64,000 bases of DNA, from assembly GCF_030814655.1 (NCBI RefSeq), contig NZ_JAUSVK010000001.1, forward strand, positions 4,347,001-4,411,000. The letters are read 5' to 3'. This document shows positions 1-64,000 of the stretch, one piece after another (the stretch's first letter is position 1; each line of letters opens with the position of its first letter). A program made the position numbers and the translations under genes. This stretch comes from Labrys monachus (lineage in GTDB: Bacteria > Pseudomonadota > Alphaproteobacteria > Rhizobiales > Labraceae). The notes beneath the pieces were generated by a model. The model made no database searches. It was not told where the DNA came from and saw only the letters and a program-made list of their open reading frames with translations.

Positions 1-1028
1 TAGCCCGACAGGATGAACCGGTCGATGCCGAGCGCCATATATTCCTTCATGCGCTCGGCCACCTCGTCGGGATTGCCGACGAGCGCCGTTCCGGCCCCGC
101 CGCGCACGAGACCGACGCCCGCCCACAGATTCGGGCTGACCTCGAGCTTGTCGCGCTTGCCGCCATGGAGCGCGCGCATGCGGCTCTGCCCCACCGAATC
201 CATGCGCGCAAAGGCCTTCTGCGCCGTGGCGATGGTGTCGTCGTCGAGCTTGGAGATGAGGTCATCCGCCGCGCGCCACGCCTCGGCGGAGGTCTCGCGG
301 ACGATGACGTGCAGGCGGATGCCGAAGGAGAGCGTCCGCCCCTGCCGCGCCGCGACCGCCTTGGCGTTGGCGATCTTCTCGGCGACCTGGGCGGGCGGCT
401 CACCCCAGGTGAGGTAGACGTCGACATGCTTGGCGGCGACCTCGTTGCCCGCCGCCGAGGATCCGCCGAAATAAAGCGGCGGATAGGGCCGGCTGACGGG
501 GGGATAGAGCAGCAGGCCGTCCTCGATGCGCAGGTGCTTGCCCTGGAAGTTGACTTTGCCGCCCTGCATCAGCGCGCGCCAGATGGTGAGGAATTCGTCC
601 GTCTCCTCATAGCGCTCCGAATGGTCGAGGAAGACGCCGTCGCCCCGCAGCTCGGCGGGATCGCCGCCGCTGACGACGTTGACGAGCAGGCGCCCGTCCG
701 ACAGGCGGTCGAGGGTCGCGGCGGAGCGTGCGGCGAAGGAGGGCTCCGTCAGGCCGGGCCGGACGGCGACCAGGAAGCGCAGGCGCTTGGTCAGCGGCAC
801 CATCGCCGAGGCGATCACCCAGGAATCCTCGCATGAGCGGCCGGTCGGCAGCAGCACGCCGAAATAGCCGAGTTCGTCGGCAGCCCTGGCGATCTGCGAG
901 AGATAGCCGAGCGAGACATGGCGCGCGCCGATCTCGCTGCCGAGATAGCGGCCGTCGCCGTGGGTCGGCAGGAACCACAGGACGTCTGTTTCCTTGGCGG
1001 GCGGGGGCAGATCGAGGTCTTGGGTCAT
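1..1028 (-). CDS. ssuD: FMNH2-dependent alkanesulfonate monooxygenase SsuD (C-terminus outside window)
   Basis: The minus-strand frame starting at the ATG at 1026-1028 stays open to the left edge, giving about 342 residues of a family that is usually about 380-390 long, so the C-terminus is missing. The start reads [20 protein letters not shown], followed by the bacterial luciferase-like (LLM) TIM-barrel segments [27 protein letters not shown] and [14 protein letters not shown], which are characteristic of SsuD. The family uses FMNH2 and O2 to split C1 and longer alkanesulfonates into an aldehyde and sulfite in the cytoplasm. It is the last gene of a leftward unit with two SfnB-like genes and a flavin reductase that can supply FMNH2. 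It lies 82 bp after the SfnB gene. Confidence 0.93.
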
Positions 1029-1110
1029 GGTTCGTCTCGTGGGGTGAAGAGCCTTCCCGACGAAGTCGCGGCGTCGCCGGGGTCCGAAATCTGCGAGCGG
1101 GGGCTGGCCG

Positions 1111-2373
1111 TCATATCGCGCCGTGGCGCGGCGGGTTGATGCCGTTGAGCCAGTAGTCGCCGATGGCGCGGTACTTCCAGCGGACCGGATCGTGGACGCT
1201 GTGGGTGCGTGCGTTGCGCCAGAAGCGGTCGAGGCCGAACTGCTGCTGCGTCGCCCGGGAACCGGCGAGTTCGATGAGCTTGCTCGCGGCGAGGAGCGAG
1301 GCTTCCGTCGAGGCGACCTTGGCTTCGGCCACCGCCACGGAGGCGGCCGCCACCGTCTCGACGGTGGGATCGGCCACCGCGATGTCGGCATAGCGTCCCG
1401 CGCGCGCCAGCAGGGCGTCGGAAGCGGCGACGCGGATCTTCACCTCGCCGATCTGGGCGATGGTGTAGGGATCCTCGTAGCCGTGCTCGAGGCCGCTGTC
1501 CTTCCACGGCCGGGCATGGGCCTTGACGTAGCGTATCGTCTCGGCGAGCGCCGCGCGGGCGATGCCCGCCTCGACCGCCGCATGCATGATCTGCGCGACC
1601 GGGCCCATCGATGTCGGCCGGTCGAAGACGGCGCGCAGGGAAATCACCGAGAAGGGATGGACCTCGACATTCTCGATCACGGTCGTGCCGGAGCCGGTGA
1701 CACGCTGGCCGAAGCCGGACCAGTCGTCGACGACGGTGAGGCCCGGCGTCTCGCGCGGCACGAAGGAGATGGTCGAACGCCCCTCGTCGTCATTGGCGAC
1801 CACCGCCACCCAATGGGCGAAGAGCGCGCCGGTGCAATAGAACTTCCTGCCGTCGAGGCGCAGTCCCGCCCCGTCGCGGCTCAGCCTGGTATTGTGATCC
1901 TGCGCCGTCTTGGTCCCGAGCTCGGACAGGGCATTGCCGACGCGCTCGCCCGAGAGGATGCGGCCATAGAAGAAGCGCTTCTGCTCCTCGCTACCTTCCA
2001 GCCCCAGCGCATGCAGGATGAAGAAATGGTTCTGCGGGATCTGGCCGATCGACCCGTCCGCCGCGGACAGGATGGCGATCACTTCCGCCAGCGTGCCCGA
2101 GGAGACGTCGGCGCCGCCATAGGCCTTCGGCACGGTGATGGCGAAGAGTCCGGCATCCGAGAGCCAGTCGAGCTCCTCATAGGGAAGGCGCCGTTCGCGA
2201 TCGCGCTCGATCGCCGTCTCGGCGATCCGCGCCGCGAGGTCGCGGGCGACCGCGATCGCTTCGGCGTCGTCCTTGATGACATGGGCCCGGCCGGCCCTCG
2301 GCGGCGGCGCCCGGAAGGCGAGGATGCGCTCGGGCGCGGCGTCGAGAGGAAGGGCGGCAACGGCGATGGACAT
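1111..2373 (-). CDS. SfnB-family sulfur acquisition oxidoreductase (copy 1)
   Basis: This 420-residue protein has the acyl-CoA dehydrogenase fold: an N-terminal helical domain (about 40-140, with [10 protein letters not shown] and [10 protein letters not shown]), a middle beta domain (about 150-240, with [10 protein letters not shown]-like and PRETPGL segments) and a C-terminal four-helix domain. The [15 protein letters not shown] block near the C-terminus is typical of the SfnB/DszC group of flavin monooxygenases rather than of fatty-acid dehydrogenases. In pseudomonads such proteins belong to organosulfur (dimethyl sulfide/sulfone) use. Its exact substrate is not shown. It is closely related to the next gene upstream, so the two are tandem paralogues. 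A flavin reductase in the same unit could supply reduced flavin. Confidence 0.85.
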
Positions 2374-2381
2374 GGAATGCT

Positions 2382-2460
2382 CCTGGGAGCGCGGACATGC
2401 TGTCCGCTCTTCGAAGATGGTGGCACCGGACGGAACCGGCGGGCAGGATGCCTGCCCGTC
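2382..2460. repeat. Two REP-like palindromes between the sfnB copies
   Basis: The short gap between the two SfnB genes holds two palindromes. The first (2382-2408) contains GGAGCGCGGACATGCTGTCC and is nearly the same as sequence near 25802-25828 (opposite strand) and 14797-14823. The second (about 2440-2460) is of the GCGGGCAGGATGCCTGCCC type. These are short repetitive extragenic palindromes. In an operon they can act as mRNA-stabilising or attenuating hairpins, but that role is inferred. Confidence 0.7.
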
Positions 2461-3697
2461 AGCTCCAGGCGTGCCGGGGCGGATCCACGCCGTTCAGCGC
2501 GTGGTTGCCGACGTGGAAATATTTCCAGCGCACGGGATCGTGCAGCGTATGCGTGCGCGCATTGCGCCAATGCCGGTCCAGATTGTACTGGCCGAGCGTC
2601 GAACGCGTGCCGCCCAGTTCATGCAGACGGTTGGTGGCGAGGATGGCGATCTCGGTCGTCAGCACCTTGGCCTGGGCCACGGCGATGGCGGCGGCGGTGG
2701 TGCCTTCCTCGGTCGGATCGGCGACGAGGGCGTCGATGGCGCGTCCGGCTTGTTCCAGCAGCGCTTCGGCGGCATGCAGCTTCACCTTGAGGTCGCCGAC
2801 CTGCGCGATGGTGAAGACATCCTCGTAACCGTGCTCCTGGCCGCTGTCGATCCACGGCCTGACATGGCTGCGCACGAAGCTGATGGTCTCCTCGATCGCT
2901 CCGCGGGCGATGCCGGCGTCGACCGCCGCCTGGATGATCTGCGACACCGCGCCGTTGCTGGACGGGATCTCGCCGCCCCGATAGGCGGGGATGACGCCCT
3001 CCGGGCCGACGAAGACGTTGTCGATCCGCACATTGCCGCTGGCCGTGGTCCGCTGGCCGAAGCCCGACCAATTGTCGATGATGGTGAGCCCCTCGGCATC
3101 GCGCGGAACGATGGCCAGATGCACCCGCCCCTCGCCGTCGACGGCGCCGATATGGATGAAATGGGCGAAGAGCGCGCCCGTGGCGTAGAATTTCTCGCCG
3201 TTGACGCGGAAGCCTTCCCCGTCGGGCGCCAGCGTCGTCTCGAAGGCGCCGACATGCTTCGACCTCGCCTCCGAAAAGGCGTTGCCGAGCCGGTAGCCGC
3301 GCAGCACGCGGCCGAACCACAGGCGCTTTTGCTCTTCCGATGCGGTGACGCGGATGGCGTCGAGCGCCGCCAGGTGATTCTGCGGGATCTGTCCGATCGA
3401 GGGGTCCGCGGCCGAGATCAGCTCGATCACCTCGGCCAGCGTGACGAAGGAGACGCCGGCGCCACCATATTGCCGGGGAATAGTGATGCCCCACAGGCCG
3501 CTCTTCGAGAATCGGTCGAGCTCGGGGGCCGGCAGGCGGCGGTCGCGATCGCGCGCCGCGGCCTCGACGGCGAACTCCGCCGCCAGGGCCCGGGCGACCT
3601 CGATCGCCTCTTCGTCGGAGCCGATGACATGGGCCTGCGGATCGAGATCGAAAGCCGGCGCCGGGGAGACAGGGGGCGGGACGATGGAGAGGGTCAT
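2459..3697 (-). CDS. SfnB-family sulfur acquisition oxidoreductase (copy 2)
   Basis: This 412-residue paralogue of the downstream gene has the same acyl-CoA-dehydrogenase-like layout: N-terminal helices with IPRQYGGAGV and [10 protein letters not shown], a central beta domain with FYATGALFAHF and VPRDAEGL, and the C-terminal [15 protein letters not shown] block that marks the SfnB/DszC group. It is expected to be a flavin-dependent monooxygenase acting on a small organosulfur compound. Having two diverged copies side by side suggests two substrates or two successive oxidation steps (sulfide, sulfoxide, sulfone), which is inference. It is 34 bp downstream of the flavin reductase gene, consistent with one transcript. 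Confidence 0.85.
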   Translation of the reverse strand: MTLSIVPPPVSPAPAFDLDPQAHVIGSDEEAIEVARALAAEFAVEAAARDRDRRLPAPELDRFSKSGLWGITIPRQYGGAGVSFVTLAEVIELISAADPSIGQIPQNHLAALDAIRVTASEEQKRLWFGRVLRGYRLGNAFSEARSKHVGAFETTLAPDGEGFRVNGEKFYATGALFAHFIHIGAVDGEGRVHLAIVPRDAEGLTIIDNWSGFGQRTTASGNVRIDNVFVGPEGVIPAYRGGEIPSSNGAVSQIIQAAVDAGIARGAIEETISFVRSHVRPWIDSGQEHGYEDVFTIAQVGDLKVKLHAAEALLEQAGRAIDALVADPTEEGTTAAAIAVAQAKVLTTEIAILATNRLHELGGTRSTLGQYNLDRHWRNARTHTLHDPVRWKYFHVGNHALNGVDPPRHAWS

Positions 3698-3731
3698 GGA
3701 AAGCCGGTCCGTTCAGAGTTCAGGTTCGATG

Positions 3732-4241
3732 TCAGGCTGCGGCAAAGCCGCCATAGCCGCCCTGGGCGTAGACGAGCGGCCGGCCCGGGGTGACACGGAC
3801 GGCACGCACGGCGCCGACCACGATCGAATGGCTGTGGCGGTCGATGAATTCCTCGATCTCGCAGTCGATCGAGGCGAGAGCACCCTCCAGCGACAGCGCG
3901 CCAGTGGCGAGCGGCTGCCAGGCGGCATGCTCGTAGCGGGCCACGCCCTTGGCGCCGCCGCGCCCGGCAAAGCGGTCGGCAACGGCATGCTGGTGTTCGG
4001 CGAGCACGTTCACGCAGAAATGCCGGTACCGGCGCATCACCGGCCATGCCGACGCCTGCCGGTTGACGCAGATGATCATGGTGGGAGGCTCGACGGAGAG
4101 CGAGACGGCGGAGGTGGCCGTCAGTCCCGTCCTCTCCTCTCCGATGCCGGCGGTGATGACGCTCACACCGCCGGCGACCTGCCGCATGGCATCCTTGAGG
4201 GAAAACGAGGATACGGATGGCAGTTTCACGGCGACATTCAT
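3732..4241 (-). CDS. Flavin reductase family protein (FMN reductase partner)
   Basis: Using the ATG at 4239-4241 the protein is 169 residues, normal for the HpaC/SsuE-like flavin reductase (DIM6/NTAB) domain. Supporting segments are AMRQVAGGVSVITA near the N-terminus, TGLTATSAVSLSVEPPTMIICVN, and the F-C-V-N-V-L motif that follows. The frame is open further upstream, but that part lies in the AT-rich intergenic region and lacks family similarity. The protein probably reduces FMN with NAD(P)H for SsuD and the SfnB enzymes encoded directly downstream. It is the first gene of the leftward unit, and an AT-rich control-like element lies 106 bp upstream. Confidence 0.88.
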   Translation of the reverse strand: MNVAVKLPSVSSFSLKDAMRQVAGGVSVITAGIGEERTGLTATSAVSLSVEPPTMIICVNRQASAWPVMRRYRHFCVNVLAEHQHAVADRFAGRGGAKGVARYEHAAWQPLATGALSLEGALASIDCEIEEFIDRHSHSIVVGAVRAVRVTPGRPLVYAQGGYGGFAAA

Positions 4242-4346
4242 GTTCGAACTCGAGATCGGGTGAAGTTGGCGGGCGCCGCGGGATCGCGACTCCCCTCCTT
4301 GCGGCGGCCCGGAGGTATGGCTCGAAGGATGGTGCCCCATCCGGTC

Positions 4347-4366
4347 TTTAATGTCTATATATTTTG
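4347..4366 (-). promoter_or_regulatory. AT-rich shared element upstream of the flavin reductase unit
   Basis: Read on the minus strand this is CAAAATATATAGACATTAAA. It aligns without gaps to elements at 7573-7592 and 12225-12244, giving a consensus close to CAANATATATAGTCTAYAAA. In all three the element points towards a gene start 66-106 bp away. The surrounding DNA is GC-rich, so the match stands out. It may be a regulator-binding site or an extended promoter; which one cannot be decided here. Confidence 0.5.
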
Positions 4367-4446
4367 TATATTTATAGGACAGCGACCTGCCATCCCGACG
4401 AGCACCCGTGCCAACATGGGGCCTGGACGTCTTGTGCTCCGGGCAC

Positions 4447-5259
4447 TCACCAGGCGGGTTGGATCGCACCCCTGAATTGGGCCTGGATGAAGTCCGCGAC
4501 TTCCTTGTTCTGGTAGGAGGCGACGAGCTTCCTGAACACCGGCTTGTCCTTGTCCTCCGCGCGCACGGCGATGAAATTGCCGTAGGGGTTGTCGGTACGG
4601 CTTTCCTGGACGAGCGCGTCGGTCTGAGGCGAGAAGCCGGCGCCGAGAGCGTAATTGGTGTTGATGACGGCGCCGTCGAGGTCCGGCAGGAGATTGGGGA
4701 TCTGCGCGGCGTCGAGTTCCTTGAACACCACATGCTTGGGATTGTCGGTGACATCGAGCACCGTCGGCAGCAGGCCGGTGCCCGGCTTGAGCTTGATCAG
4801 GCCGTGGGCGGCGAGGAGGTTGAGCGCCCGCCCGCCGTTCGAGGGATCGTTGGGAATGCCGACGGAGGCGCCGTCCGGCAGGTCGGCGAAGGCCTTGATC
4901 TTCTTCGAGTAGAAGCCGATCGGCTCGACAAGGGTGTAGCCGACCGGCACGATCTTGTAGCCGCGCGCCGCGATCTGGCTGTCGAGATAGGGCTTGTGCT
5001 GGAAGGCATTGGCATCGAGGTCGCCCTTGGCCAGCGCCTCGTTGGGAATGGCGTAGTCCGAGAAGGTGATCAGCTCGATGTCGAGGCCGTCGCGGGCGGC
5101 CACCTTCCTGGCCACTTCCCAGATGCGTTCCTCGTCGCCGCCGATCACGCCCAGCTTGACGGTATCGGCGGCGAGAGCGGAGCCGGCAGCCCCAAGAGCA
5201 AAGACGAGGGCGAGAGCCGTGCCGGCGAAGCGCCGGCGGGTCGGAGAGAGGAGGGTCAT
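4447..5259 (-). CDS. metQ: MetQ-type methionine ABC transporter substrate-binding protein
   Basis: The 270-residue protein has a signal peptide of about 30 residues ending SALA-AD with no lipobox cysteine, and an N-terminal TRRRF motif that could route it through Tat. Mature segments such as KLGVIGGDEERIWEVA, TFSDYAIPNEAL, ANAFQHKPYL, GIPNDPSNGGRAL and VINTNYALGAG are diagnostic of the NlpA/MetQ family, which binds D/L-methionine in the periplasm. It is the last gene of the unit, 71 bp after metI. The sulfur setting supports methionine or a related organosulfur ligand, but related proteins are known to bind other ligands. Confidence 0.9.
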   Translation of the reverse strand: MTLLSPTRRRFAGTALALVFALGAAGSALAADTVKLGVIGGDEERIWEVARKVAARDGLDIELITFSDYAIPNEALAKGDLDANAFQHKPYLDSQIAARGYKIVPVGYTLVEPIGFYSKKIKAFADLPDGASVGIPNDPSNGGRALNLLAAHGLIKLKPGTGLLPTVLDVTDNPKHVVFKELDAAQIPNLLPDLDGAVINTNYALGAGFSPQTDALVQESRTDNPYGNFIAVRAEDKDKPVFRKLVASYQNKEVADFIQAQFRGAIQPAW

Positions 5260-5330
5260 GTCGAGATTTCCTGGCTGTATCTTTGGTTCATGACGGGCAC
5301 TCGGCGGCCGGCGCCTCCGAAGCCCCGGGA

Positions 5331-5996
5331 TCAGTCGTGTCTGAGGCGTTTGTCGAACCTTCTTGCAATGCCGTCGCCCGCCGACTGCACCCCCTGGACG
5401 AGAAGAATGAGGATGACGACGACGACGGCCATCACCTCCGGCATGAAGCGCTGATAGCCGTAGCGCACCCCGACATCGCCGAGCCCGCCGCCACCGACCA
5501 CCCCGACCATGGCCGAGTAGCCGATGAGGCTGACGGTCGCGAGGGTGAGGCCGAGGACGATGCCCGACAGGGCTTCGGCGATCAGCACCTTGCGGATGAT
5601 CTGCAGCGGCGTCGCCCCGAAGGCCCTCGCCGCCTCGATGAGGCCGGGGTCCACGTCGCGGATGGCGCCCTCGACGATGCGCGCGATGAACGGCGCGGCG
5701 GCGAGCATCAGCGGCACGACGGCGGCGGCCGTGCCGATGGAGGTGCCGACCAGCAGCCGCGTCAGCGGGATGATGGCGACCACGAGGATGATGAAGGGCG
5801 TGGAGCGGGCGGCGTTGACGACCGCACCGAGCACGGCGTTGACGGCCGGCAGGGCGAGAAGCTCGCCGCGCCGGCTGGTGGCGAGGAAGACGCCGACGGG
5901 CAGGCCCAGCAAGGTGCCGAACAGCACCGACAGGGCCACCATCACGACGGTGTCGCGCGTTGCGACGAGGATGACCGCGAGAATGTCAGGCGACAT
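5331..5996 (-). CDS. metI: MetI-type methionine ABC transporter permease
   Basis: This is a 221-residue inner-membrane protein, the usual MetI length, with about five transmembrane helices. The cytoplasmic EAA loop is visible as EAARAFGATPLQIIRKVLIAEA, followed by GYSAMVGVVGGGGLGD, which is typical of MetI. The N-terminus MSPDILAVILVATRD leads straight into the first helix. Its start overlaps the end of metN by 11 bp, so translation is probably coupled. It forms the membrane channel for the MetN ATPase and the MetQ binding protein. Confidence 0.92.
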   Translation of the reverse strand: MSPDILAVILVATRDTVVMVALSVLFGTLLGLPVGVFLATSRRGELLALPAVNAVLGAVVNAARSTPFIILVVAIIPLTRLLVGTSIGTAAAVVPLMLAAAPFIARIVEGAIRDVDPGLIEAARAFGATPLQIIRKVLIAEALSGIVLGLTLATVSLIGYSAMVGVVGGGGLGDVGVRYGYQRFMPEVMAVVVVILILLVQGVQSAGDGIARRFDKRLRHD

Positions 5997-7083
5997 AGCC
6001 GACCACCTCCGCCTGGAGCTGCAGGGCCCTCAGCGCCGAGACGGCGGCCAGCCGGACGGCGGCCTCGCCCGGCATCGAGACCAGCAGCGCGCCGAATGGC
6101 TCGCCGGCGATCGAATCGATGCGGCCGGCCAGAATGTTGACGTCGATGCCGAGGACGGTGGTCAGCCGGCTGATCACCGGCGCCGTCGCGTGGGAGCCGC
6201 TGAAGGTGATGCGCAGCAGCGCCTGCCGGCCGGGACCGGGCTCGTGCGTCAGGCGCTGCGCGATGTCGGCCGGCAATTCGACGCCGGCGACGTTGCGCAC
6301 GAAACTGGCGGTGGTGGCATGATGCGGACGCGTGAGCACGTCGAAGGTGCGGCCGGTCTCGATCAGCCTGCCGGCTTCGAGCACGGCCACCCGGTGGCAG
6401 ATGTCCTTGACCACGGCAATCTCATGGGTGATCAGGACGATGGTGACGCCGAATGTGCGGTTGATGTCGGCGAGCAAGGCCAGGATCGAGGCCGTGGTTT
6501 CCGGATCGAGGGCCGAGGTCACCTCGTCGCCCAGCAGGATTTTCGGCCTGGTCGCCAGCGCCCGGGCAATGCCGACGCGCTGCTTCTGCCCGCCCGACAG
6601 CTCCGCCGGGTAGCGATTGCGCTTGTCGGCGAGGCCGACGAGGTCGAGCAACTCGCCGACGCTGCGCCGGATCTCCGCCTTTCCGGCGCCGGCGACCTCA
6701 AGGGGCAGCGCGACATTGTCGAACACGCTGCGCGAGGAAAGCAGGTTGAAATGCTGGAAGACCATGCCGATCGAACGGCGCAGCGGCCGCAGCGCCGCCT
6801 CCGCGAGCGGCCCGACATCGACGCCTTCGACCAGCACGCGCCCCGATGTCGGCCGCTCCAGCCCGTTGATCAGGCGTATCAGCGTCGATTTGCCCGCGCC
6901 GCTTCGCCCGATCACGCCGAAGATCTCGCCCGGCGCGACGTCGAGCGTGAGGTCGTCGATCGCGCGGACGGCGGGGCTGCCCCGGCGCGCCGCGAAGAGC
7001 CGGCAGACGCCGTCGAAACGCACGATCGGTTCGGCGGCGGGCAGCGGCAGCGACGCCGCCTCGAATCGCACCGGCGCGTTCAC
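5986..7083 (-). CDS. metN: MetN-type methionine ABC transporter ATP-binding protein
   Basis: The protein is 365 residues and begins at a GTG (7081-7083) that overlaps the preceding stop codon (GTGA). The Walker A motif GRSGAGKST is at about 59-67, the ABC signature [15 protein letters not shown] at about 163-177 and Walker B ILLGDEVTSALD just after. The C-terminal region (about 290-365) matches the NIL regulatory domain found in MetN, where methionine binding inhibits transport. The Walker B cysteine seen in many MetN proteins (LCDEATSALD) is glycine here. It energises MetI and MetQ. Confidence 0.93.
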   Translation of the reverse strand: MNAPVRFEAASLPLPAAEPIVRFDGVCRLFAARRGSPAVRAIDDLTLDVAPGEIFGVIGRSGAGKSTLIRLINGLERPTSGRVLVEGVDVGPLAEAALRPLRRSIGMVFQHFNLLSSRSVFDNVALPLEVAGAGKAEIRRSVGELLDLVGLADKRNRYPAELSGGQKQRVGIARALATRPKILLGDEVTSALDPETTASILALLADINRTFGVTIVLITHEIAVVKDICHRVAVLEAGRLIETGRTFDVLTRPHHATTASFVRNVAGVELPADIAQRLTHEPGPGRQALLRITFSGSHATAPVISRLTTVLGIDVNILAGRIDSIAGEPFGALLVSMPGEAAVRLAAVSALRALQLQAEVVGYVA

Positions 7084-7310
7084 GCCACCATCTCCTCGAG
7101 CAGCGAATGGAGACGCCGGGCAAGCTGGCCGGACAGGTAGCGCTCGGCATCGCGGGGTCCCGCGAAGGTCATGCCGTTGTAGCGCCCGAAGCGGCGGCTG
7201 GCGGCATGGAAGGCAAAGCGGCGGGCCTGGGCCTCGCGCACGACGATACCGACGGCCGAGCCGGCAATTTCGATGACATAGGATTCGGATGTGAGAGCGG
7301 ATTCGGACAT
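7080..7310 (-). CDS. Small unknown protein leading the metNIQ unit
   Basis: I do not recognise this 76-residue protein. It overlaps metN by four bases (GTGA), so it is very likely co-translated and real. It is soluble, with no signal peptide or membrane segment: the N-terminal half is predicted beta (SYVIEIAGSAVGIVVREAQA), followed by FAFHAASRRFGRYNGMTFAG and a basic helical tail. The central HAASRRFxxxNGxxF pattern resembles small conserved proteins found near sulfur and ABC-transport genes in rhizobia, but I cannot name a family. It might sense a ligand or modulate the transporter; this is inference from its position only. Confidence 0.7.
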   Translation of the reverse strand: MSESALTSESYVIEIAGSAVGIVVREAQARRFAFHAASRRFGRYNGMTFAGPRDAERYLSGQLARRLHSLLEEMVA

Positions 7311-7692
7311 GGGACCACCGCCACCGGAGTGGCGCTCCTCAAGGGAAAAGGGGAATGGGATCGGCTGCGCGCTTCAACAACAGCGCGCGCGACACCACAT
7401 TCCGCCGAAATCCCCGGTCATCCTGCCCTTCCTCGTCCAGCCGGCATTCGTCATGGCCACTTCCCTGTCAACGGAGCCCACGACGTCTGCCGTGGCGCTT
7501 TAGCGTTTGATGACGCGGCGCAAGCTGCTCGCTCAAATGCCCGCGATCGGTCCGATAACGAGCCGATGCCGACAACATATATAGTCTACAAATTTAGTCA
7601 ACTGTTGAATTGCGGCTCCCGCTTGTTTGTGCGCACCCGCATTGCGCGGCCCTGGCGGGAAGAGCATCGTTCGCCCGGAGAGGAGAACGCCC
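7311..7692. other. Divergent intergenic region, no gene seen
   Basis: This 382-bp stretch separates the leftward metNIQ unit from the rightward exported-protein pair. No convincing gene is present; the short frames that cross it lack a ribosome-binding site and sensible composition. The right third is AT-rich and holds the shared element at 7573-7595, followed by the small palindrome CAACTGTTG at 7599-7607. On the minus strand TTGACT (7598-7603 region) is followed 16 bp later by TATGTT, a possible promoter for the metN unit. Confidence 0.6.
7573..7595 (+). promoter_or_regulatory. AT-rich shared element upstream of the exported-protein pair
   Basis: The sequence starts CAACATATATAGTCTACAAA and continues TTT. 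It is the second copy of the element shared with 4347-4366 and 12223-12247. It lies about 100 bp upstream of the start at 7693 and points towards it. The core ATAGTCTAC is close to the near-palindrome ATAGTCTAT seen in the third copy. The role as operator or promoter is inferred. Confidence 0.5.
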
Positions 7693-8310
7693 ATGAAGAA
7701 CACCGCGCTCATCGTCGTGGCCGCCGGCTGCGCGATCGCCCACGCGCCCGTCGCGACGGCGGGCGTCGCGCCCGAGGACCAGGCCTTCCAGAAGCAGATC
7801 TTCGGCCATGTCCTGGGCGCGAAGCCCGCCCATGCCTGTTTCAAGCGTGTCTACGCCGCCGCCCATCTCGCCCGTCATCCGGAGCAGAATGTCAGGACCA
7901 TGACGCTGCTGGTCACCGGCAAGGTCGAGGATCCTGACCAGCCTTCCTATACGCTCGGCCTCGGCGTCACCTTCCGCAGGAGCGGCACCCATTTCGAGAC
8001 GGCGGGTGATTGCGGCACGATCCGCGATGCCGCGAGCCGTGGCGCCAAGGCCAATGCCGTCACTTGCGGCGTCGATTGCGACGGCGGCAGCATCGACGTG
8101 ACCCTGAAGGATGGCGCCACGGTGCTGGTCGCCATTCCCGACGGAGCCCGCATCTGGAAGGCCGGCAGCGACGACGACGAGACCGGCTCGGAACGCAAGC
8201 GCTTCGGCGCGGACGATCGGCTGTTCCGGCTCGATCGTGCCCCCCTCGGCGACTGCCTGCCGCTCGCGCCGGACGACGACCAGAAAGCCGCGATGGAGCG
8301 GGGGCAATGA
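7693..8310 (+). CDS. Exported protein of unknown function with several cysteines
   Basis: The start at 7693 follows an AGGAGA ribosome-binding site, giving 205 residues; the frame is open for 66 bp upstream but without a comparable site. A signal peptide is clear (MKNTALIVVAAGCAIAHA, cleavage near VATAG). The mature part has cysteines in the segments HACFKRVY, GDCGTI, TCGVDCDGG and GDCLPL, which could form disulfides in the periplasm. I do not recognise the family. It overlaps the next gene by four bases (ATGA), so the two exported proteins are probably made together. The unit is in the sulfur island and has the shared upstream element. Confidence 0.8.
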   Translation: MKNTALIVVAAGCAIAHAPVATAGVAPEDQAFQKQIFGHVLGAKPAHACFKRVYAAAHLARHPEQNVRTMTLLVTGKVEDPDQPSYTLGLGVTFRRSGTHFETAGDCGTIRDAASRGAKANAVTCGVDCDGGSIDVTLKDGATVLVAIPDGARIWKAGSDDDETGSERKRFGADDRLFRLDRAPLGDCLPLAPDDDQKAAMERGQ

Positions 8311-8744
8311 TGGACCGCCGCATCGCCGTCGGATCCGTCCTCGCCGCCGGCGCTGGCCTGCTCGCCACCGGCGCGCAGGCCAGCGCCGATGCCGTGCCAC
8401 GCGTCGCCTATCACCTTTCCGACCTCGACAAGGTGTCGTTCGTCCTCGGCAATCTGCGCAATCACGTCGACGGCATGGGCGGCCCCGCCGCCGTCGAGCT
8501 GGCGCTCGTGGTGCACGGGCCGCCTTTGCGCGCCTTTCGCGCCGATACCGGCAACGAGGCCGTGAAGCAGGCCGTCGCGCGGCTGGCAGCGGAGAACGTC
8601 AATTTCCTCGCCTGCATCCATACCATGGAGGGCATGAATCTCACCCTCCACGACCTCCTGCCGGGGTTCGCGGTGGCGGAAAAGGGCGGCGTGGTGAAGC
8701 TCGCGCAATTGCAGGCGCAGGGCTGGGCCTATCTCAGGCCGTGA
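8307..8744 (+). CDS. Exported DsrE-family protein
   Basis: The 145-residue protein starts with a signal peptide (MMDRRIAVGSVLAAGAGLLA, cleavage near AQASA-DA). The mature part fits the DsrE/DsrF-like fold: KVSFVLGNLRNHVDGMGG near the start, a central ELALVVHGPPLRAF strand-turn, the cysteine in NFLACIHTMEG, and the C-terminal VVKLAQLQAQGWAYLRP block typical of the family. Cytoplasmic DsrE proteins carry persulfide sulfur on such a cysteine. A periplasmic version could bind or relay sulfur outside the cytoplasm, but this is inference. The ATG overlaps the stop codon of the preceding gene. Confidence 0.82.
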   Translation: MMDRRIAVGSVLAAGAGLLATGAQASADAVPRVAYHLSDLDKVSFVLGNLRNHVDGMGGPAAVELALVVHGPPLRAFRADTGNEAVKQAVARLAAENVNFLACIHTMEGMNLTLHDLLPGFAVAEKGGVVKLAQLQAQGWAYLRP

Positions 8745-8757
8745 GGAACCGCCGAAA

Positions 8758-8780
8758 GAGAGCGCGCAGCGCCTGCTCTC
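8758..8780. terminator. Hairpin between convergent genes, possible terminator
   Basis: GAGAGC (8758-8763) and GCTCTC (8775-8780) can pair with an 11-base GC-rich loop, between the end of the DsrE-like gene and the end of the convergent DUF1877 gene. There is no T-run, so intrinsic termination is uncertain. Confidence 0.3.
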
Positions 8781-8790
8781 GCTCCGGCGC

Positions 8791-9315
8791 TCAGAGCGAC
8801 GACGAGGGCTCGATCCGGCCGTTCGCCGTGAACAGCACATAACGGCCTTCCTCCGCCGCCCGGAGCCAGAAGCTGCGCACCCCCTCGAACCTGCGCCAGG
8901 TCTCGTCGAATTCCTCGTTGTTCACGATGAAGGCGTGGTCCGTCGTCGGAATGGCCCGATACCGCCGATGGAATTCGCTGTGGGTCATGGCCGGAAGAAC
9001 CCGTGCCACGTCCTGGACCTGGTTGCGGGCCTTGAGGCGCATGACGAAGTCGTCGCCGGCATAGAGGCTGGTGCCGCCCAGCACGACGTGATTGAGCGGA
9101 TAGCGCCCTTCGCCCGACAGCGTCCCCTCCGCCAGGGCGCGGTGCATGGCATCCCAGGCCGTGCCGCTCTCGGCGATCCGCTCGGGGTGCTCGGCGACAT
9201 AGAGGGGCTCGATCGACTCGCGGAAATAATGAAGGCGCCTGCCGTCGTCGCCGATGCGGAGCAGGTGATCGACCTCTGAATCCGATAGGGAAAAATGGAT
9301 ACCGAGGCAGCTCAT
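8791..9315 (-). CDS. DUF1877 (YfbM-like) family protein
   Basis: The 174-residue protein begins MSCLGIHFSLSDSEVDHLL, and has the family features of DUF1877/YfbM: a W-D-A-M-H-R-A-L segment after an acidic linker, then YPLNHVVLGG and the C-terminal R-x-F-E-G-V-R-S-F-W-L-R-A. It has no signal peptide or membrane helix and is expected to be cytoplasmic. The function of the family is not established. It stands alone, convergent with the DsrE-like gene and 144 bp before the end of ssuB, so no role in sulfur use follows from its position. Confidence 0.75.
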   Translation of the reverse strand: MSCLGIHFSLSDSEVDHLLRIGDDGRRLHYFRESIEPLYVAEHPERIAESGTAWDAMHRALAEGTLSGEGRYPLNHVVLGGTSLYAGDDFVMRLKARNQVQDVARVLPAMTHSEFHRRYRAIPTTDHAFIVNNEEFDETWRRFEGVRSFWLRAAEEGRYVLFTANGRIEPSSSL

Positions 9316-9459
9316 GAGGCACTTCCCTTGACGACGATCCGGGAAGGCAATTGGCCATCAATCCAGCCGGAGGGCAAGCGGCCGGGCCTGCCGCGAGGGG
9401 GATCGGGCCGCCTTTCGGCGCCGGGGCGGCTTCCTGGTTACCGCCCGTCTTTGGCCGGC

Positions 9460-10266
9460 CTAGACATAAGCGAGGATGCGGGCCGCCAGCCTTGCCGCCG
9501 CCGGATCGTCCTTCTCGCGCGGCGGGCGCGGCAGGTCGACCGCGACGTCCAGCGCAACGGCGCCGTCGCGCAGGACGATGACGCGATCGGCGAGCGCCAC
9601 CGCCTCCGAGACATCGTGGGTGATCAGCATCGCCGTGAAGCCGTGCTCGCGCCAGATGCGGGCCAGAAGCTGGTGCATCTCCACACGCGTCATGGCGTCG
9701 AGGGCGCCGAAAGGCTCGTCGAGGAGGAGAATCTCCGGCCGGCTCACCAGGGCCCGGGCCAGCGCGACACGCTGTTTCTGCCCGCCGGAGAGCACGCTCG
9801 GCCATTCGCCGGCCCGATCGCCGAGGCCGACCTCGTCGAGCGTGGCCTGGGCAGCCTTCTTCCAGCCGGGGCCGCGCGCGATGCCGACATTGCCGATCAC
9901 CCTCTGCCACGGCAGGAGGCGCGCCTCCTGGAACATCAGCCTGGCGCCGCCCTGCGCCAGGGATGCCGCCTTTCCGCCGACGAGCACCTCGCCCCCGCTC
10001 GGCTTCTCCAGCCCGGCGACGAGACGCAGCAGGGTCGACTTGCCGCCGCCCGAACGGCCGACCACCGCGACGAACGCCCCCGCCGGGATGGCGATATCGA
10101 GGCGGTCCAGCACGACACGATGACCGAAGGCCTTCGAGACCGCCTTCAACTCGACCGACAGCCCGCCCGGCCCGGGGGCCTGCGAGGGAAGCGCCGCGCT
10201 GCCGGCGCTGCGCGCCAGTTCCGGCATGAAATAGCCATCCTCGACATAATGCACGGCATGGCTCAT
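9460..10266 (-). CDS. ssuB: SsuB-type aliphatic sulfonate ABC transporter ATP-binding protein
   Basis: I place the start at the ATG at 10264-10266 because it overlaps the ssuC stop (ATGA); this gives 268 residues. An N-terminal extension of about 35 residues ([18 protein letters not shown]) precedes the ATPase domain. Walker A is GRSGGGKST at 70-78, the signature is [15 protein letters not shown] and Walker B is [12 protein letters not shown], with the D-loop and H-loop ([10 protein letters not shown]) following. Proteins of the SsuB/TauB/NrtD group drive uptake of sulfonates, taurine, nitrate or pyrimidines; the sulfonate assignment rests on ssuD and the neighbours. Confidence 0.9.
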
Positions 10267-11081
10267 GCGAAGGCCTCCCGCCGCGGCCGCACATAGCTCG
10301 GATGCCATTGCAGCGCGGCCCGCTCGAAGAATTTCACGACGATGTCGGAAAGCTTGCCCAGCACTGCATAGAGGATGACGCCGAGCAGGATGACGTCGGT
10401 CTGCAGGAATTCACGGGCGTTCATCGTCATGTAGCCGATGCCGGAGGAGGCCGAGATGGTCTCCGCCACGATCAGGGTCAGCCACATGATGCCGAGCCCG
10501 TAGCGCAGGCCGACGAAGATCGAGGGAAGCGCTCCGGGCAGGATCACCCGCCAGAAGCGCTCGACCGGTCCCAGCCCGTAGACCCGCGCCATCTCGACCA
10601 GGGCCGGATCGACGGTCCTGATGCCGTGATAGGTGTTGATGTAGACGGGAAAGACGACGCCGATGGTCACCAGGAAGATCTTGGCGCCCTCGCCGATGCC
10701 GAACCACAGGATCACCAGGGGGATGATGGCCAGATGCGGCACGTTGCGCAGCATCTGCAGGGTCGAATCGAGCAGCAGGTCCGCCGGGCGCCACACGCCG
10801 TTGACGACGCCGAGCGCAAGGCCGATCAGGCCGCCGAGCACGAGGCCCTGCAACGCCCGCCCCGTGCTGACGGCGACGTTGTGGACGAGGGTGCCGTCAG
10901 CCAGGGTCTGCCAGAAGGCGACCGCCACCGCACTCGGGGCGGAGAGCACGCGCGCCTGGAGCCAGCCGGCGTCCGCGGCGATCTCCCACGACATCAGGAC
11001 GAGCGCCGGCAGGATCCAGGGAACGATGCCCTGGAGGCGACGGCTGGCGAGGAACCTGTCCATCATTGCGCTCCGGCTCAC
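10263..11081 (-). CDS. ssuC: SsuC-type aliphatic sulfonate ABC transporter permease
   Basis: The 272-residue membrane protein has about six transmembrane helices and the EAA-like loop [29 protein letters not shown], as in the SsuC/TauC/NrtB family. [27 protein letters not shown] near the C-terminal half is typical of this group. It overlaps ssuA by four bases (ATGA) upstream and ssuB by four bases downstream, so the three are translationally coupled. Confidence 0.92.
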
Positions 11082-12034
11082 AGGGCGACGCCGGGGCGCA
11101 GCGCGTCCGACACCTTGATGGCCTTGGGAATGAGGCCGAGCTGGTGGAAGGTGTCGGCGATCTTCTGCTGGTCCGCGATCGTCTCCGCCGTGATCGGCTG
11201 CACGTTCCAGGCCTGGCGCGCCAGGGCCTTGCCGAGGATGGGAGCGGGAATGCCGACGGCGGGCGCGAGTTCGGTCGCGGCCTGCTCGACATTGCCCTTC
11301 GCCCAGGCGTCGATCTCGCCGATGGAAGCGAGGACGGCGTCGATCACGGCGGGATTGGCCTGCGCGAAGCTCTTCTCACCCAGGTAGAATTGCCTGTTGG
11401 CGACGATGCCCTCGCCATTGGCGAGCTGGCGCGCCTCGATGGTGACTTCCGCGGCGGCCTGGAACGGATCCCAGATCACCCAGGCATCGATGTCGCCATG
11501 CTCGAAGGCGGCCCTGCCGTCGGAAGGCGTCAGGAACACCGGCTCGATATCGGCATAAGCGAGACCCGCCTTCTCCAGCGCCTTGACCAGGAGGTAGTGC
11601 ACGTTCGAGCCCTTGTTGAGGCCGACCTTCCTGCCCTTGAGCTCGCCGACCGCCTTGATCGGGCTGTCCTTCAGCACCAGGATCGCTTCGCCCCGCGGGG
11701 CCGCCGGTTCGTTGGCGATATAGACGAGGGGCGCACCGGCCGCCTGGGCGAAGATCGGCGGCGCCTCGCCGGTGATGCCGAAATCGAGCGCACCGACATT
11801 GAGCGCCTCCAGCAATTGCGGACCGCCGGGAAACTCCGTCCAGGTGACCCCGAACCCGAGCGGCTCGAGCTTCTTCTCGAGCAGCCCGCGCGCCTTGAGG
11901 ATCAGGAAAGTGCCGTATTTCTGATAGCCGATCCGCACAGTCCTGTCGGCCGCCCGGGCCGGCCCGAGCGCGACGGCGGCGAGCCCCATGGAACTGGCAG
12001 CAAGGACGGAACGCCGCGTCCATTTGAGGTCCAT
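11078..12034 (-). CDS. ssuA: SsuA-type aliphatic sulfonate-binding periplasmic protein
   Basis: The ATG at 12032-12034 is chosen since GAGGAG lies six bases before it; the protein is 318 residues. The signal sequence starts MDLKWTRRSVLAASSMGLAA, with a TRRSVL twin-arginine-like motif, and ends near ARA-AD. Mature segments RIGYQKYGTFLILKARG, FGVTWTEFPGGPQLLEAL, DFGITGEAPPIFAQAAG and GRKVGLNKGSNVHYLLVKAL define the SsuA family. It delivers sulfonates to SsuBC, and the SsuD monooxygenase then releases sulfite. It is the first gene of the ssuACB unit. Confidence 0.94.
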   Translation of the reverse strand: MDLKWTRRSVLAASSMGLAAVALGPARAADRTVRIGYQKYGTFLILKARGLLEKKLEPLGFGVTWTEFPGGPQLLEALNVGALDFGITGEAPPIFAQAAGAPLVYIANEPAAPRGEAILVLKDSPIKAVGELKGRKVGLNKGSNVHYLLVKALEKAGLAYADIEPVFLTPSDGRAAFEHGDIDAWVIWDPFQAAAEVTIEARQLANGEGIVANRQFYLGEKSFAQANPAVIDAVLASIGEIDAWAKGNVEQAATELAPAVGIPAPILGKALARQAWNVQPITAETIADQQKIADTFHQLGLIPKAIKVSDALRPGVAL

Positions 12035-12060
12035 ACCCATCTCCTCGTTGATCCCAACAA

Positions 12061-12089
12061 TATCTCTAAAGAATATGGAAATAGTCAAT
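12061..12089 (-). promoter_or_regulatory. Sigma-70-like promoter for ssuACB
   Basis: On the minus strand TTGACT (12084-12089) is followed after exactly 17 bases by AGATAT (12061-12066). This is a good sigma-70-type pair in an AT-rich pocket, about 27 bases upstream of the ssuA start. It was found by eye and has not been tested. Confidence 0.55.
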
Positions 12090-12222
12090 CATAAAGATTT
12101 TTCGACCTCCCCGGGCCGCCCTTGCCTTGCGCCGGCGGCGGCTGCCTCTCTTGAAGAGAGTCAGGCCGCGCCCGGGCATCCTTGATATAGCGGGATTTTT
12201 TTCCAAGGAACGGCCTCGCCCT

Positions 12223-12247
12223 CCAAATACATATAGTCTATAAATTC
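12223..12247 (+). promoter_or_regulatory. AT-rich shared element upstream of the oxygenase-metY unit
   Basis: This is the third copy of the element: AAATACATATAGTCTATAAA followed by TTC. The core ATAGTCTAT is a palindrome around one base. It sits 66 bp upstream of the oxygenase start and points to it. A TTGACT (12250-12255) and a TTGACA (12264-12269) follow directly and could be -35-like, but no good -10 partner is seen. Confidence 0.5.
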
Positions 12248-12310
12248 ACTTGACTTATAGAGTTTGACATGTTCGCTTTAGGGCCCAGTCGCCAAGAACG
12301 AACAAGATCC

Positions 12311-13354
12311 ATGACCGCCAACCCCGAAAAGCTCCCCATTCTCGATTTCAGTCGCTTCGACGGCAAACCGGAGGAGCGCGCCGGTTTCCTGCGCGACTTG
12401 CGGGCCGCCGCACGCGGCCCCGGTTTCTTCTATCTCACCGGCCACAGCATTCCCCAGCTGCTCGTCGACGACGCGCTCCGGCTCTCACGACGCTTCTTCG
12501 ACCTGCCGGAGCAGGACAAGCTCGCCATCGAGATGGTCAGATCCCCGCATTTCCGGGGCTACAACCGGGCGGGCTTCGAGCATACGCGCGGCAGGCCCGA
12601 CTGGCGCGAGCAGGTCGACATCGGTGCCGAGAAGCAGGCGCGCGTCTTCAGCGCCTCGGCACCGGCATGGACCCGCCTGCAGGGACCGAACCAATGGCCG
12701 GCGGCCCTGCCGGAGTTCAAGCTCGTCCTGCTGCGCTACCTCCAGGAGATTACCGGGCTCGGCATCCGCCTCCTCGGCGCCTTCGCGCTCGCCCTCGGCC
12801 AGAAGGCCGATGTGTTCGAACCGATCTACACCCCCGAGCCCAACCAGCTCCTCAAGATCGTGCGCTATCCCGGGCGCGACGCCGATGAGGGCGACCAGGG
12901 CGTCGGCGCCCACAAGGATTCCGGATTCCTCACGCTCCTGCTCCAGGACGTCCGGAGCGGATTGCAGGTCGAGGGCGAAAGCGGCTGGATCGACGCGCCG
13001 CCGATCCCGGGCACCTTCGTCGTCAATATCGGCGAAATCCTGGAACTCGCCTCCAACGGCTATCTGCGCGCCAACGTCCATCGCGTCGTCTCGCCCCTGG
13101 CCGGGACCGACAGGCTCTCGGTGCCCTTCTTCCTCGGCGCCCGGCTCGATGCCGAGGTGCCTCTCCTCGAGCTTCCGCCCGAACTCGCCGCCGACACCCG
13201 CGGCCTGACCCAGGACCCGCTCAACCCGCTCTTCCGCGAGGTCGGCCGCAACTACCTCAAGAGCCGCCTGCGGTCCCATCCCGACGTCGCACGCCGCCAC
13301 CATCCCGATCTCGTCGACGTGTCGAAGCCCGTCGAACCCGCTTCCGCCTACTGA
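12311..13354 (+). CDS. 2-oxoglutarate/Fe(II)-dependent oxygenase, isopenicillin-N-synthase-like family
   Basis: Starting at the ATG at 12311 the protein is 347 residues. The N-terminal DIOX_N domain contains LPILDFSRF and AARGPGFFYLTGH. The double-stranded beta-helix carries the metal triad H201-x-D203 and H257 and the 2-oxoglutarate-binding R268-L-S270, so it should be active. The family includes many plant and bacterial dioxygenases; nothing here suggests penicillin synthesis. It is the first gene of a unit with a MetY-type sulfhydrylase and an SsuABC-like importer, so oxidative release of sulfur from an imported organosulfur compound is the natural guess, but that is inference. The substrate is unknown. 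Confidence 0.85.
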   Translation: MTANPEKLPILDFSRFDGKPEERAGFLRDLRAAARGPGFFYLTGHSIPQLLVDDALRLSRRFFDLPEQDKLAIEMVRSPHFRGYNRAGFEHTRGRPDWREQVDIGAEKQARVFSASAPAWTRLQGPNQWPAALPEFKLVLLRYLQEITGLGIRLLGAFALALGQKADVFEPIYTPEPNQLLKIVRYPGRDADEGDQGVGAHKDSGFLTLLLQDVRSGLQVEGESGWIDAPPIPGTFVVNIGEILELASNGYLRANVHRVVSPLAGTDRLSVPFFLGARLDAEVPLLELPPELAADTRGLTQDPLNPLFREVGRNYLKSRLRSHPDVARRHHPDLVDVSKPVEPASAY

Positions 13355-13375
13355 CCCCTCGCCGGAGCCCCGCCC

Positions 13376-14710
13376 ATGACCACCGATTCACGACATTTCG
13401 AGACGCTGGCGCTGCATGGCGGCGCCTACCGCGCCGATCCCGCCACCGGCGCGGTGGCGGTACCGATCTACCAGACGACCTCCTACCAGTTCCAGGACAC
13501 CGGCCACGCGGCGCGCCTGTTCGCCCTGGAGGAGCTCGGCAACATCTATACGCGCGTGCAGAATCCGACGACGGACGCGCTGGAGCAGCGCATCGCCGCC
13601 ATCGAGGGCGGCGCGGCGGCGCTCGCCGTCGCGTCGGGCCAGACCGCTTCGGCCTATGCCGTGCTCAACCTCTCCCAGGCCGGCGACAACATCGTCTCCT
13701 CGACCGACCTCTATGGCGGCACCTGGACGCTGTTCTCCCAGACGCTCCGGCAGTTCGGCGTCGAGGTGCGCTTCGTCGATCCTTCCGATCCCGAGAATTT
13801 CCGGCGAGCCACCGACGATCGGACCCGCGCCTATTACGCCGAGACGCTGCCGAACCCGAAGCTCCACGTGCTCGCCATCCGCGAGATCGCCGATATCGGC
13901 CGCTCTCTCGGCGTGCCGCTGATCGTCGACAACACGGCGGCGCCGCTGATCGCCCGTCCGCTCGAGCACGGCGCCGCCGTGGTGGTGTACTCGGCCACCA
14001 AATATATCGGCGGCCATGGCACCTCGATCGGCGGCCTCATCGTCGACGGCGGCAATTTCCCCTGGGAGGAGCATGCCGAACGCTTTCCGCTGCTGACGCA
14101 GCCGGACGAGGCCTATCACGGCGCGGTCTGGACCGAAGCGGCCAAGCCCCTCGGCCCGATCGCCTATATCCTGCGCGTGCGCGTGAAGCTGCTGCGCGAC
14201 ATCGGCGCGGCGCTCTCTCCCTTCAACGCGTTCCAGCTGCTGCAGGGGTTGGAAACCCTGCCGCTCCGCCTGCGCCAGCACAATGAGAACGCCGTCAAGG
14301 TCGCCGACTTCCTGTCGAAGCACGCATCCGTCGCCCGGGTGATCTTCCCGGGGCTGCAGTCGGACGAGAACCGCCGCCGGGCGGAGACCTATCTGCGCGG
14401 CGGCTATGGCGCTCTGGTGGGTTTCGAGCTCAAGGGCGGGGTCGACGCCGGCAAGCGCTTCATCGATGCGCTGAAGCTGCTCTATCATGTCGCCAATATC
14501 GGCGACGCCCGGTCGCTCGCCATTCATCCGGCCTCGACGACGCATCAGCAGCTCTCGCCGGAGGAGCAGCTCTCCACCGGCGTGACGCCCGGCTATGTGC
14601 GCCTGTCCATCGGCATCGAACATCCCGACGACATCATCGCCGATCTATCCCAGGCGCTCGACGCGTCGGAAGAGACGCTCGACGGCCAGGCCCAGCGCGA
14701 GGCCGCCTGA
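13376..14710 (+). CDS. metY: O-acetylhomoserine sulfhydrylase (MetY-type PLP enzyme)
   Basis: The 444-residue length and sequence fit the long MetY branch of the Cys/Met metabolism PLP family. Visible marks are LHGGAYRADPATGAVAVPIY, the YTRVQNPTTDALEQRIA segment, ASGQTASAYAVLNL, the PLP-binding lysine K209 in SATKYIGGHGTSIGG, and the C-terminal SIGIEHPDDIIADL. The enzyme makes homocysteine (with sulfide) or methionine (with methanethiol) from O-acetyl-L-homoserine. Being 21 bp after an oxygenase, and before an ABC importer, suggests it captures sulfide or a thiol freed from the imported compound. That coupling is inferred. Confidence 0.9.
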   Translation: MTTDSRHFETLALHGGAYRADPATGAVAVPIYQTTSYQFQDTGHAARLFALEELGNIYTRVQNPTTDALEQRIAAIEGGAAALAVASGQTASAYAVLNLSQAGDNIVSSTDLYGGTWTLFSQTLRQFGVEVRFVDPSDPENFRRATDDRTRAYYAETLPNPKLHVLAIREIADIGRSLGVPLIVDNTAAPLIARPLEHGAAVVVYSATKYIGGHGTSIGGLIVDGGNFPWEEHAERFPLLTQPDEAYHGAVWTEAAKPLGPIAYILRVRVKLLRDIGAALSPFNAFQLLQGLETLPLRLRQHNENAVKVADFLSKHASVARVIFPGLQSDENRRRAETYLRGGYGALVGFELKGGVDAGKRFIDALKLLYHVANIGDARSLAIHPASTTHQQLSPEEQLSTGVTPGYVRLSIGIEHPDDIIADLSQALDASEETLDGQAQREAA

Positions 14711-14796
14711 CCAGGCGGACCGCACGCATTGTCGAACCCTTCCCGGGACCGCCGGCATCCCGCCGGCTCTTGGAGCCGCCATACCGGCCGAAAAGA

Positions 14797-14823
14797 GGCG
14801 GACGGGACGTCCGCGGTCCCAGG
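14797..14823. repeat. REP-like palindrome copy
   Basis: Read on the minus strand this is GGACCGCGGACGTCCCGTCC with a CCT in front, a variant of the palindrome seen at 2382-2408 and 25802-25828. It lies in the 165-bp gap between metY and the following binding-protein gene. Confidence 0.6.
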
Positions 14824-14875
14824 AAGGCGAGTTTCACCCGACTGTCACTCCCCCCTCCCATTCCAGGAGCCCCCG

Positions 14876-15895
14876 ATGCCGGGACCATCCACGCTCAATC
14901 GCCGCAAACTTCTCCAACTGGCCGGCGGCGCCAGCGCCGCCGCCTCCCTGACCATCGCAGGCGCCCATGTCTTCTCGCCGGCCGTCGCGGCGCCGGCACC
15001 CAAGATCCGCCTCGCCTGGACGGAGGTCGCCGCCTGCCACTCGCCGCTCGGCTTCGGTGTCGCCAAGGGCATCTATGCCAAGCATAATCTCGACGTCGAG
15101 CTGTTCTACCAGGGGGCGAGCGGCCAGACCCTGATCCAGGCGCTGGCGACCGGCAAGGCCGATGCGGGCGCCGGCCTGATCGGCGACTGGCTGAAGCCCC
15201 TGGAGCAGGGCTTCGACGTGAAGCTGTTCGTCGGCTCCCATGGCGGCTGCCAGCGCCTGCTGGCGTCCAAGGCCTCGGGCATCACCGATCTCCAGGGCGT
15301 CAAGGGCAAGACCATCGCGACCTACGGCATCGGCGCGCCGCCGCAGGTCGCCTTCCAGGTCACGCTGGCCAAGGCCGGCATCGATCCGGAGACCGACGTC
15401 ACCTGGAAGGCGGTTCCGTTCGACCTCGTCGGCGAAACCGTCAATCGCGGCGATGCGGACCTCGCCGCCCATCTCGATCCCTGGGCGTGGTCGATCGAGA
15501 AGCAGTTCGGCCTCACCAAGATCGCCGACACGCAGACCGGCGTCTATGCGGACCACACCTGCTGCGTGCTCGGCGCCAACGGACCTTTCCTCGAAGCCAA
15601 CAAGGATGCGCTGCGCCGCCTCGCAGAGGCGAATATCGAAGTGCACGAATACACCGCCAATCATCCCGACGAGGTGGCGCAGTGGTATTTCGAGACTCTC
15701 AAGCCGGCCGGCCTCAGCGTGGCCGACCTCACCGAGATCCTCGGCAAGCTGGTCTATCACAACCATCCGATCGGCCAGGAACTCGTCGACCAGATCCGGA
15801 TCACCGCGGAGGATCTCAAGCTGGTCAAGGTCCTCGACCCGACGACCGATCCCAAGCAATTCGCCGAGCGGATCACGGTCAACCTTCTCGCCTGA
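14876..15895 (+). CDS. ABC transporter substrate-binding protein, NMT1/SsuA-like
   Basis: The ATG at 14876 follows AGGAG, giving 339 residues; the open frame upstream is non-coding. The N-terminus NRRKLLQLAGGASAAASL is a good Tat signal, cleaved near AVA-APA. The mature protein has the SsuA/NMT1 pattern: LGFGVAKGIYAKHNLDVELF, LIQALATGKADAGAGLIGDW, VKGKTIATYGIGAPPQVAFQ and ADLAAHLDPWAWSIEK. It should bind a small anionic solute in the periplasm. Position after an oxygenase and a sulfhydrylase makes an organosulfur ligand likely; the ligand itself is not determined. It differs clearly from the SsuA at 11078-12034. Confidence 0.85.
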   Translation: MPGPSTLNRRKLLQLAGGASAAASLTIAGAHVFSPAVAAPAPKIRLAWTEVAACHSPLGFGVAKGIYAKHNLDVELFYQGASGQTLIQALATGKADAGAGLIGDWLKPLEQGFDVKLFVGSHGGCQRLLASKASGITDLQGVKGKTIATYGIGAPPQVAFQVTLAKAGIDPETDVTWKAVPFDLVGETVNRGDADLAAHLDPWAWSIEKQFGLTKIADTQTGVYADHTCCVLGANGPFLEANKDALRRLAEANIEVHEYTANHPDEVAQWYFETLKPAGLSVADLTEILGKLVYHNHPIGQELVDQIRITAEDLKLVKVLDPTTDPKQFAERITVNLLA

Positions 15896-15904
15896 GGCCT
15901 AACA

Positions 15905-16906
15905 ATGAGCGATATGACAAGGGCGCTGCGCGCGGGCACGGCGTCTCCCGCCTTCGATACGATCGGGCGCAACCTGTGGAGAAACGGCGCGCTCGCGGCA
16001 ATCGCGTGGGCCGCGGCGGCGCTGGTGACCATCGGCCTGCCCGACGTCGTGCCGTGGGGAAGCGCCGGCCTGTTCGCGGCGATCACCGGCAGCGGCGCCG
16101 TCGTCCTCGCCATTCTCGCCTTCGGCGTCCATCGCCTCGGGCGGGTCGGCGCGGGGCTGGTCCATTACGGCCCGTGGTTGCTCGCCATCGGCATCTGGCT
16201 CGCCTTGTGGGAATTGACGACGGCGAAGTTCGGCTGGCTGCCGAAGCCGTTCTTCTCGCCGCCGCACGGCCTCCTCAACGTCTATGTGACCGATGGCCCG
16301 CGCCTCCTGATCTGCATCGCCTATACGCTGCGCCTGTGGGCGCTGGGCTTCGCTTCCGGCGTCCTCGCCGGCTACGCCGCGGGCATCGCGCTCGGCTGGT
16401 CGAAGCGCTTTTCCTATTGGGGCATGCCGATCCTGAAGCTGATCGGTCCGGTGCCCGCGACGGCCTGGATCCCCTGCACCTTCTATTTCTTTCCCACCAC
16501 CTTCGACGCCAGCATCTTCATCGTGGCGCTCGCCTCGGGCATTCCCGTCGCCATCCTCACCGCTTCCGGCGTCGGCTCGGTCGACCGCGCCTATTACGAC
16601 GTCAGCCGCATCTTCGGGGCGAGCGACTGGTACCTGATCCGCAGGATCGCCATGCCGGCCTCCCTGCCGCATGTCTTCGTCGGCCTGTTCATGGGCCTCT
16701 ATTATTCGTTCGCCGTGCTGGTGGTGGCGGAAATGCTGGGAGCGAAATATGGCCTGGGCTGGTACATCCAGTTCCAGACGGCCTATTCGGGCTATGCCAA
16801 CGTCTATGCGACGCTGATCATCATGGCCCTCCTGTGCGCCGGCATCGTGAAGCTGCTCTTCCTTGTCCGCGACCGTCTCCTCGGCTGGCAGAAAGGCTTC
16901 ATCTGA
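15905..16906 (+). CDS. ABC transporter permease, SsuC/NrtB-like, N-terminally extended
   Basis: At 333 residues this permease is about 60-70 longer than SsuC (272 here). The extra N-terminal part holds two hydrophobic helices (about 28-48 and 53-75) before the usual six-helix core. The core contains the EAA-like segment YYDVSRIFGASDWYLIRRIA, followed by MPASLPHVFVGLFMG and AEMLGAKYGLGWY, typical of the binding-protein-dependent permeases of the nitrate/sulfonate/taurine group. It begins 9 bp after the binding-protein gene and overlaps the ATPase gene (TGATG). Confidence 0.87.
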   Translation: MSDMTRALRAGTASPAFDTIGRNLWRNGALAAIAWAAAALVTIGLPDVVPWGSAGLFAAITGSGAVVLAILAFGVHRLGRVGAGLVHYGPWLLAIGIWLALWELTTAKFGWLPKPFFSPPHGLLNVYVTDGPRLLICIAYTLRLWALGFASGVLAGYAAGIALGWSKRFSYWGMPILKLIGPVPATAWIPCTFYFFPTTFDASIFIVALASGIPVAILTASGVGSVDRAYYDVSRIFGASDWYLIRRIAMPASLPHVFVGLFMGLYYSFAVLVVAEMLGAKYGLGWYIQFQTAYSGYANVYATLIIMALLCAGIVKLLFLVRDRLLGWQKGFI

Positions 16907-17670
16907 TGGCGCATCCCGCCCGCATCGCCGTCGACATCCGGACGGTCAGCCATCATTTCGATCTCGGCGGCACGCCGCTGCCGGTGCTCGAGAGCGTCGA
17001 CCTCAAGGTCGAGCCGGGCGAGTTCGTGGCGCTGCTCGGCCCGTCCGGCTGCGGCAAGTCCACCCTTCTGCGCCTTGTCGCCGGGCTGGAGAGGCCCGCG
17101 AGCGGCACCATCCTCGCCGACGGTGCCGCGATCACCGCGCCCGATCCCTCGCGCATCCTCGTTTTCCAGGATCCGACCTTGTTTCCCTGGCTCACGGTGT
17201 GGAAGAACGTCGCGAGCGGCCTCGATGCGCGCGGCATCCTCGGGCAGAACCGGCATCGCGTCGACGAGGCGCTGTCGCTCGTCGACCTCGGCGCCTTCGC
17301 CCGCGCCTATCCGCACCAATTGTCCGGCGGCATGGCCCAGCGCGCCTCCCTGGCGCGGGCGCTCGTCCACGATCCGGCCCTGCTGCTGCTCGACGAGCCC
17401 CTGGGCAAGCTCGATTCGCTCACCCGCCTGATGCTGCAGGACGAAATCGTCGCGCTGTGGCAACGCGTCGGCTTCACCGCCCTGCTCGTCACCCACGACG
17501 TGGAGGAGGCGCTGCTGCTGGCCTCGCGCATCGTGGTGTTCAGCGACCGCCCGGCCCGCATCAAGGCGGCGTTCACCGTCGACAAGCCCTATCCCCGCCA
17601 CCGGGACGATGCCGACCTCGTCCATCTTCGCCGGGAAATCCTGTCCGCGCTCGGCCTGGCGATCTCCTGA
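16906..17670 (+). CDS. ABC transporter ATP-binding protein, SsuB/TauB-like
   Basis: The 254-residue ATPase has Walker A GPSGCGKST at about 46-54, Q-loop FQDPTLFPW, signature LSGGMAQRASLARAL, Walker B LLLLDEPLGKLD and an H-loop in LVTHDVEEAL. It overlaps the permease gene as TGATG, so the two are coupled. Together with the binding protein and permease it forms the second sulfonate/nitrate-type importer of the island. Which solute it carries cannot be read from the sequence. Confidence 0.9.
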   Translation: MAHPARIAVDIRTVSHHFDLGGTPLPVLESVDLKVEPGEFVALLGPSGCGKSTLLRLVAGLERPASGTILADGAAITAPDPSRILVFQDPTLFPWLTVWKNVASGLDARGILGQNRHRVDEALSLVDLGAFARAYPHQLSGGMAQRASLARALVHDPALLLLDEPLGKLDSLTRLMLQDEIVALWQRVGFTALLVTHDVEEALLLASRIVVFSDRPARIKAAFTVDKPYPRHRDDADLVHLRREILSALGLAIS

Positions 17671-17683
17671 AAGCACGGATGCC

Positions 17684-17968
17684 ATGTCGCCAGCCAGCAG
17701 GTTCCTCGTCATATCCGGCGCAACCGTCGTCGTTTTCTCGGTCGGCTGGTGGTGGCTCACCTACGCAGACGTGATCCGCTACGCCTATCTTTCTCCTCCG
17801 AACGCCGGGCTGTGCCTTGTCAGCAATAGCGATATTTGTCAGCTTGCGAAGTCGCTGTGCCGCGGTGCCCATCCGTTTGCGATCATCGGCTACCGGTCGG
17901 CGAGCATCTGGATCGGAGCCGCCTTGCTCTGCGCCAGCCTGGTGACCGCGACGGCGCGGGATGCGTAA
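17684..17968 (+). CDS. Small two-helix membrane protein of unknown function
   Basis: The protein (94 residues from the ATG at 17684) starts 13 bp after the ATPase gene and may belong to the same transcript. It has two clear hydrophobic helices (about 6-28 and 66-88). The loop between them has three closely spaced cysteines (GLCLVSNSDICQLAKSLCRG). With the N-terminus inside, the loop would face the periplasm, where the cysteines could form a disulfide or bind metal. I do not recognise it and no function is proposed. Confidence 0.6.
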   Translation: MSPASRFLVISGATVVVFSVGWWWLTYADVIRYAYLSPPNAGLCLVSNSDICQLAKSLCRGAHPFAIIGYRSASIWIGAALLCASLVTATARDA

Positions 17969-18089
17969 CGCAGGACGTATCTTGTAAAGGGGCTGTGAAT
18001 CAGGAGGATAATGCGTTTCCTTCCTCTTCCGATTCAGCTTCATACCTCATCGACCGGGCCGCCATTGCGCCCTTTCAAAGGAGTATCCG

Positions 18090-19019
18090 ATGACGACCAA
18101 GCTGACGTCCCGTTCTCTGGCATCCTGGGGCATCGCCCTGGCGATGACCATGACGGCGGGCATGGCGCAGGCCGCCGACGTGACCGTCGCCTCGAAGATC
18201 GACACCGAGGGCAACCTTCTCGGCAACATCATCGTGCAGGTACTCGAATCGCACGGGCTGTCGGTCAACAACCGTGTCGGCCTCGGCACGACGCCGATCG
18301 TGCGCAAGGCGATCACCTCGGGTGAGATCGATCTCTATCCCGAATATACCGGCAATGCCGCCTATTTCTTCAACAAGGCCGACGATACCCTCTGGAAGGA
18401 CGCGGCCAAGGGCTATGCCGAGGCCAAGAAGCTCGACTATGACGCCAACAAGATCGTCTGGCTCCAGCCCGCGCCCGCCAACAACACCTGGGCCATCGCG
18501 GTCCGCAAGGACCTGGCCGACGCGAACAAGCTGAAGACGCTCGACGATTTCGGCAAGTTCGTCACCGGCGGCGGCAAGGTGAAGCTGGTGGCCTCGGCCG
18601 AATTCGTCAACAGCGCCTCCGCCCTGCCCGCCTTCCAGACGACCTACGGCTTCAAGCTGAGCTCCGACCAGTTGCTGGTGCTCTCGGGCGGCGACACCGC
18701 CGCCACCATCAAGGCCGCCGCCGAGCAGACCGACGGCGTCAACGCCGCCATGGTCTACGGCACCGATGGCGGCATCGGCGCGGGCGACCTCGTCGTCCTC
18801 GACGACGACAAGTCGGTGCAGCCCGTCTACGCCCCGGCCCCGATCGTGCGCGAAGCCGCCCTCAAGGCCCATCCCGAAATCGCGGATTGGCTGAAGCCCG
18901 TCTTCGCCAGCCTCGACCTCAACACGCTGCAGACGCTCAACGGCCGCATCCAGGTCGACGGCGAGGCCGCCAAGGACGTCGCGGCGGACTATCTGAAGTC
19001 GAAGGGCTTCGTGAAGTGA
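18090..19019 (+). CDS. osmF: Osmoprotectant/glycine-betaine ABC transporter binding protein, OsmF/YehZ-like
   Basis: The 309-residue protein has a signal peptide ending MAQA-AD and a RBS AAAGGAG. Segments VTVASKIDTEGNLLGNIIVQVLE, NRVGLGTTPIVRKAITSGEIDLYPEYTGNA-type motif (ending EYTGN) and FVTGGGKVKLVASAEF mark the OpuAC/OsmF branch. OsmF/YehZ binds glycine betaine weakly and is linked to osmotic stress in enterobacteria; other members bind choline or different quaternary amines. It leads a four-gene unit of binding protein, permease, ATPase and permease, all overlapping. Confidence 0.88.
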   Translation: MTTKLTSRSLASWGIALAMTMTAGMAQAADVTVASKIDTEGNLLGNIIVQVLESHGLSVNNRVGLGTTPIVRKAITSGEIDLYPEYTGNAAYFFNKADDTLWKDAAKGYAEAKKLDYDANKIVWLQPAPANNTWAIAVRKDLADANKLKTLDDFGKFVTGGGKVKLVASAEFVNSASALPAFQTTYGFKLSSDQLLVLSGGDTAATIKAAAEQTDGVNAAMVYGTDGGIGAGDLVVLDDDKSVQPVYAPAPIVREAALKAHPEIADWLKPVFASLDLNTLQTLNGRIQVDGEAAKDVAADYLKSKGFVK

Positions 19020-20245
19020 GCCTCGGCGCCGGGAAAGCGAGGACAGCCGACACTAGCGCTTTCCCGGCGCACCCCGCAGCCTGGCGCATCCTCGCCGGCA
19101 GCGGCGGCTTCGACAAGCTCGGCCTCGTCATGGCCATCGTCACCGCGGCCGCTCTGACGCTTCCTTTCGCGAATTTCCGCCCCAACCGCATCGCCGCCGC
19201 CAGGGGCGTGGAACTCCTCGGCGCCTTGCCCGCCGGCATCGGCTGGCCGTCCCTCCTGCTCTTCATTCTCGCCGCCGCCACGGTGCTGCGACGCAACGGG
19301 CCGCTCTTCCGCCTCCTGCTCGCCGGCGCGGCCCTGATCGTGCTGGGCGTGCTGATCGGCCTCGTGCCCGCCGCGCTGATGCCGCCGGGCAAGGCACTCG
19401 CCCGCGTTGCGCCGGCCGCCGGCTTCTGGCTGCTCGCCTTCTCCTTTGCGATCATTCTCACCGACGCCGCCGCCAAGCTGGCGCTCGGACCGGTCAGGCG
19501 GCTGCTCGCCTTGGCCGTCGCCGCGGCGGTCTTCGCCGCCTTCCTGATCTCGGGCCACTGGAACGGCCTGTCGGTGATGAAGGAATATGCGACCTATTCG
19601 GACGGTTTTGCGGGCAACGCCCTGCGCCATGTCGAACTGGCGCTCGGCTCCCTCGCCGGCGCCCTGGTGATCGGCCTGCCGCTCGGCATCGCCTGCCACC
19701 GTTCGCAGAAGCTGCGCGGCATCGTGCTGCCGGTGCTCAACATCATCCAGACCGTGCCCTCGATAGCCATGTACGGCCTGATGATGGCGCCCCTCGCCCT
19801 CCTTGCCGCCAATTATCCGCTCCTGCGCGATCTCGGCATTCGCGGCATCGGCGCCGCGCCGGCGGTGATCGCGCTCTTCCTCTATTCGCTGCTGCCGGTG
19901 GTCTCCAACACGGCGGCCGGACTTGCCTCGGTGCCCCCTGCCGCCGTCGACGCGGCGGCCGGCATGGGGATGACGAGGCGTCAGCGCCTGTTCCAGGTCG
20001 AGCTGCCGCTGGCACTGCCCGTCATCCTCACCGGCGTGCGCATCGTGCTGGTCCAGAATATCGGCCTCGTCACCATCGCCGCCCTGATCGGCGGCGGCGG
20101 CTTCGGCTTCTACGTCTTCAACGGCATCGGCCAGCAGGCGATCGACCTCGTCCTGCTCGGCACGGTGCCGACCATCGCGCTCGCCTTCACGGCGGCCATC
20201 ATCCTCGACGCCGCCGTCGATCTGCTCAAGGGGCAGCGCTCATGA
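19016..20245 (+). CDS. yehY: Osmoprotectant ABC transporter permease, YehY-like
   Basis: The GTG at 19016 overlaps the osmF stop (GTGA), giving 409 residues, close to the roughly 385 of YehY. The N-terminal half has several extra hydrophobic helices (about 35-190); the C-terminal half is the permease core with FAGNALRHVELALGSLAGAL, IIQTVPSIAMYGLMM and the EAA loop AAGMGMTRRQRLFQVELPLALP. YehY has the same extended layout. It pairs with a second, shorter permease (21177-21926) to form the channel. Confidence 0.88.
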   Translation: MSLGAGKARTADTSAFPAHPAAWRILAGSGGFDKLGLVMAIVTAAALTLPFANFRPNRIAAARGVELLGALPAGIGWPSLLLFILAAATVLRRNGPLFRLLLAGAALIVLGVLIGLVPAALMPPGKALARVAPAAGFWLLAFSFAIILTDAAAKLALGPVRRLLALAVAAAVFAAFLISGHWNGLSVMKEYATYSDGFAGNALRHVELALGSLAGALVIGLPLGIACHRSQKLRGIVLPVLNIIQTVPSIAMYGLMMAPLALLAANYPLLRDLGIRGIGAAPAVIALFLYSLLPVVSNTAAGLASVPPAAVDAAAGMGMTRRQRLFQVELPLALPVILTGVRIVLVQNIGLVTIAALIGGGGFGFYVFNGIGQQAIDLVLLGTVPTIALAFTAAIILDAAVDLLKGQRS

Positions 20246-21180
20246 TCGAAGTCGAACATGTCAGCCGGCGCTTCGGCCCCCTGCTCGCGGTCAACGATGT
20301 CTCGCTCACCGTCGAACGCGGCACCATCACCGTGCTGGTGGGGACGTCGGGCAGCGGCAAGTCGACCCTGCTGCGCATCATCAACCGGCTGATCGAGCCC
20401 ACCTCCGGCACGATCCGCATCGACGGCCGCGATACGGCGGGCCTTTCCGGCGAGGAACTGCGCCGCGGCATCGGCTATGCCATCCAGGGCCACGGCCTGT
20501 TCCCGCATTGGACGGTGGCGCGCAACATCGCGACCGTGCCGACGCTGCTCGGCTGGGACCGGGCGCGAATCGGCCGGCGCGTCGTCGAGCTCCTCGAACT
20601 GTTCGAGCTCGATCCCGCCTCCTATGCCGGGAAATTCCCGCACCAGCTCTCCGGCGGCCAGCAGCAGCGCGTCGGCGTCGCCAGGGCGCTGGCGGCCGAA
20701 CCCGCCGTGCTGCTGATGGACGAGCCTTTCGGCGCGCTCGATCCGATCATCCGCGCCAAGGCGCAGGAGGACCTGCTGGCGCTCCAGCGCCGGCTCGGCA
20801 TCACCGTCGTGCTGGTGACGCACGACATGGAGGAAGCCATCCATCTCGGGGACCGTATCGCGGTGATGGACGGCGGCGAGGTGCTGCAATACGCGACGCC
20901 CGCCGAGATCCTCGCCCACCCCGTACCGGGCTTCGTGGAGAAGCTGGTGGGCGGGGCCGACAGGCCCCTGCGCCTTCTCTCCCTCACTCGGGTCGCCGAT
21001 GCGGTCCAGCCCGGCGAGGCGACGGGCAAGCCGATCGCCGACGACGCCACCCTGCGCGACGCGCTTTCGGACCTCCTGTGGTCCGGCGCCGAAAGCCTGC
21101 CAGTGGCCGCGCCGGACGGCACGCTCCGGGGCCGGATCACCCTGCCGGCCATCCTCCGCCGCGCGGGACGGCCGGCATGA
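20242..21180 (+). CDS. yehX: Osmoprotectant ABC transporter ATP-binding protein, YehX-like
   Basis: The 312-residue ATPase has Walker A GTSGSGKST at about 35-43, Q-loop AIQGHGLFPHW, signature LSGGQQQRVGVARAL and Walker [14 protein letters not shown], with VTHDMEEAI following. The GHGLFPHWTVARNI block is typical of the OpuCA/ProV/YehX branch. The last 60 residues resemble one half of a CBS pair (DALSDLLWSGAESLPVAAPDG), less complete than in OpuCA. It overlaps its neighbours by four bases on both sides. Confidence 0.9.
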   Translation: MIEVEHVSRRFGPLLAVNDVSLTVERGTITVLVGTSGSGKSTLLRIINRLIEPTSGTIRIDGRDTAGLSGEELRRGIGYAIQGHGLFPHWTVARNIATVPTLLGWDRARIGRRVVELLELFELDPASYAGKFPHQLSGGQQQRVGVARALAAEPAVLLMDEPFGALDPIIRAKAQEDLLALQRRLGITVVLVTHDMEEAIHLGDRIAVMDGGEVLQYATPAEILAHPVPGFVEKLVGGADRPLRLLSLTRVADAVQPGEATGKPIADDATLRDALSDLLWSGAESLPVAAPDGTLRGRITLPAILRRAGRPA

Positions 21181-21926
21181 GCTGGTTCGCCCTCGCCGCG
21201 CGCATCGCCGGGGTCGTCCTGCTGGCATTGCTGGTGCTGGCCCCCGACCTGTTCGAGCCGCTCCTGCGGCCGCTCACCGAGAACGGGGCGCCGGCGATCT
21301 ACAACCAGGGCAGCCTGCTCGACCTCACGGTCGACCATCTCGCGCTCGTCGCCGGGGCGAGCCTGATCAGCGGCGTGATCGCTCTTCTTGCGGGCATCTT
21401 CGTCACCCGGCCTGCCGGGGCCGAATTCCTGCCGCTCTCGCGCACCATCGTCAATATCGGGCAGACCTTCCCGCCCGTGGCGGTGCTGGCGCTGGCGGTG
21501 CCGGCCGTGGGCTTCGGCGTCAAGCCGACGCTGATCGCCCTGGTGCTCTACGGGCTGCTGCCGATCTTCGAGAACACCATCACGGGCCTGCGCGAGGTGC
21601 CGGCCGCCGCCCTCGACGCCGCGCGGGGCATGGGCATGAGCGCCAGGCAATGCCTGCTGCAGGTGGAGCTGCCGCTGGCCCTGCCGGTGATCCTCACCGG
21701 CTTCCGCCTCTCCTTCGTGATCAATCTGGGCACGGCGACGATCGGGTCCACCGTGGCGGCGAAGGGGCTCGGCGAGGTGATCATCGCCGGCCTGCAGAGT
21801 TCCAACACCGCTTTCATCCTGCAGGGCGGCGTGATCGTCGCGCTGCTCGCGGTGCTGATCTACGACGCGCTGGGCGGTGTCGAGCGCTATGCTGCCCGGC
21901 GTGCCGGAACGGTCGAAACGTCCTGA
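21177..21926 (+). CDS. yehW: Osmoprotectant ABC transporter permease, YehW-like
   Basis: The ATG at 21177 overlaps the ATPase stop (ATGA) and gives 249 residues, the usual YehW size. It has about six transmembrane helices, the segment SRTIVNIGQTFPPVAVLALA and the EAA loop AARGMGMSARQCLLQVELPLALP, nearly the same as in the longer permease of this unit. GTATIGSTVAAKGLGEVIIAGL follows. It is the last gene of the unit, with 191 bp to aapJ. Confidence 0.9.
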   Translation: MSWFALAARIAGVVLLALLVLAPDLFEPLLRPLTENGAPAIYNQGSLLDLTVDHLALVAGASLISGVIALLAGIFVTRPAGAEFLPLSRTIVNIGQTFPPVAVLALAVPAVGFGVKPTLIALVLYGLLPIFENTITGLREVPAAALDAARGMGMSARQCLLQVELPLALPVILTGFRLSFVINLGTATIGSTVAAKGLGEVIIAGLQSSNTAFILQGGVIVALLAVLIYDALGGVERYAARRAGTVETS

Positions 21927-22117
21927 TGCCGGGGGAGAAGACGACGGCATCGAGCAGGCCGGCCGGATCTTCCCCGGCGCGGCACCGGCAGCCGGCCCGT
22001 TCGCCGGCTTGCCATGCAGACATGATCGCCGGATCATGCCAAAGGATGAAGGAAACGTCTTCGGTGAGACGACATCGCGGAAGCGACCGCTGGCGGGCGC
22101 CTTCGCAGGAGACAGGA

Positions 22118-23176
22118 ATGAAAGGGGCTCTCATGCTGAATTCAGTGAGGCGCGCGGTCTCGCGCGGCGCCGGCGTGGCGATCGCAATGCTCGCGGCGGG
22201 CGTCATCGCCGCGGTTCCGGCCCATGCCGGGCCGACGCTCGACAAGATCAAGGCGCGGGGCGTCATCAAGGTCGGCGTCGGCACCCAGGCCGGCTTCTTC
22301 GCGCCGGACAGCAACGGCAAGTGGCAGGGCTTCTTCGTCGATTTCGGTCGCGCCCTGGCGGTGACCGTCTTCAACGATCCCGACAAGGTCGAGTTCACCT
22401 CGTCCTCGCCCCAGCAGCGCCTTCCCGCCCTGCAGGCCGGCCAGTTCGACATCCTGCTGTCGGGCGTGACGCAGACGATCACCCGGGCGTTCAAGCTCAA
22501 CTTCCATTTCGGTCCCGTGGTCTTCTATGACGGCCAGGGCATCCTGGTGAAGAAGTCGGTCGGCGTGACCAAGGCGGCCGACCTCGACGGCGCCACCATC
22601 GGCGTCCAGAGCGGCACCACCGGCGAGCAGAACATCGCCGACTTCTTCCGCAAGAACGGCAAGACCTACAAATCCGTCGTCATCGAGGACACCAACACCT
22701 TCACGCAGGCCCTGCTCTCGGGCCGCGTCGATGCCCTGACCCAGGACGGCTCCGACCTCGGCCTGCGGCGTGCCGCCCTGCCCAATCCCGACGACTATGT
22801 CCTGCTGCCCGAGCGCCTCTCCAAGGAGCCGCTGGCTCCCGCCGTGCTCGGCGGCGACGACCGCTGGCTGGAGATCGTCAACTGGACCGTCTATGCCACG
22901 ATCCAGGCGGAGGAATTCGGCATCGACAGCAAGAATGTCGACAGCTTCCTCACCAGCAGCGACCCGGCCATCAAGCGCTTCCTCGGCGTCGATCCGTCGC
23001 TGGGCGAGGCGATCGGCCTCGATCCGAAATTCGCCTACAACATCATCAAGAAGGTGGGCAATTACGGCGAGATCTTCGAGCGCAACCTCGGCAAGGGCAC
23101 CAAGATCGGCTTCGATCGCGGCCTCAACCAGCTCTGGACCAAGGGTGGCCTGATCTATTCGCCGCCGTTCCGCTGA
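22118..23176 (+). CDS. aapJ: General L-amino-acid ABC transporter binding protein, AapJ-like
   Basis: The start at 22118 follows AGGAGACAGG, giving 352 residues. The signal peptide ends near AHA-GP. The mature part shows the amino-acid-binding family pattern: TLDKIKARGVIKVGVG, GFFVDFGRALAVTVFND, AGQFDILLSGVTQT and VGKKSV-like lobes, ending in YGEIFERNLGKGTKIGFDRGLNQLWTKGGLIYSPPFR-type features (ending YSPPFR) characteristic of AapJ. In rhizobia AapJQMP takes up a wide range of L-amino acids. The two permease genes follow, but no ATPase gene. Confidence 0.9.
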   Translation: MKGALMLNSVRRAVSRGAGVAIAMLAAGVIAAVPAHAGPTLDKIKARGVIKVGVGTQAGFFAPDSNGKWQGFFVDFGRALAVTVFNDPDKVEFTSSSPQQRLPALQAGQFDILLSGVTQTITRAFKLNFHFGPVVFYDGQGILVKKSVGVTKAADLDGATIGVQSGTTGEQNIADFFRKNGKTYKSVVIEDTNTFTQALLSGRVDALTQDGSDLGLRRAALPNPDDYVLLPERLSKEPLAPAVLGGDDRWLEIVNWTVYATIQAEEFGIDSKNVDSFLTSSDPAIKRFLGVDPSLGEAIGLDPKFAYNIIKKVGNYGEIFERNLGKGTKIGFDRGLNQLWTKGGLIYSPPFR

Positions 23177-23279
23177 GCGGGCGGCGCCGGCCCGCCTGCC
23201 GGCTTCCGCCTTCGTGTCACTGCGGACCGTTCCTGCGCCCCAATGGCGGCAGGAGCGGCCCGCGCCCCGGATTGCAGCC

Positions 23280-24467
23280 ATGGCCGAAGACACCGCCGTC
23301 GAGGCGCCCGCCAAGCCCGGCCCGCTGGGCGCGGTCGGCGCCTGGTGGGGCGACCGTCCCTATACGCAGCTGGCGCTGATCGCGGCGATCTTCCTGATCT
23401 TCGCCGTCCTCGGCACCAATCTCGTCGACAGCATGTATCGTCTCGGCATGCAGCCCGGCTTCGGCTATCTCGGCCAGCCTGCCGGCTTCGACATCGGCGA
23501 ACAGATGATCCCCTACGCGCCGGGCGACACCTATGGACGGGCCATCCTGGTCGGCCTGCTCAACACCATCAAGGTCTCGTTCTTCGGCTGCCTGCTGGCG
23601 ACCATCCTCGGCGTGGCGCTGGGCATCGCCAGGCTGTCCGGCAATCTCCTGCTGTCGCGCCTCGTCCAGGCCTATGTCGAGGTGATCCGCAACACGCCGC
23701 TGACGCTGCAACTCTTCTTCTGGATCGCGACCACCCATGCGCTGCCGCCGGTGAGGCAGGCCCTGCAGCCCCTGCCCTATGTCTTCCTCTCCATCCGCGG
23801 CGTCTTCCTGCCCTGGATCGTGGTCGGCGACGGCAGCCTGTGGCCGCTGATCGGCGTGCTCGCCGCACTCGCCCTCGTCCTGACGGTGGTGATCCGCCGG
23901 CGCGAGCGCCCGCTGCCCCTCGCCGCCCTTCTCGGCCTGGCCGCGCTCTTTCCCGCGCTCGCTGCCGCCTGGATCGTCGTTTCGGGTCTTTCCCTGACGC
24001 CGGACCTGCCGGCCCTGCACGGCTTCAACATCACCGGCGGCCTCACCATGACGCCGGAATTCGCGGCGCTCCTCACCGGGCTCACCATCAATTCGGCCGC
24101 CAGCATCTCGGAGATCGTGCGCAGCGGCATCCAGTCCGTCGGCGTCGGCCAATGGGAGGCGGGCCGGGCCGTCGGCCTGTCGCGGGGCCGCATCATGCGC
24201 CTCATCGTGCTGCCCCAGGCCATGCGGGTGATCACGCCGCTGATGACGTCGAGCTATCTCGACCTGACCAAGAATTCGACGCTGGGCGTGCTCATCGGCT
24301 ATGCCGACCTCGTCACCGTCATCAACACCAGCGCCAACAATCTCGGCAACGCCATCGAGACGATCATCATCCTCGTCGCCGTGTTCCTGACATTGAGCCT
24401 CGGCGTATCCGCACTGATGAACCTCTATAACGCGCGCCTGATCGACCGGGGATTGATCGCCCGATGA
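23280..24467 (+). CDS. aapQ: General L-amino-acid ABC transporter permease, AapQ-like
   Basis: I use the ATG at 23280 (395 residues); a GTG at 23214 in the same frame would add 22 residues and cannot be excluded since neither has a strong RBS. The protein has about eight hydrophobic helices, with a long insert between permease halves as is typical of AapQ. Key segments are LVGLLNTIKVSFFGCLLATILGV, VEVIRNTPLTLQLFFW, the EAA loop EAGRAVGLSRGRIMRLIVLPQAMR and the C-terminal NLYNARLIDRG. It overlaps aapM by four bases (ATGA). Confidence 0.88.
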   Translation: MAEDTAVEAPAKPGPLGAVGAWWGDRPYTQLALIAAIFLIFAVLGTNLVDSMYRLGMQPGFGYLGQPAGFDIGEQMIPYAPGDTYGRAILVGLLNTIKVSFFGCLLATILGVALGIARLSGNLLLSRLVQAYVEVIRNTPLTLQLFFWIATTHALPPVRQALQPLPYVFLSIRGVFLPWIVVGDGSLWPLIGVLAALALVLTVVIRRRERPLPLAALLGLAALFPALAAAWIVVSGLSLTPDLPALHGFNITGGLTMTPEFAALLTGLTINSAASISEIVRSGIQSVGVGQWEAGRAVGLSRGRIMRLIVLPQAMRVITPLMTSSYLDLTKNSTLGVLIGYADLVTVINTSANNLGNAIETIIILVAVFLTLSLGVSALMNLYNARLIDRGLIAR

Positions 24468-25576
24468 GCCAGCCCTCCCTTTCCCGGGCCCAGCGCCCCG
24501 TCTGGTCCGATCGCTGGCAGCAATGGCGCGCCGGGCTCTTCAGTTCGCCGGTCAATACGGTGATCACGCTGGTCGTGCTGGCGGTCGCAGCCTGGATCGC
24601 CGTCCCCCTCATCCGCTGGGCGTTGATCGACGCGACCTGGACGGGCACGGCGCAGGATTGCCAGGCCCGCAGCGGCGCCTGCTGGGCCTTCATCCACGCC
24701 AACATCAAGCTGATCCTGTTCGGCACCTATCCCGGCGACATGCTGTGGCGGCCGATCGTCACGCTCGTCCTTCTCTTCGGACTCGTCATCGCCAGCACGC
24801 TGCCCGCCTTCTGGGGCATCCCGCTCGTCGTCGCCTGGATCGCGATACCGACGCTCGCCTGCCTGCTGCTGTCGGGCTTTCTCTCGGGTACCGACGTCTC
24901 GACCAACCAGTGGGGCGGCCTGCCGCTGACCATGCTGATCGCCACCATCGCCTTCGCCGCCGCCTTTCCCGTCGCCATCCTGATGGCGCTCGGCCGGCGC
25001 TCCAAGATGGGCGGCATCCGGCTGATCTGCGTCGCGGCGATCGAGGTGCTGCGCGGCATCCCGATGCTGGTGGTGCTCTATGTCAGCATCCTGATCGTGC
25101 CGATGATGCTGCCGCGCTTCAACGTGAACCTGTTCTTCAGCGTCGAGGTGGCCCTGACGCTGTTCGTCTCGTCCTACCTTGCGGAGATCGTCCGGGCCGG
25201 CATCCAGTCCCTGCCGGCCGGACAGAACGAGGCGGCGCGGGCGCTCGGCCTGTCCTACCGCCATGCCTTCCAGCTGGTGATCCTGCCGCAGGCGCTGCGC
25301 TCGGTCATCCCGGCCATCGTCAATCTCGCCATCGGCCTGATCCAGAACACACCGCTGGTCGTCGCCATCGGCATGATGGACTTCCTCAGCGCCGGCCGCG
25401 CGGCGGCGCAGAACGAGCAGATCTGGCCGAACTGCTTCAACGAGGCCTATTTCTTTGCCGGGATCGTCTATTTCGGCCTGTGCTTCGGCGCCTCGCGCTA
25501 CAGCCTGTGGCTGGAGGGGCGGCTCAGGGCGTCGACCGGCTACCAGACCCGCATTCGCGGCGGCCTGACGCCCTGA
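24464..25576 (+). CDS. aapM: General L-amino-acid ABC transporter permease, AapM-like
   Basis: The 370-residue membrane protein has the AapM arrangement: an early helix, a periplasmic part with two cysteines (DCQARSGACWAFI), then the permease core with VLRGIPMLVVLYVSILIVP, EIVRAGIQSLPAGQNEAARALG and YRHAFQLVILPQALRSVIP. The C-terminus FGASRYSLWLEGRL is typical. It is coupled to aapQ. An ATPase gene (aapP) normally follows; here there is only a palindromic region and then ndk on the other strand, so the ATPase must come from elsewhere or the system is incomplete. Confidence 0.9.
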   Translation: MSQPSLSRAQRPVWSDRWQQWRAGLFSSPVNTVITLVVLAVAAWIAVPLIRWALIDATWTGTAQDCQARSGACWAFIHANIKLILFGTYPGDMLWRPIVTLVLLFGLVIASTLPAFWGIPLVVAWIAIPTLACLLLSGFLSGTDVSTNQWGGLPLTMLIATIAFAAAFPVAILMALGRRSKMGGIRLICVAAIEVLRGIPMLVVLYVSILIVPMMLPRFNVNLFFSVEVALTLFVSSYLAEIVRAGIQSLPAGQNEAARALGLSYRHAFQLVILPQALRSVIPAIVNLAIGLIQNTPLVVAIGMMDFLSAGRAAAQNEQIWPNCFNEAYFFAGIVYFGLCFGASRYSLWLEGRLRASTGYQTRIRGGLTP

Positions 25577-25582
25577 TCCGAA

Positions 25583-25821
25583 GCGCGGGCATCCTGCCCA
25601 TAGGCGCTAACATATGGGCAAGACCCGCCTTCTCCCGAGCCGGGAGAAGGTCCCGGCAGGGGGATGAGGGTCTAAACTTCAACGCAGATAGCTCAATAGT
25701 CGTGCTGGAATTGCAGAAGTCCAGACCCTCATCCGGCGCTTCGCGCCACCTTCTCCCGCATGGGAGAAGGAAAATCGCGCTATTCTCGGCAAAGTTAGCG
25801 CATATGGACAGGATGTCCGCG
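25583..25821. repeat. Nested inverted repeat (composite REP element), about 240 bp
   Basis: Three pairs of inverted arms are nested. The outer arms are GCGCGGGCATCCTGCCCATA (25583-25602 region) and TATGGACAGGATGTCCGCGC (25802-25821), differing at two positions. Next are GCGCTAAC (about 25605-25612) and GTTAGCGC (25794-25801). Inside are two facing copies of a REP unit, at 25628-25674 and 25723-25770, each with a CCTTCTCCC hairpin and a GATGAGGGTCT tail. The centre (about 50 bp) is unpaired. It lies exactly between aapM and the convergent ndk gene and could fold as a large bidirectional terminator-like structure. Confidence 0.75.
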
Positions 25822-25835
25822 CTCCCAGGCTCGCC

Positions 25836-26258
25836 TCAGCCGACGATCTCGTTGCCCGAGAAGAACTGGGCGATCTCCTGCTTGGCGGTCTCCGGCGCGT
25901 CCGAGCCATGCACCGAATTCTCGCCGATCGACAAGGCGTAGAGCTTGCGGACGGTGCCTTCGGCCGCGTTGGCCGGGTTGGTCGCGCCCATCACTTCGCG
26001 ATGCCTGGCAACGGCGTTCTCGCCCTCCAGCACCTGCACGACGACCGGCTCCGATATCATGAACTCGACGAGCTCACCGAAGAACGGGCGGTCCTTGTGC
26101 ACGGCGTAAAAGGTCTCGGCCTGTTCCTTGGTCATGCGGATGCGCTTCTGGGCGACGATGCGCAGGCCCGCCTTTTCGAACACGGCATTGATGGCGCCGG
26201 TCAGATTGCGCTTGGTCGCATCGGGCTTGATGATCGAAAAGGTACGCTCGATAGCCAT
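25836..26258 (-). CDS. ndk: Nucleoside diphosphate kinase
   Basis: The 140-residue protein is full length for Ndk and begins [20 protein letters not shown]. The phosphate-carrying histidine is H117 in GENSVHGSD, and the nucleotide-binding segments [18 protein letters not shown] and [14 protein letters not shown] are intact. It transfers the gamma phosphate of ATP to other NDPs and dNDPs in the cytoplasm. It is a single gene, convergent with aapM and divergent from the ABC-F gene. Confidence 0.97.
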
Positions 26259-26414
26259 AATCGTCCTGATTGCTGCTGGTTAGGGTCAGCGGCTTATAGC
26301 TAGGCCCCCGCCTTGCTTCAACCGTTCATCCCGCTAAATTCGCGCCGCGCCGCCGATCTCCCGTTCTCGCACGGAAACATTGCCCCGCCGCGGCACTCAT
26401 GCCAAAAGCCCGCC

Positions 26415-28274
26415 ATGCTGCACGTCAACGGGCTCACCTACCGCATCGGACCCCGCGTCCTCTTCGACAACGCCACCGTGGCGCTGCCCCCGGATGCGCG
26501 CGTCGGCTTTCTCGGACGCAACGGCACCGGCAAGACGACATTGTTCCGCATGGTCATGGGGGAACTCTCGCCCGACCTCGGCTCCGTCTCCGTGCCGCGC
26601 GGCATGCGGATCGGCCGGGTGGCGCAGGAGGCGCCCGGCGGCCCCGAAAGCCTGATCGACGTCGTGCTCGCCGCCGACGAGGAGCGCACCGCTCTCCTCG
26701 CCGAAGCCGAGACGGCGACCGACCCGCACCGCATCGCCGAGATCCAGACGCGGCTGGCGGACAAGGGCTCCCACGCGGCCCCGGCCCGGGCCGCCACCAT
26801 CCTGGCCGGCCTCGGCTTCGACCATGCCGCGCAGAGCCGGTCCTGCTCCGAATTCTCCGGCGGCTGGCGCATGCGCGTCGCGCTGGCGGCCCTGCTCTTC
26901 ACCGAGCCGGACCTGCTGCTGCTGGACGAGCCGACGAATTACCTCGATCTCGAAGGCACGCTCTGGCTGCAGGACTATCTGGCCTCCTATCCGCACACGG
27001 TGGTGGTGATCAGCCATGACCGCGACCTTCTCAACGCCTCCGTCGATTTCATCCTCCATTTGACGGAAGGCCGGCTCGAGCTCTATCGCGGCGGCTATGA
27101 CGAGTTCGAGAGGCAGCGCCGCGAGAAGCAAGCCCTGTCGCTCAAGCTGCGCAAGAAGCAGGAGGACCAGCGCCGCCACATCCAGTCCTTCATCGACCGC
27201 TTCAAATCCAAGGCGTCGAAGGCGACGCAGGCCCAGTCCCGCATCAAGATGCTGGCCCGCATGGAGCCTGTGGCCGCCCTGGTGGACGACGAGATCAAGC
27301 CCTTCGATTTCCCGCCGCCGCTCAAGCCGCTTTCGCCGCCCATCATCGCGATGGAAGGGGTCAGCATCGGCTATGGCGAGCGCACGGTGCTCTCCCGCCT
27401 CGATCTGTCGGTCGACAATGAGGACCGCATCGGCCTGCTCGGCTCCAACGGCAACGGCAAGTCGACCTTCGCCAAGCTCCTGGCGGGGCGGCTCGAAGCG
27501 ATGAGCGGCAGGGCCCGGCGCTCATCCGCCCTCAAGGTCGCCTATTTCGCCCAGCACCAGCTCGACGAGCTCAACCCGCGCGCCACGGCCCGCGACCATG
27601 TCGCCGAGCTGATGAAGGGGGCGACCGAGGCGCAGATCCGCGCCCGCACGGCGCAGATCGGCTTTGCCGCCGACAAGGCCGACACCCCGGTGGACAACCT
27701 CTCCGGCGGCGAGAAGGCGCGCCTGCTGATGGGCCTGGCGACCTTCGGCGGCCCGCACCTGCTCATCCTCGACGAGCCGACCAACCATCTCGACATCGAC
27801 AGCCGCCAGGCCCTGGTGCAGGCCCTCAACGACTATCCCGGCGCCGTCATCCTCATCAGCCACGACCGCTATCTGCTGGAGGCCTGCGTCGACCGCCTGT
27901 GGCTGGTCGCCAACGGCACGGTGAAGCCGTTCGAGGGCGACATGGAGGATTACCGCAGGCTGGTGCTGGCCAAGCCCGCCGCCGAGAAGTCCGAGCGCGG
28001 TGGCGAACCGACCCAGCGCCAGAACAATGCCGCCAAGCGGGCGCAGACCGCTTCGAGCCGCGAGAGGATCCGTCAGATCGAGGCGGCGATGGACAAGCTC
28101 CAGGCCATCATCGCCAATCTCGACGAGAAGCTCTCCCGGCCGGGCCTCTTCGAGCGCTCGCCCGACAAGGCCGCCGACATGGCAAAGGCGCGCGCCACCG
28201 CCGGCGAGCGGCTCGCTTTGGCCGAGGAAGCCTGGCTCGAAGCCAGCGCGGCGCTGGAAGAAGCCGGGGCGTAG
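26415..28274 (+). CDS. ABC-F family ATPase (YheS/Uup-like), copy 1
   Basis: From the ATG at 26415 the protein is 619 residues. It has two ABC domains without membrane helices: Walker A GRNGTGKTT (about 32-40) and GSNGNGKST (second domain), signatures FSGGWRMRVALAALL and LSGGEKARLLMGLA, and Walker B LLLLDEPTNYLD and LILDEPTNHLD. The charged linker between them (FERQRREKQALSLKLRKKQ) is the P-site tRNA-interaction region of ABC-F proteins. The C-terminal coiled coil (about 525-615, SRERIRQIEAAMDKLQAII) is present. Such proteins act on ribosomes. The frame is open 102 bp further upstream, but MLHVNGLTYRIG fits the family start. Confidence 0.9.
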   Translation: MLHVNGLTYRIGPRVLFDNATVALPPDARVGFLGRNGTGKTTLFRMVMGELSPDLGSVSVPRGMRIGRVAQEAPGGPESLIDVVLAADEERTALLAEAETATDPHRIAEIQTRLADKGSHAAPARAATILAGLGFDHAAQSRSCSEFSGGWRMRVALAALLFTEPDLLLLDEPTNYLDLEGTLWLQDYLASYPHTVVVISHDRDLLNASVDFILHLTEGRLELYRGGYDEFERQRREKQALSLKLRKKQEDQRRHIQSFIDRFKSKASKATQAQSRIKMLARMEPVAALVDDEIKPFDFPPPLKPLSPPIIAMEGVSIGYGERTVLSRLDLSVDNEDRIGLLGSNGNGKSTFAKLLAGRLEAMSGRARRSSALKVAYFAQHQLDELNPRATARDHVAELMKGATEAQIRARTAQIGFAADKADTPVDNLSGGEKARLLMGLATFGGPHLLILDEPTNHLDIDSRQALVQALNDYPGAVILISHDRYLLEACVDRLWLVANGTVKPFEGDMEDYRRLVLAKPAAEKSERGGEPTQRQNNAAKRAQTASSRERIRQIEAAMDKLQAIIANLDEKLSRPGLFERSPDKAADMAKARATAGERLALAEEAWLEASAALEEAGA

Positions 28275-28603
28275 CCGGCAGAGGCAAGCCTGCCTCGCAA
28301 GCGGGACCATCCCGGTCGACGGCTCGACCGGAGCGGCAGCCTGATCGATGCGCGGAGCGGGTATCCGATCGGAGAGGCCGTTCTCCCCTGCAGGCTGCGA
28401 AAGCCCGTGTTCCGCCCGCTCATGCGCCGCGGGCGATCCGAGGGATCGTCGATGAGGCGGCCAGGTCTCGGCCGTTGAGATCTCGGCCGTTGAGGTCTTG
28501 GCGGCTGAACTCTCGACAAGCACTATTCCGGCCGTCTTGCCAAGTGCGACAATACAGCGATACTGCCGTCTGCGCCTGTCAGGACTTGGGGGAGATCACT
28601 GAA
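28275..28603. other. Intergenic region with a short tandem repeat, no gene seen
   Basis: No convincing gene lies in these 329 bp. A 15-bp unit occurs three times with decay at about 28465-28509 (GTCTCGGCCGTTGAG, ATCTCGGCCGTTGAG, GTCTTGGCGGCTGAA). The base composition becomes less GC-rich to the right, towards the methyltransferase-like gene. The RBS GGGGGAG of that gene ends the region. Confidence 0.5.
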
Positions 28604-29242
28604 ATGCAGGTCGTAGATGTCGTTCCCTTGCTTGCATTCGCCGGCCTCGTCGCGATGATCGCGGTCCGAACCGCGATGTTCCGCCGCCGGGGTATACGTT
28701 CGGTGGCCGACATGCATGAAGCTCCGCGGCGGGAGATTGCGCTCAAACAGGCCAGCATGGCGGTGTTCTGGCTCTTCGGCCTGTTCGCCTTGCTGTATGC
28801 TTGGGGAACCCCAATCACCGACTGGGTTCCCGGCCTGCTGGCCTACCAGATTCAGGATAGCTCAATCCTTCGGGTCATCGGCGCTGTTCTTTGCCTTGCC
28901 GGCGTGGCGATGTATCCGTTTGCGCAGTTCAACATGGGTGATTTCTGGCGAGTCGGCATCGACCGCGAGGTCGGCCGCGCCGATGCCGCGGGCGAACAGA
29001 AAGGCCTCGTCATGAACGGCCTTTTCGCCGTGTCGCGCAATCCGATCTACATCATGCTGGACGCCATTTTCGTCGGCGCATTTCTCGTGCACGGGCGACT
29101 AATCTTCCTGGTGATCGCTTTGGCGTATATCGCGATAACCCATTGCGAGATCTTGAACGAAGAGCGCTTTCTCAACGAGCGCTTCGGAGATGAATACGTC
29201 GCCTACAAGAACCGCGTCAGCCGTTATTTGTTCGGATTTTGA
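28604..29242 (+). CDS. Isoprenylcysteine carboxyl methyltransferase (ICMT/PEMT)-family membrane protein
   Basis: The 212-residue protein starts at the ATG at 28604, 10 bases after GGGGGAG. It has about five hydrophobic helices. The C-terminal half carries the ICMT/PEMT signature: LVMNGLFAVSRNPIYIMLDAIF with the RNPIY cofactor-binding motif, then HCEILNEERFLNERFGDEYVAYKNRVSRYL, where the EE pair and the RFGDEY block are conserved. Members methylate small or lipid substrates using S-adenosylmethionine; bacterial substrates are mostly unknown. Base and codon use look somewhat less GC-biased than in neighbouring genes. It appears to be a single-gene unit. Confidence 0.8.
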   Translation: MQVVDVVPLLAFAGLVAMIAVRTAMFRRRGIRSVADMHEAPRREIALKQASMAVFWLFGLFALLYAWGTPITDWVPGLLAYQIQDSSILRVIGAVLCLAGVAMYPFAQFNMGDFWRVGIDREVGRADAAGEQKGLVMNGLFAVSRNPIYIMLDAIFVGAFLVHGRLIFLVIALAYIAITHCEILNEERFLNERFGDEYVAYKNRVSRYLFGF

Positions 29243-29613
29243 AATAAACCGAGGCTTTTCGAAACAGTCTTCTCAAATCGAGAGGCTTCATCGCGGCATT
29301 GACGCTTTGCAACGCCGTTGTGAAATTTTCCCGCGCCCCCCATGTCGGCCAAGGTCATACCTGCTCTCCTCCCCCTTGGGTGATGTGCAGCCAGTCCCAG
29401 TCAGGGCTTCTCCGAACGCCGCCGAGATCGGCGGGGTGAATGCATCGCGTCCGCCGGTAGGTTCCCGCGAGGATCCGGCTGCGATTTGACAGCGGCCGCC
29501 TTCGCGCGCTTGCATGCGACGACGAGCGATCAGCAGGGGGAGTGCATAGACCCGACATACCGCCGTCCAACAAAGCATTGCCATTCAAAACAATATAATC
29601 AGGAGGAAATACC
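29243..29613. other. Intergenic region, no gene seen
   Basis: This 371-bp stretch holds no frame that looks like a protein. Its last 14 bases have an ideal RBS (AGGAGG, 29601-29606) for the MFS gene. A TATAAT at 29594-29599 touches that RBS and is therefore unlikely to be the promoter used. No repeat of the REP families above was seen. Confidence 0.5.
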
Positions 29614-30906
29614 ATGGCTGAAATTGAACGCAGAACGATGGACAAGGTGACGTGGCGCCTCGTCCCCTTTCTGATGCTCTGCTATTTCATCGCCTATCTC
29701 GATCGGGTGAACATCGGCTTTGCCGGCGCTTCGATGAGCAAGGATCTCGGCCTGCCGGCTGCCGCCTTCGGCGGTGCTGCCGGCATCTTCTTCATCGCCT
29801 ATTTCTTCTTCGAAGTGCCGAGCAATCTTGCCCTCGATCGCTACGGCGCCCGGCTGTGGATCGCACGCATCATGCTGACATGGGGCCTGGTCGCCGGCGC
29901 GCAGGCCTTCGTGGTCGGTGAATTCAGCCTCAACATGATACGCCTTCTGCTCGGCGTCGCCGAAGCGGGCTTCTTCCCCGGCATCATCTTCTTCATCACC
30001 CTGTGGTTCCCGGCGGCCTACCGCGCCAGAATCATCGGCTGGTTCATGTTCGCCATCCCGATTTCGACGGTGATCGGCGCGCCCATCTCAGGCTTCATCC
30101 TCAATCTCGACGGGCTCGGCGGCCTGCATGGCTGGCAGTGGATGTTCCTCATCGAGGCGGTCCCGGCCGTCTTGATGACGCTCGTCGTCCTCTATTACCT
30201 GACGGATCGGCCCAAGGAGGCGCATTGGCTGCAGCCGCAGGAAGCCCAATGGCTGCAGGATCGCCTCGATGCCGAACGGGCCAACCGCGAGCGCCACGGC
30301 AGCATGTCGTGGCTCCGATCGATGACCGATCCGCGCGTCATCGCGCTGGGCTTCGTCTATATGGGCTGCAACATTCCCCAATACGGCCTCAGCTTCTTCC
30401 TGCCGCAGATCATCAAGGGTTTCGGCGGGCTGAACAATGTGGAGATCGGCTTCATCACGGCCCTGCCCTATATCGTCGGCGCCATCGGCATGATCTTCTG
30501 GGGACGCCATTCGGACCAGACCGCGGAGCGCAAATGGCACACGGTGGCCGCGCTGGGCATCATCGTCGTCGGGCTCGGGCTCGCAGCCGTTTCGTCGGCG
30601 CCGCTGCTGAAGATGATCTTCCTGTGCGTCGCCGGCTTCGGCTTCTTCGCCGTCCTGCCGGTGTTCTGGACCCTGCCGACCACCTTCCTCAGCGGCACGG
30701 GGGCGGCGGCCGGCATTGCCGCCGTCAACTCGATCGGCAATCTCGGCGGCTATTTCGGCCCGAAGGTCTTCGGCTGGCTGCAGGATTCGACGCACAACGA
30801 CTTCGCCGGCCTGATGTTCCTCGCGGGCTGCGCCATCATCGGCGCCGTCATCGTGCTCGTCCTCGGACACAATCCGGCCGTGGAGAGACCCGCGGTGACC
30901 ACCTGA
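29614..30906 (+). CDS. MFS transporter, anion:cation symporter (ACS/phthalate permease-like) family
   Basis: The 430-residue protein has 12 predicted helices. LVPFLMLCYFIAYLDRVNIGFAG near the start, the loop 2-3 motif NLALDRYGARLWIARIM and RLLLGVAEAGFFPGIIFF are typical of the ACS family, which takes up organic anions such as tartrate, phthalate, glucarate or hydroxyphenylacetate. The motif LDRVNIG is a hallmark. The start has a strong AGGAGG site. There is no adjacent catabolic gene, so the substrate cannot be guessed. Confidence 0.88.
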   Translation: MAEIERRTMDKVTWRLVPFLMLCYFIAYLDRVNIGFAGASMSKDLGLPAAAFGGAAGIFFIAYFFFEVPSNLALDRYGARLWIARIMLTWGLVAGAQAFVVGEFSLNMIRLLLGVAEAGFFPGIIFFITLWFPAAYRARIIGWFMFAIPISTVIGAPISGFILNLDGLGGLHGWQWMFLIEAVPAVLMTLVVLYYLTDRPKEAHWLQPQEAQWLQDRLDAERANRERHGSMSWLRSMTDPRVIALGFVYMGCNIPQYGLSFFLPQIIKGFGGLNNVEIGFITALPYIVGAIGMIFWGRHSDQTAERKWHTVAALGIIVVGLGLAAVSSAPLLKMIFLCVAGFGFFAVLPVFWTLPTTFLSGTGAAAGIAAVNSIGNLGGYFGPKVFGWLQDSTHNDFAGLMFLAGCAIIGAVIVLVLGHNPAVERPAVTT

Positions 30907-30946
30907 GCAAGCGGGCCTGACCTGACAGGCGTGGTCGACAGAAATG

Positions 30947-30980
30947 GCGCGATTTCCCTTCTCCCGGGTCGAGAGAAGGG
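30947..30980. repeat. Partial REP element (CCTTCTCCC hairpin type)
   Basis: GCGCGATTTCCCTTCTCCC followed by a short loop and GAGAGAAGG matches, on the opposite strand, the right flank of the inner REP unit at 25723-25780, including the GCGCGATTT part. It lies 40 bp after the MFS gene and may work as its 3' hairpin. Confidence 0.6.
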
Positions 30981-31079
30981 AGCTTGATCCGGCTCCGTCA
31001 CCTCACGCGGCAAGGATGACCTCGGCCGACAGCACCCGCGTCCGGCTCAGCAGCGCAGCCGGGTCGCCAGCGCTGCCGG

Positions 31080-32717
31080 TCAGGCCATCGCCATGCGGCG
31101 GGCCTGCTTGCGCGACATCTTGCCGCCCGCCTGCGAAGGCGCCCGGTTGCCAGCCCTGGCACGGTCGAGCACCAGGCGGGCATAATCGTCCATGTCGCCG
31201 TCGAAGGGCCGGATGCCGCCATCGGCCGCGAGCCAGAGGCGGTCGGCGACCAGTTCCATCAGCGAACGGTCATGCGTGATGAGGATCACGGCGCCCTCAT
31301 AATCGTTGAGGGCGTCGAGCAAGGCGCGGCGGCTGTCGATATCGAGATGGTTGGTCGGCTCGTCGAGGATGAGCAGATGCGGCGCGGCCATCGCCACCAG
31401 ATTGAGCAGAAGCCTTGCCCGCTCGCCGCCCGAGAGATCGGCGACGGTCGTTTCCTGCTTGGCGAAGCCCAGCCCGAACTGGGCGAGGCGCGAGCGGCGC
31501 GCCGATTCGCTGTCGTCGGGGCGCTGCCGGCGCATGATGTCGAGCGGCGTGTCGACCGGATCGAGCGCCTCGATCTGGTGCTGATGGAACCAGCCGACCT
31601 GGATGCGTCCGTCGCGCTGCATATGGCCGTCCCGCACGGCCAGCGCACCCGCCAGCATCTTGGCGAAGGTCGACTTGCCCGCACCGTTGACGCCGAGCAG
31701 GCCGATGCGGTCGTCGACATCAAGGCGAAGGTCGAGGTCCGACAGCACGGGCGTATCGCCATAGCCGACGCTCGCCTTCTCCAGCTGTATCAGGGGCGAG
31801 GCCAGGGGCCGCGGCGGCGAGGGAAGGATGAAGGGCGCCACGCGCTCGGAGCTCGACGCCGCGATCGGCGGCAGCTTGGCCAGCCGCTTCACGCGCGACT
31901 GGGCCTGTGCCGCCTTCGAAGCCTTCGCCTTGAAACGGTCGACGAAGCTCTGCAGATGGGCACGCTCGGCCTCCTGCTTGACGCGGGCCGCCGCCAGCAG
32001 GCGCTGGTTTTCGGCGCGCCGCTTCTCGAAATCATCGTAGCCGCCCGTGTAGAGTTCGAGCCTGCGATCATGCAGATGCAGGATGTGGTCGACCGAATTG
32101 TTGAGCAATTCGCGGTCATGGCTGATGATCAGAGCCGTGTGCGGATATTTCTTGAGGCGCGCCTCCAGCCACAGGGCGCCTTCGAGGTCGAGATAGTTGG
32201 TCGGCTCGTCGAGCAGCATCAGGTCCGGCTCGGCGAAAAGCGCCGCCGCCAGGGCGACGCGCATGCGCCAGCCGCCGGAAAAATCCGCCATCGGCCGTTC
32301 GAGATCGGCGATCGAAAAGCCGAGGCCGCTGAGGATCTCGCCGGCACGGGCGGGGGCGCGATCGGCCTCGATCTCCATGAGGCGGGCATAGATCTCGCCG
32401 ATATGCTCGGGCTCCGCCGTTTCCAATTCGGCATAGAGGCCGCTGCGTACCGTGTCGGCGGCGAGGATCGTATCGATGAGGCTTATGGGCGTCGCCGGAT
32501 GTTCCTGCGCCACCGAGGTGACCCTGGCGGTCCGCGGAATCGAGATCTCGCCGCTATCGGCGATGAGCTCGCCGAGCAGCAGCTTGAACAGCGTCGACTT
32601 GCCGGCGCCGTTGCGGCCGACGAGGCCGACCTTCGCACCGATCGGCACGGTGACGGAGGCTTCGTCGAAGAAACGGCGGCCATAGGCATTGAGGACGAGA
32701 TTGTCGATCTGCAGCAT
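31080..32717 (-). CDS. ABC-F family ATPase (YheS/Uup-like), copy 2, short C-terminus
   Basis: From the ATG at 32715-32717 the protein is 545 residues. Both ABC domains are intact: Walker A GRNGAGKST (about 30-38) and GVNGAGKST, signatures FSGGWRMRVALAAAL and LSGGERARLLLNLV, Walker B LMLLDEPTNYLD and LILDEPTNHLD. The interdomain linker with FEKRRAENQRLLAAARVKQ is present. It ends shortly after the second domain at GKMSRKQARRMAMA, lacking the C-terminal coiled coil that the other ABC-F here has. The frame is open 78 bp upstream, but MLQIDNLVLNAYGRR is the normal family start. Confidence 0.88.
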   Translation of the reverse strand: MLQIDNLVLNAYGRRFFDEASVTVPIGAKVGLVGRNGAGKSTLFKLLLGELIADSGEISIPRTARVTSVAQEHPATPISLIDTILAADTVRSGLYAELETAEPEHIGEIYARLMEIEADRAPARAGEILSGLGFSIADLERPMADFSGGWRMRVALAAALFAEPDLMLLDEPTNYLDLEGALWLEARLKKYPHTALIISHDRELLNNSVDHILHLHDRRLELYTGGYDDFEKRRAENQRLLAAARVKQEAERAHLQSFVDRFKAKASKAAQAQSRVKRLAKLPPIAASSSERVAPFILPSPPRPLASPLIQLEKASVGYGDTPVLSDLDLRLDVDDRIGLLGVNGAGKSTFAKMLAGALAVRDGHMQRDGRIQVGWFHQHQIEALDPVDTPLDIMRRQRPDDSESARRSRLAQFGLGFAKQETTVADLSGGERARLLLNLVAMAAPHLLILDEPTNHLDIDSRRALLDALNDYEGAVILITHDRSLMELVADRLWLAADGGIRPFDGDMDDYARLVLDRARAGNRAPSQAGGKMSRKQARRMAMA

Positions 32718-32904
32718 GTGAAGGCGCCCGAGGCTTGAAGCGGAAGACGCCGGCAATTTTGCAACGCAGCGCAACGAATGGATTTTATACCGCAATGCAG
32801 CAAGAATGGCGAGACTTTATCCGCGACCTTTCTCGGGCGAGACGCGTTGTCGTCATCGGGGCAGCGCGCGATAGGCTTCCCCGCTACGAAGAAGGGAAGC
32901 GATC

Positions 32905-33453
32905 ATGACATACCGCGCCACGATCCTTGCCGTGACGGTGGCCCTGTCTTCACCGGCCATCGTCACGGCCCATGCCTTCGAAATCACCAGCAGCGATTTC
33001 ACCGATGGCGGGCGCCTGCAGAAGGCCCAGGTCGGCATCGGCGCCGAATGCGCCGGCGGCAATGTCTCGCCGGCCCTGGCCTGGAAGGACCCTCCTCCCG
33101 GCACCCGGAGCTTCGCCCTCACGATGTTCGATCCCGACGCCCATGGCGGCGTCTGGCATTGGGGCGTGTTCGGCATTGCGGCCGACGTCGAGGCCCTCGC
33201 CGGCAATGCCGGTTCTTCCGATGCGACCTTGCCCAAGGGCGCCCACCACGCGCTGAACACCCGCCGGATGGCGGCCTATTTCGGCGCCTGCCCGCCGGCC
33301 GGGCCGCCCCACCACTATATCGTCACCCTCTATGCCCTGAAGACGGCGAAACCGGCAGGATTCAAGGCGGCCGCCGGGGCCGCCGCGCTGGGGCGCCTCG
33401 TCTCGGCCGAAGCGGTCGGCAAGGCGACGATAACGGGCCTCTACGGCAAGTAG
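32905..33453 (+). CDS. Exported PEBP (YbhB/YbcL, Raf kinase inhibitor-like) protein, copy 1
   Basis: The 182-residue protein has a signal peptide of about 23 residues (ending VTAHA-FE). The phosphatidylethanolamine-binding-protein fold is shown by SPALAWKDPPPGTRSFALTMFDPDA, the HWGVFGIAADV segment with its conserved tryptophan-histidine region, and the C-terminal CPPAGPPHHYIVTLYALK, where the PPAGxxHHY motif lines the anion-binding pocket. Function in bacteria is unclear. A second, related protein lies 1 kb downstream with an AraC regulator between them. Confidence 0.88.
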   Translation: MTYRATILAVTVALSSPAIVTAHAFEITSSDFTDGGRLQKAQVGIGAECAGGNVSPALAWKDPPPGTRSFALTMFDPDAHGGVWHWGVFGIAADVEALAGNAGSSDATLPKGAHHALNTRRMAAYFGACPPAGPPHHYIVTLYALKTAKPAGFKAAAGAAALGRLVSAEAVGKATITGLYGK

Positions 33454-33541
33454 CCGCCCTCTCCCGAGGCTGGGCGTGGCGGGAGAACGGGCGCGGGTAT
33501 AGGTTGGGCATATCGGCTCTCCATCCCCCTGCAGACGTTTC

Positions 33542-34435
33542 ATGCCCGCCTTTACCTCCATCTATCTCGCCCATCCCGGCGGCCGTGCCATCCACCAGCG
33601 CGAAGGCGCCGGGAGCACGGCGGTCGTCATCCAGCGCACCGGCCTCCTCTGCCGGCGGCTGGCATCCGCATCGCCGGGGATGGTGCTGGTCCTGGGCGGC
33701 CGGAAGATCCTGCACAGCCGCGGACGCGAAGTCATCATCGGCACCGGGGAAGCCGTTCTGATTCCCGACCGGCTGGATTTCGACGTGCTCAACGAGCCCG
33801 GCGGGAACGGACCCTATCGCGCCCTCGCGCTCGGCTTCGCCCCCGAGCTGATCGGCGCGGCCGTGGCCGGCGAAACCGCAGCGCTCACACAGATCCGGCC
33901 TCTGCGCGATCTGCCGCCCGGCCTTGCCGATGCCTGCGACCGGGCCGCCGAGGCCATCGCGGCCGGCGACAGCCTTCCCGACCGGGTCGCGGCCGGACGG
34001 GTCCATGAGGTGCTGCTCTGGCTGGCATCGCTCGGCCACCGGTTCGAGGCGCCGGCCCCATCCGACCTGATCGACCGGCTGCGCAAGATCATCATGGCCG
34101 ATCCCGCCCGCGACTGGCGCGCGGGTGACCTGGCGAGCCGCGTCGGCGCGAGCGAGCCCACCTTGCGGCGGCGCCTTGCCGCCGCGGGCACCAGCTTCAC
34201 CGAGATCCTCGCGGATATCCGCATGACGGCGGCGCTGTATCTGCTCCAGTCGACCGACAGGCCCGTCACCGCCATCGCGCTCGACGTCGGCTATGACTCG
34301 GCTTCCCGGTTCGCGGCGCGCTTTAAAGCCCGATTCGATTTCGCGCCCAGTGAAATCCGGGGCCATCGTCGCGACATCGATCGAAACGGCACAAAGTTTA
34401 AGCGGCCCGGCGCTGCAGGCTCCCCCGCCGGATGA
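33542..34435 (+). CDS. AraC-family transcriptional regulator
   Basis: The 297-residue protein has an N-terminal cupin-like sensor part (about 10-110, with VLVLGGRKILHSRGR and AVLIPDRLDFDVLNEPGG) and a C-terminal AraC DNA-binding domain (about 175-280). The two helix-turn-helix units are visible in DLASRVGASEPTLRRRLAAAG and in TAIALDVGYDSASRFAARFKARFDFAPSEIR. The ligand is unknown. It sits between two PEBP genes read in the same direction and probably controls one or both; its end overlaps or nearly meets the leader of the second. Confidence 0.9.
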   Translation: MPAFTSIYLAHPGGRAIHQREGAGSTAVVIQRTGLLCRRLASASPGMVLVLGGRKILHSRGREVIIGTGEAVLIPDRLDFDVLNEPGGNGPYRALALGFAPELIGAAVAGETAALTQIRPLRDLPPGLADACDRAAEAIAAGDSLPDRVAAGRVHEVLLWLASLGHRFEAPAPSDLIDRLRKIIMADPARDWRAGDLASRVGASEPTLRRRLAAAGTSFTEILADIRMTAALYLLQSTDRPVTAIALDVGYDSASRFAARFKARFDFAPSEIRGHRRDIDRNGTKFKRPGAAGSPAG

Positions 34436-34488
34436 AAGAGTCGCTGTCCCGGCGAGGCCATCGTGGCCCCGCACGACAGGAGGCAGAC

Positions 34489-35034
34489 ATGAAATATTTC
34501 GCGGGCTCCATCGCGGCCCTGGGCATGCTCACTTCGACGCACGCCTTTTCCTTCGAACTGACCAGTCCGGACATCCGCGACGGCGGGACGCTGAAATCCG
34601 TGCAGGTCGCCGACGTCTTCGGCTGCTCGGGCGGCAATATCTCGCCCGAGCTGCGCTGGAGCCACGCGCCTGCCGGCACCAGGAGCTTCGTCGTGACGCT
34701 CTACGATCCGGACGCGCCGACCGGTTCGGGCTGGTGGCACTGGACCGTCTTCGACATTCCCGCATCGGCGAGGTCGATCCCCGCCGGCGCCGGCGCACCC
34801 GGGGGCAAGGGCCTGCCGGCCGGATCCGTGCAGGGCCACAACGATGCCGGCCTGCCGCAATTCCAGGGAGCCTGCCCGCCTCCCGGTCCCGCCCACCGCT
34901 ATGTGCTGACCATCACGGCCCTGAAGGTTGCCAGACTGGGCCTGGGCGCCGAAGCCAGCGGCGCGATGATCGGCTTCATGACCCGGGCGAACGCCCTCGG
35001 CTCGGCCAGCATCATCGCGACCTATGCGCGGTGA
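34489..35034 (+). CDS. Exported PEBP (YbhB/YbcL) protein, copy 2
   Basis: The start at 34489 follows a perfect AGGAGG site; the protein is 181 residues with a signal peptide ending near THAFS. The fold signature is complete: SPELRWSHAPAGTRSFVVTLYDPDAP, WWHWTVFDIPA and ACPPPGPAHRYVLTITALK. It shares the general sequence pattern of the copy at 32905-33453 but has diverged strongly, so they are old paralogues or separate acquisitions. It lies 53 bp after the AraC gene, the likely regulator. Confidence 0.88.
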   Translation: MKYFAGSIAALGMLTSTHAFSFELTSPDIRDGGTLKSVQVADVFGCSGGNISPELRWSHAPAGTRSFVVTLYDPDAPTGSGWWHWTVFDIPASARSIPAGAGAPGGKGLPAGSVQGHNDAGLPQFQGACPPPGPAHRYVLTITALKVARLGLGAEASGAMIGFMTRANALGSASIIATYAR

Positions 35035-35098
35035 AGCCCGGATCGGCATCAACCCCATCCGGTGGACGACCCTCGGCCCTGCGGGGCCGGGCGTCGGC

Positions 35099-35509
35099 CT
35101 ATTCGATGATCTTGACCAGCCTGTCGTCGTCGAACTTGTAGACGGTGCGCACGCCGCGCTCGATATACCAGACCGCATCATGGCTGTGGCCCGCCTGGTC
35201 CTCGCCGCCGACGAAGCGGCTCGGCGTTCCCTTGAGACCGACCAAGGTGCACTCGCTCATGCCGAGCGCGATGCCGCCGCCCTGCCCGCGTCCGCTGCAA
35301 CGCTGCGCGAACGCCACCGCGTCGGCATCCGGATGGAAATTCGGAATGACCGTGCCGTCGCCCGCTTCGGCGAATTTCTGGTTGAGGGAATAGGCCTCGA
35401 CCGGACGTTCGGCTGCGGCCTGCCCGACGGCCACGCTTCGGGGAGCGCAGGAAGCCAGCGCCGCCACGCTCGCCGTCACGACAAGGAGGGAAATCAACCG
35501 ATAAGCCAT
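35099..35509 (-). CDS. Putative lipoprotein of unknown function
   Basis: The 136-residue protein has a lipoprotein signal (MAYRLISLLVVTASVAALASC) with the lipobox cysteine at residue 21, so it should be lipid-anchored in the envelope. The mature part has two more cysteines, in FAQRCSGRGQ and GMSECTLVGLKG, that could pair. AVWYIERGVRTVYKFDDDRLVKIIE at the end is a beta-rich segment like those in small outer-membrane lipoproteins of rhizobia. I do not recognise a named family. It is a single gene. Confidence 0.75.
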   Translation of the reverse strand: MAYRLISLLVVTASVAALASCAPRSVAVGQAAAERPVEAYSLNQKFAEAGDGTVIPNFHPDADAVAFAQRCSGRGQGGGIALGMSECTLVGLKGTPSRFVGGEDQAGHSHDAVWYIERGVRTVYKFDDDRLVKIIE

Positions 35510-35600
35510 GGGCGATCTCTTCGAATCAGCCGAGTTGCCGCCACGAACCCCTTGTTAACAGGAAAAGGAGAAGCCGGTTAGAGCGGTCCCGGCGTCCTCC

Positions 35601-36047
35601 TCAGGCTTTCTTCTCCCACCGGCCATCCTCGCTCTGCTGCCAATAGGTGGCGGCAAAACCGAGCGACTTCGCCTGCCGCCAGTGCTCCCGCGCGCCCTCC
35701 ACCGCTTCCGCGTCGTTGCCGTCGAACAACAGGACGATCCGCTCGTAGAGCGCGGCATCGGAGGGCAGCGGCACGCCGTCGACCAGGAAACGCACGGTTG
35801 CGCCGTTCGGATTGCCCTCATGGGCCACGAGCACGATCGGCTGCCTTTCCCCCTCGTCGCTCTCGAGCCCGTGCGGCAGGAAGCTTTCGTCCTTGTAGGT
35901 CCACAAAGCGTCGTCGAGCGTCAGCAGCCGCTCCGGCAGTCCCTGCACGGCGCAGCGCCAACCCCGCTGCAGCGACTTCTCGAGCAGCCCCGGCAGCACC
36001 CGCTCCAGCGGAGCGCGCTGCAGATGATAGAAGAGGAGTTCGGTCAT
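35601..36047 (-). CDS. holC: DNA polymerase III chi subunit
   Basis: From the ATG at 36045-36047 the protein is 148 residues, the normal HolC length. MTELLFYHLQRAPLERVLPGLLEKSLQRGWR, ERLLTLDDALWTYKDESFLPHGL and the closing YERIVLLFDGNDAEAVEGAREHW are family signatures. Chi joins the clamp-loader complex to single-stranded-DNA-binding protein. In rhizobia holC is commonly next to pepA, as here (191 bp apart, same strand). Confidence 0.92.
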   Translation of the reverse strand: MTELLFYHLQRAPLERVLPGLLEKSLQRGWRCAVQGLPERLLTLDDALWTYKDESFLPHGLESDEGERQPIVLVAHEGNPNGATVRFLVDGVPLPSDAALYERIVLLFDGNDAEAVEGAREHWRQAKSLGFAATYWQQSEDGRWEKKA

Positions 36048-36238
36048 TGCGCCGTCATCCGCCCCTTTCCCGTCGGTCCGGCGACGCGCGCAAGCGGCAT
36101 GCCGGCATGCGATCGCGATATCGCCGAACACCAACCGCCGGCGCATTCTCCAGAAAGGCCGACAGGCCTCTCAACCGAAAAAACGAGTTGTAACAATGGG
36201 TTATGAAAGATTGCTATTCGTTGGAACCGCCATTCTCC

Positions 36239-37738
36239 CTAGCCCTCGTAATGGTCGGCGACGAGCCTGTCGAGCAGGCGGACGCCCCATCCCGAAGCCC
36301 AGCTGCGGTTGATGTCGGTAGCCGGCGAGCCCATGGCGGTGCCGGCGATGTCGAGATGGGCCCACGGCGTGTCGTTGACGAAGCGCTGCAGGAACTGGGC
36401 CGCGGTGATCGAGCCGCCGTTGCGCCCGCCGGTGTTCTTCATGTCGGCGAATTTGGAATCGATCATCTTGTCGTATTCTGGCCCGAGCGGCATGCGCCAG
36501 ACCCGTTCCCCCGTCGCCTTGCCGGCGGCGAAGAGCCGGTTCGACAATTCGTCGTCATTGGAGAACAATCCGGCATATTCCTGCCCGAGCGCCACCAGGA
36601 TGGCGCCGGTGAGCGTCGCCAGGTTCACCATGAATCGCGGGCTGTATTTGTCCTGGATGTACCAGAGCACGTCGGCGAGGACGAGGCGGCCCTCGGCGTC
36701 GGTGTTGATGATCTCGATCGTCTGGCCCGACATCGAGGTGACGATGTCGCCGGGACGCTGGGCGTTGCCGTCCGGCATGTTCTCGACGATGCCGATCGCC
36801 CCGATGGCGTTGACCTTGGCCTTGCGGGCCGCGAGCGCATGCATCAGGCCGACCACGCAGGCCGCGCCGCCCATGTCGCCCTTCATGTCCTCCATGCTGC
36901 CGGCCGGCTTGATCGAGATGCCGCCGGTGTCGAAGGTCACGCCCTTGCCGATGAAAGCGACCGGCTTGGCGTCGGCGTCCTTGGCGCCCTGCCAGCGCAT
37001 CACGACGAGGCGGCTCTCATGTTTCGATCCCTGCCCGACGCCGAGAAGGGCGCCCATGCCGAGCTTCTTCATCGCCTTGGGATCGAGAACCTCGATTTCG
37101 ACGCCGAGCTCGGCGAGTTCCGCCGCCCGCCGCGCGAATTCCTCGGGGAAGAGCACATTCGGCGGCTCGTTGACGAGGTCGCGCGCCAGGTTGACGCCGT
37201 CCGCCAGCGCATCGCGCGACTTCAGCGCCTTCTTGACGCCGCCGTCCTGGGCGGTGGCGATGGTGAGGGCGAGGACACCGCGCGCCTCGTCCTCCTCCTT
37301 CCGGCGGGTCTTGTAGCGGTCGAAGGCATAGGCGCGCAGCCGGGCGCCGAGCGAGAAATCGGCGGCCTGGTCCGCTCCGACGGTGATTCCCGGCGCGTCG
37401 AGGATGATGCACGCCGCCTTGGCCGCCGGCGGCAGCCTGCCGAGCACCGAGCCGCCGGCCTTCACCCAGTCCGTCCGCGCGGCCTCGTCCGCCTTGCCGA
37501 GGGAAACCACGAGGAGGCGATCGACCGGGAGATCGGCAGGGGCGAGAATATCGAGGAAAGACAGGGCCTTGCCCTTGAAATTGTCGGCTGCAGCCGCCCG
37601 TTTGACCGTACCGCCCACACCCGGTAGAGCTGCCTCGGCTCCGGCCGTGACCGTGACGTCGCCATCGACAAATACAACGACGATACCGCCCGCAATCTTT
37701 TCAATCTTCGAAAACGACAGTTTCAATTCGGAAACCAT
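36239..37738 (-). CDS. pepA: Leucyl aminopeptidase (M17 family)
   Basis: The 499-residue protein is full length for PepA. The N-terminal domain (1-180) precedes the catalytic domain with the metal and active-site motifs [27 protein letters not shown] and [16 protein letters not shown], the last being the M17 signature. It should be a two-metal hexameric cytosolic aminopeptidase; in E. coli PepA also binds DNA. It is divergent from lptF and upstream of holC. Confidence 0.96.
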
Positions 37739-37914
37739 ATTTCATGTCCATGCCAGGAAGATGCCGTGCAATTGACGGCTTGCGGGGATTCTTGCATGCC
37801 AATGCGTAACCATGTCTACAACAATCCGTTGGTAATTTTCGCCGTGCCCTACAAAGGCCTCGCCGTCGCTCCATCCCGACGCTACAAAACCCGGCTAGGA
37901 GTGCAGAGGGCTCG

Positions 37915-39081
37915 ATGAACCTGATCAGCCGATATATTGCCAGACAGTTCGGCTTCGCCTTCCTGGTCTGCCTCGTCGTGCTGACGCTCCTGGCCTGGAT
38001 GGTGGGGGCTCTGCGCGAGTTCAACGTGATGACCGCCCAGGGGCAGTCGATCATCGTCTTCCTGGTGATCAGCTCGCTCGCCCTGCCGGCGCTTGCGGTC
38101 GTGGTGGCGCCGCTCGCCCTGTTCGTGGCGATGATCTGGCTGTTGACGCGGCTCAACGGCGGATCGGAACTGGTGGTGCTCAACGCCGCCGGGCTATCGC
38201 CGGCGCGGCTGATCACGCCCTTCGCCGGCATCACCGCCTTGGCGGTCGTCGGCATCGCCGCGATAACCCTCTACGGCCAGCCGGCCAGCCAGCATGAGCT
38301 CACGGCGTGGCGGGCCGCGGTGGGCGCCGACATCGTCTCGCACTTCCTGCAGGAAGGCCAGTTCACCACGATGCACGGCATCACCTTCCACATTCGCGAA
38401 AGGCAGCCGAACGGCACGCTGCTCGGCATCTTCGTGCAGGATACGCGCTCCAAGACGCAGACGCTGACCTATATCGCCGAACGGGGCCAGATCGTCGATT
38501 CGGGTTCCGGCATCTTCCTCGTGCTGGAGAACGGCTCCCTGCAGCGCCAGGAAGGCGGCACCGCGGCGGACGCTTCCATCGTCGTGTTCGAGCGCTATGC
38601 GTTCGACCTGTCGCAGCTCGGCGGCGACGACGGCGATCCCACCTATTTCAAGCCGCGCGACCGCTATACCGGCGAATTGCTCGCCATGAAGCTGACGGGG
38701 CCCCGTAACCTCGCCGAGCTCGGCCGCATCCGCGGCGAACTGGTCGACCGGTTCACCGCCCCGCTCTATCCCATCGCCTTCATGTTCGTGGCCCTCGCCG
38801 CCCTCGGCCAGGCGCGCACCACGCGCCAGGGCCGTGCGAGCGCCATTGCGATGGCGATCTTCGGCGTGCTCGTCATCCGAATCGGCGGCTTCGTCGCGAC
38901 GCAGAGCCTCAGCGTTCATTCGATCGCGGGCGTCTACATCGCCTTCGCCATCCCGCTCGTCGCGTCCCTCTTCTGCTTCGGCGTGATCGTCGGCTGGATC
39001 AGGCTGCGGCCCCCCCGCGGACTCACCACCTGGATGAGCGACCTCGCCACGCGCCTGACCACCCCGGCGGTGCGCGCATGA
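37915..39081 (+). CDS. lptF: LPS export ABC transporter permease LptF
   Basis: The 388-residue YjgP/YjgQ-family protein has three N-terminal helices (about 10-110), a periplasmic jellyroll-like part (about 130-260, with MHGITFHIRERQPNGTLLGIFVQD) and three C-terminal helices (about 275-365). NLISRYIARQFGFAFLVCLVVLT at the start is typical. LptF and LptG form the inner-membrane channel that, with LptB, extracts LPS. It overlaps lptG by four bases (ATGA). Confidence 0.95.
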   Translation: MNLISRYIARQFGFAFLVCLVVLTLLAWMVGALREFNVMTAQGQSIIVFLVISSLALPALAVVVAPLALFVAMIWLLTRLNGGSELVVLNAAGLSPARLITPFAGITALAVVGIAAITLYGQPASQHELTAWRAAVGADIVSHFLQEGQFTTMHGITFHIRERQPNGTLLGIFVQDTRSKTQTLTYIAERGQIVDSGSGIFLVLENGSLQRQEGGTAADASIVVFERYAFDLSQLGGDDGDPTYFKPRDRYTGELLAMKLTGPRNLAELGRIRGELVDRFTAPLYPIAFMFVALAALGQARTTRQGRASAIAMAIFGVLVIRIGGFVATQSLSVHSIAGVYIAFAIPLVASLFCFGVIVGWIRLRPPRGLTTWMSDLATRLTTPAVRA

Positions 39082-40169
39082 TCATGGCCTCGACCCTCGG
39101 CCGCTATCTCAGCCGGCGCTTCCTGATCGCCATCTGCGGCGTCCTGGCCTTTCTGTTCGCGCAGATATTCCTGCTCGACTTCGCCGATACGATGCGGCGG
39201 GCGAGCGACATGCCGCATGTCTCCATCAGCTCGATCGCGACGATATCGCTGTTTCGCACGCCCTCGATCATCGAGCAGACGCTGCCCTTCGTCTTCCTGT
39301 TCGGCGCCATCATCTGCTTCGTCAGCCTGAGCTGGCGGCTGGAGCTGGTGGTGATGCGCGCCGCCGGCCTGTCGGTGTGGCAGTTCCTGGGGCCGCCGCT
39401 CACCTGCGCGCTGGGGCTCGGCATCATCGCGGCGATCGTCTTCAACCCGGTTTCGGCGACGCTGAAGATGCGCAGCGACGCGCTCGATGCCAAGGTGTTC
39501 GGCGCCGAGCAGAGCCGCGACAGCGACAAGGCGCTGTGGATCCGGCAGCGATCGTCCCAGGGACAGGCCGTGATCCATGCTTTGTCGCAAGGCGACGAGG
39601 ATGCGACGCTGAACGGCGTGACCATCTATGCCTTCGACGTGGACAACCGATTCACCCGGCGTATCGAGGCCGAAACGGCAAAACTTGACAATGGTGTCTG
39701 GCACCTTGAAAAGGTGCGCGAGTTCGTGCCTAATCAACAGCCAATCACCCAGGAAACCCTTGATTTTCCAACCTCTTTGACGGCCACACAGGTAAGGCAG
39801 AATTTCGCGGTGTCGGCTGACAGCGTGTCTTTCTGGAGACTCTCCGCAGCAATCGCGCAGCAGGGCGCCGCGGGGCTTGAAGCGAACGACTACCGGCTGC
39901 AATATCAGACGCTTCTGGCACGCCCCGTGCTGCTGGTGGCGATGGTGCTCATCGCGGCGACGGTGTCTTTGCGATTCGCACGCCTCGGCGGTATTGGCGT
40001 AATGATCTTGAGTGGTATCGGGGCCGGCTTCGTGTTGTATGTGGTGACAAAAATGGCCAAGGACCTCGGCACGGCCGGGCTGGTGAACCCAGCCGTGGCT
40101 GCGTGGAGTCCTGCCGTTGTCGGCGTTCTGATCGGATTTTCCGTGTTGCTTAACCAGGAGGATGGCTGA
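39078..40169 (+). CDS. lptG: LPS export ABC transporter permease LptG
   Basis: The 363-residue protein has the same layout as LptF: three N-terminal helices, a periplasmic domain (about 130-265) and three C-terminal helices. LGRYLSRRFLIAICGVLAFLF, the segment ELVVMRAAGLSVWQFLGPPL and the C-terminal PAVVGVLIGFSVLLNQEDG are typical of YjgQ/LptG. It overlaps lptF (ATGA) and lptD (TGATG), so all three are coupled. The region from about 39660 to 39830 is a little less GC-rich than the rest. Confidence 0.95.
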   Translation: MIMASTLGRYLSRRFLIAICGVLAFLFAQIFLLDFADTMRRASDMPHVSISSIATISLFRTPSIIEQTLPFVFLFGAIICFVSLSWRLELVVMRAAGLSVWQFLGPPLTCALGLGIIAAIVFNPVSATLKMRSDALDAKVFGAEQSRDSDKALWIRQRSSQGQAVIHALSQGDEDATLNGVTIYAFDVDNRFTRRIEAETAKLDNGVWHLEKVREFVPNQQPITQETLDFPTSLTATQVRQNFAVSADSVSFWRLSAAIAQQGAAGLEANDYRLQYQTLLARPVLLVAMVLIAATVSLRFARLGGIGVMILSGIGAGFVLYVVTKMAKDLGTAGLVNPAVAAWSPAVVGVLIGFSVLLNQEDG

Positions 40170-42610
40170 TGCGCGTATCGGCTCGCCATTTCCTCACGAC
40201 GATTGCGCTGCCGGGCCTGGCCCTGGCCATCCTGTCGCTCGCCGCGATTCCCTCCGTCGCGCAGGCGCAGAACGGCATGCTGGGCGTGCTCAACCAGCGC
40301 AACGGCAGCAGCAGCGCCGAGACCAATCCCAACATGGTCGTCAAGGCCACGCAGATGGTCTACGACCAGGACAAGGACATCGTCACGGCCCTCGGCGGCG
40401 TGCAGATCTATTACAACGGGCGCGTCCTGCAGGCCGACCGCGTCGTCTATGATCGCAAGTCGCATCGGGTGCACGCCACGGGCAACGTCGTCATCACCGA
40501 AGCCGACGGCACGGTGACGCATGGCGACAGCTTCGACCTGACCGACGACTTCAAGGACGGCTTCATCAATTCGCTCAAGATCCTGACCACGGACGAGACG
40601 CGCCTCGCGGCCAACCGTGCGGAACGGACGGGCGGGAACGTCACCGTTTTCGAGAACGGCGTCTACACCGCCTGCGAGCCGTGCAAGGAGCACCCCGAGA
40701 AGCCCCCGCTGTGGCAGATCAAGGCCGTCAAGGTCATCCACAACGAGCAGGAGAAGATGATCTATTTCGAAGACGCTCGTTTCGAGTTCTTCGGCATGCC
40801 GATCGCCTACCTGCCCTATATGTCGACGCCGGACCCTTCGGTGACGCGCAAGACGGGTTTCGTTTCGCCGACCTATTTCCATACCTCCAGGCTCGGCTAC
40901 GGCGTCACGGCCCCCTATTTCATCGACCTCGCGCCGAACTACGATCTGACGCTGACGCCCGGCTTCACCACCTCCCAGGGGCCGACCGGCGCGGCCGAGT
41001 GGCGGCAGCGCCTGCTCAACGGCAGCTATTCCATCATCGCTTCCGGTGCTTTCCTGAGCGATCCCAAGAAATTCGCCGATGAGGATATCGGCTCGCCGAG
41101 TTTCCGCGGCTCGCTGTCCAGCAAGGGCGAGTTCTGGCTCAGCGACAAATGGAAATGGGGCTGGGACGTCTCCCTCCTCAGCGACAAATATTATTGGCGG
41201 GACTACAAGTTCGACAATCTCAAGGGGCTGACCGAATCGGTCTCAACCGCCTATCTGACCGGCCTCGACAACAAGTCCTATTTCGACATCCGCGGCTATT
41301 ACTTCACCGGATTGACGACAGCCGACGTCCAGAAGCAGCTGCCGGTGGTCCTGCCGGTGGTGGATTACGACTATATCGTCGACCATCCCGTCATGGGCGG
41401 CGAAGTCGGCTGGAACGCCAATTTCACCAGCCTGACGCGGGATCAGGCGGCCTTCGACAATATTCTCGGCAAGAGTTGCGTCGTCGGCACGACCGCGATA
41501 ACCCGCGCCAATTGCCTGCAGCGCGGCATCAGCGGCTCCTATACCCGTGCCTCGGCGAGCGCCTACTGGAAAAAGACGATCACCGACAAGCTCGGCGAGC
41601 AGTGGACCCCGTTCGCCTATGTGCGGGGCGATATCGGCTATACCTCGCTCAACGACAGCAACTCGACCCAGTTCGTCCGCAACAACGACTTTGCCGCTCG
41701 CGCCGTGCCGGCCATCGGCCTCGACTACCGCTACCCCTTCATCTACCAGTCGAGCTGGGGCACGCAGGTGATCGAGCCGATCGCGCAGGTCATCCTGCGG
41801 CCGAAGGCGGCGCAGACCGGCCAGTTCCCCAACGAGGACGCCCAGAGCCTGGTGTTCGACGACACCAACCTGTTCCAGTGGGACAAGTTCTCCGGCTATG
41901 ATCGCGCCGAGGACGGCTCGCGCGTGAACGCGGGCTTCCAATACTCGCTGACGACGAACGATGGCGGCTATTACAACGCATTGTTCGGCCAATCGATTTC
42001 GCTGTTCAACTACGATCCCTACAAGACCGGGGACATGGCCAACACCGGTCTCGAATCCGGTCTCGACACCATGAAGTCGGATTATGTCGGCCGCATCTAC
42101 CTGCAGCCGGTCAACAATTTCGCCGTGCTGTCCGATGCCCGCTTCGACGAGAACACCTGGGCGATGCGCCAGTTCGAGGTGGGGGCGCTCGGCACCATCG
42201 GCCGCGTGAAGGCGGACATCACCTATGCCCGCTACGATGCCCAGCCCTTGCTCGGCCTCGACGTCCGCGAGGGCATCAACGGCCGCGCCGCCGTCAAGCT
42301 GACGGATGACTGGATCGCTTCGGCCGGGGCCCTGTATGACCTGAAGGAAAAGCGCTTTACGACACGCTTTGCGGGCCTGACCTATGTCAATTCCTGTGTC
42401 GCCTTCGGGCTGAACGTCGAACAGTCCTATGACACGACGTCGTTTAAGAACGACACCACGGTCGAGCTTCAGATCTCCCTGCGCGGCCTCGGCACGTCGG
42501 GCGACCCCAAGCAGTTCACCGACAAGGTCTGGAACAACGGCTTCAGCAACACCAATGTGAATACGCCGTCGAGCTTCACCACCGCCGACGGCAACCTCAC
42601 CAGCGAGTAA
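40169..42610 (+). CDS. lptD: LPS-assembly outer-membrane protein LptD
   Basis: The 813-residue protein has a signal peptide ending near VAQA-QN, an N-terminal LptA/OstA-like domain (about 50-180, [20 protein letters not shown] and [19 protein letters not shown]) and a C-terminal beta-barrel region (about 230-813, with [24 protein letters not shown] just before it). Cysteines in [13 protein letters not shown] and others later could form the usual disulfides. It inserts LPS into the outer leaflet with LptE. It starts on the last base of the lptG stop codon (TGATG). Confidence 0.96.
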
Positions 42611-42699
42611 GGGCCGGAGCGGGACTCATGCCCGCCGGCGTCGCGCTCCGTTCCGGATCGCGCGCGCCGGCGCATACCTCGAAAGGCACTATTCGCCGC

Positions 42700-43542
42700 A
42701 TGGCCCAGCTCGACACGCTTCCTCCCCTGCGCGACGTGATCCGGCAGCACGACCTGATGGCCCGCAAGTCCCTGGGCCAGAACTTCCTGCTCGATCTCAA
42801 CCTCACCGCCAAGATCGCCCGCGCCGGCGGCTCGCTCGAAGGCGTGAGCGTGGTCGAGGTGGGGCCGGGGCCCGGCGGCCTGACGCGCGCCCTGCTCGCC
42901 TGCGGCGCGCGCCGGGTCATCGCGATCGAGCGGGACGAGCGTTGCCTGGACGCGCTGGCGGAGATCGCCGCCCATTATCCCGGGCGCCTCGTCGTGCATG
43001 CGGGCGACGCGCTGAAGGCCGACTGGCACGCCCTGACGGCCGGCATCGAGGGACCTGTCCGCATCGCCGCCAACCTTCCCTACAACATCGCCACGCCTCT
43101 GCTCATCGGCTGGCTGAAGACGGATCCCTGGCCGCCCTGGTTCCAGTCGATGATCCTGATGTTCCAGAGGGAGGTCGCCGAACGTATCGTCGCGACCGAG
43201 GACGACGACGCCTATGGCCGCCTCGGCGTCCTCGCAGGCTGGCGCACCGAGGCCGAGATCGTCTTCGACGTGCCGCCGAGCGCCTTCGTGCCGGCTCCCA
43301 AGGTCACCTCGTCGGTCGTGCATTTCCGGCCGCGCCCCTCGCCCCTGCCCTGCACGCCGGCCGCGCTCGAACGGGTGACCCAGGCCGCTTTCGGCCAACG
43401 CCGCAAGATGCTGCGGCAGAGCCTGAAGAGCCTCGGCGGCGATGTCGCGGCGGCCCTGGAGGCAGCCGGCCTGCGGCCCGACATGCGGGCCGAGGAAGTG
43501 CCTGTGGCCGCCTTCGTGGCGCTCGCCAATCGGCTGGGGTGA
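42700..43542 (+). CDS. rsmA: 16S rRNA dimethyladenosine methyltransferase RsmA (KsgA)
   Basis: From the ATG at 42700 the protein is 280 residues. SLGQNFLLD (24-32), the SAM-binding [11 protein letters not shown] (52-62) and the catalytic NLPY (125-128) are present. It dimethylates the two adjacent adenosines in the 3'-terminal loop of 16S rRNA during 30S maturation. It follows lptD by 90 bp; surA and pdxA, which often sit between them in related genomes, are absent here. Its stop codon touches that of the convergent gmk gene without a spacer. Confidence 0.95.
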
Positions 43543-44208
43543 TCAGGGCTTGCGCATGAGCGCGTCGAGATCCGCCTTGAGCTTCTCGACGAGGCAGGCG
43601 ACCACCGACTTGTCCTGCCGCTTCATGCGTTCGACGTCCAGGATCTCCTTGAGGCGGCCATAGGTCGTCTGCAGATCCTGGTTGACCAGCACATAGTCGT
43701 ATTTGGTCCAGTGGCTGATCTCGACCCGCGAATTCTGCAGCCGGCGCATGATCACTTCCGGGCTGTCCTCGGCCCGACGTTCGAGGCGCGCCTTCAGTTC
43801 GCTCACCGAGGGCGGCAGGATGAACACCGAGACGATGTCGGGGCGCATCTTGTCGTAGATCTGCATCGTGCCCTGCCAGTCGATGTCGAACAGGACATCG
43901 CGGCCGGCCGCCAGGGCTTCCTCCACGGGGGCACGCGGCGTGCCGTAGTAATTGCCGTGGACTTTCGCCGATTCCAGCAGTTCGCCGTGTTCGCGCATCG
44001 TCTCGAACGTGCCCGCGTCGACGAAGCGGTAATGCACGCCGTCGATTTCGCTGCCGCGGCGCGGCCGCGTGGTCACGGAAAGCGACAGATGCATCGCCTT
44101 GTCCTCGGCGAGCAGCAGACGCGTCAGCGTCGTCTTGCCGGCGCCGGAGGGCGAGGAAACGATCAGGAGAAGCCCCCGGCGAGCGGGGACGGATGCCACA
44201 TCATTCAT
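43543..44208 (-). CDS. gmk: Guanylate kinase
   Basis: The ATG at 44206-44208 overlaps the yicC stop (ATGA), giving 221 residues. The P-loop SSPSGAGKTT is at about 18-27, followed by the GMP-binding LSVTTRPRRGSEIDGVHYRF and LLESAKVHGNYYGTPRAPV and the lid region RLERRAEDSPEVIMRRL. The enzyme converts GMP to GDP. Coupling with yicC is common in bacteria. Confidence 0.97.
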   Translation of the reverse strand: MNDVASVPARRGLLLIVSSPSGAGKTTLTRLLLAEDKAMHLSLSVTTRPRRGSEIDGVHYRFVDAGTFETMREHGELLESAKVHGNYYGTPRAPVEEALAAGRDVLFDIDWQGTMQIYDKMRPDIVSVFILPPSVSELKARLERRAEDSPEVIMRRLQNSRVEISHWTKYDYVLVNQDLQTTYGRLKEILDVERMKRQDKSVVACLVEKLKADLDALMRKP

Positions 44209-45092
44209 TCGATATTCTGGACCTGTTCGCGGAATTGCTCGACCACTGCTTTGAGAGAAAGCCCGGTCGCGGTCAAGCTTACGTCGTTGGCCTTGGAGCA
44301 CAGCGTGTTGACTTCACGATTGAACTCCTGCGCCAGGAAGTCCAGCCGGCGCCCGACGGGCCCTCCCTTGGCGAGCAGGTCCCTCGCCGCCGCGATATGC
44401 GCATGGAGGCGGTCCAGTTCCTCGCGGATATCGCTCCTGGCCGCCAGGAGGATGGCCTCCTGATGCAGCCTGTCCGGATCGAAGCTGGAGGAAGCCTCCA
44501 GGAGGGACCGGACCTGCGCGGCTAGCCTTTCGCGGATGGCGGCAGGCTGGCGCGCCGGATTGCCGTCCGCTTCATGGGTGAGCGCTTCGATCTCTCCGAT
44601 CCTCGCCAGCAGGATGCGGGCGAGCGCCTCGCCCTCCTGGCGGCGCATGCGAGCGCAATCGCCGACCGCCCGCTCGAAACCCGCCAGGAGATCGGCCTGG
44701 AGCGCCGCCCGCCCGGCCTCGTCCTCCTCCTGTTCCTCGATGTCGAGCACGCCCCTGATGGCGAAGAGCCCATCCAGCCGGGGCGCCGCCGCGTCGATCC
44801 GGTGCGAAGCCTCGGCCATGGCCTTCATGACCGCGTCGAGGACCGGCTGGTTGATGCGCACCGTCAGGGCCGCTGCCTCGCGCTTCAGCGTCAGGCCGAT
44901 CTGGCAGGAGCCGCGGGCGAACGCCGCACCGAGAGCACCGCGCGCGGCCGCCTCGAGCCCGTCATAGCCCGGCGGCAGCCGGAACCGGACGTCCAGGTTC
45001 TTTCCGTTGACGGTCTTGATTTCCCAGGCCCAGCGGCTCGCACCGGTCTGGCCCTCGACCCGGGCAAAGCCGGTCATGCTGGTTACGGACAT
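44205..45092 (-). CDS. yicC: YicC-family endoribonuclease
   Basis: I use the ATG at 45090-45092 (295 residues); a GTG three codons upstream is possible. The N-terminus SVTSMTGFARVEGQTGASRW and the SVNGKNLDVRFRLP-like segment (WEIKTVNGKNLDVRFR) mark the YicC_N domain; the C-terminal DUF1732 part has GRRLDFLAQEFNREVNTLCSKAND. YicC of E. coli is an endoribonuclease acting on small RNAs. It is followed by gmk with a four-base overlap. Confidence 0.93.
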   Translation of the reverse strand: MSVTSMTGFARVEGQTGASRWAWEIKTVNGKNLDVRFRLPPGYDGLEAAARGALGAAFARGSCQIGLTLKREAAALTVRINQPVLDAVMKAMAEASHRIDAAAPRLDGLFAIRGVLDIEEQEEDEAGRAALQADLLAGFERAVGDCARMRRQEGEALARILLARIGEIEALTHEADGNPARQPAAIRERLAAQVRSLLEASSSFDPDRLHQEAILLAARSDIREELDRLHAHIAAARDLLAKGGPVGRRLDFLAQEFNREVNTLCSKANDVSLTATGLSLKAVVEQFREQVQNIE

Positions 45093-45195
45093 GAGACGCA
45101 CACCCTGTCGGCTTCTCGAGAAGGCCGGCTTCGAAGCAATCCGCCCGCGCGCAGAGGCTGGAGACGCAGGGGCGGCACGTTCGGGCCGGCAGGAC

Positions 45196-46611
45196 CTATT
45201 GTACCGTCTGCGGCGAGTTCAGATCGAAGGTGTTGTCGAGCAACGGATCATGCTTGGTGTTCTCGACCGGATCTTCGAAGCCGCCCTTCCGGCCGGTGCC
45301 GCCCTGCACCGGCTGGCCGGAGGACGGAGCCGGGGGATTGGCGGAATTCACGGTCGAAGGGACGGACACGGCCGGCGCCGCCTCAGCCGGGGTCTGCTTG
45401 CCCGATTTTGCCTTGGTCTGCCGGCCCAGCAGCTTGGCGGGGATCGGCGGGCCGAAGGTTTCGGCCGCGGGTGCCGGCGCCGGTGCGGCGGCCGGCTCCG
45501 AGCCCTGCTGCAGCTGCCGCCACCGGGAGACGTTCTTGTTGTGCTGATCCAGCGTCTCGGCGAAGGCATGGCCGCCCGAGCCGTCCGCAACGAAATAGAG
45601 ATCCTTGGTCGCCATCGGATTGGCCACCGCCTCCATGGCCGCGCGGCCGGGATTGGCGATCGGCGACGGCGGCAGGCCTGCGATCAGATAGGTGTTGAAG
45701 GGCGTCGGCCGTCCCAGATCCGCCGACTGCAGCGGGCGGTCGAGCCTGCCCTTCCCCCCGGCGATGCCATAGATCACCGTCGGATCCGACTGCAGGCGCA
45801 TGTTCTTCTGCAGGCGGTTGATGAAGACGCTGGCAACATGAGGACGCTCGTCCGCCTTGCCGGTCTCCTTCTCGACGATCGAGGCCAGGGTCACCAGATC
45901 CGCCGGGCTCTTGAGGGGCAGGTTGGAGGCACGCTTCTTCCAGACCTGCTCGACCAGCGCCTTCTGCTCCGCCTCCATCCGCGACACCATCTGGGCGCGG
46001 GTCGTTCCGCGTTCGAACTTGTAGGTATCGGGCAGGATCGAGCCCTCCGGCGGCACCGGCGGCGCATCCCCCGTCAGGATATCGTCCTGGGCGAGGCGAT
46101 CGACCACCGCCTGGCTGGTCAGGCCCTCCGGGATGGTGAGGGAATGCTGGATCGACTTGCCCTCCACCAGGATATCCATCACGTCGACCATCGAGGCACG
46201 CGGCTTGAACGCGTATTCGCCGGCCTTGAGATCATTGCTGTGGTGCAGGACCCAGATGCCCGTCTTGAACGCGGACGCATCGGCGATGACGCCCTGGCGT
46301 TCGAGGGTGTCGGCGATGCCGTCCGTGCCGGTGCCCCGAGGGATATACACCGTCTTCTCCTCGGTCAGCGGACCGGGGCCGTCGAAGCGGCGCAGGCCGA
46401 CATAGGCGACGACGGCCGCCAGCACCAGAATGACGACGATGGCATTGCCGAACACGACCAGGGGATTGCGCGCGGCAAGCGAGCGCGCCCGGGGCGTGGG
46501 CACCGCATCCGGCTGGATCATGTTGCGCGAGCCGCGCTGTCCCGAATTCTTCCGGCCGAAGGAGCGCGAGCGTTCGATCGGCTGTCCGGAATCATTCCTG
46601 TCATCGACCAT
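45196..46611 (-). CDS. mltG: Endolytic transglycosylase MltG
   Basis: The ATG at 46609-46611 lies five bases after ACGAGG, giving 471 residues; an ATG six codons upstream is possible. A cytoplasmic N-terminal part (about 1-40) precedes one membrane helix (about 47-66, VVFGNAIVVILVLAAVVAYV). The periplasmic YceG domain has GSILPDTYKFERGTT, the catalytic glutamate in SIVEKETGKADERPHVASVF, MRLQSDPTVIYG and GHAFAETLDQHNKNVSRW. A proline- and alanine-rich tail of about 100 residues follows. MltG cuts nascent peptidoglycan strands and sets their length. Confidence 0.94.
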   Translation of the reverse strand: MVDDRNDSGQPIERSRSFGRKNSGQRGSRNMIQPDAVPTPRARSLAARNPLVVFGNAIVVILVLAAVVAYVGLRRFDGPGPLTEEKTVYIPRGTGTDGIADTLERQGVIADASAFKTGIWVLHHSNDLKAGEYAFKPRASMVDVMDILVEGKSIQHSLTIPEGLTSQAVVDRLAQDDILTGDAPPVPPEGSILPDTYKFERGTTRAQMVSRMEAEQKALVEQVWKKRASNLPLKSPADLVTLASIVEKETGKADERPHVASVFINRLQKNMRLQSDPTVIYGIAGGKGRLDRPLQSADLGRPTPFNTYLIAGLPPSPIANPGRAAMEAVANPMATKDLYFVADGSGGHAFAETLDQHNKNVSRWRQLQQGSEPAAAPAPAPAAETFGPPIPAKLLGRQTKAKSGKQTPAEAAPAVSVPSTVNSANPPAPSSGQPVQGGTGRKGGFEDPVENTKHDPLLDNTFDLNSPQTVQ

Positions 46612-46805
46612 GGAAACCTCGTCTGCCATCAGGCATCGTCATGTCCGCCGAATATGGCGAAATGCCAGTTGCCCGGCCCCGGACCCGCGCAAACGCACGG
46701 CCGCAGGCCATGAAGAATACCGACCATGCCACGGCCGTGCGGGGAGAACGCTCACCCGCGACACCGCCGAAGCCCGCATGGCGTCGCGGACGAGGCTGGG
46801 CGCGG

Positions 46806-48065
46806 TCAGTCGACTTTACGCAGGATGATCGAAGCGTTGGTGCCGCCGAACCCGAAGGAATTGGAGAGAATCACGTTGACGGCACGCTTGCGCGCCACAT
46901 GCGGCACCAGGTCGATCGGCGTTTCGATCTCGGGATTGTCCAAGTTGATAGTGGGCGGAACGATCTGGTCGCGCAAGGCCAGGATCGAGAAAATCGCCTC
47001 GACGGCGCCGGCGGCGCCGAGAAGATGCCCCGTCGCCGACTTGGTCGACGACATCGAGACGGTGGCGGCGGCATTGCCGAGAAGGCGTTCCACGGCACCC
47101 AGTTCGATCGTATCGGCCATGGTCGAGGTGCCGTGGGCGTTGATGTAGTCGATCTCGCCGACCGAGATGCCCGCCCGCTTCACCGCCATCTGCATGCTGC
47201 GATAGGCCCCGTCGCCATCTTCGGACGGCGCGGTGATGTGATAGGCATCGCCCGACAGCCCGTAACCGATGACCTCGGCATAGATCTTGGCGCCACGCGC
47301 CTTGGCGTGCTCATATTCCTCGAGCACGACGCAGCCCGCGCCCTCTCCCATGACGAAGCCGTCGCGGTCGCGGTCGTAGGGGCGCGAGGCCCGGGCCGGC
47401 TCGTCGTTGAAGGAAGTCGACAAGGCCCGGCATGCGGCGAAACCGGCCAGAGCGAGGCGGCAGACCGGCGATTCGGTGCCGCCGGCCACCATCACGTCGG
47501 CGTCGCCGAAGCCGATCAGGCGCGAGGCGTCGCCGATCGCGTGGGCGCCGGTCGAACAGGCGGTGACAACCGCGTGGTTCGGACCCTTGAGGCCGTGGCG
47601 GATCGACACCTGGCCCCCTGCCAGATTGATGAGGCGGCCGGGAATGAAGAAGGGAGAGACCCGCCGGGGTCCGCGCTGATGCAGCGTCATGGCTGCATCC
47701 TCGATGCCCTGCAGGCCGCCGATGCCGGAGCCGATCAGTACGCCGGTGGCGTTCTGATCGTCGGGCGTGGACGGATGCCAGTCGGCATCGTCGAGCGCCT
47801 GGGTCGCAGCGGCCATCGCATAGACGATGAAATCATCGACCTTGCGCTGCTCCTTCGGCTCCATCCACTGATCGGCATTGTAGGTGCCATTGCTGCCGTC
47901 GCCATAGGGCAGCATGCCGGCGATCCTGGCGGGCAGGTCGGCGGTCTCGAAGCGGTCGATTTTCACGGCGCCGCTCTTGCCGGCAATAAGATTGGACCAT
48001 GACGTCTCGACATTGCCGCCCAGGGGGCTGACCATACCGAGACCGGTGACGACGACACGCCTCAT
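46806..48065 (-). CDS. fabF: 3-oxoacyl-ACP synthase II
   Basis: From the ATG at 48063-48065 the protein is 419 residues. The catalytic cysteine is C170 in VVTACSTGAHAIGDA; the two active-site histidines are in the NAHGTST and SATGHLLGAAGA segments. GFGGTNASIIL closes the thiolase fold. The enzyme elongates acyl-ACP with malonyl-ACP. It follows acpP on the same strand with a 154-bp gap. Confidence 0.97.
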   Translation of the reverse strand: MRRVVVTGLGMVSPLGGNVETSWSNLIAGKSGAVKIDRFETADLPARIAGMLPYGDGSNGTYNADQWMEPKEQRKVDDFIVYAMAAATQALDDADWHPSTPDDQNATGVLIGSGIGGLQGIEDAAMTLHQRGPRRVSPFFIPGRLINLAGGQVSIRHGLKGPNHAVVTACSTGAHAIGDASRLIGFGDADVMVAGGTESPVCRLALAGFAACRALSTSFNDEPARASRPYDRDRDGFVMGEGAGCVVLEEYEHAKARGAKIYAEVIGYGLSGDAYHITAPSEDGDGAYRSMQMAVKRAGISVGEIDYINAHGTSTMADTIELGAVERLLGNAAATVSMSSTKSATGHLLGAAGAVEAIFSILALRDQIVPPTINLDNPEIETPIDLVPHVARKRAVNVILSNSFGFGGTNASIILRKVD

Positions 48066-48219
48066 TGAACCTCCAACAGCCGGGGAAATCACCTTCCCCG
48101 GCTCGATCAAACTCCAACCGACTGCGAGGGAAACCGGAAGCGACATGTCACGGGCGGCGTTCCACGCCAGTTCCTGCCCGCGCGAACCCGAAGGCCCGCG
48201 CCCTTCCGGTATTCGCGCG

Positions 48220-48456
48220 TCAGGCCGTGGCCTTGGTCAGGAACTTGACGGCGTCGCCGACGGTCAGGATCGTCTCGGCGGCGTCGTCGGGAATTTCACA
48301 ATTGAACTCTTCCTCGAACGCCATGACCAGCTCGACCGTGTCGAGAGAGTCCGCGCCGAGGTCGTCGATGAAGCTTGCATTCTCGGTGACCTTGTCCGGA
48401 TCGACCCCCAGATGCTCAACCACGATCTTCTTCACGCGGTCTGCGATATCGCTCAT
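48220..48456 (-). CDS. acpP: Acyl carrier protein
   Basis: The 78-residue acidic protein carries the phosphopantetheine-attachment serine S37 in [18 protein letters not shown]. It holds growing acyl chains for FabD, FabF and FabG. The RBS AAAGGAACG is eight to ten bases before the ATG. The 241-bp gap up to fabG probably holds its own promoter, as acpP is normally expressed very strongly. Confidence 0.98.
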
Positions 48457-48697
48457 TTTTCGTTCCTTTGATAAACCAAGACTGCCTGACGGCTTTTATC
48501 CTGCCGTCGGTGTGACGGTCGGTGTTTACTACTTCCATGGGCCGGAACACATCTTTCGACGTGCCATCCGACGTTACCGGACAATCACATTTACAGGGGC
48601 AGTTTCAATGACCCTGGGCGTGATTAACACACTTCAAATGCCTTTGCCAGCGGCCAGCCTCGCGCGGAAACCGGCAAGAAATTCTCCGATAAGTCCC

Positions 48698-49435
48698 TCA
48701 AATCATTGCCATTCCGCCGTTAATATTCAACGTTTGCCCGGTGGTGTAGCTGGCCTCCATCGAAGCAAGGTAAACGGCGGCGGCCGCAATCTCGTCGGCG
48801 CTGCCGAGCCGCCCCACGGGGATCGAACCGTTGATCGATTCTTTTTGCTTGTCGCTCAGCGCATCCGTCATCGCCGTCTCGACGAAGCCGGGCGCGATGC
48901 AGTTGACCGTGATGCCGCGGCTGGCGACCTCATAGGCGATGGACTTCGACATGCCGACGAGCCCGGCCTTCGAGGCGGCATAGTTGGACTGCCCCGGATT
49001 GCCGGTGACGCCGGAGAGCGACGCGATATTGATGATGCGGCCGAAGCGGCGCTTCACCATGCCCTTCACGGCGGCGCGGGCGAGGCGGAAGCTCGCCGTC
49101 AGATTGACGGCGATGACATCGTCCCAATCCTCGTCCTTCATGCGCAGAATGAGATTGTCGCGGGTGAAGCCGGCATTGTTGACGAGGATGTCGAGCCGGC
49201 CCAGGGCCGCCTCGACGCCGGGGACCAGGGCATCGATCTGCTCGCGGCTGCTGAGATCGCACGGAAAGACATGGGCGCGCTCGCCGAGACGGGCGGCGAG
49301 GTCCTCCAGCACGGCCTTCCTCGTGCCCGAGAGAGCCACGGTGGCCCCTTGCCTGTAGAAGGCGGAGGCGATCGCAGCCCCGATGCCGCCGGTGGCGCCG
49401 GTGACCAGCGCAGTCTTGCCGGTAAGATCGAACAT
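48698..49435 (-). CDS. fabG: 3-oxoacyl-ACP reductase
   Basis: The ATG at 49433-49435 is five bases after GGGGA and gives the standard 245 residues (a second ATG is directly upstream). The NADPH-binding TGATGGIG (12-19), NNAG (86-89) and catalytic S139, Y152 and K156 are intact. It reduces 3-oxoacyl-ACP in each elongation round. It lies between fabD and acpP. Confidence 0.97.
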   Translation of the reverse strand: MFDLTGKTALVTGATGGIGAAIASAFYRQGATVALSGTRKAVLEDLAARLGERAHVFPCDLSSREQIDALVPGVEAALGRLDILVNNAGFTRDNLILRMKDEDWDDVIAVNLTASFRLARAAVKGMVKRRFGRIINIASLSGVTGNPGQSNYAASKAGLVGMSKSIAYEVASRGITVNCIAPGFVETAMTDALSDKQKESINGSIPVGRLGSADEIAAAAVYLASMEASYTTGQTLNINGGMAMI

Positions 49436-49583
49436 CATCTTCCCCAATCGGGTGCCGCGCCCCGTGACCGGCACGATGCCGATCGAAGCGGGCGCACCCC
49501 TGCGTGTTACGTCAATCCCTGCACGACCGGTGCCGAGATCGGCCCGACGTTGCAGTTCCCTGTCCCGACAGGCCTGTCGGGTG

Positions 49584-50528
49584 TCACGCCAGCGTCGACG
49601 CAAAAGCCGCGACGTCGTCGGGCGTGCCGATGCTGACGGCATCGATGCCGGGCGCGATTCGCTTGACGAGGCCGCTCAGGACCTTGCCGGCGCCCACCTC
49701 GACCAGCCTGGCGACGCCGCAACCGGCGAGATATTCCACGCTCTCGCGCCAGCGGACCGTGCCGGTCACCTGCTCGACCAGGCAGCGGCGGATTTCCGAA
49801 GGCTCGGAAATCGGCCGCGCCAGCACATTGGCGACGAGCGGAACCGCCGGCGCGGCGATCGCGACCTCGGCCAGCGCCTGCGCCATGACCTCGGCGGCCG
49901 GCTGCATCAGCGCGCAATGGAAGGGCGCGGACACCGGCAGCAGCACCGCGCGTTTGGCACCCCGGCTCTTGGCGAGGAGGATGGCGCGTTCCACGGCCGC
50001 CTTCGTGCCGGACACCACCACCTGGCCTGGTGCGTTGTCGTTGGCCGCCTGGCAGACCTCGCCCTGCGCCGCTTCCGCCGCGATGTCGGCAGCCTGTTTG
50101 AAATCGAGCCCGAGCAGGGCCGCCATGGCGCCGGTACCGACCGGCGTCGCCGACTGCATGGCCCGGCCGCGAATGCGCAGGAGCCGCGCCGTGTCGGCGA
50201 TCGACAGGGCGCCGGCCGCGGCGAGCGCGGAATATTCGCCCAGCGAGTGGCCGGCGACGAAGCTGGCATGCCTGGTCAGATCGAGGCCCGCTTCCGCCTG
50301 CAGGACGCGGAAGGCGGCGAGCGATACGGCCATCAGCGCGGGCTGGGCATTCTCGGTCAACGTCAGGTCGCTCTCGGGGCCTTCCCAGATCACCGCCGTC
50401 AGCTTCTGTCCAAGCGCCGCATCGACCTCATCGAAAACGGCCCGCGCGGCCGGGAAGGCCTCGGCGAGGCCTTTCCCCATACCGACGGTCTGGCTTCCCT
50501 GACCGGGAAACGTGAAGGCTACGTTCAT
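49584..50528 (-). CDS. fabD: Malonyl-CoA:ACP transacylase
   Basis: The 314-residue protein starts MNVAFTFPGQGSQTVGMGKG and has the active-site serine S95 in VAGHSLGEYSA, the Q-G-S oxyanion region at 10-12 and a conserved histidine in SAPFHCALM. It loads malonyl groups onto AcpP. It is the first gene of the leftward fab group, with fabG 148 bp downstream. Confidence 0.97.
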   Translation of the reverse strand: MNVAFTFPGQGSQTVGMGKGLAEAFPAARAVFDEVDAALGQKLTAVIWEGPESDLTLTENAQPALMAVSLAAFRVLQAEAGLDLTRHASFVAGHSLGEYSALAAAGALSIADTARLLRIRGRAMQSATPVGTGAMAALLGLDFKQAADIAAEAAQGEVCQAANDNAPGQVVVSGTKAAVERAILLAKSRGAKRAVLLPVSAPFHCALMQPAAEVMAQALAEVAIAAPAVPLVANVLARPISEPSEIRRCLVEQVTGTVRWRESVEYLAGCGVARLVEVGAGKVLSGLVKRIAPGIDAVSIGTPDDVAAFASTLA

Positions 50529-50944
50529 GCGGGCACCTCAGTGATTCGCTCCCGATGGCCGCGCCCTGCCATCGAGGGGCGGGCCTGACCTTGTTGATCT
50601 CAGTCGCGGGGCGCGGCTGCGTCGTTTGCGCCCGTTCCTGCCCAGCCGTTCGCGACGGCGCGTTGAGACAATACGATGACACAGGAGTCAAGCCTCGAAT
50701 GAACTTGTCCCCGCCCGCCGGCACCGCCAAGGGCCGGTCGGCCGACTGCCGGGTTCCGGCGCGGCCGCATTTCTCGCGGCTGCGAGATGTCTCGTCCCGA
50801 CGGCTTCTCCGGCCGATGCGCGCCGATGAGCAACCGGCCGTGGCCGGCGATCGGGCTGTGCTCCTTCAAGCAAGATCTCGATTCCGCCCCCAGGCGCAAG
50901 CCCTTGGAAAGAGGCCCTTTTCTTGATCCCGATAAGAAAGTGAA
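50529..50944. other. Intergenic region between fabD and ade, no gene seen
   Basis: Neither strand of this 416-bp stretch has a convincing gene; the short frames are arginine- and proline-rich readings of GC-rich DNA with no RBS. The part next to fabD should contain its promoter. In many relatives ribosomal-protein genes (rpsF group) lie near fabD; they are absent here. Confidence 0.5.
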
Positions 50945-52648
50945 TCAAGCATCGATGAGCTCGAAGCGATCGACGTCCACCATTCCGCGGTCGGTGATCT
51001 TGAGGTGGGGAATGACCGGCAGCGGCAGGAACGCCACCTGCAGGAAGGGCTCGGCAAGGGTCACGCCGAGCGCCTTCGCTGCGCTGCGGAGAAGAATCAG
51101 CCCGTCCCGCACCTCCTCGAACGAGAGCAGGCTCATCAAGCCGGCAACCGGCAAAGCGAGCTCGGCCAGAACCGCGCCGCCGCGCGCCACGACGAAGCCG
51201 CCGCCGATCTCGCCGAGCCGGTTGACCGCCAGCGCCATGTCGGCATCGTCGACGCCGACCACGCAGATATTGTGCGAATCGTGGCCGACGGACGAGGCGA
51301 TCGCCCCCTCCCGCATCCCGAATCCCTTGACGAAGCCGCGCCCGATATTGCGGTTGACGCCATGGCGGGCGACCACCGCCACCTTGATCACGTCCTGGTC
51401 GAGATCGATGCCGCGATACCCCCGCGCGAAAGGCAGCGCCAGCCGCAGATGCTCGGTGATGATCTTGCCGGGAAGGACGCCCATCACCGGTCCCGTCGGT
51501 CCCGCGGCGGGCACGAGGAAATCCGATGCGGCTACGCGGGGCGCCTTCATCGAGGCGAGACCGACCGGCGGGACGATGTGCCGGCCGGCGAAGAGCGTGT
51601 CGTCGACAGGCCGGCCGGCGCTGATCACCTGGCGTACGGCGCAATGCTCGAGATCCTCGATCAGCACGATGTCGGCACGGCGGCCGGGCGCGATCATGCC
51701 GCGATCCTTGAGGCCGAAGGCGTTCGCCGCCGAGATCGTCGCCGTCCGGTAGGCCGCCAGCGGCGGCGCGCCGAGCCTGATCGCGGTCCGGATGAGGAAG
51801 TCGAGATGGCCCTCCTCCGCGATGTCGAGCGGATTGCGATCGTCGGTGCAGAAGGCGAGGAACGGCGAGTTCTGGATGGTGATGAGTTCGGCGAGGGCAT
51901 GGAGGTCCTTCGAGACGGACCCTTCGCGGATCAGCACCGTCATGCCCTTGGCGAGCTTCTCCCGCGCCTCGGCGGCCGTGGTGATCTCATGGTCGGTGCG
52001 GATGCGCGCAGCAAGGTAGGCGTTGAGGTCGAGGCCCCGCAGCAGCGGCGCATGGCCGTCGATATGGCCGTCCTGGAAGACGGCGAGCTTGGCGAGGCAT
52101 TCGGCGTCGGCGTGGATCACGCCCGGGAAGTTCATGAATTCGGCAAGGCCGATCACCTTCTCATGGCCGACGAAGGCGAGGAGATCGGCGATGCCGAGAT
52201 GCGCGCCCGAGGTTTCCAGATGCGTCGCCGGAACGCAGCTGGAAAGCTGGACGCGCAGGTCCAGCGCCGTATGGCTCGCCGCCTCGAGGAAATAGCGGAT
52301 GCCGTCCGCGCCGAGCACGTTCGAGATCTCGTGCGGATCGCAGATGGCGGTGGTCACGCCGTGGCGCAGCACGCAGCGGTCGAACTCGAACGGCGTGACG
52401 AGCGACGATTCGACGTGGAGATGGGTGTCGATGAAGCCGGGAACCGCGATCAGCCCCTTGCCGTCGATGATGCGATGGCCGGCATAGTCGGCATAGGTGC
52501 CGACTATGCGGTCCCCCACGACGGCGATGTCGGTCGGCGTCAGGTCGCCGCTGACGAGATCGAGCAGCCGGACGTTCCTGACCACCAGGTCGGCGGGCTC
52601 GGCGCCGCGTCCGCTGGCAATGAAGCGTGCGAGATCGCTGGCGTTCAT
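50945..52648 (-). CDS. ade: Adenine deaminase
   Basis: The 567-residue protein is full length for Ade. The amidohydrolase metal-binding segments [12 protein letters not shown] and [11 protein letters not shown] are present, together with [21 protein letters not shown] and the C-terminal adenine-deaminase domain (about 400-567) with [20 protein letters not shown]. It deaminates adenine to hypoxanthine in purine salvage. It is a single gene read leftwards. Confidence 0.94.
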
Positions 52649-52757
52649 CGCGGGATTCCTTTCATCACAGAAGCGGCGAATCTACCGCGTCTCGCATGGA
52701 AAGCGAAAGGCCGACAGCCGTGCGGAGCGCATTGTCTGCACGAAGCGCATGACGGCG

Positions 52758-53393
52758 TCATGGCGTGACGATCCGGCCGTCCGCAACGGTGACAATGCGG
52801 TCGGCGCGCCCTTCGACGTCGTCGGGCGTGTGGGTCGTCATCAGCACCGTCAGCCCCTTCTCCCGGCGCAGCGCGTCGATCAGGTCGACCATGCCGGCCC
52901 GCATGGCGGGGTCGAGACCGGTCAAGGGCTCGTCCAGCAGCAAAAGGGGCCGCGTCGTCAGCATGGCGCGGGCGAGCGCGACCCGCTGGCGCTGGCCGCC
53001 CGAGAGTTCGGAGGGCAGGCGGGCCTCCATGCCTGCGAGGCCGACGCGGTCGAGCATGGCGCCGACGGCCTTCCTGTCGGAGGCGGAGAGGCGCAGCGAG
53101 GGCGAAAGCGCCAGGCCGGCATTCTGCAGCGCCGTCAGGTCGGGAAGCAGGTTGTGGTCCTGAAACACGATGGCGACCGGCCTCGCCGCCGGCTTCAACG
53201 GCAGAAGATCGATACCGTCGAACACCAGGCGCCCGCTAGCGGGGCGTTCGAAGCCGGCGATGGCGTGAAGCAGGGTCGATTTGCCGCCGCCGGAGGGGCC
53301 GACCATCGCCGCCAGCGCGCCGTGCGGCACGGTCAGATCGTAGCGTCCGGTCCAGTCGTCGAGCCGGACGGTCAGGTCATCGATCACGAGCAT
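52758..53393 (-). CDS. thiQ: Thiamine ABC transporter ATP-binding protein
   Basis: The 211-residue ATPase is short, as ThiQ is. Walker A GPSGGGKST is at about 32-40, Q-loop VFQDHNLLPDL, signature [15 protein letters not shown] and Walker B LLLLDEPLTGLDP, with TTHTPDDVEG in the H-loop region. It overlaps thiP by 17 bp and is the last gene of the thiBPQ unit behind a TPP riboswitch. Confidence 0.93.
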   Translation of the reverse strand: MLVIDDLTVRLDDWTGRYDLTVPHGALAAMVGPSGGGKSTLLHAIAGFERPASGRLVFDGIDLLPLKPAARPVAIVFQDHNLLPDLTALQNAGLALSPSLRLSASDRKAVGAMLDRVGLAGMEARLPSELSGGQRQRVALARAMLTTRPLLLLDEPLTGLDPAMRAGMVDLIDALRREKGLTVLMTTHTPDDVEGRADRIVTVADGRIVTP

Positions 53394-54936
53394 GGCGCCG
53401 CCCCAACAAATCCGCCGCGAGGAAGAGGATGAGCACCAGCCCCGCGAGCAGGGCGGCGATGCCGTCGGCCTCCGCGATGCGGTAGGAGCCGAGCTTGGCG
53501 TAGAGCAGCGACGGCAAAGTGACCAGCCCCTCCGAGCCGAACAGGGCGACGACGCCGAGGTCGCCCAGGGACAGGGCCATGGCGAAGGCGAAGGCAGCCG
53601 CCGCCGAAGGCCCCAGCAGCGGCCATTCGATCAGGCGCAGACGCGTCAGGCCCGCCATGCCGAGGCTGTCGGCGAGGCGGCCGTAGCGGGCCTGCGCCAG
53701 GGCCATCGGAGGATCGACCAGGCGGTGGACGAAGGGAAGCGCCATCATCGCATTGACCAGGATCAGCGCCGGCATGGCCACGAGACCGGCGAGCCCCAGC
53801 CAGCGCGCGATCACGTAGAGGCCGGCGGCGAGCGCCAGCGGCGGCGTCGCCAGCGTGAGGAGAGGCGCGATGCCCACCAGGCGCGCCGTGCCTCGCGAAC
53901 CTGCGGCCGCCAGGGCGCCGCGTGCCCGCGAGAGGACGAGCGCCGCCGCGAGGGAGAGAGCAGCGGCGAGGAAGGCAACGGCGAGGCTCGTCGCCAGCGC
54001 TTGCGGCACGCGGGCATCGAGGCGGCCCAGCAGGCCGCGGCCGGCCGCGGCCACGGCGGCCAGCGGCGGCAGCACGAGCAGGGCGGCCGCGCCGAGCACG
54101 GCGCCGTCCTGCAGGCGCAGCCAGAGGCCCTGCCGGTCGGGCCGCTCGATGCGGCGGCCGATGGCGCCCCCCTCGCGGGCCGTCGCGAGCAGGGGCGCCG
54201 CCAGGCCGACCAGGATGGCCATGGCGCCGATCTGCATCAGCGCCAGCAGGGCCGCACGCCCGAAATCCGCATCGGAATGGATGGCCTGGTAGATCGCCAC
54301 CTCGAAGGTCGCGCTGCCCGGCCCGCCGCCCAGCGTCAGCGGAATGGTGAAGCTCGTCGCGCAGGCGATGAAGACGAGCAGCGCCAGGGCCGGCATGTCA
54401 CGCCGCATGACCGGCCAGTCGATCAGGCGAAACACCGCCCCGGACGGCATGCCGAGCGCGGACGCCAGCCGCCAATGCTCGCCGGGCACGGCCTCCAGCG
54501 CCGCGAGCAGCACACGCGCCGCAAAGGCTCCGTTGAAGAAGACATGGACGAGCAGGATGCCGGTGAGGCCGTAGATCGGGATGCCCGGCAGGCCGACCGC
54601 CTCCAGGAGGCGGTTGGCCGCGCCGGCGCGGCCGAGGATGCCGGCGAAGGCGAACACGGCCACGATGGCCGGCAGCGCCGTCGCCACCCCGAACAAGGCG
54701 AGCAGGACGCGCTGCCCGCGGAAACGCCGCCGCGCCAGCGCCAGCGCCACCAGCCCCCCGAACAGCAGCGACAGCACGGTGGAAAGCGCGGCCTGGTAGA
54801 GCGTAAAGCCGGCGATCGACAGGAGATAGGCGCCATTGCCCTGCCACGGCCCGGCACCGGCGGCGAAGAACAGGCTCGCCAGCGCCGCGAGGACGATGGC
54901 GGCCAGCGCCGCGAGGAGGGCAAGGCCGGCCGTCAT
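53377..54936 (-). CDS. thiP: Thiamine ABC transporter permease
   Basis: The ATG at 54934-54936 gives 519 residues; a TTG four codons upstream is also possible. It is a double-length permease with about 12 helices, made of two homologous halves, as in ThiP. Each half has an EAA-like loop: LASALGMPSGAVFRLIDWPVM in the first and LADSLGMAGLTRLRLIEWPLLGP in the second. It lies 34 bp after thiB and overlaps thiQ. Confidence 0.92.
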   Translation of the reverse strand: MTAGLALLAALAAIVLAALASLFFAAGAGPWQGNGAYLLSIAGFTLYQAALSTVLSLLFGGLVALALARRRFRGQRVLLALFGVATALPAIVAVFAFAGILGRAGAANRLLEAVGLPGIPIYGLTGILLVHVFFNGAFAARVLLAALEAVPGEHWRLASALGMPSGAVFRLIDWPVMRRDMPALALLVFIACATSFTIPLTLGGGPGSATFEVAIYQAIHSDADFGRAALLALMQIGAMAILVGLAAPLLATAREGGAIGRRIERPDRQGLWLRLQDGAVLGAAALLVLPPLAAVAAAGRGLLGRLDARVPQALATSLAVAFLAAALSLAAALVLSRARGALAAAGSRGTARLVGIAPLLTLATPPLALAAGLYVIARWLGLAGLVAMPALILVNAMMALPFVHRLVDPPMALAQARYGRLADSLGMAGLTRLRLIEWPLLGPSAAAAFAFAMALSLGDLGVVALFGSEGLVTLPSLLYAKLGSYRIAEADGIAALLAGLVLILFLAADLLGRRHARDR

Positions 54937-54970
54937 CGCCGAGCGCAACGCCCGGCCCGGGCGCGCCCGC

Positions 54971-55987
54971 TCATTTCGCCATCGCCGCCAGCCACTCGTC
55001 GATCCAGGCCTTGCGGTTGGCGGCGAGTTCCGCCGGATTCGACATCAGCGCCTTGGCGGGGACCGCGACGGCCTTGAAGCTGGCCGGCAGGCCGGCCGGC
55101 GGCGTGCGGGCGGGATACATCCAGTTGGTCTCGGGAAGAATGGCCTGCCCGTCATTCGAGAGGAGGAAGGCGAGGAAGCGGCGGCCGAGGTCCTGCTGTT
55201 TCGAGCTCGCCACCAGCCCGGCGACCTCGACCTGCGTGGCATGGCCCTCGCTGAACATCGCGGCGTGATAGTTCGTCTTCTTCTCGACGCCGATATGGTA
55301 GGCCGGCGAGGTCGAATAGGAGAGCACCATGTCGGCCTCGCCCTTGAGGAACAGGCCATAGGCTTCCGACCAGCCGCTCGTCACCGTGACGATGCGGGGC
55401 TTGAGCTGCCGCCAGGCGTCGCCCGCCTTGTCGCCATAGACCGCCTTCATCCAGGCCAGCAGGCCGAGCCCCGGCGTCGAGGTGCGCGGATCCTCGATCA
55501 CCACCTTCGGACCGTCCTTGTTCTCGACGAGATCCTTGAGGCTGGCCGGCGGATTCTTCAGCTTGTCCGCATCGTAGACGAAGGCGAAATAGCCCCAGTC
55601 GAACGGCACGAACATCGTGTCGGTCCACGGCTCGGGCAGGGAGAGGCCCTCGGTCGGCAGGCCGTGCGGCGCGAAGAGCCCGGATTTTTCCGCCTCGCCC
55701 ATCAGATTGTCGTCGAGGCCGACGACGACATCGGCCTTGGTGGCGGCCCCTTCCAGCCTGAGCTTGGCGAACAGCGCACCGCCATCCTCGGCGGTGACGT
55801 AGTTCAGCGTGCAGCCGCATGTCGCCTCGAAGGCGGCCTTCAGCGGCTGGCCGGGCCCGTCCTCGCCCGAGAAGCTCTCATAGGTGTAGACCGTGAGAGC
55901 AGGCTTTTCCTGCGCCGGCGCGGCGGTGGCGAGGGGCGAAAAGGCCAGGGCCGCCAAAAGCGTCCCGAGCAGGCGAGTCCTTAGCAT
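54971..55987 (-). CDS. thiB: Thiamine-binding periplasmic protein
   Basis: The ATG at 55985-55987 follows GGAGG at the right distance, giving 338 residues. The signal peptide ends near TAAPA-QE. ALTVYTYESFSGEDGPGQPLKAAFEATCGC, the pair of cysteines there, DVVVGLDDNLM, the FDWGYFAFVYD segment and SYSTSPAYHI are typical of ThiB, which binds thiamine and its phosphates. It is the first gene after the TPP riboswitch. Confidence 0.94.
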   Translation of the reverse strand: MLRTRLLGTLLAALAFSPLATAAPAQEKPALTVYTYESFSGEDGPGQPLKAAFEATCGCTLNYVTAEDGGALFAKLRLEGAATKADVVVGLDDNLMGEAEKSGLFAPHGLPTEGLSLPEPWTDTMFVPFDWGYFAFVYDADKLKNPPASLKDLVENKDGPKVVIEDPRTSTPGLGLLAWMKAVYGDKAGDAWRQLKPRIVTVTSGWSEAYGLFLKGEADMVLSYSTSPAYHIGVEKKTNYHAAMFSEGHATQVEVAGLVASSKQQDLGRRFLAFLLSNDGQAILPETNWMYPARTPPAGLPASFKAVAVPAKALMSNPAELAANRKAWIDEWLAAMAK

Positions 55988-56079
55988 GGGCGTCCTCCAT
56001 TTCGAACGGGGGTCGAGACGGACGAAAACCACGCGAACGAGGCTGTCGAAGCCGAGGCCGAACGCTGTCGTTGCAAGGC

Positions 56080-56162
56080 TCATCCCTCCGCCGGCACGAC
56101 CCGGATCAGGTTCAACGGGTTGGCACGCCGCCTCTCAGCCCATTGGGCACCCCGTGAGACGT
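56080..56162 (-). promoter_or_regulatory. TPP (THI-element) riboswitch upstream of thiBPQ
   Basis: Read on the minus strand, the leader has the conserved TPP aptamer parts in order: ACGGGGTGC, GGGCTGAGAG, ACCCGTTGAACCTGATCCGG and GCCGGCGGAGGGATGA. It lies about 93 bp upstream of thiB and points to it. With thiamine pyrophosphate bound, expression of thiamine uptake genes is normally shut off. The switching mechanism (terminator or RBS masking) is not evident by eye. Confidence 0.96.
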
Positions 56163-56250
56163 TGTCGTGTTAGCCTGTTCACGCCCGGAGGAAAAGCGCG
56201 CTGTAACGAGCCCGTACGATTTTCAGGACGGGCCGGCCGGCATCCGCCCT

Positions 56251-56913
56251 TCAGGCGAGGCCGAACCGGGCGGCGGCGAAGGGCAGCAGGCGCGGATCGG
56301 CGAAATGCGGTATGGCGAGGGCGGCGCCTTCCGCCAGCAGGCGCTCTTCGCTGAGGCCGGTCGTCAGGCCGATGACGGCCAGGCCGGCCGCCCGCGCGGC
56401 GGCGATGCCGGAGAGCGAATCCTCGAAGGCAAGGCTGGCGGCAGCGCTGCCCTGCAGGTTTTCGAGCCCTGTGAGATAGGGCAAGGGATGCGGCTTGGCG
56501 AAGGCGAGCTCGTCGCCGATCACCAGCGTGGCGAAACGGCTCTCGAGGCCGATGCCCCGCAATTCCTGCTCGGCATTGGCGCGGGGGGCGTTGGTCACCA
56601 CGCCGATGGCGATCCGGCGCTCCTCCAGCCAGGCCAGGAAGGCATTGAGGCCGGGCGCCGGCTCGAGATCGGTGGCGAGACGGCGGAACATCGCCTCCTT
56701 CTCGTCGATCAGCGCCAGGCCGTGCACCTCGTCCATGCGCGGCAGGTAGCGCGACAGGATGAGGCTGTTCGGCGCGCCCATGAACCGGGTCCGGTAATCG
56801 TCGAGGGAGAGATCGACGCCGTGCGGCTCGAGCATGGCGTGCCAGGCGGCATAATGCAGGTGGTCGGCGTCGACCAGGGTGCCGTCGAGATCGAACAGGG
56901 CAGCGGATTTCAC
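56251..56913 (-). CDS. HAD-family phosphatase (beta-phosphoglucomutase/sugar-phosphatase-like)
   Basis: The likely start is the GTG at 56911-56913, which gives VKSAALFDLDGTLVDADHLH and 220 residues; the frame upstream belongs to the ABC exporter's antisense reading. Motif I DLDGTLVD, a helical cap (about 20-95), motif II VVTNAPR, motif III lysine in FAKPHPLPYL and motif IV FEDSLSG are all present, so it should be an active subclass-I HAD hydrolase. The substrate is unknown. It is 13 bp after the ABC exporter and may be co-transcribed with it. Confidence 0.87.
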   Translation of the reverse strand: MKSAALFDLDGTLVDADHLHYAAWHAMLEPHGVDLSLDDYRTRFMGAPNSLILSRYLPRMDEVHGLALIDEKEAMFRRLATDLEPAPGLNAFLAWLEERRIAIGVVTNAPRANAEQELRGIGLESRFATLVIGDELAFAKPHPLPYLTGLENLQGSAAASLAFEDSLSGIAAARAAGLAVIGLTTGLSEERLLAEGAALAIPHFADPRLLPFAAARFGLA

Positions 56914-56926
56914 GGGCGGAGGGCTT

Positions 56927-58705
56927 TCAGGCGTGTGACAGTTCGGGTTCTTCGCGGAATTGCACGGTATAGAGATGGGCGTAGCGTCCCCTGCGGGCGA
57001 GCAGCGCCTCATGCGTGCCCTCTTCGACGACCTGCCCGGCTTCGACCACACAGATCTTGTCGGCCCGCTGCACCGTCTGGAGGCGATGCGCGATGACGAC
57101 GACGGTGCGCCCGGCGCAAAGGTCGTCCAGCGCGTTCTGCACCGCCTTTTCCGATTCGGAATCGAGGGCCGCCGTGGCCTCGTCCAACAGGATGATGGAG
57201 GCGTCGCGCAGGATGGCGCGCGCAATGGCGATGCGGGCCCGCTGGCCGCCGGACAATTGCAGGCCGCGCTCGCCGACTTCGGTCTCGTAGCCTTTTTCGA
57301 AGGCGGAAATGAACTCATGCGCATGGGCGGCCTTGGCAGCCGCGATGATCTGCTCCCCGGTGGCGCCGGGCCGGCCGGAGGCGATGTTCTCGCGGATGGT
57401 GCCGGCGAACAGGAAAACGTCCTGCCCGACATAGGCCATCGCCGCCCGGAGCGTCGGCAGCGATACGGATGGGAGGGGCTGGCCGTCGATCGAGATCTCG
57501 CCCGACTGCGGATCGTAGAAGCGCAGGATCATGTTGACGATGGTGGACTTGCCGCCGCCCGACTGGCCGACCAGCGCCGTGGTCTTGCCCGCCTCGGCCG
57601 TAAAGGAAAGGTTGCGCAGCACCGCCTCGTCGGCCTTGTAGCCGAAACGCACATTGTCGAAGACGATATGGCCGCCCTTGTTGACGAACGGGGGCTTGGC
57701 GAGTTCGGCCGCGCCTTCGGTCGGCGGCAGGTCGAGGATGTCGTAATACATCTCCACGCCGGCGAGGGCGGCGCTGAGGTCGACATTGGTCTTGGCGAGG
57801 GCCTTGGCCGGCGCATAGGCCATCAGGAAGGCGACGAGGAAGGAAGTGAGGCCCCCGAGGGTCAGCTGCCCCTCCACGATGCGCCAGCCGCCATAGACGA
57901 TGACCGCCGCGACGGCGACGCCGCCCATGGTCTCCATCAGCGGGCTGGTGCGGTTGCTGAGCTCGGCCATCTTGTTGGCCGTCCTCTGGGCGAGGAGGAT
58001 GCCGTCTTCCATGCGGCGGCGCATGGCGTCTTCCATGCCGAAGGACTTGACGACCCTGATGCCCTGTGCCGTCTCCTGGATGATGCCGGCGATCTGCGCG
58101 AGGCTCGCATATTGGCGTCTGACGACGCTGCGGATGCGGTGGGTGATATAGCGGATACCGAAGACGGCGCCCGGCATGACCACGAGCGCGGAAACGGCGA
58201 GCAGGGGATCGCGTATGATCATCACCGCCGTCAGGGACAGGACGGTCAGAATGTTGGTGACGGAATTGACGACGAGATTGGCTCCGGCGCGCGCCGCATT
58301 GGAGATGAAGGCGTTGGAGCTCACGAGCTCCGTCGAGTGCCGCTCGCTGAAATAGGGAATGCCCTGCTGCAGGACATGGCCGAACACCCGCCGCTGCACC
58401 GCGGCGATGATGGCATTGCCGATCCGCGCCATGGTGGTGTCCTTGGCATAGGATGCGAGGCCCTTGACGACGGAGACCACGACGAAGGCGAGCGCGAGGG
58501 AGACGATCTGCCCGAAGCCCGTGCGCGCGGTCATGGCATTGATCACCGGCCCGATCATATAGGCGGCGAGGCCCGTGGTGCCCGCCTCGATGGCGCCGGA
58601 CCCGACGGCAATCAGATAGGCGCGGATATGCTTGCGGCCCTCGTCGGCGAACAGGCGCCTGACCAGCGGGATCGTGGCGCGATCTTTCTTTACCAGCGCG
58701 AAAAT
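56927..58705 (-). CDS. ABC exporter (MsbA-like, TMD-NBD fusion) with probable ATT start
   Basis: The first ATG in frame (58556-58558) would remove the first transmembrane helix. The frame stays open to 58736 and contains no ATG, GTG or TTG there. An ATT at 58703-58705 lies eight bases after GAGGAG (58714-58719), giving 592 residues, the usual length. The membrane domain (about 25-320) has six helices; the ATPase domain has Walker A GQSGGGKST (380-388), signature LSGGQRARIAIARAI and Walker B IILLDEATAALD. It is probably a lipid or drug exporter; MsbA itself is one possibility. CTG at 58694-58696 is the only other near-cognate start nearby. Confidence 0.85.
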   Translation of the reverse strand: MFALVKKDRATIPLVRRLFADEGRKHIRAYLIAVGSGAIEAGTTGLAAYMIGPVINAMTARTGFGQIVSLALAFVVVSVVKGLASYAKDTTMARIGNAIIAAVQRRVFGHVLQQGIPYFSERHSTELVSSNAFISNAARAGANLVVNSVTNILTVLSLTAVMIIRDPLLAVSALVVMPGAVFGIRYITHRIRSVVRRQYASLAQIAGIIQETAQGIRVVKSFGMEDAMRRRMEDGILLAQRTANKMAELSNRTSPLMETMGGVAVAAVIVYGGWRIVEGQLTLGGLTSFLVAFLMAYAPAKALAKTNVDLSAALAGVEMYYDILDLPPTEGAAELAKPPFVNKGGHIVFDNVRFGYKADEAVLRNLSFTAEAGKTTALVGQSGGGKSTIVNMILRFYDPQSGEISIDGQPLPSVSLPTLRAAMAYVGQDVFLFAGTIRENIASGRPGATGEQIIAAAKAAHAHEFISAFEKGYETEVGERGLQLSGGQRARIAIARAILRDASIILLDEATAALDSESEKAVQNALDDLCAGRTVVVIAHRLQTVQRADKICVVEAGQVVEEGTHEALLARRGRYAHLYTVQFREEPELSHA

Positions 58706-58786
58706 GACGGCAACTCCTCGGTGACGGTGGCGCTTCTATCATCCGCGTGCCGTCAAGGCCATACATGTCGCCGATATGGTGACGGG

Positions 58787-59407
58787 CTAGGCCTCCGGCC
58801 AGCGCGCCACCACGGCGGCGGCCTGTGCGAGACCTTCGGGGTCGTTGACGTTGGCGAAGGGATCGAAGGGCGCGGCCGCCCATTCGACCTCGACGAAGCC
58901 GTGGCGGCGCAGGATGATCTCGACGCGGCGCTGGTCCTCCTCGAGGAGGGCGCGGCGCAGGGCGACGCGCAGGGCGACCGGCCACAGGGCGACGGCGGGG
59001 TGCCGCCTGCCGCCGGAGACGGCGACGGCGCCGTTGCCCTCGCAGGCTCCCGCCTGCAGCCGCGCGACGAGATCGGCCGGCAGGAAGGGCGCGTCGCACG
59101 GCACGGCGACAACCTGCGCGAAGCCCGCCGCCGCCGCATGATCGAGCGCCGCGAGCACGCCGGCCAGCGGGCCGGGAAAATCGGCGACATCGTCCGGCAC
59201 GACGGCCAGTCCGAGAGCGCCGAAACGGGCCGGGTCGCCATTCGCATTGAGGACGAGCGCGGCGACCTGCGGCGCCATGCGCCGGACGATCCGCTCGAGA
59301 ATGCTCGCACCGCCGAGATCGGCCAATCCCTTGTCGCCGCCGCCCATGCGGCGCGAGAGGCCGCCCGCCAGCACGACGCCCAGCACGCTGTCCCCGTCCT
59401 TCATCAT
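58787..59407 (-). CDS. mobA: Molybdenum cofactor guanylyltransferase
   Basis: The 206-residue protein has the nucleotide-binding motif LAGGLSRRMGGGDKG (13-27) and, further on, VVPDDVADFPGPLAGVLAAL and VAVPCDAPFLPADLVARL, typical of MobA. The second metal-binding region SGGRRHPAVALWP is also present. It attaches GMP to molybdopterin to make the bis-MGD-type cofactor. It is divergent from tusA-mobB with a 74-bp gap. Confidence 0.93.
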   Translation of the reverse strand: MMKDGDSVLGVVLAGGLSRRMGGGDKGLADLGGASILERIVRRMAPQVAALVLNANGDPARFGALGLAVVPDDVADFPGPLAGVLAALDHAAAAGFAQVVAVPCDAPFLPADLVARLQAGACEGNGAVAVSGGRRHPAVALWPVALRVALRRALLEEDQRRVEIILRRHGFVEVEWAAAPFDPFANVNDPEGLAQAAAVVARWPEA

Positions 59408-59481
59408 GGCGCCATCATGCCCGAAGGCCGGCGCGACACAAGGGTTGAACGCGCGGACGGGGCCGGCTACAGGCTTGCATC

Positions 59482-59745
59482 ATGCCCGCCACGGTCTCGT
59501 CTCCCGCCCCGGCCTCCGCCTTGCGCCTCGACCTGCGCGGGCTGAAATGCCCCCTGCCCGTCCTGCACGCCCGCAAGGCGCTCGACCGCGCGGCGCCGGG
59601 CGCGCTGCTCCGCATCGAATGCACCGACCCGATGGCCGCGATCGACCTGCCCAACCTCGCCCGGGAAACGGGGGACCTCTATGAGGGAAGGACCGAGGAG
59701 GCCGGCTTTGCCGTCCATCGCATCCGCCGGGGCGACCGGCCGTGA
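59482..59745 (+). CDS. tusA: TusA-family sulfurtransferase
   Basis: The 87-residue protein has the TusA/SirA-like fold and its cysteine C23 in the CPLPVLHARKAL motif (the family CPxP). It has an N-terminal extension of about 13 residues rich in alanine and proline. TusA proteins relay persulfide sulfur to tRNA thiolation, and are also linked to molybdenum-cofactor synthesis and FdhD-type sulfuration. Its overlap with mobB here supports the latter. Confidence 0.9.
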   Translation: MPATVSSPAPASALRLDLRGLKCPLPVLHARKALDRAAPGALLRIECTDPMAAIDLPNLARETGDLYEGRTEEAGFAVHRIRRGDRP

Positions 59746-60245
59746 TGCGGCTGATGGGCCTGGCCGGGTGGAGCGGCGCCGGCAAGACCACGCTCGTCGC
59801 CGCCCTCATCCCCCGGCTGCGCCGGATGGGCGCGACGGTCTCCACCATCAAGCATGCCCATCACGCCTTCGACATCGACCAGCCCGGCAAGGATTCCTAT
59901 GTGCATCGCGAGGCGGGCGCCCAGGAAGTCCTGGTCGCCTCCGCCCATCGCTTCGCGCTGATGCACGAATTGCGCGGCGCCCCGGAACCGCCGCTCAGCG
60001 CCTTGCTGGCGCGGCTGGCGCCCGTGGATATCGTCATCATCGAGGGCTTCAAGACCGACAGCCATCCGAAGATCGAGGTGCACCGCATCGCGACGGGCAA
60101 GGACCTCATCCATCCCCGGGACGCCCAGATCCTCGCCATCGCCACCGACGCGCCCGGCCCTTTCCCGATCCCGCGCTTCGATATCGACGACATCGAGGCG
60201 ATCGCGCGCTGGATCCTCACGGCAGCCCTGCCCGCCGGCCTATGA
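59745..60245 (+). CDS. mobB: Molybdopterin-guanine dinucleotide biosynthesis protein B
   Basis: The ATG at 59745 overlaps the tusA stop (TGATG), giving 166 residues; a GTG just before it is also in frame. The P-loop GWSGAGKTT (about 8-16), STIKHAHHAFDIDQPGKDS with its conserved histidines, and VIIEGFKTDSHPKIEVHR are MobB signatures. MobB binds GTP and aids MobA. The tusA-mobB unit is divergent from mobA. Confidence 0.93.
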   Translation: MRLMGLAGWSGAGKTTLVAALIPRLRRMGATVSTIKHAHHAFDIDQPGKDSYVHREAGAQEVLVASAHRFALMHELRGAPEPPLSALLARLAPVDIVIIEGFKTDSHPKIEVHRIATGKDLIHPRDAQILAIATDAPGPFPIPRFDIDDIEAIARWILTAALPAGL

Positions 60246-60363
60246 GCACGATCCCCCTCCATCCCGGGAAAGTGATTCGGGAGCGCCGCGCAAGCCATTG
60301 CCAGGGCGGCGATTTCCCTGTTGCATCCGGACCGACCGACATCCCCCGCAAAGGACCACAGAC

Positions 60364-61116
60364 ATGCCGCAACGCCCCCTCCTGCTCGTGACCGGCGGCA
60401 GCCGCGGCATCGGCGCCGCCATCTGCATCAAGGCGGCGCAGGCCGGCTACGACATCGCGCTGAACTATCTCAGCGACCATGCCGCCGCCCAGTCCGTCGC
60501 CAAGAGCGTGCGCGAGGCCGGCGCCCGCGTGCTCACCCTCGCCGGCGACATCGCCGTCGAGGCCGACATCGACGCCCTGTTCGCCGCCATCGACGATTTC
60601 GGCGTCCTCACCCATGTCGCCAACAATGCCGGCGCAACGGGCAGGTCCGGCCGGCTGGCCGACACCGACCCCGCCGTGATCCGCGCCATCATCGACCTCA
60701 ACGTCACCGGTGCCATCCTCGTCGCCCGGCAGGCGGCGCGGCGCATGTCGACGAGCCGCGGCGGTCCCGGCGGCGCCATCGTCAACATTTCCTCGGCGGC
60801 GGCCACCATGGGATCCCCGGGCGAATATGTCTGGTACGCCGCCTCCAAGGCGGCGATCGACGGGCTGACGATCGGACTGGCCAGGGAACTTGCGACCGAG
60901 GGCGTGCGCGTCAATTCGGTGCAGCCGGGATTGACCGAGACCGATATCCATTCGCGCAGCACCGGCGACCCGGCACGGGTGGAACGCCTGCGGCCGATGA
61001 TCCCCATGCAGCGTGTCGGCCTGCCCGAGGAGATCGCCGACGCGACGCTCTATCTCCTGTCCGGCGCGGCCTCCTACGTCACGGGCTCGATCCTGCGCGT
61101 CTCAGGCGGCCGGTAG
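60364..61116 (+). CDS. SDR-family oxidoreductase (YgfF-like)
   Basis: From the ATG at 60364 the protein is 250 residues. The classical short-chain dehydrogenase motifs are complete: TGGSRGIG (10-17), NNAG (about 90-93), a catalytic serine in NISSAAATMG and YAASK. The C-terminal SYVTGSILRVSGGR is usual. It probably uses NAD(P)H on a small alcohol, ketone or sugar, but the substrate cannot be told. It lies 118 bp after mobB and is likely a separate unit. Confidence 0.88.
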   Translation: MPQRPLLLVTGGSRGIGAAICIKAAQAGYDIALNYLSDHAAAQSVAKSVREAGARVLTLAGDIAVEADIDALFAAIDDFGVLTHVANNAGATGRSGRLADTDPAVIRAIIDLNVTGAILVARQAARRMSTSRGGPGGAIVNISSAAATMGSPGEYVWYAASKAAIDGLTIGLARELATEGVRVNSVQPGLTETDIHSRSTGDPARVERLRPMIPMQRVGLPEEIADATLYLLSGAASYVTGSILRVSGGR

Positions 61117-61211
61117 CCAGCGTTCGGGTTCGGACCGGCAACAGGAGGACCAAAGGCAATGCGCGGGCGCCCCACGCGATCGCCTGTCCCGGTCATGATC
61201 TCCGTAGCCTG

Positions 61212-62009
61212 TCAGGCAAAGGGAATCACCCCTTCCTTGCCCATCGGTTCCTCCGGCGGCCCTTTTCTCACGACGAACGACCAGAAATTGGAGACGCCGC
61301 GCACCACGCGGGCGGCAAAGCGCTGCCACGCCGGACGTGCTGGAACGGCAGGCCGGATCATCGCCGAGGGCAAGGCATCCGCCCTGCCCTGCACACCAGC
61401 GAGGATGCACTCCTGGATACACGCTGCTGGAACGATCTGATGGACCGCGAGGCGGCGCATGACAGCACCGCGCCGGTCGAACATGACGGAATCGACCGGC
61501 AGATCCATCGACTCCGTCATCTTCATGAGAAACTCCGCGGCCAATCTCGAAATCAGGTAACCTCCTGTACCCAAGTTGCTGCCGCCCAGACGATGGAGAT
61601 GCCGGTCACCCACCGAGGTAATCGGAACGAGACCGAGAGAGCCTCGCTGCATCAACGTTTCGAGCTTGATCAGGTCGATTTGCGGTGGGATCCAGCTCTC
61701 GTCGAAAAGGGCTGCCACATCGTTCCCGAAATGGACATCATCCTCGAAGACGGCGAGCCACCGGTCGTCGCTGTCGAGAAGCAGTTTCCACGCCTTTCGA
61801 TGGCTTAGTGCACAGGCTATATCTGTATCCGAGACCGGAGGCCGCAAGCTATAGCGTCTCCTGTGCCTTGATATAAGTTCTCTATTTTCCGGATCCCGAC
61901 CGTCGACCGCCTCGACACGTTCGATCCGAAAGCCGCACCCTTCCGCCAAGGTCGAAATACGTTCAAATCGCCGGGTTTCTTTTTTTAGATTGATGACGAC
62001 GACACGCAT
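61212..62009 (-). CDS. Glycosyltransferase family 25 (LPS biosynthesis-type)
   Basis: The 265-residue protein starts MRVVVINLKKETRRFERIS, typical of family 25. The acidic metal/sugar-binding motif is E89-D90-D91 in LAVFEDDVHFG, preceded by IACALSHRKAWKLLLDS and followed by LGTGGYLISRLAAEFLMKM. Such enzymes (LgtB/LpsA type) add a sugar, often galactose, to LPS core or other glycans. Codon use is less GC-biased than in its neighbours, and the upstream DNA is AT-rich, so the gene may have been acquired by transfer. Confidence 0.87.
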   Translation of the reverse strand: MRVVVINLKKETRRFERISTLAEGCGFRIERVEAVDGRDPENRELISRHRRRYSLRPPVSDTDIACALSHRKAWKLLLDSDDRWLAVFEDDVHFGNDVAALFDESWIPPQIDLIKLETLMQRGSLGLVPITSVGDRHLHRLGGSNLGTGGYLISRLAAEFLMKMTESMDLPVDSVMFDRRGAVMRRLAVHQIVPAACIQECILAGVQGRADALPSAMIRPAVPARPAWQRFAARVVRGVSNFWSFVVRKGPPEEPMGKEGVIPFA

Positions 62010-62589
62010 TTCGTGGAACCCCTACCCGAACACCGTTTCGTAGCGGCTTGGACAACCACCCGCAAGTCATATTTGGCACACTCACAGCAACTGAATTTTG
62101 TATATTCATTTAGTTAAATATAGATTGACCCTGTATTGCCGAGACTATCTGTGCACAATCATCAACATCGTAAATTGAGTTTGAGTTTCGTTCCGAAATG
62201 GCATCAAAAAATCAATATATGCGAAATATATTGCTCCGCCTCAGCTGTATGTTTGTCTCTATCTACAATACACAAACCCAGCCAAACTCTCGCCACAATC
62301 TATCGAGAAAGGCCCGGCTCCCGCTCCGCCGCCGGCGTCTGCGATTTATACAGATGCATCGCCGCCGGCTCATTGCCGCACCGGCGGCCACCTCCGATGC
62401 ATGCCAAGCGTGGTCGTCGTCACATCCCTGGCAGACGACGCATCCTCTGATTGTGTCCTGAATTCCGATGCTTGCGATGCGTGCAATCGGGGCCGGTCAG
62501 GCAATCTTCAACCCATGGACCGCCGCAGCCCGCTCTCCGATTCGGGCGCCGAGGCTCGCCCGCAGGCAGCCTCCAGCACATGGGAGGCT
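62010..62589. other. AT-rich intergenic region, no gene seen
   Basis: The left part of this 580-bp gap (about 62040-62320) is far more AT-rich than the rest of the window, for example TTTAGTTAAATATAGATTGA near 62110. It probably contains the promoter of the glycosyltransferase gene, which runs left. The short plus-strand frames (for example 62198-62461) are rich in arginine and serine, lack an RBS and look non-coding. Composition returns to normal at about 62320. Confidence 0.55.
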
Positions 62590-64000
62590 TCAGTATTCCT
62601 GTTCGTAGTAGATGCCGCCCTGGGAACCTTCGGTCCCCGCCTGGCCGCGCAGCTTGAGGTGCTTGGTGACGTCCAGGTTGATGGTGGCATCCGTCTGCCC
62701 GCCGGCGCCGGTGGTGACGCCGAGATAGACCTTGTCGGTGATGTAGCGCCCGGCCTGCACGGCGGCGTTGCCGCTGGAATCGGTGACGACACCGAGGGAA
62801 TCGAGCCCGGTCGACTTGCGGATGCTGCCGAGCAGGTCGGGCCCGGACGATCCGCCCGCAAGCTGCGCCACCGCGGTCGCCAGCTGCACAATCTGCAGCG
62901 GCGACAGGTCCTGGATGCTGTGCCCGAACAGGAAATGCGCCATGACCTCGTCCTGCGGCAGTTCCGGCACCGAGGACAGCACGATCTGGGGGTCGGAGGC
63001 CTGCCCCGTCACGCGGGCGGTGACGGCGATCGAACTCGACTTGGTCGTGGCGACGAAGTCGATCGCCGGGTCGAAATCGCCGGTCAGCGTCACCCTGCCG
63101 CTGTCGAAGACGATGTGCTGGCCCACCACGTCGAGGGAGCCGCGCCGCAATTCGAAGGCACCGACCGGAGACAGGTTCGAGACCGGCCCCTTCAGGGCAA
63201 GACGGCCGCCCAGTTCCGCATCGATGCCGCGCCCGCGCACGAAGATGCGGGCCGGCGCGTCGATGACCAGATCCACGAGGATGTCCGGCCCGGCCGCAGC
63301 CTTGCGAGCGCCCTTGCCACCCTTGCCGACCTTGTCGACGATGTGGGCCCGGGCGAGGGTGCGCGCGACTTCGGGCGGCGGCCTGAGATGCTTGACACCC
63401 AGCATCGCGGCGTTGGCGGCAAAGCGCTCGGGGATGGTGATCTCGGCACGCTGCACGGTGATCCGCCCGCCCAGCGCCGGCCGCGACATCAGCGGCCCGC
63501 GCACCGTCATGTCGCCGCTCACCACGGCGGTGGCGAGATCGCCGTCCGAGAGCTTGGCGTTGCGCAGGGTGATCGCGAGGCTGGCGTCGAAATCGGGCTT
63601 GAGCGAGACGGAGCCGCTGAGGCCGATCGTGCCGTTGCCCTGGGTCGCCGCCCTGAACTGCGTGATCGTCGCCCGCTGCCCATCGAAACGGACGGCGCCG
63701 GCGATGGCCGTCAGCCGCATGCCGCTGTCGGGATCGGTGAAGCTGCCATTGGCGATGGTTGCCTGCCCGGTGAGGACCGGCGCGGCGATCGAGCCGGCCG
63801 CATTGCCGCTGACGCTCAGCGTGCCCGTTACACGCGCGCCACGCTGGCTCAGGAGGGCGTTGGCGACGGCCAGGGGCGCCGAACCCTTGACGGCGACCGA
63901 GAGGCCCGGTCCGGACAGCGGCACCTGGCCGCCGGCCGTCACCGACAGGCCGCCGCCCCCGCTGAGGCTGGACTGGAAGGTGACGATCTTTGCGGCGTAG
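62590..64000 (-). CDS. tamB: TamB-like translocation and assembly module protein (N-terminus outside window)
   Basis: The minus-strand frame is open to the right edge, giving about 469 C-terminal residues; full-length proteins exceed 1000. The repetitive beta pattern with GTIGLSGSVSLKPDFDASLAI and AELGGRLALKGPVSNLSPVG is that of the DUF490/TamB domain. The end, with GSIRKSTGLDSLGVVTDSS, KVYLGVTTGAGGQTDATINLDVTKHLKLRGQAG-type strands and the final YYEQEY, matches the TamB C-terminus. TamB spans the periplasm and moves phospholipids or assists outer-membrane protein assembly with TamA, whose gene is likely further along but out of view. Confidence 0.93.
   Translation of the reverse strand, partial: YAAKIVTFQSSLSGGGGLSVTAGGQVPLSGPGLSVAVKGSAPLAVANALLSQRGARVTGTLSVSGNAAGSIAAPVLTGQATIANGSFTDPDSGMRLTAIAGAVRFDGQRATITQFRAATQGNGTIGLSGSVSLKPDFDASLAITLRNAKLSDGDLATAVVSGDMTVRGPLMSRPALGGRITVQRAEITIPERFAANAAMLGVKHLRPPPEVARTLARAHIVDKVGKGGKGARKAAAGPDILVDLVIDAPARIFVRGRGIDAELGGRLALKGPVSNLSPVGAFELRRGSLDVVGQHIVFDSGRVTLTGDFDPAIDFVATTKSSSIAVTARVTGQASDPQIVLSSVPELPQDEVMAHFLFGHSIQDLSPLQIVQLATAVAQLAGGSSGPDLLGSIRKSTGLDSLGVVTDSSGNAAVQAGRYITDKVYLGVTTGAGGQTDATINLDVTKHLKLRGQAGTEGSQGGIYYEQEY

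Follow-up and report, generated by a model that had tools for sequence, protein, structure and literature searches.

The gene pair studied here lies on the plus strand of a 64,000-nucleotide stretch of DNA (the whole of which is called the window), contained in the 6.92 Mb single-contig genome of Labrys monachus. Gene 1 (P0001; 7693–8310, plus strand) encodes a 205-amino-acid protein of an unnamed family, in which five cysteines (C49, C107, C125, C129 and C188) follow a signal-like N-terminus, and gene 2 (P0002; 8307–8744, plus strand) encodes a DsrE-like protein of 145 amino acids. The ORF coordinates place an ATGA overlap between them at 8307–8310 (plus strand), as proposed in the initial annotation of this DNA. 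That annotation also assigned signal peptides to both products, and the N-termini have the corresponding features, namely a charged tip, a hydrophobic stretch and an AxA-type site, encoded at 7693–7761 in gene 1 (plus strand; cleavage near ATA/G, judged by eye) and at 8307–8381 in gene 2 (plus strand; read as DRRIAVGS..AQA, with an RR pair). Kyte-Doolittle means over 14 residues were 2.21 and 2.11 for the N-terminal stretches of gene 1 and gene 2, respectively, and both proteins are apparently exported, judging from these N-terminal sequences. Genes near the pair encode MetQ, an O-acetylhomoserine sulfhydrylase, an SsuA-type binding protein and two SfnB oxidoreductases, each of which scored above the cut-off of its model. 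A sulfonate-type ABC ATPase and a further SsuA-like protein are also encoded there, with scores below the cut-offs. Compared to the other contexts in which the pair occurs, this sulfur gene neighbourhood is peculiar to the L. monachus genome.

P0002 scored 22.2 bits against PF02635, for which the curated cut-off is 22.7, and phmmer related it to MTH1491 (PDB 1l1s) at E 1.9e-8. Moreover, 30 of 33 aligned relatives matched PF02635 at E 1e-3, and a profile built from the aligned relatives retrieved MTH1491 at E 7.3e-22. The family cysteine previously recognised in the motif NFLACIHTM (Cys103, codon at 8613–8615, plus strand) aligns with a cysteine of MTH1491 and is conserved among the homologues, being present in all 86 aligned sequences, 66/66 from loci paired with gene 1 and 20/20 from unpaired ones, the latter including an archaeal sequence without a signal-like N-terminus (L059) and a fused remnant (L126). 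Beyond its signal stretch P0002 contains no cysteine other than Cys103, and from the first strand onward the DsrE cysteine is the only one in 65 of the 66 paired and 17 of the 20 unpaired homologues. Two adjacent arginines were found inside the first 12 aligned residues in 64/66 paired and 13/20 unpaired homologues, and the signal-like N-terminus of gene 2 is possibly of the Tat type.

DsrE-type proteins are known chiefly as cytoplasmic sulfur carriers. The description of the family as normally cytoplasmic in the initial annotation has to be qualified, since signal-like N-termini are also present on DsrE proteins encoded in the soxB clusters of other genomes. P0002 has in common with MTH1491 and the PF02635 family its sequence relation and the conserved cysteine, whereas its signal-like N-terminus and its unrelated, barrel-like conserved neighbour set it apart. 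In the DsrEFH/TusBCD complex the partner proteins are of the DsrF and DsrH type; in contrast, the conserved neighbour of P0002 has no DsrE, DsrF or DsrH match, and the signal-like N-termini of the pair would point away from a cytoplasmic location. An unpaired DsrE with a signal-like N-terminus was also seen in genome G085 (locus L117, approximately 5583–11706), among genes that read as a SUF-type Fe-S cluster gene set.

The distribution of the two genes was followed in one set of 397 genomes from the order, of which 69 matched gene 1 (profile A1) and 104 gene 2. Counting gene 2 matches with E up to 1e-29 (39 places, the fused remnant of G194 being outside the count) and gene 1 matches with E 8.9e-8 or stronger (weaker ones were dropped), a gene 1 homologue was found at most 251 bp from gene 2 at 30 of the 39 places, upstream on the same strand in 22 cases and divergently oriented in 8. 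The same adjacency held for 42 of the 46 loci of a second collection, chiefly from Mesorhizobium, gene 1 being missing beside gene 2 in L004, L010, L011 and L012; a blastn search for gene 1 remnants beside the DsrE gene of the Bradyrhizobium locus L012 found none. The Mesorhizobium gene 1 is on the opposite strand and contains two domain copies. Within the genus Labrys, both genes are present in four of five genomes and both are missing in the fifth. When 105 neighbour genes from nine contexts were compared at E 1e-8, only the pair and ABC ATPases recurred, in a set where the gene 1 of L130 had been missed by gene calling and was recovered by tblastn, and where L020 was a short contig. The pairing of gene 1 with gene 2 is well supported. 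Neither outcome that the initial annotation named as refuting its proposal, a lack of co-occurrence elsewhere or a cysteine not conserved among homologues, was observed. The open-access literature searched contained no description of the gene pair, and the phrase "periplasmic DsrE" was in none of it.

The exceptions to this pairing are 9 of the 39 places with a lone DsrE gene, two of them in soxB clusters and the rest in mixed surroundings. Phylum-wide, the gene 2 subfamily was detected at E 1e-20 in 22 of 393 genomes, and the sole one outside the order (G545) had no gene 1 match. Such lone DsrE genes would suit a passive adjacency, in which two small exported genes are co-inherited without working together. 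We consider this highly improbable, as the pair is kept across nine contexts and two orientations, and a gene 1 domain with five cysteines but no nearby DsrE appeared in just 1 of the 47 complete unlinked cores described below. In G194, a 199-aa frame (L126, approximately 6741–7340) fuses the N-terminal two thirds of gene 1 in frame to the last 60 residues of DsrE, and retains both C129 and the DsrE cysteine. This fusion was set aside as a model for a natural complex: it is probably a deletion remnant or a decayed gene, and possibly a natural fusion.

The product of gene 1 had been described as a protein with several cysteines and no recognised domain, and this description holds: of its six cysteines one falls within the signal-like stretch and the other five follow, and it matches no Pfam or NCBIfam model, as was also the case for all 62 aligned members of its family (0/62 matched). 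Searching PDB sequences with the family profile gave no match at E 1. The structure model of gene 1 (mean pLDDT 86, pTM 0.82) consists mainly of strands. With this model no Foldseek match reached E 0.001, the best being at E 0.018, and in VIA-align comparisons the best Z was 8.0, to a designed barrel (rmsd 2.7, 99 aligned), followed by values of up to 7.0 for nitrophorins and of 5.9 for the Brucella PliC 4mir (rmsd 4.9, 84 aligned). No PliC or MliC sequence match to gene 1 was found in the Pfam scans or in the PDB profile search. Gene 1 is predicted to be a small barrel to which no clear relative can be assigned: calycin-type small barrels, such as nitrophorins and PliC, bear a weak structural resemblance to the predicted model, but the family profile has no PDB match, and the resemblance may reflect a common arrangement alone.

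Such a model raises the question of whether the barrel is a ligand carrier, whose calycin-like pocket would take up heme, a thiol or an organosulfur compound and offer this small molecule to DsrE. The barrel-like model and the presence of nitrophorins and other barrels among its weak matches would suit this role, as would two histidines, H58 and H62, found in 62/62 and 61/62 aligned family members, respectively. However, a common arrangement can yield Foldseek and Z scores of this size, and both histidines are also present in members that are not linked to DsrE, so that the link to DsrE would go unexplained; we regard a carrier role as unlikely. Phylum-wide, the gene 1 family was present in 29 of 393 genomes, 8 of them outside the order. 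Other Labrys genomes (L055–L057) also carry a second, solo family member with four cysteines, beside trpF and trpB and adjoining a D-alanyl-D-alanine dipeptidase-like gene (neighbours named by reading).

The cysteines of the gene 1 family were counted on distinct cores, from the first to the last cysteine, a core being taken as linked when a DsrE match lay within 1.2 kb; for most unlinked loci this status was judged on a flank of about 1 kb. All 67 distinct DsrE-linked first or single domains have exactly the five cysteines C49, C107, C125, C129 and C188. A further 41 linked cores are second domains of the Mesorhizobium type, with six cysteines each, and one shortened fused gene was listed separately; since these second domains have six, the whole Mesorhizobium-type proteins are odd too. 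Among the unlinked relatives (55 cores, of which 8 were cut off and excluded), 46 of the 47 complete cores have an even number of cysteines (29 have four, 16 six and 1 eight), and only one has five. C49, C107 and C188 are invariant across the 62 aligned family sequences. In 44 of the 47 complete unlinked cores C129 covaries with a sixth cysteine, both being present in 16 and both absent in 28, and the three exceptions (L163 and both L164 domains) all come from G237. Moreover, C107 and C125 are lost together in L236, and C129 and the sixth cysteine are lost together in L235, as read by eye from a shifted alignment for these two sequences and for L233 and L150.

This covariation points to disulfide bonds between C107 and C125 and between C129 and the sixth cysteine, with C49–C188 probably bonded by elimination. 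As C129 goes with the sixth cysteine in the unlinked relatives, and the latter is missing in the DsrE-linked proteins, C129 of the linked proteins would be left unpaired; in L. monachus it closes the C-G-V-D-C motif that starts at C125 (8065–8079, plus strand). C129 by itself is not exclusive to DsrE-linked proteins, an idea that was ruled out by unlinked members in which it occurs, then together with the sixth cysteine. It is the odd-cysteine signature that singles out C129 and distinguishes the DsrE-linked members from their relatives. In G237, a two-domain gene 1 relative (L164/L240) was observed with a five-cysteine first domain and an eight-cysteine second domain, and without a DsrE match within 13 kb; the gene 1 profile had several matches in this genome, and the gene 2 subfamily had none at E 1e-20.

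In the gene 1 tree, which included the cysteine columns and had few columns for its rows, the single-domain linked proteins formed one supported group (96/92), whose sole unlinked row was the fused, shortened gene of G194. The Mesorhizobium first domains lay apart on the tree, and a single clade was not rejected (p-AU 0.22), which argues that the odd-cysteine cases do not represent many independent events. The odd-cysteine state may go back to one old event and have been kept since.

Our best reading of these data, tentative and put somewhat below an even chance, is an extracytoplasmic relay of thiols or sulfane sulfur in which the two proteins work through Cys103 and Cys129. Gene 2 would provide an exported DsrE in which Cys103 is the sulfur-carrying residue of the family, and gene 1 a small barrel stabilised by disulfides, whose fifth cysteine, Cys129 of the CGVDC motif, would have lost its disulfide partner and been left as a thiol. 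The most plausible mechanism would be for Cys103 to accept a sulfane-sulfur or thiosulfonate group and, once the proteins were in contact, to exchange this group with Cys129, much as DsrE3A and TusA do, though in this case extracytoplasmically. Sulfur binding or relay in this compartment, as first proposed from the sequence, would fit both the organosulfur neighbourhood and the unpaired-cysteine pattern.

The DsrE3A–TusA system, which offers a precedent, is cytoplasmic. According to PMC4175335, DsrE3A of Metallosphaera cuprina carries thiosulfate on a cysteine and hands it to Cys18 of TusA, so that a DsrE-type protein exchanges a sulfur group with a small partner having one key cysteine. The pair appears to contain the same minimum, that is, one conserved DsrE cysteine and one apparently free partner cysteine; in contrast, DsrE3A has two conserved cysteines, and the Pfam scans gave no relation of TusA to gene 1. 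The same work also describes DsrE3A and TusA as not reacting with polysulfide or glutathione persulfide (PMC4175335), which by analogy would count against the relay. Also counted against it are the 9/39 places and 4/46 loci where DsrE lacks gene 1, the unlinked five-cysteine first domain of L164 in G237 together with the three G237 cores that break the covariation, the possibly single origin of the odd-cysteine state, the short flank on which most unlinked loci were judged, the second, six-cysteine domain of the Mesorhizobium partners, and the facts that the sulfur neighbourhood occurs only in this genome and that the upstream element described below was unseen before seven other pairs.

One conserved unpaired cysteine per protein would suit a mixed disulfide equally well, and the barrel could be a redox care-taker whose Cys129 reduces or protects the DsrE cysteine, or a client common to both, outside the cytoplasm, with no sulfur moving between the two proteins. 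There is a precedent in SoxS, described in PMC10451225 as a periplasmic thiol-disulfide oxidoreductase that resets SoxYZ, and thus as a helper of an extracytoplasmic sulfur-carrying cysteine. However, SoxS belongs to the Dsb family and gene 1 has no such domain; P0001 lacks a CxxC motif and gave no thioredoxin-type match in the Pfam and PDB searches, and a single free cysteine would require a further reductant. A care-taker role appears unlikely.

The pair could also be an accessory of thiosulfate oxidation, with DsrE taking sulfur from SoxYZ. On plasmid pOB3b1 of Methylosinus trichosporium, a DsrE with a signal-like N-terminus and 58% identity to P0002 over 113 residues is encoded two genes after soxB, and G252 and G351 each carry a second DsrE copy within a soxB cluster. 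However, these soxB-cluster copies have no adjoining gene 1, and the Methylosinus gene lies near soxB, a further DsrE gene and one for a DUF302 protein, whereas SoxB was not found in the pair-bearing Labrys genomes. At E 1e-50, SoxB was detected in 138 of the 397 genomes of the order. Of the 30 genomes in which the two genes are adjacent, 13 belong to this SoxB-positive set and 17, among them the four Labrys genomes with the pair, do not. The proposal of a Sox component was rejected on these grounds and, as an accessory role, is very improbable: the pair is related to Sox-linked DsrE proteins, and it is not a part of Sox. The Methylosinus locus itself (L058, 7303–10950) reads soxZ, soxB, then two DsrE genes and the DUF302 protein. 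No match to a gene 1 homologue was obtained in the plasmid records searched.

A sequence element upstream of the pair had been noted as shared, and this was borne out. The copy before the pair, ATATAGTCTACAAATT (7579–7594, plus strand), is perfect, and the second copy of ATATAGTCTAYAAATT (12231–12246, plus strand) is flanked on one side by the SsuA-type gene (minus strand) and on the other by the divergent genes for a 2OG-oxygenase-like protein and the O-acetylhomoserine sulfhydrylase. Perfect occurrences of ATATAGTCTAYAAATT are confined to these two places in the 6.92 Mb genome, both within the sulfur gene cluster of the pair, which shows that the element is shared within this cluster. With up to 3 mismatches, 0.03 occurrences would be expected in the window, a flattering figure since the pattern was derived from its own two sites, and the whole genome contains 20 such places versus 13 for the reversed pattern. 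The core GTCTAYAAAWW occurs at 7 genome places versus 5 for its reversed control. Apart from the two window sites, these are one within a coding frame, one in front of a gene without identification, one flanked by the genes for an NtaA/DmoA-type monooxygenase and an SfnB-like protein (under the cut-off of that model), and one each in front of the genes for an EhuB-type (ectoine) binding protein and for a peroxiredoxin whose C-terminal domain is of the 1-Cys type. LsfA, a 1-Cys peroxiredoxin of Pseudomonas, is described as induced under sulfur starvation (PMC12581299).

A palindrome, CTATA-N13-TATAG, overlaps the second copy of the element (12238–12260) and is one of its two perfect places in the genome. 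The other (4355–4377) is situated between metQ and a flavin-reductase-like gene (3735–4241, minus strand; named by reading), upstream of the latter and downstream of metQ. Allowing up to one mismatch, the palindrome was found 22 times versus 70 for a control whose perfect places were left uncounted, and it is absent from the promoter of the pair. Visual inspection of seven regions upstream of other pairs revealed no element like that before the L. monachus pair. The looser patterns were judged to be no commoner than their controls. The motif controls speak against a large regulon and, together with the true place of the palindrome at 4355, they weaken the regulatory part of our reading. In L. 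monachus the pair may be induced along with organosulfur scavenging, and a broader control by sulfur starvation is no more than a suggestion.

The pair is real and conserved, and the family of its partner has no Pfam or NCBIfam name; the chemistry put forward for it is inferred. Taken as a whole, the proposal that a barrel family lost half a disulfide in one or two branches, that the resulting reactive C129 serves an exported DsrE, and that the two form a Sox-independent extracytoplasmic relay tied to sulfur starvation in L. monachus is possible but doubtful. If true, a conserved exported DsrE with a partner of its own would represent an extracytoplasmic sulfur-handling step absent from pathway maps. 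The hosts of the pair are soil and root-nodule bacteria, many of them without SoxB. Finally, an Rfam scan of the window for known RNAs upstream of the pair gave as its sole match a TPP riboswitch (72.6 bits; 56066–56164, minus strand), which heads a minus-strand gene for a binding protein; a gene for an ABC permease comes next, and both, as read from their translations, presumably serve thiamine uptake.
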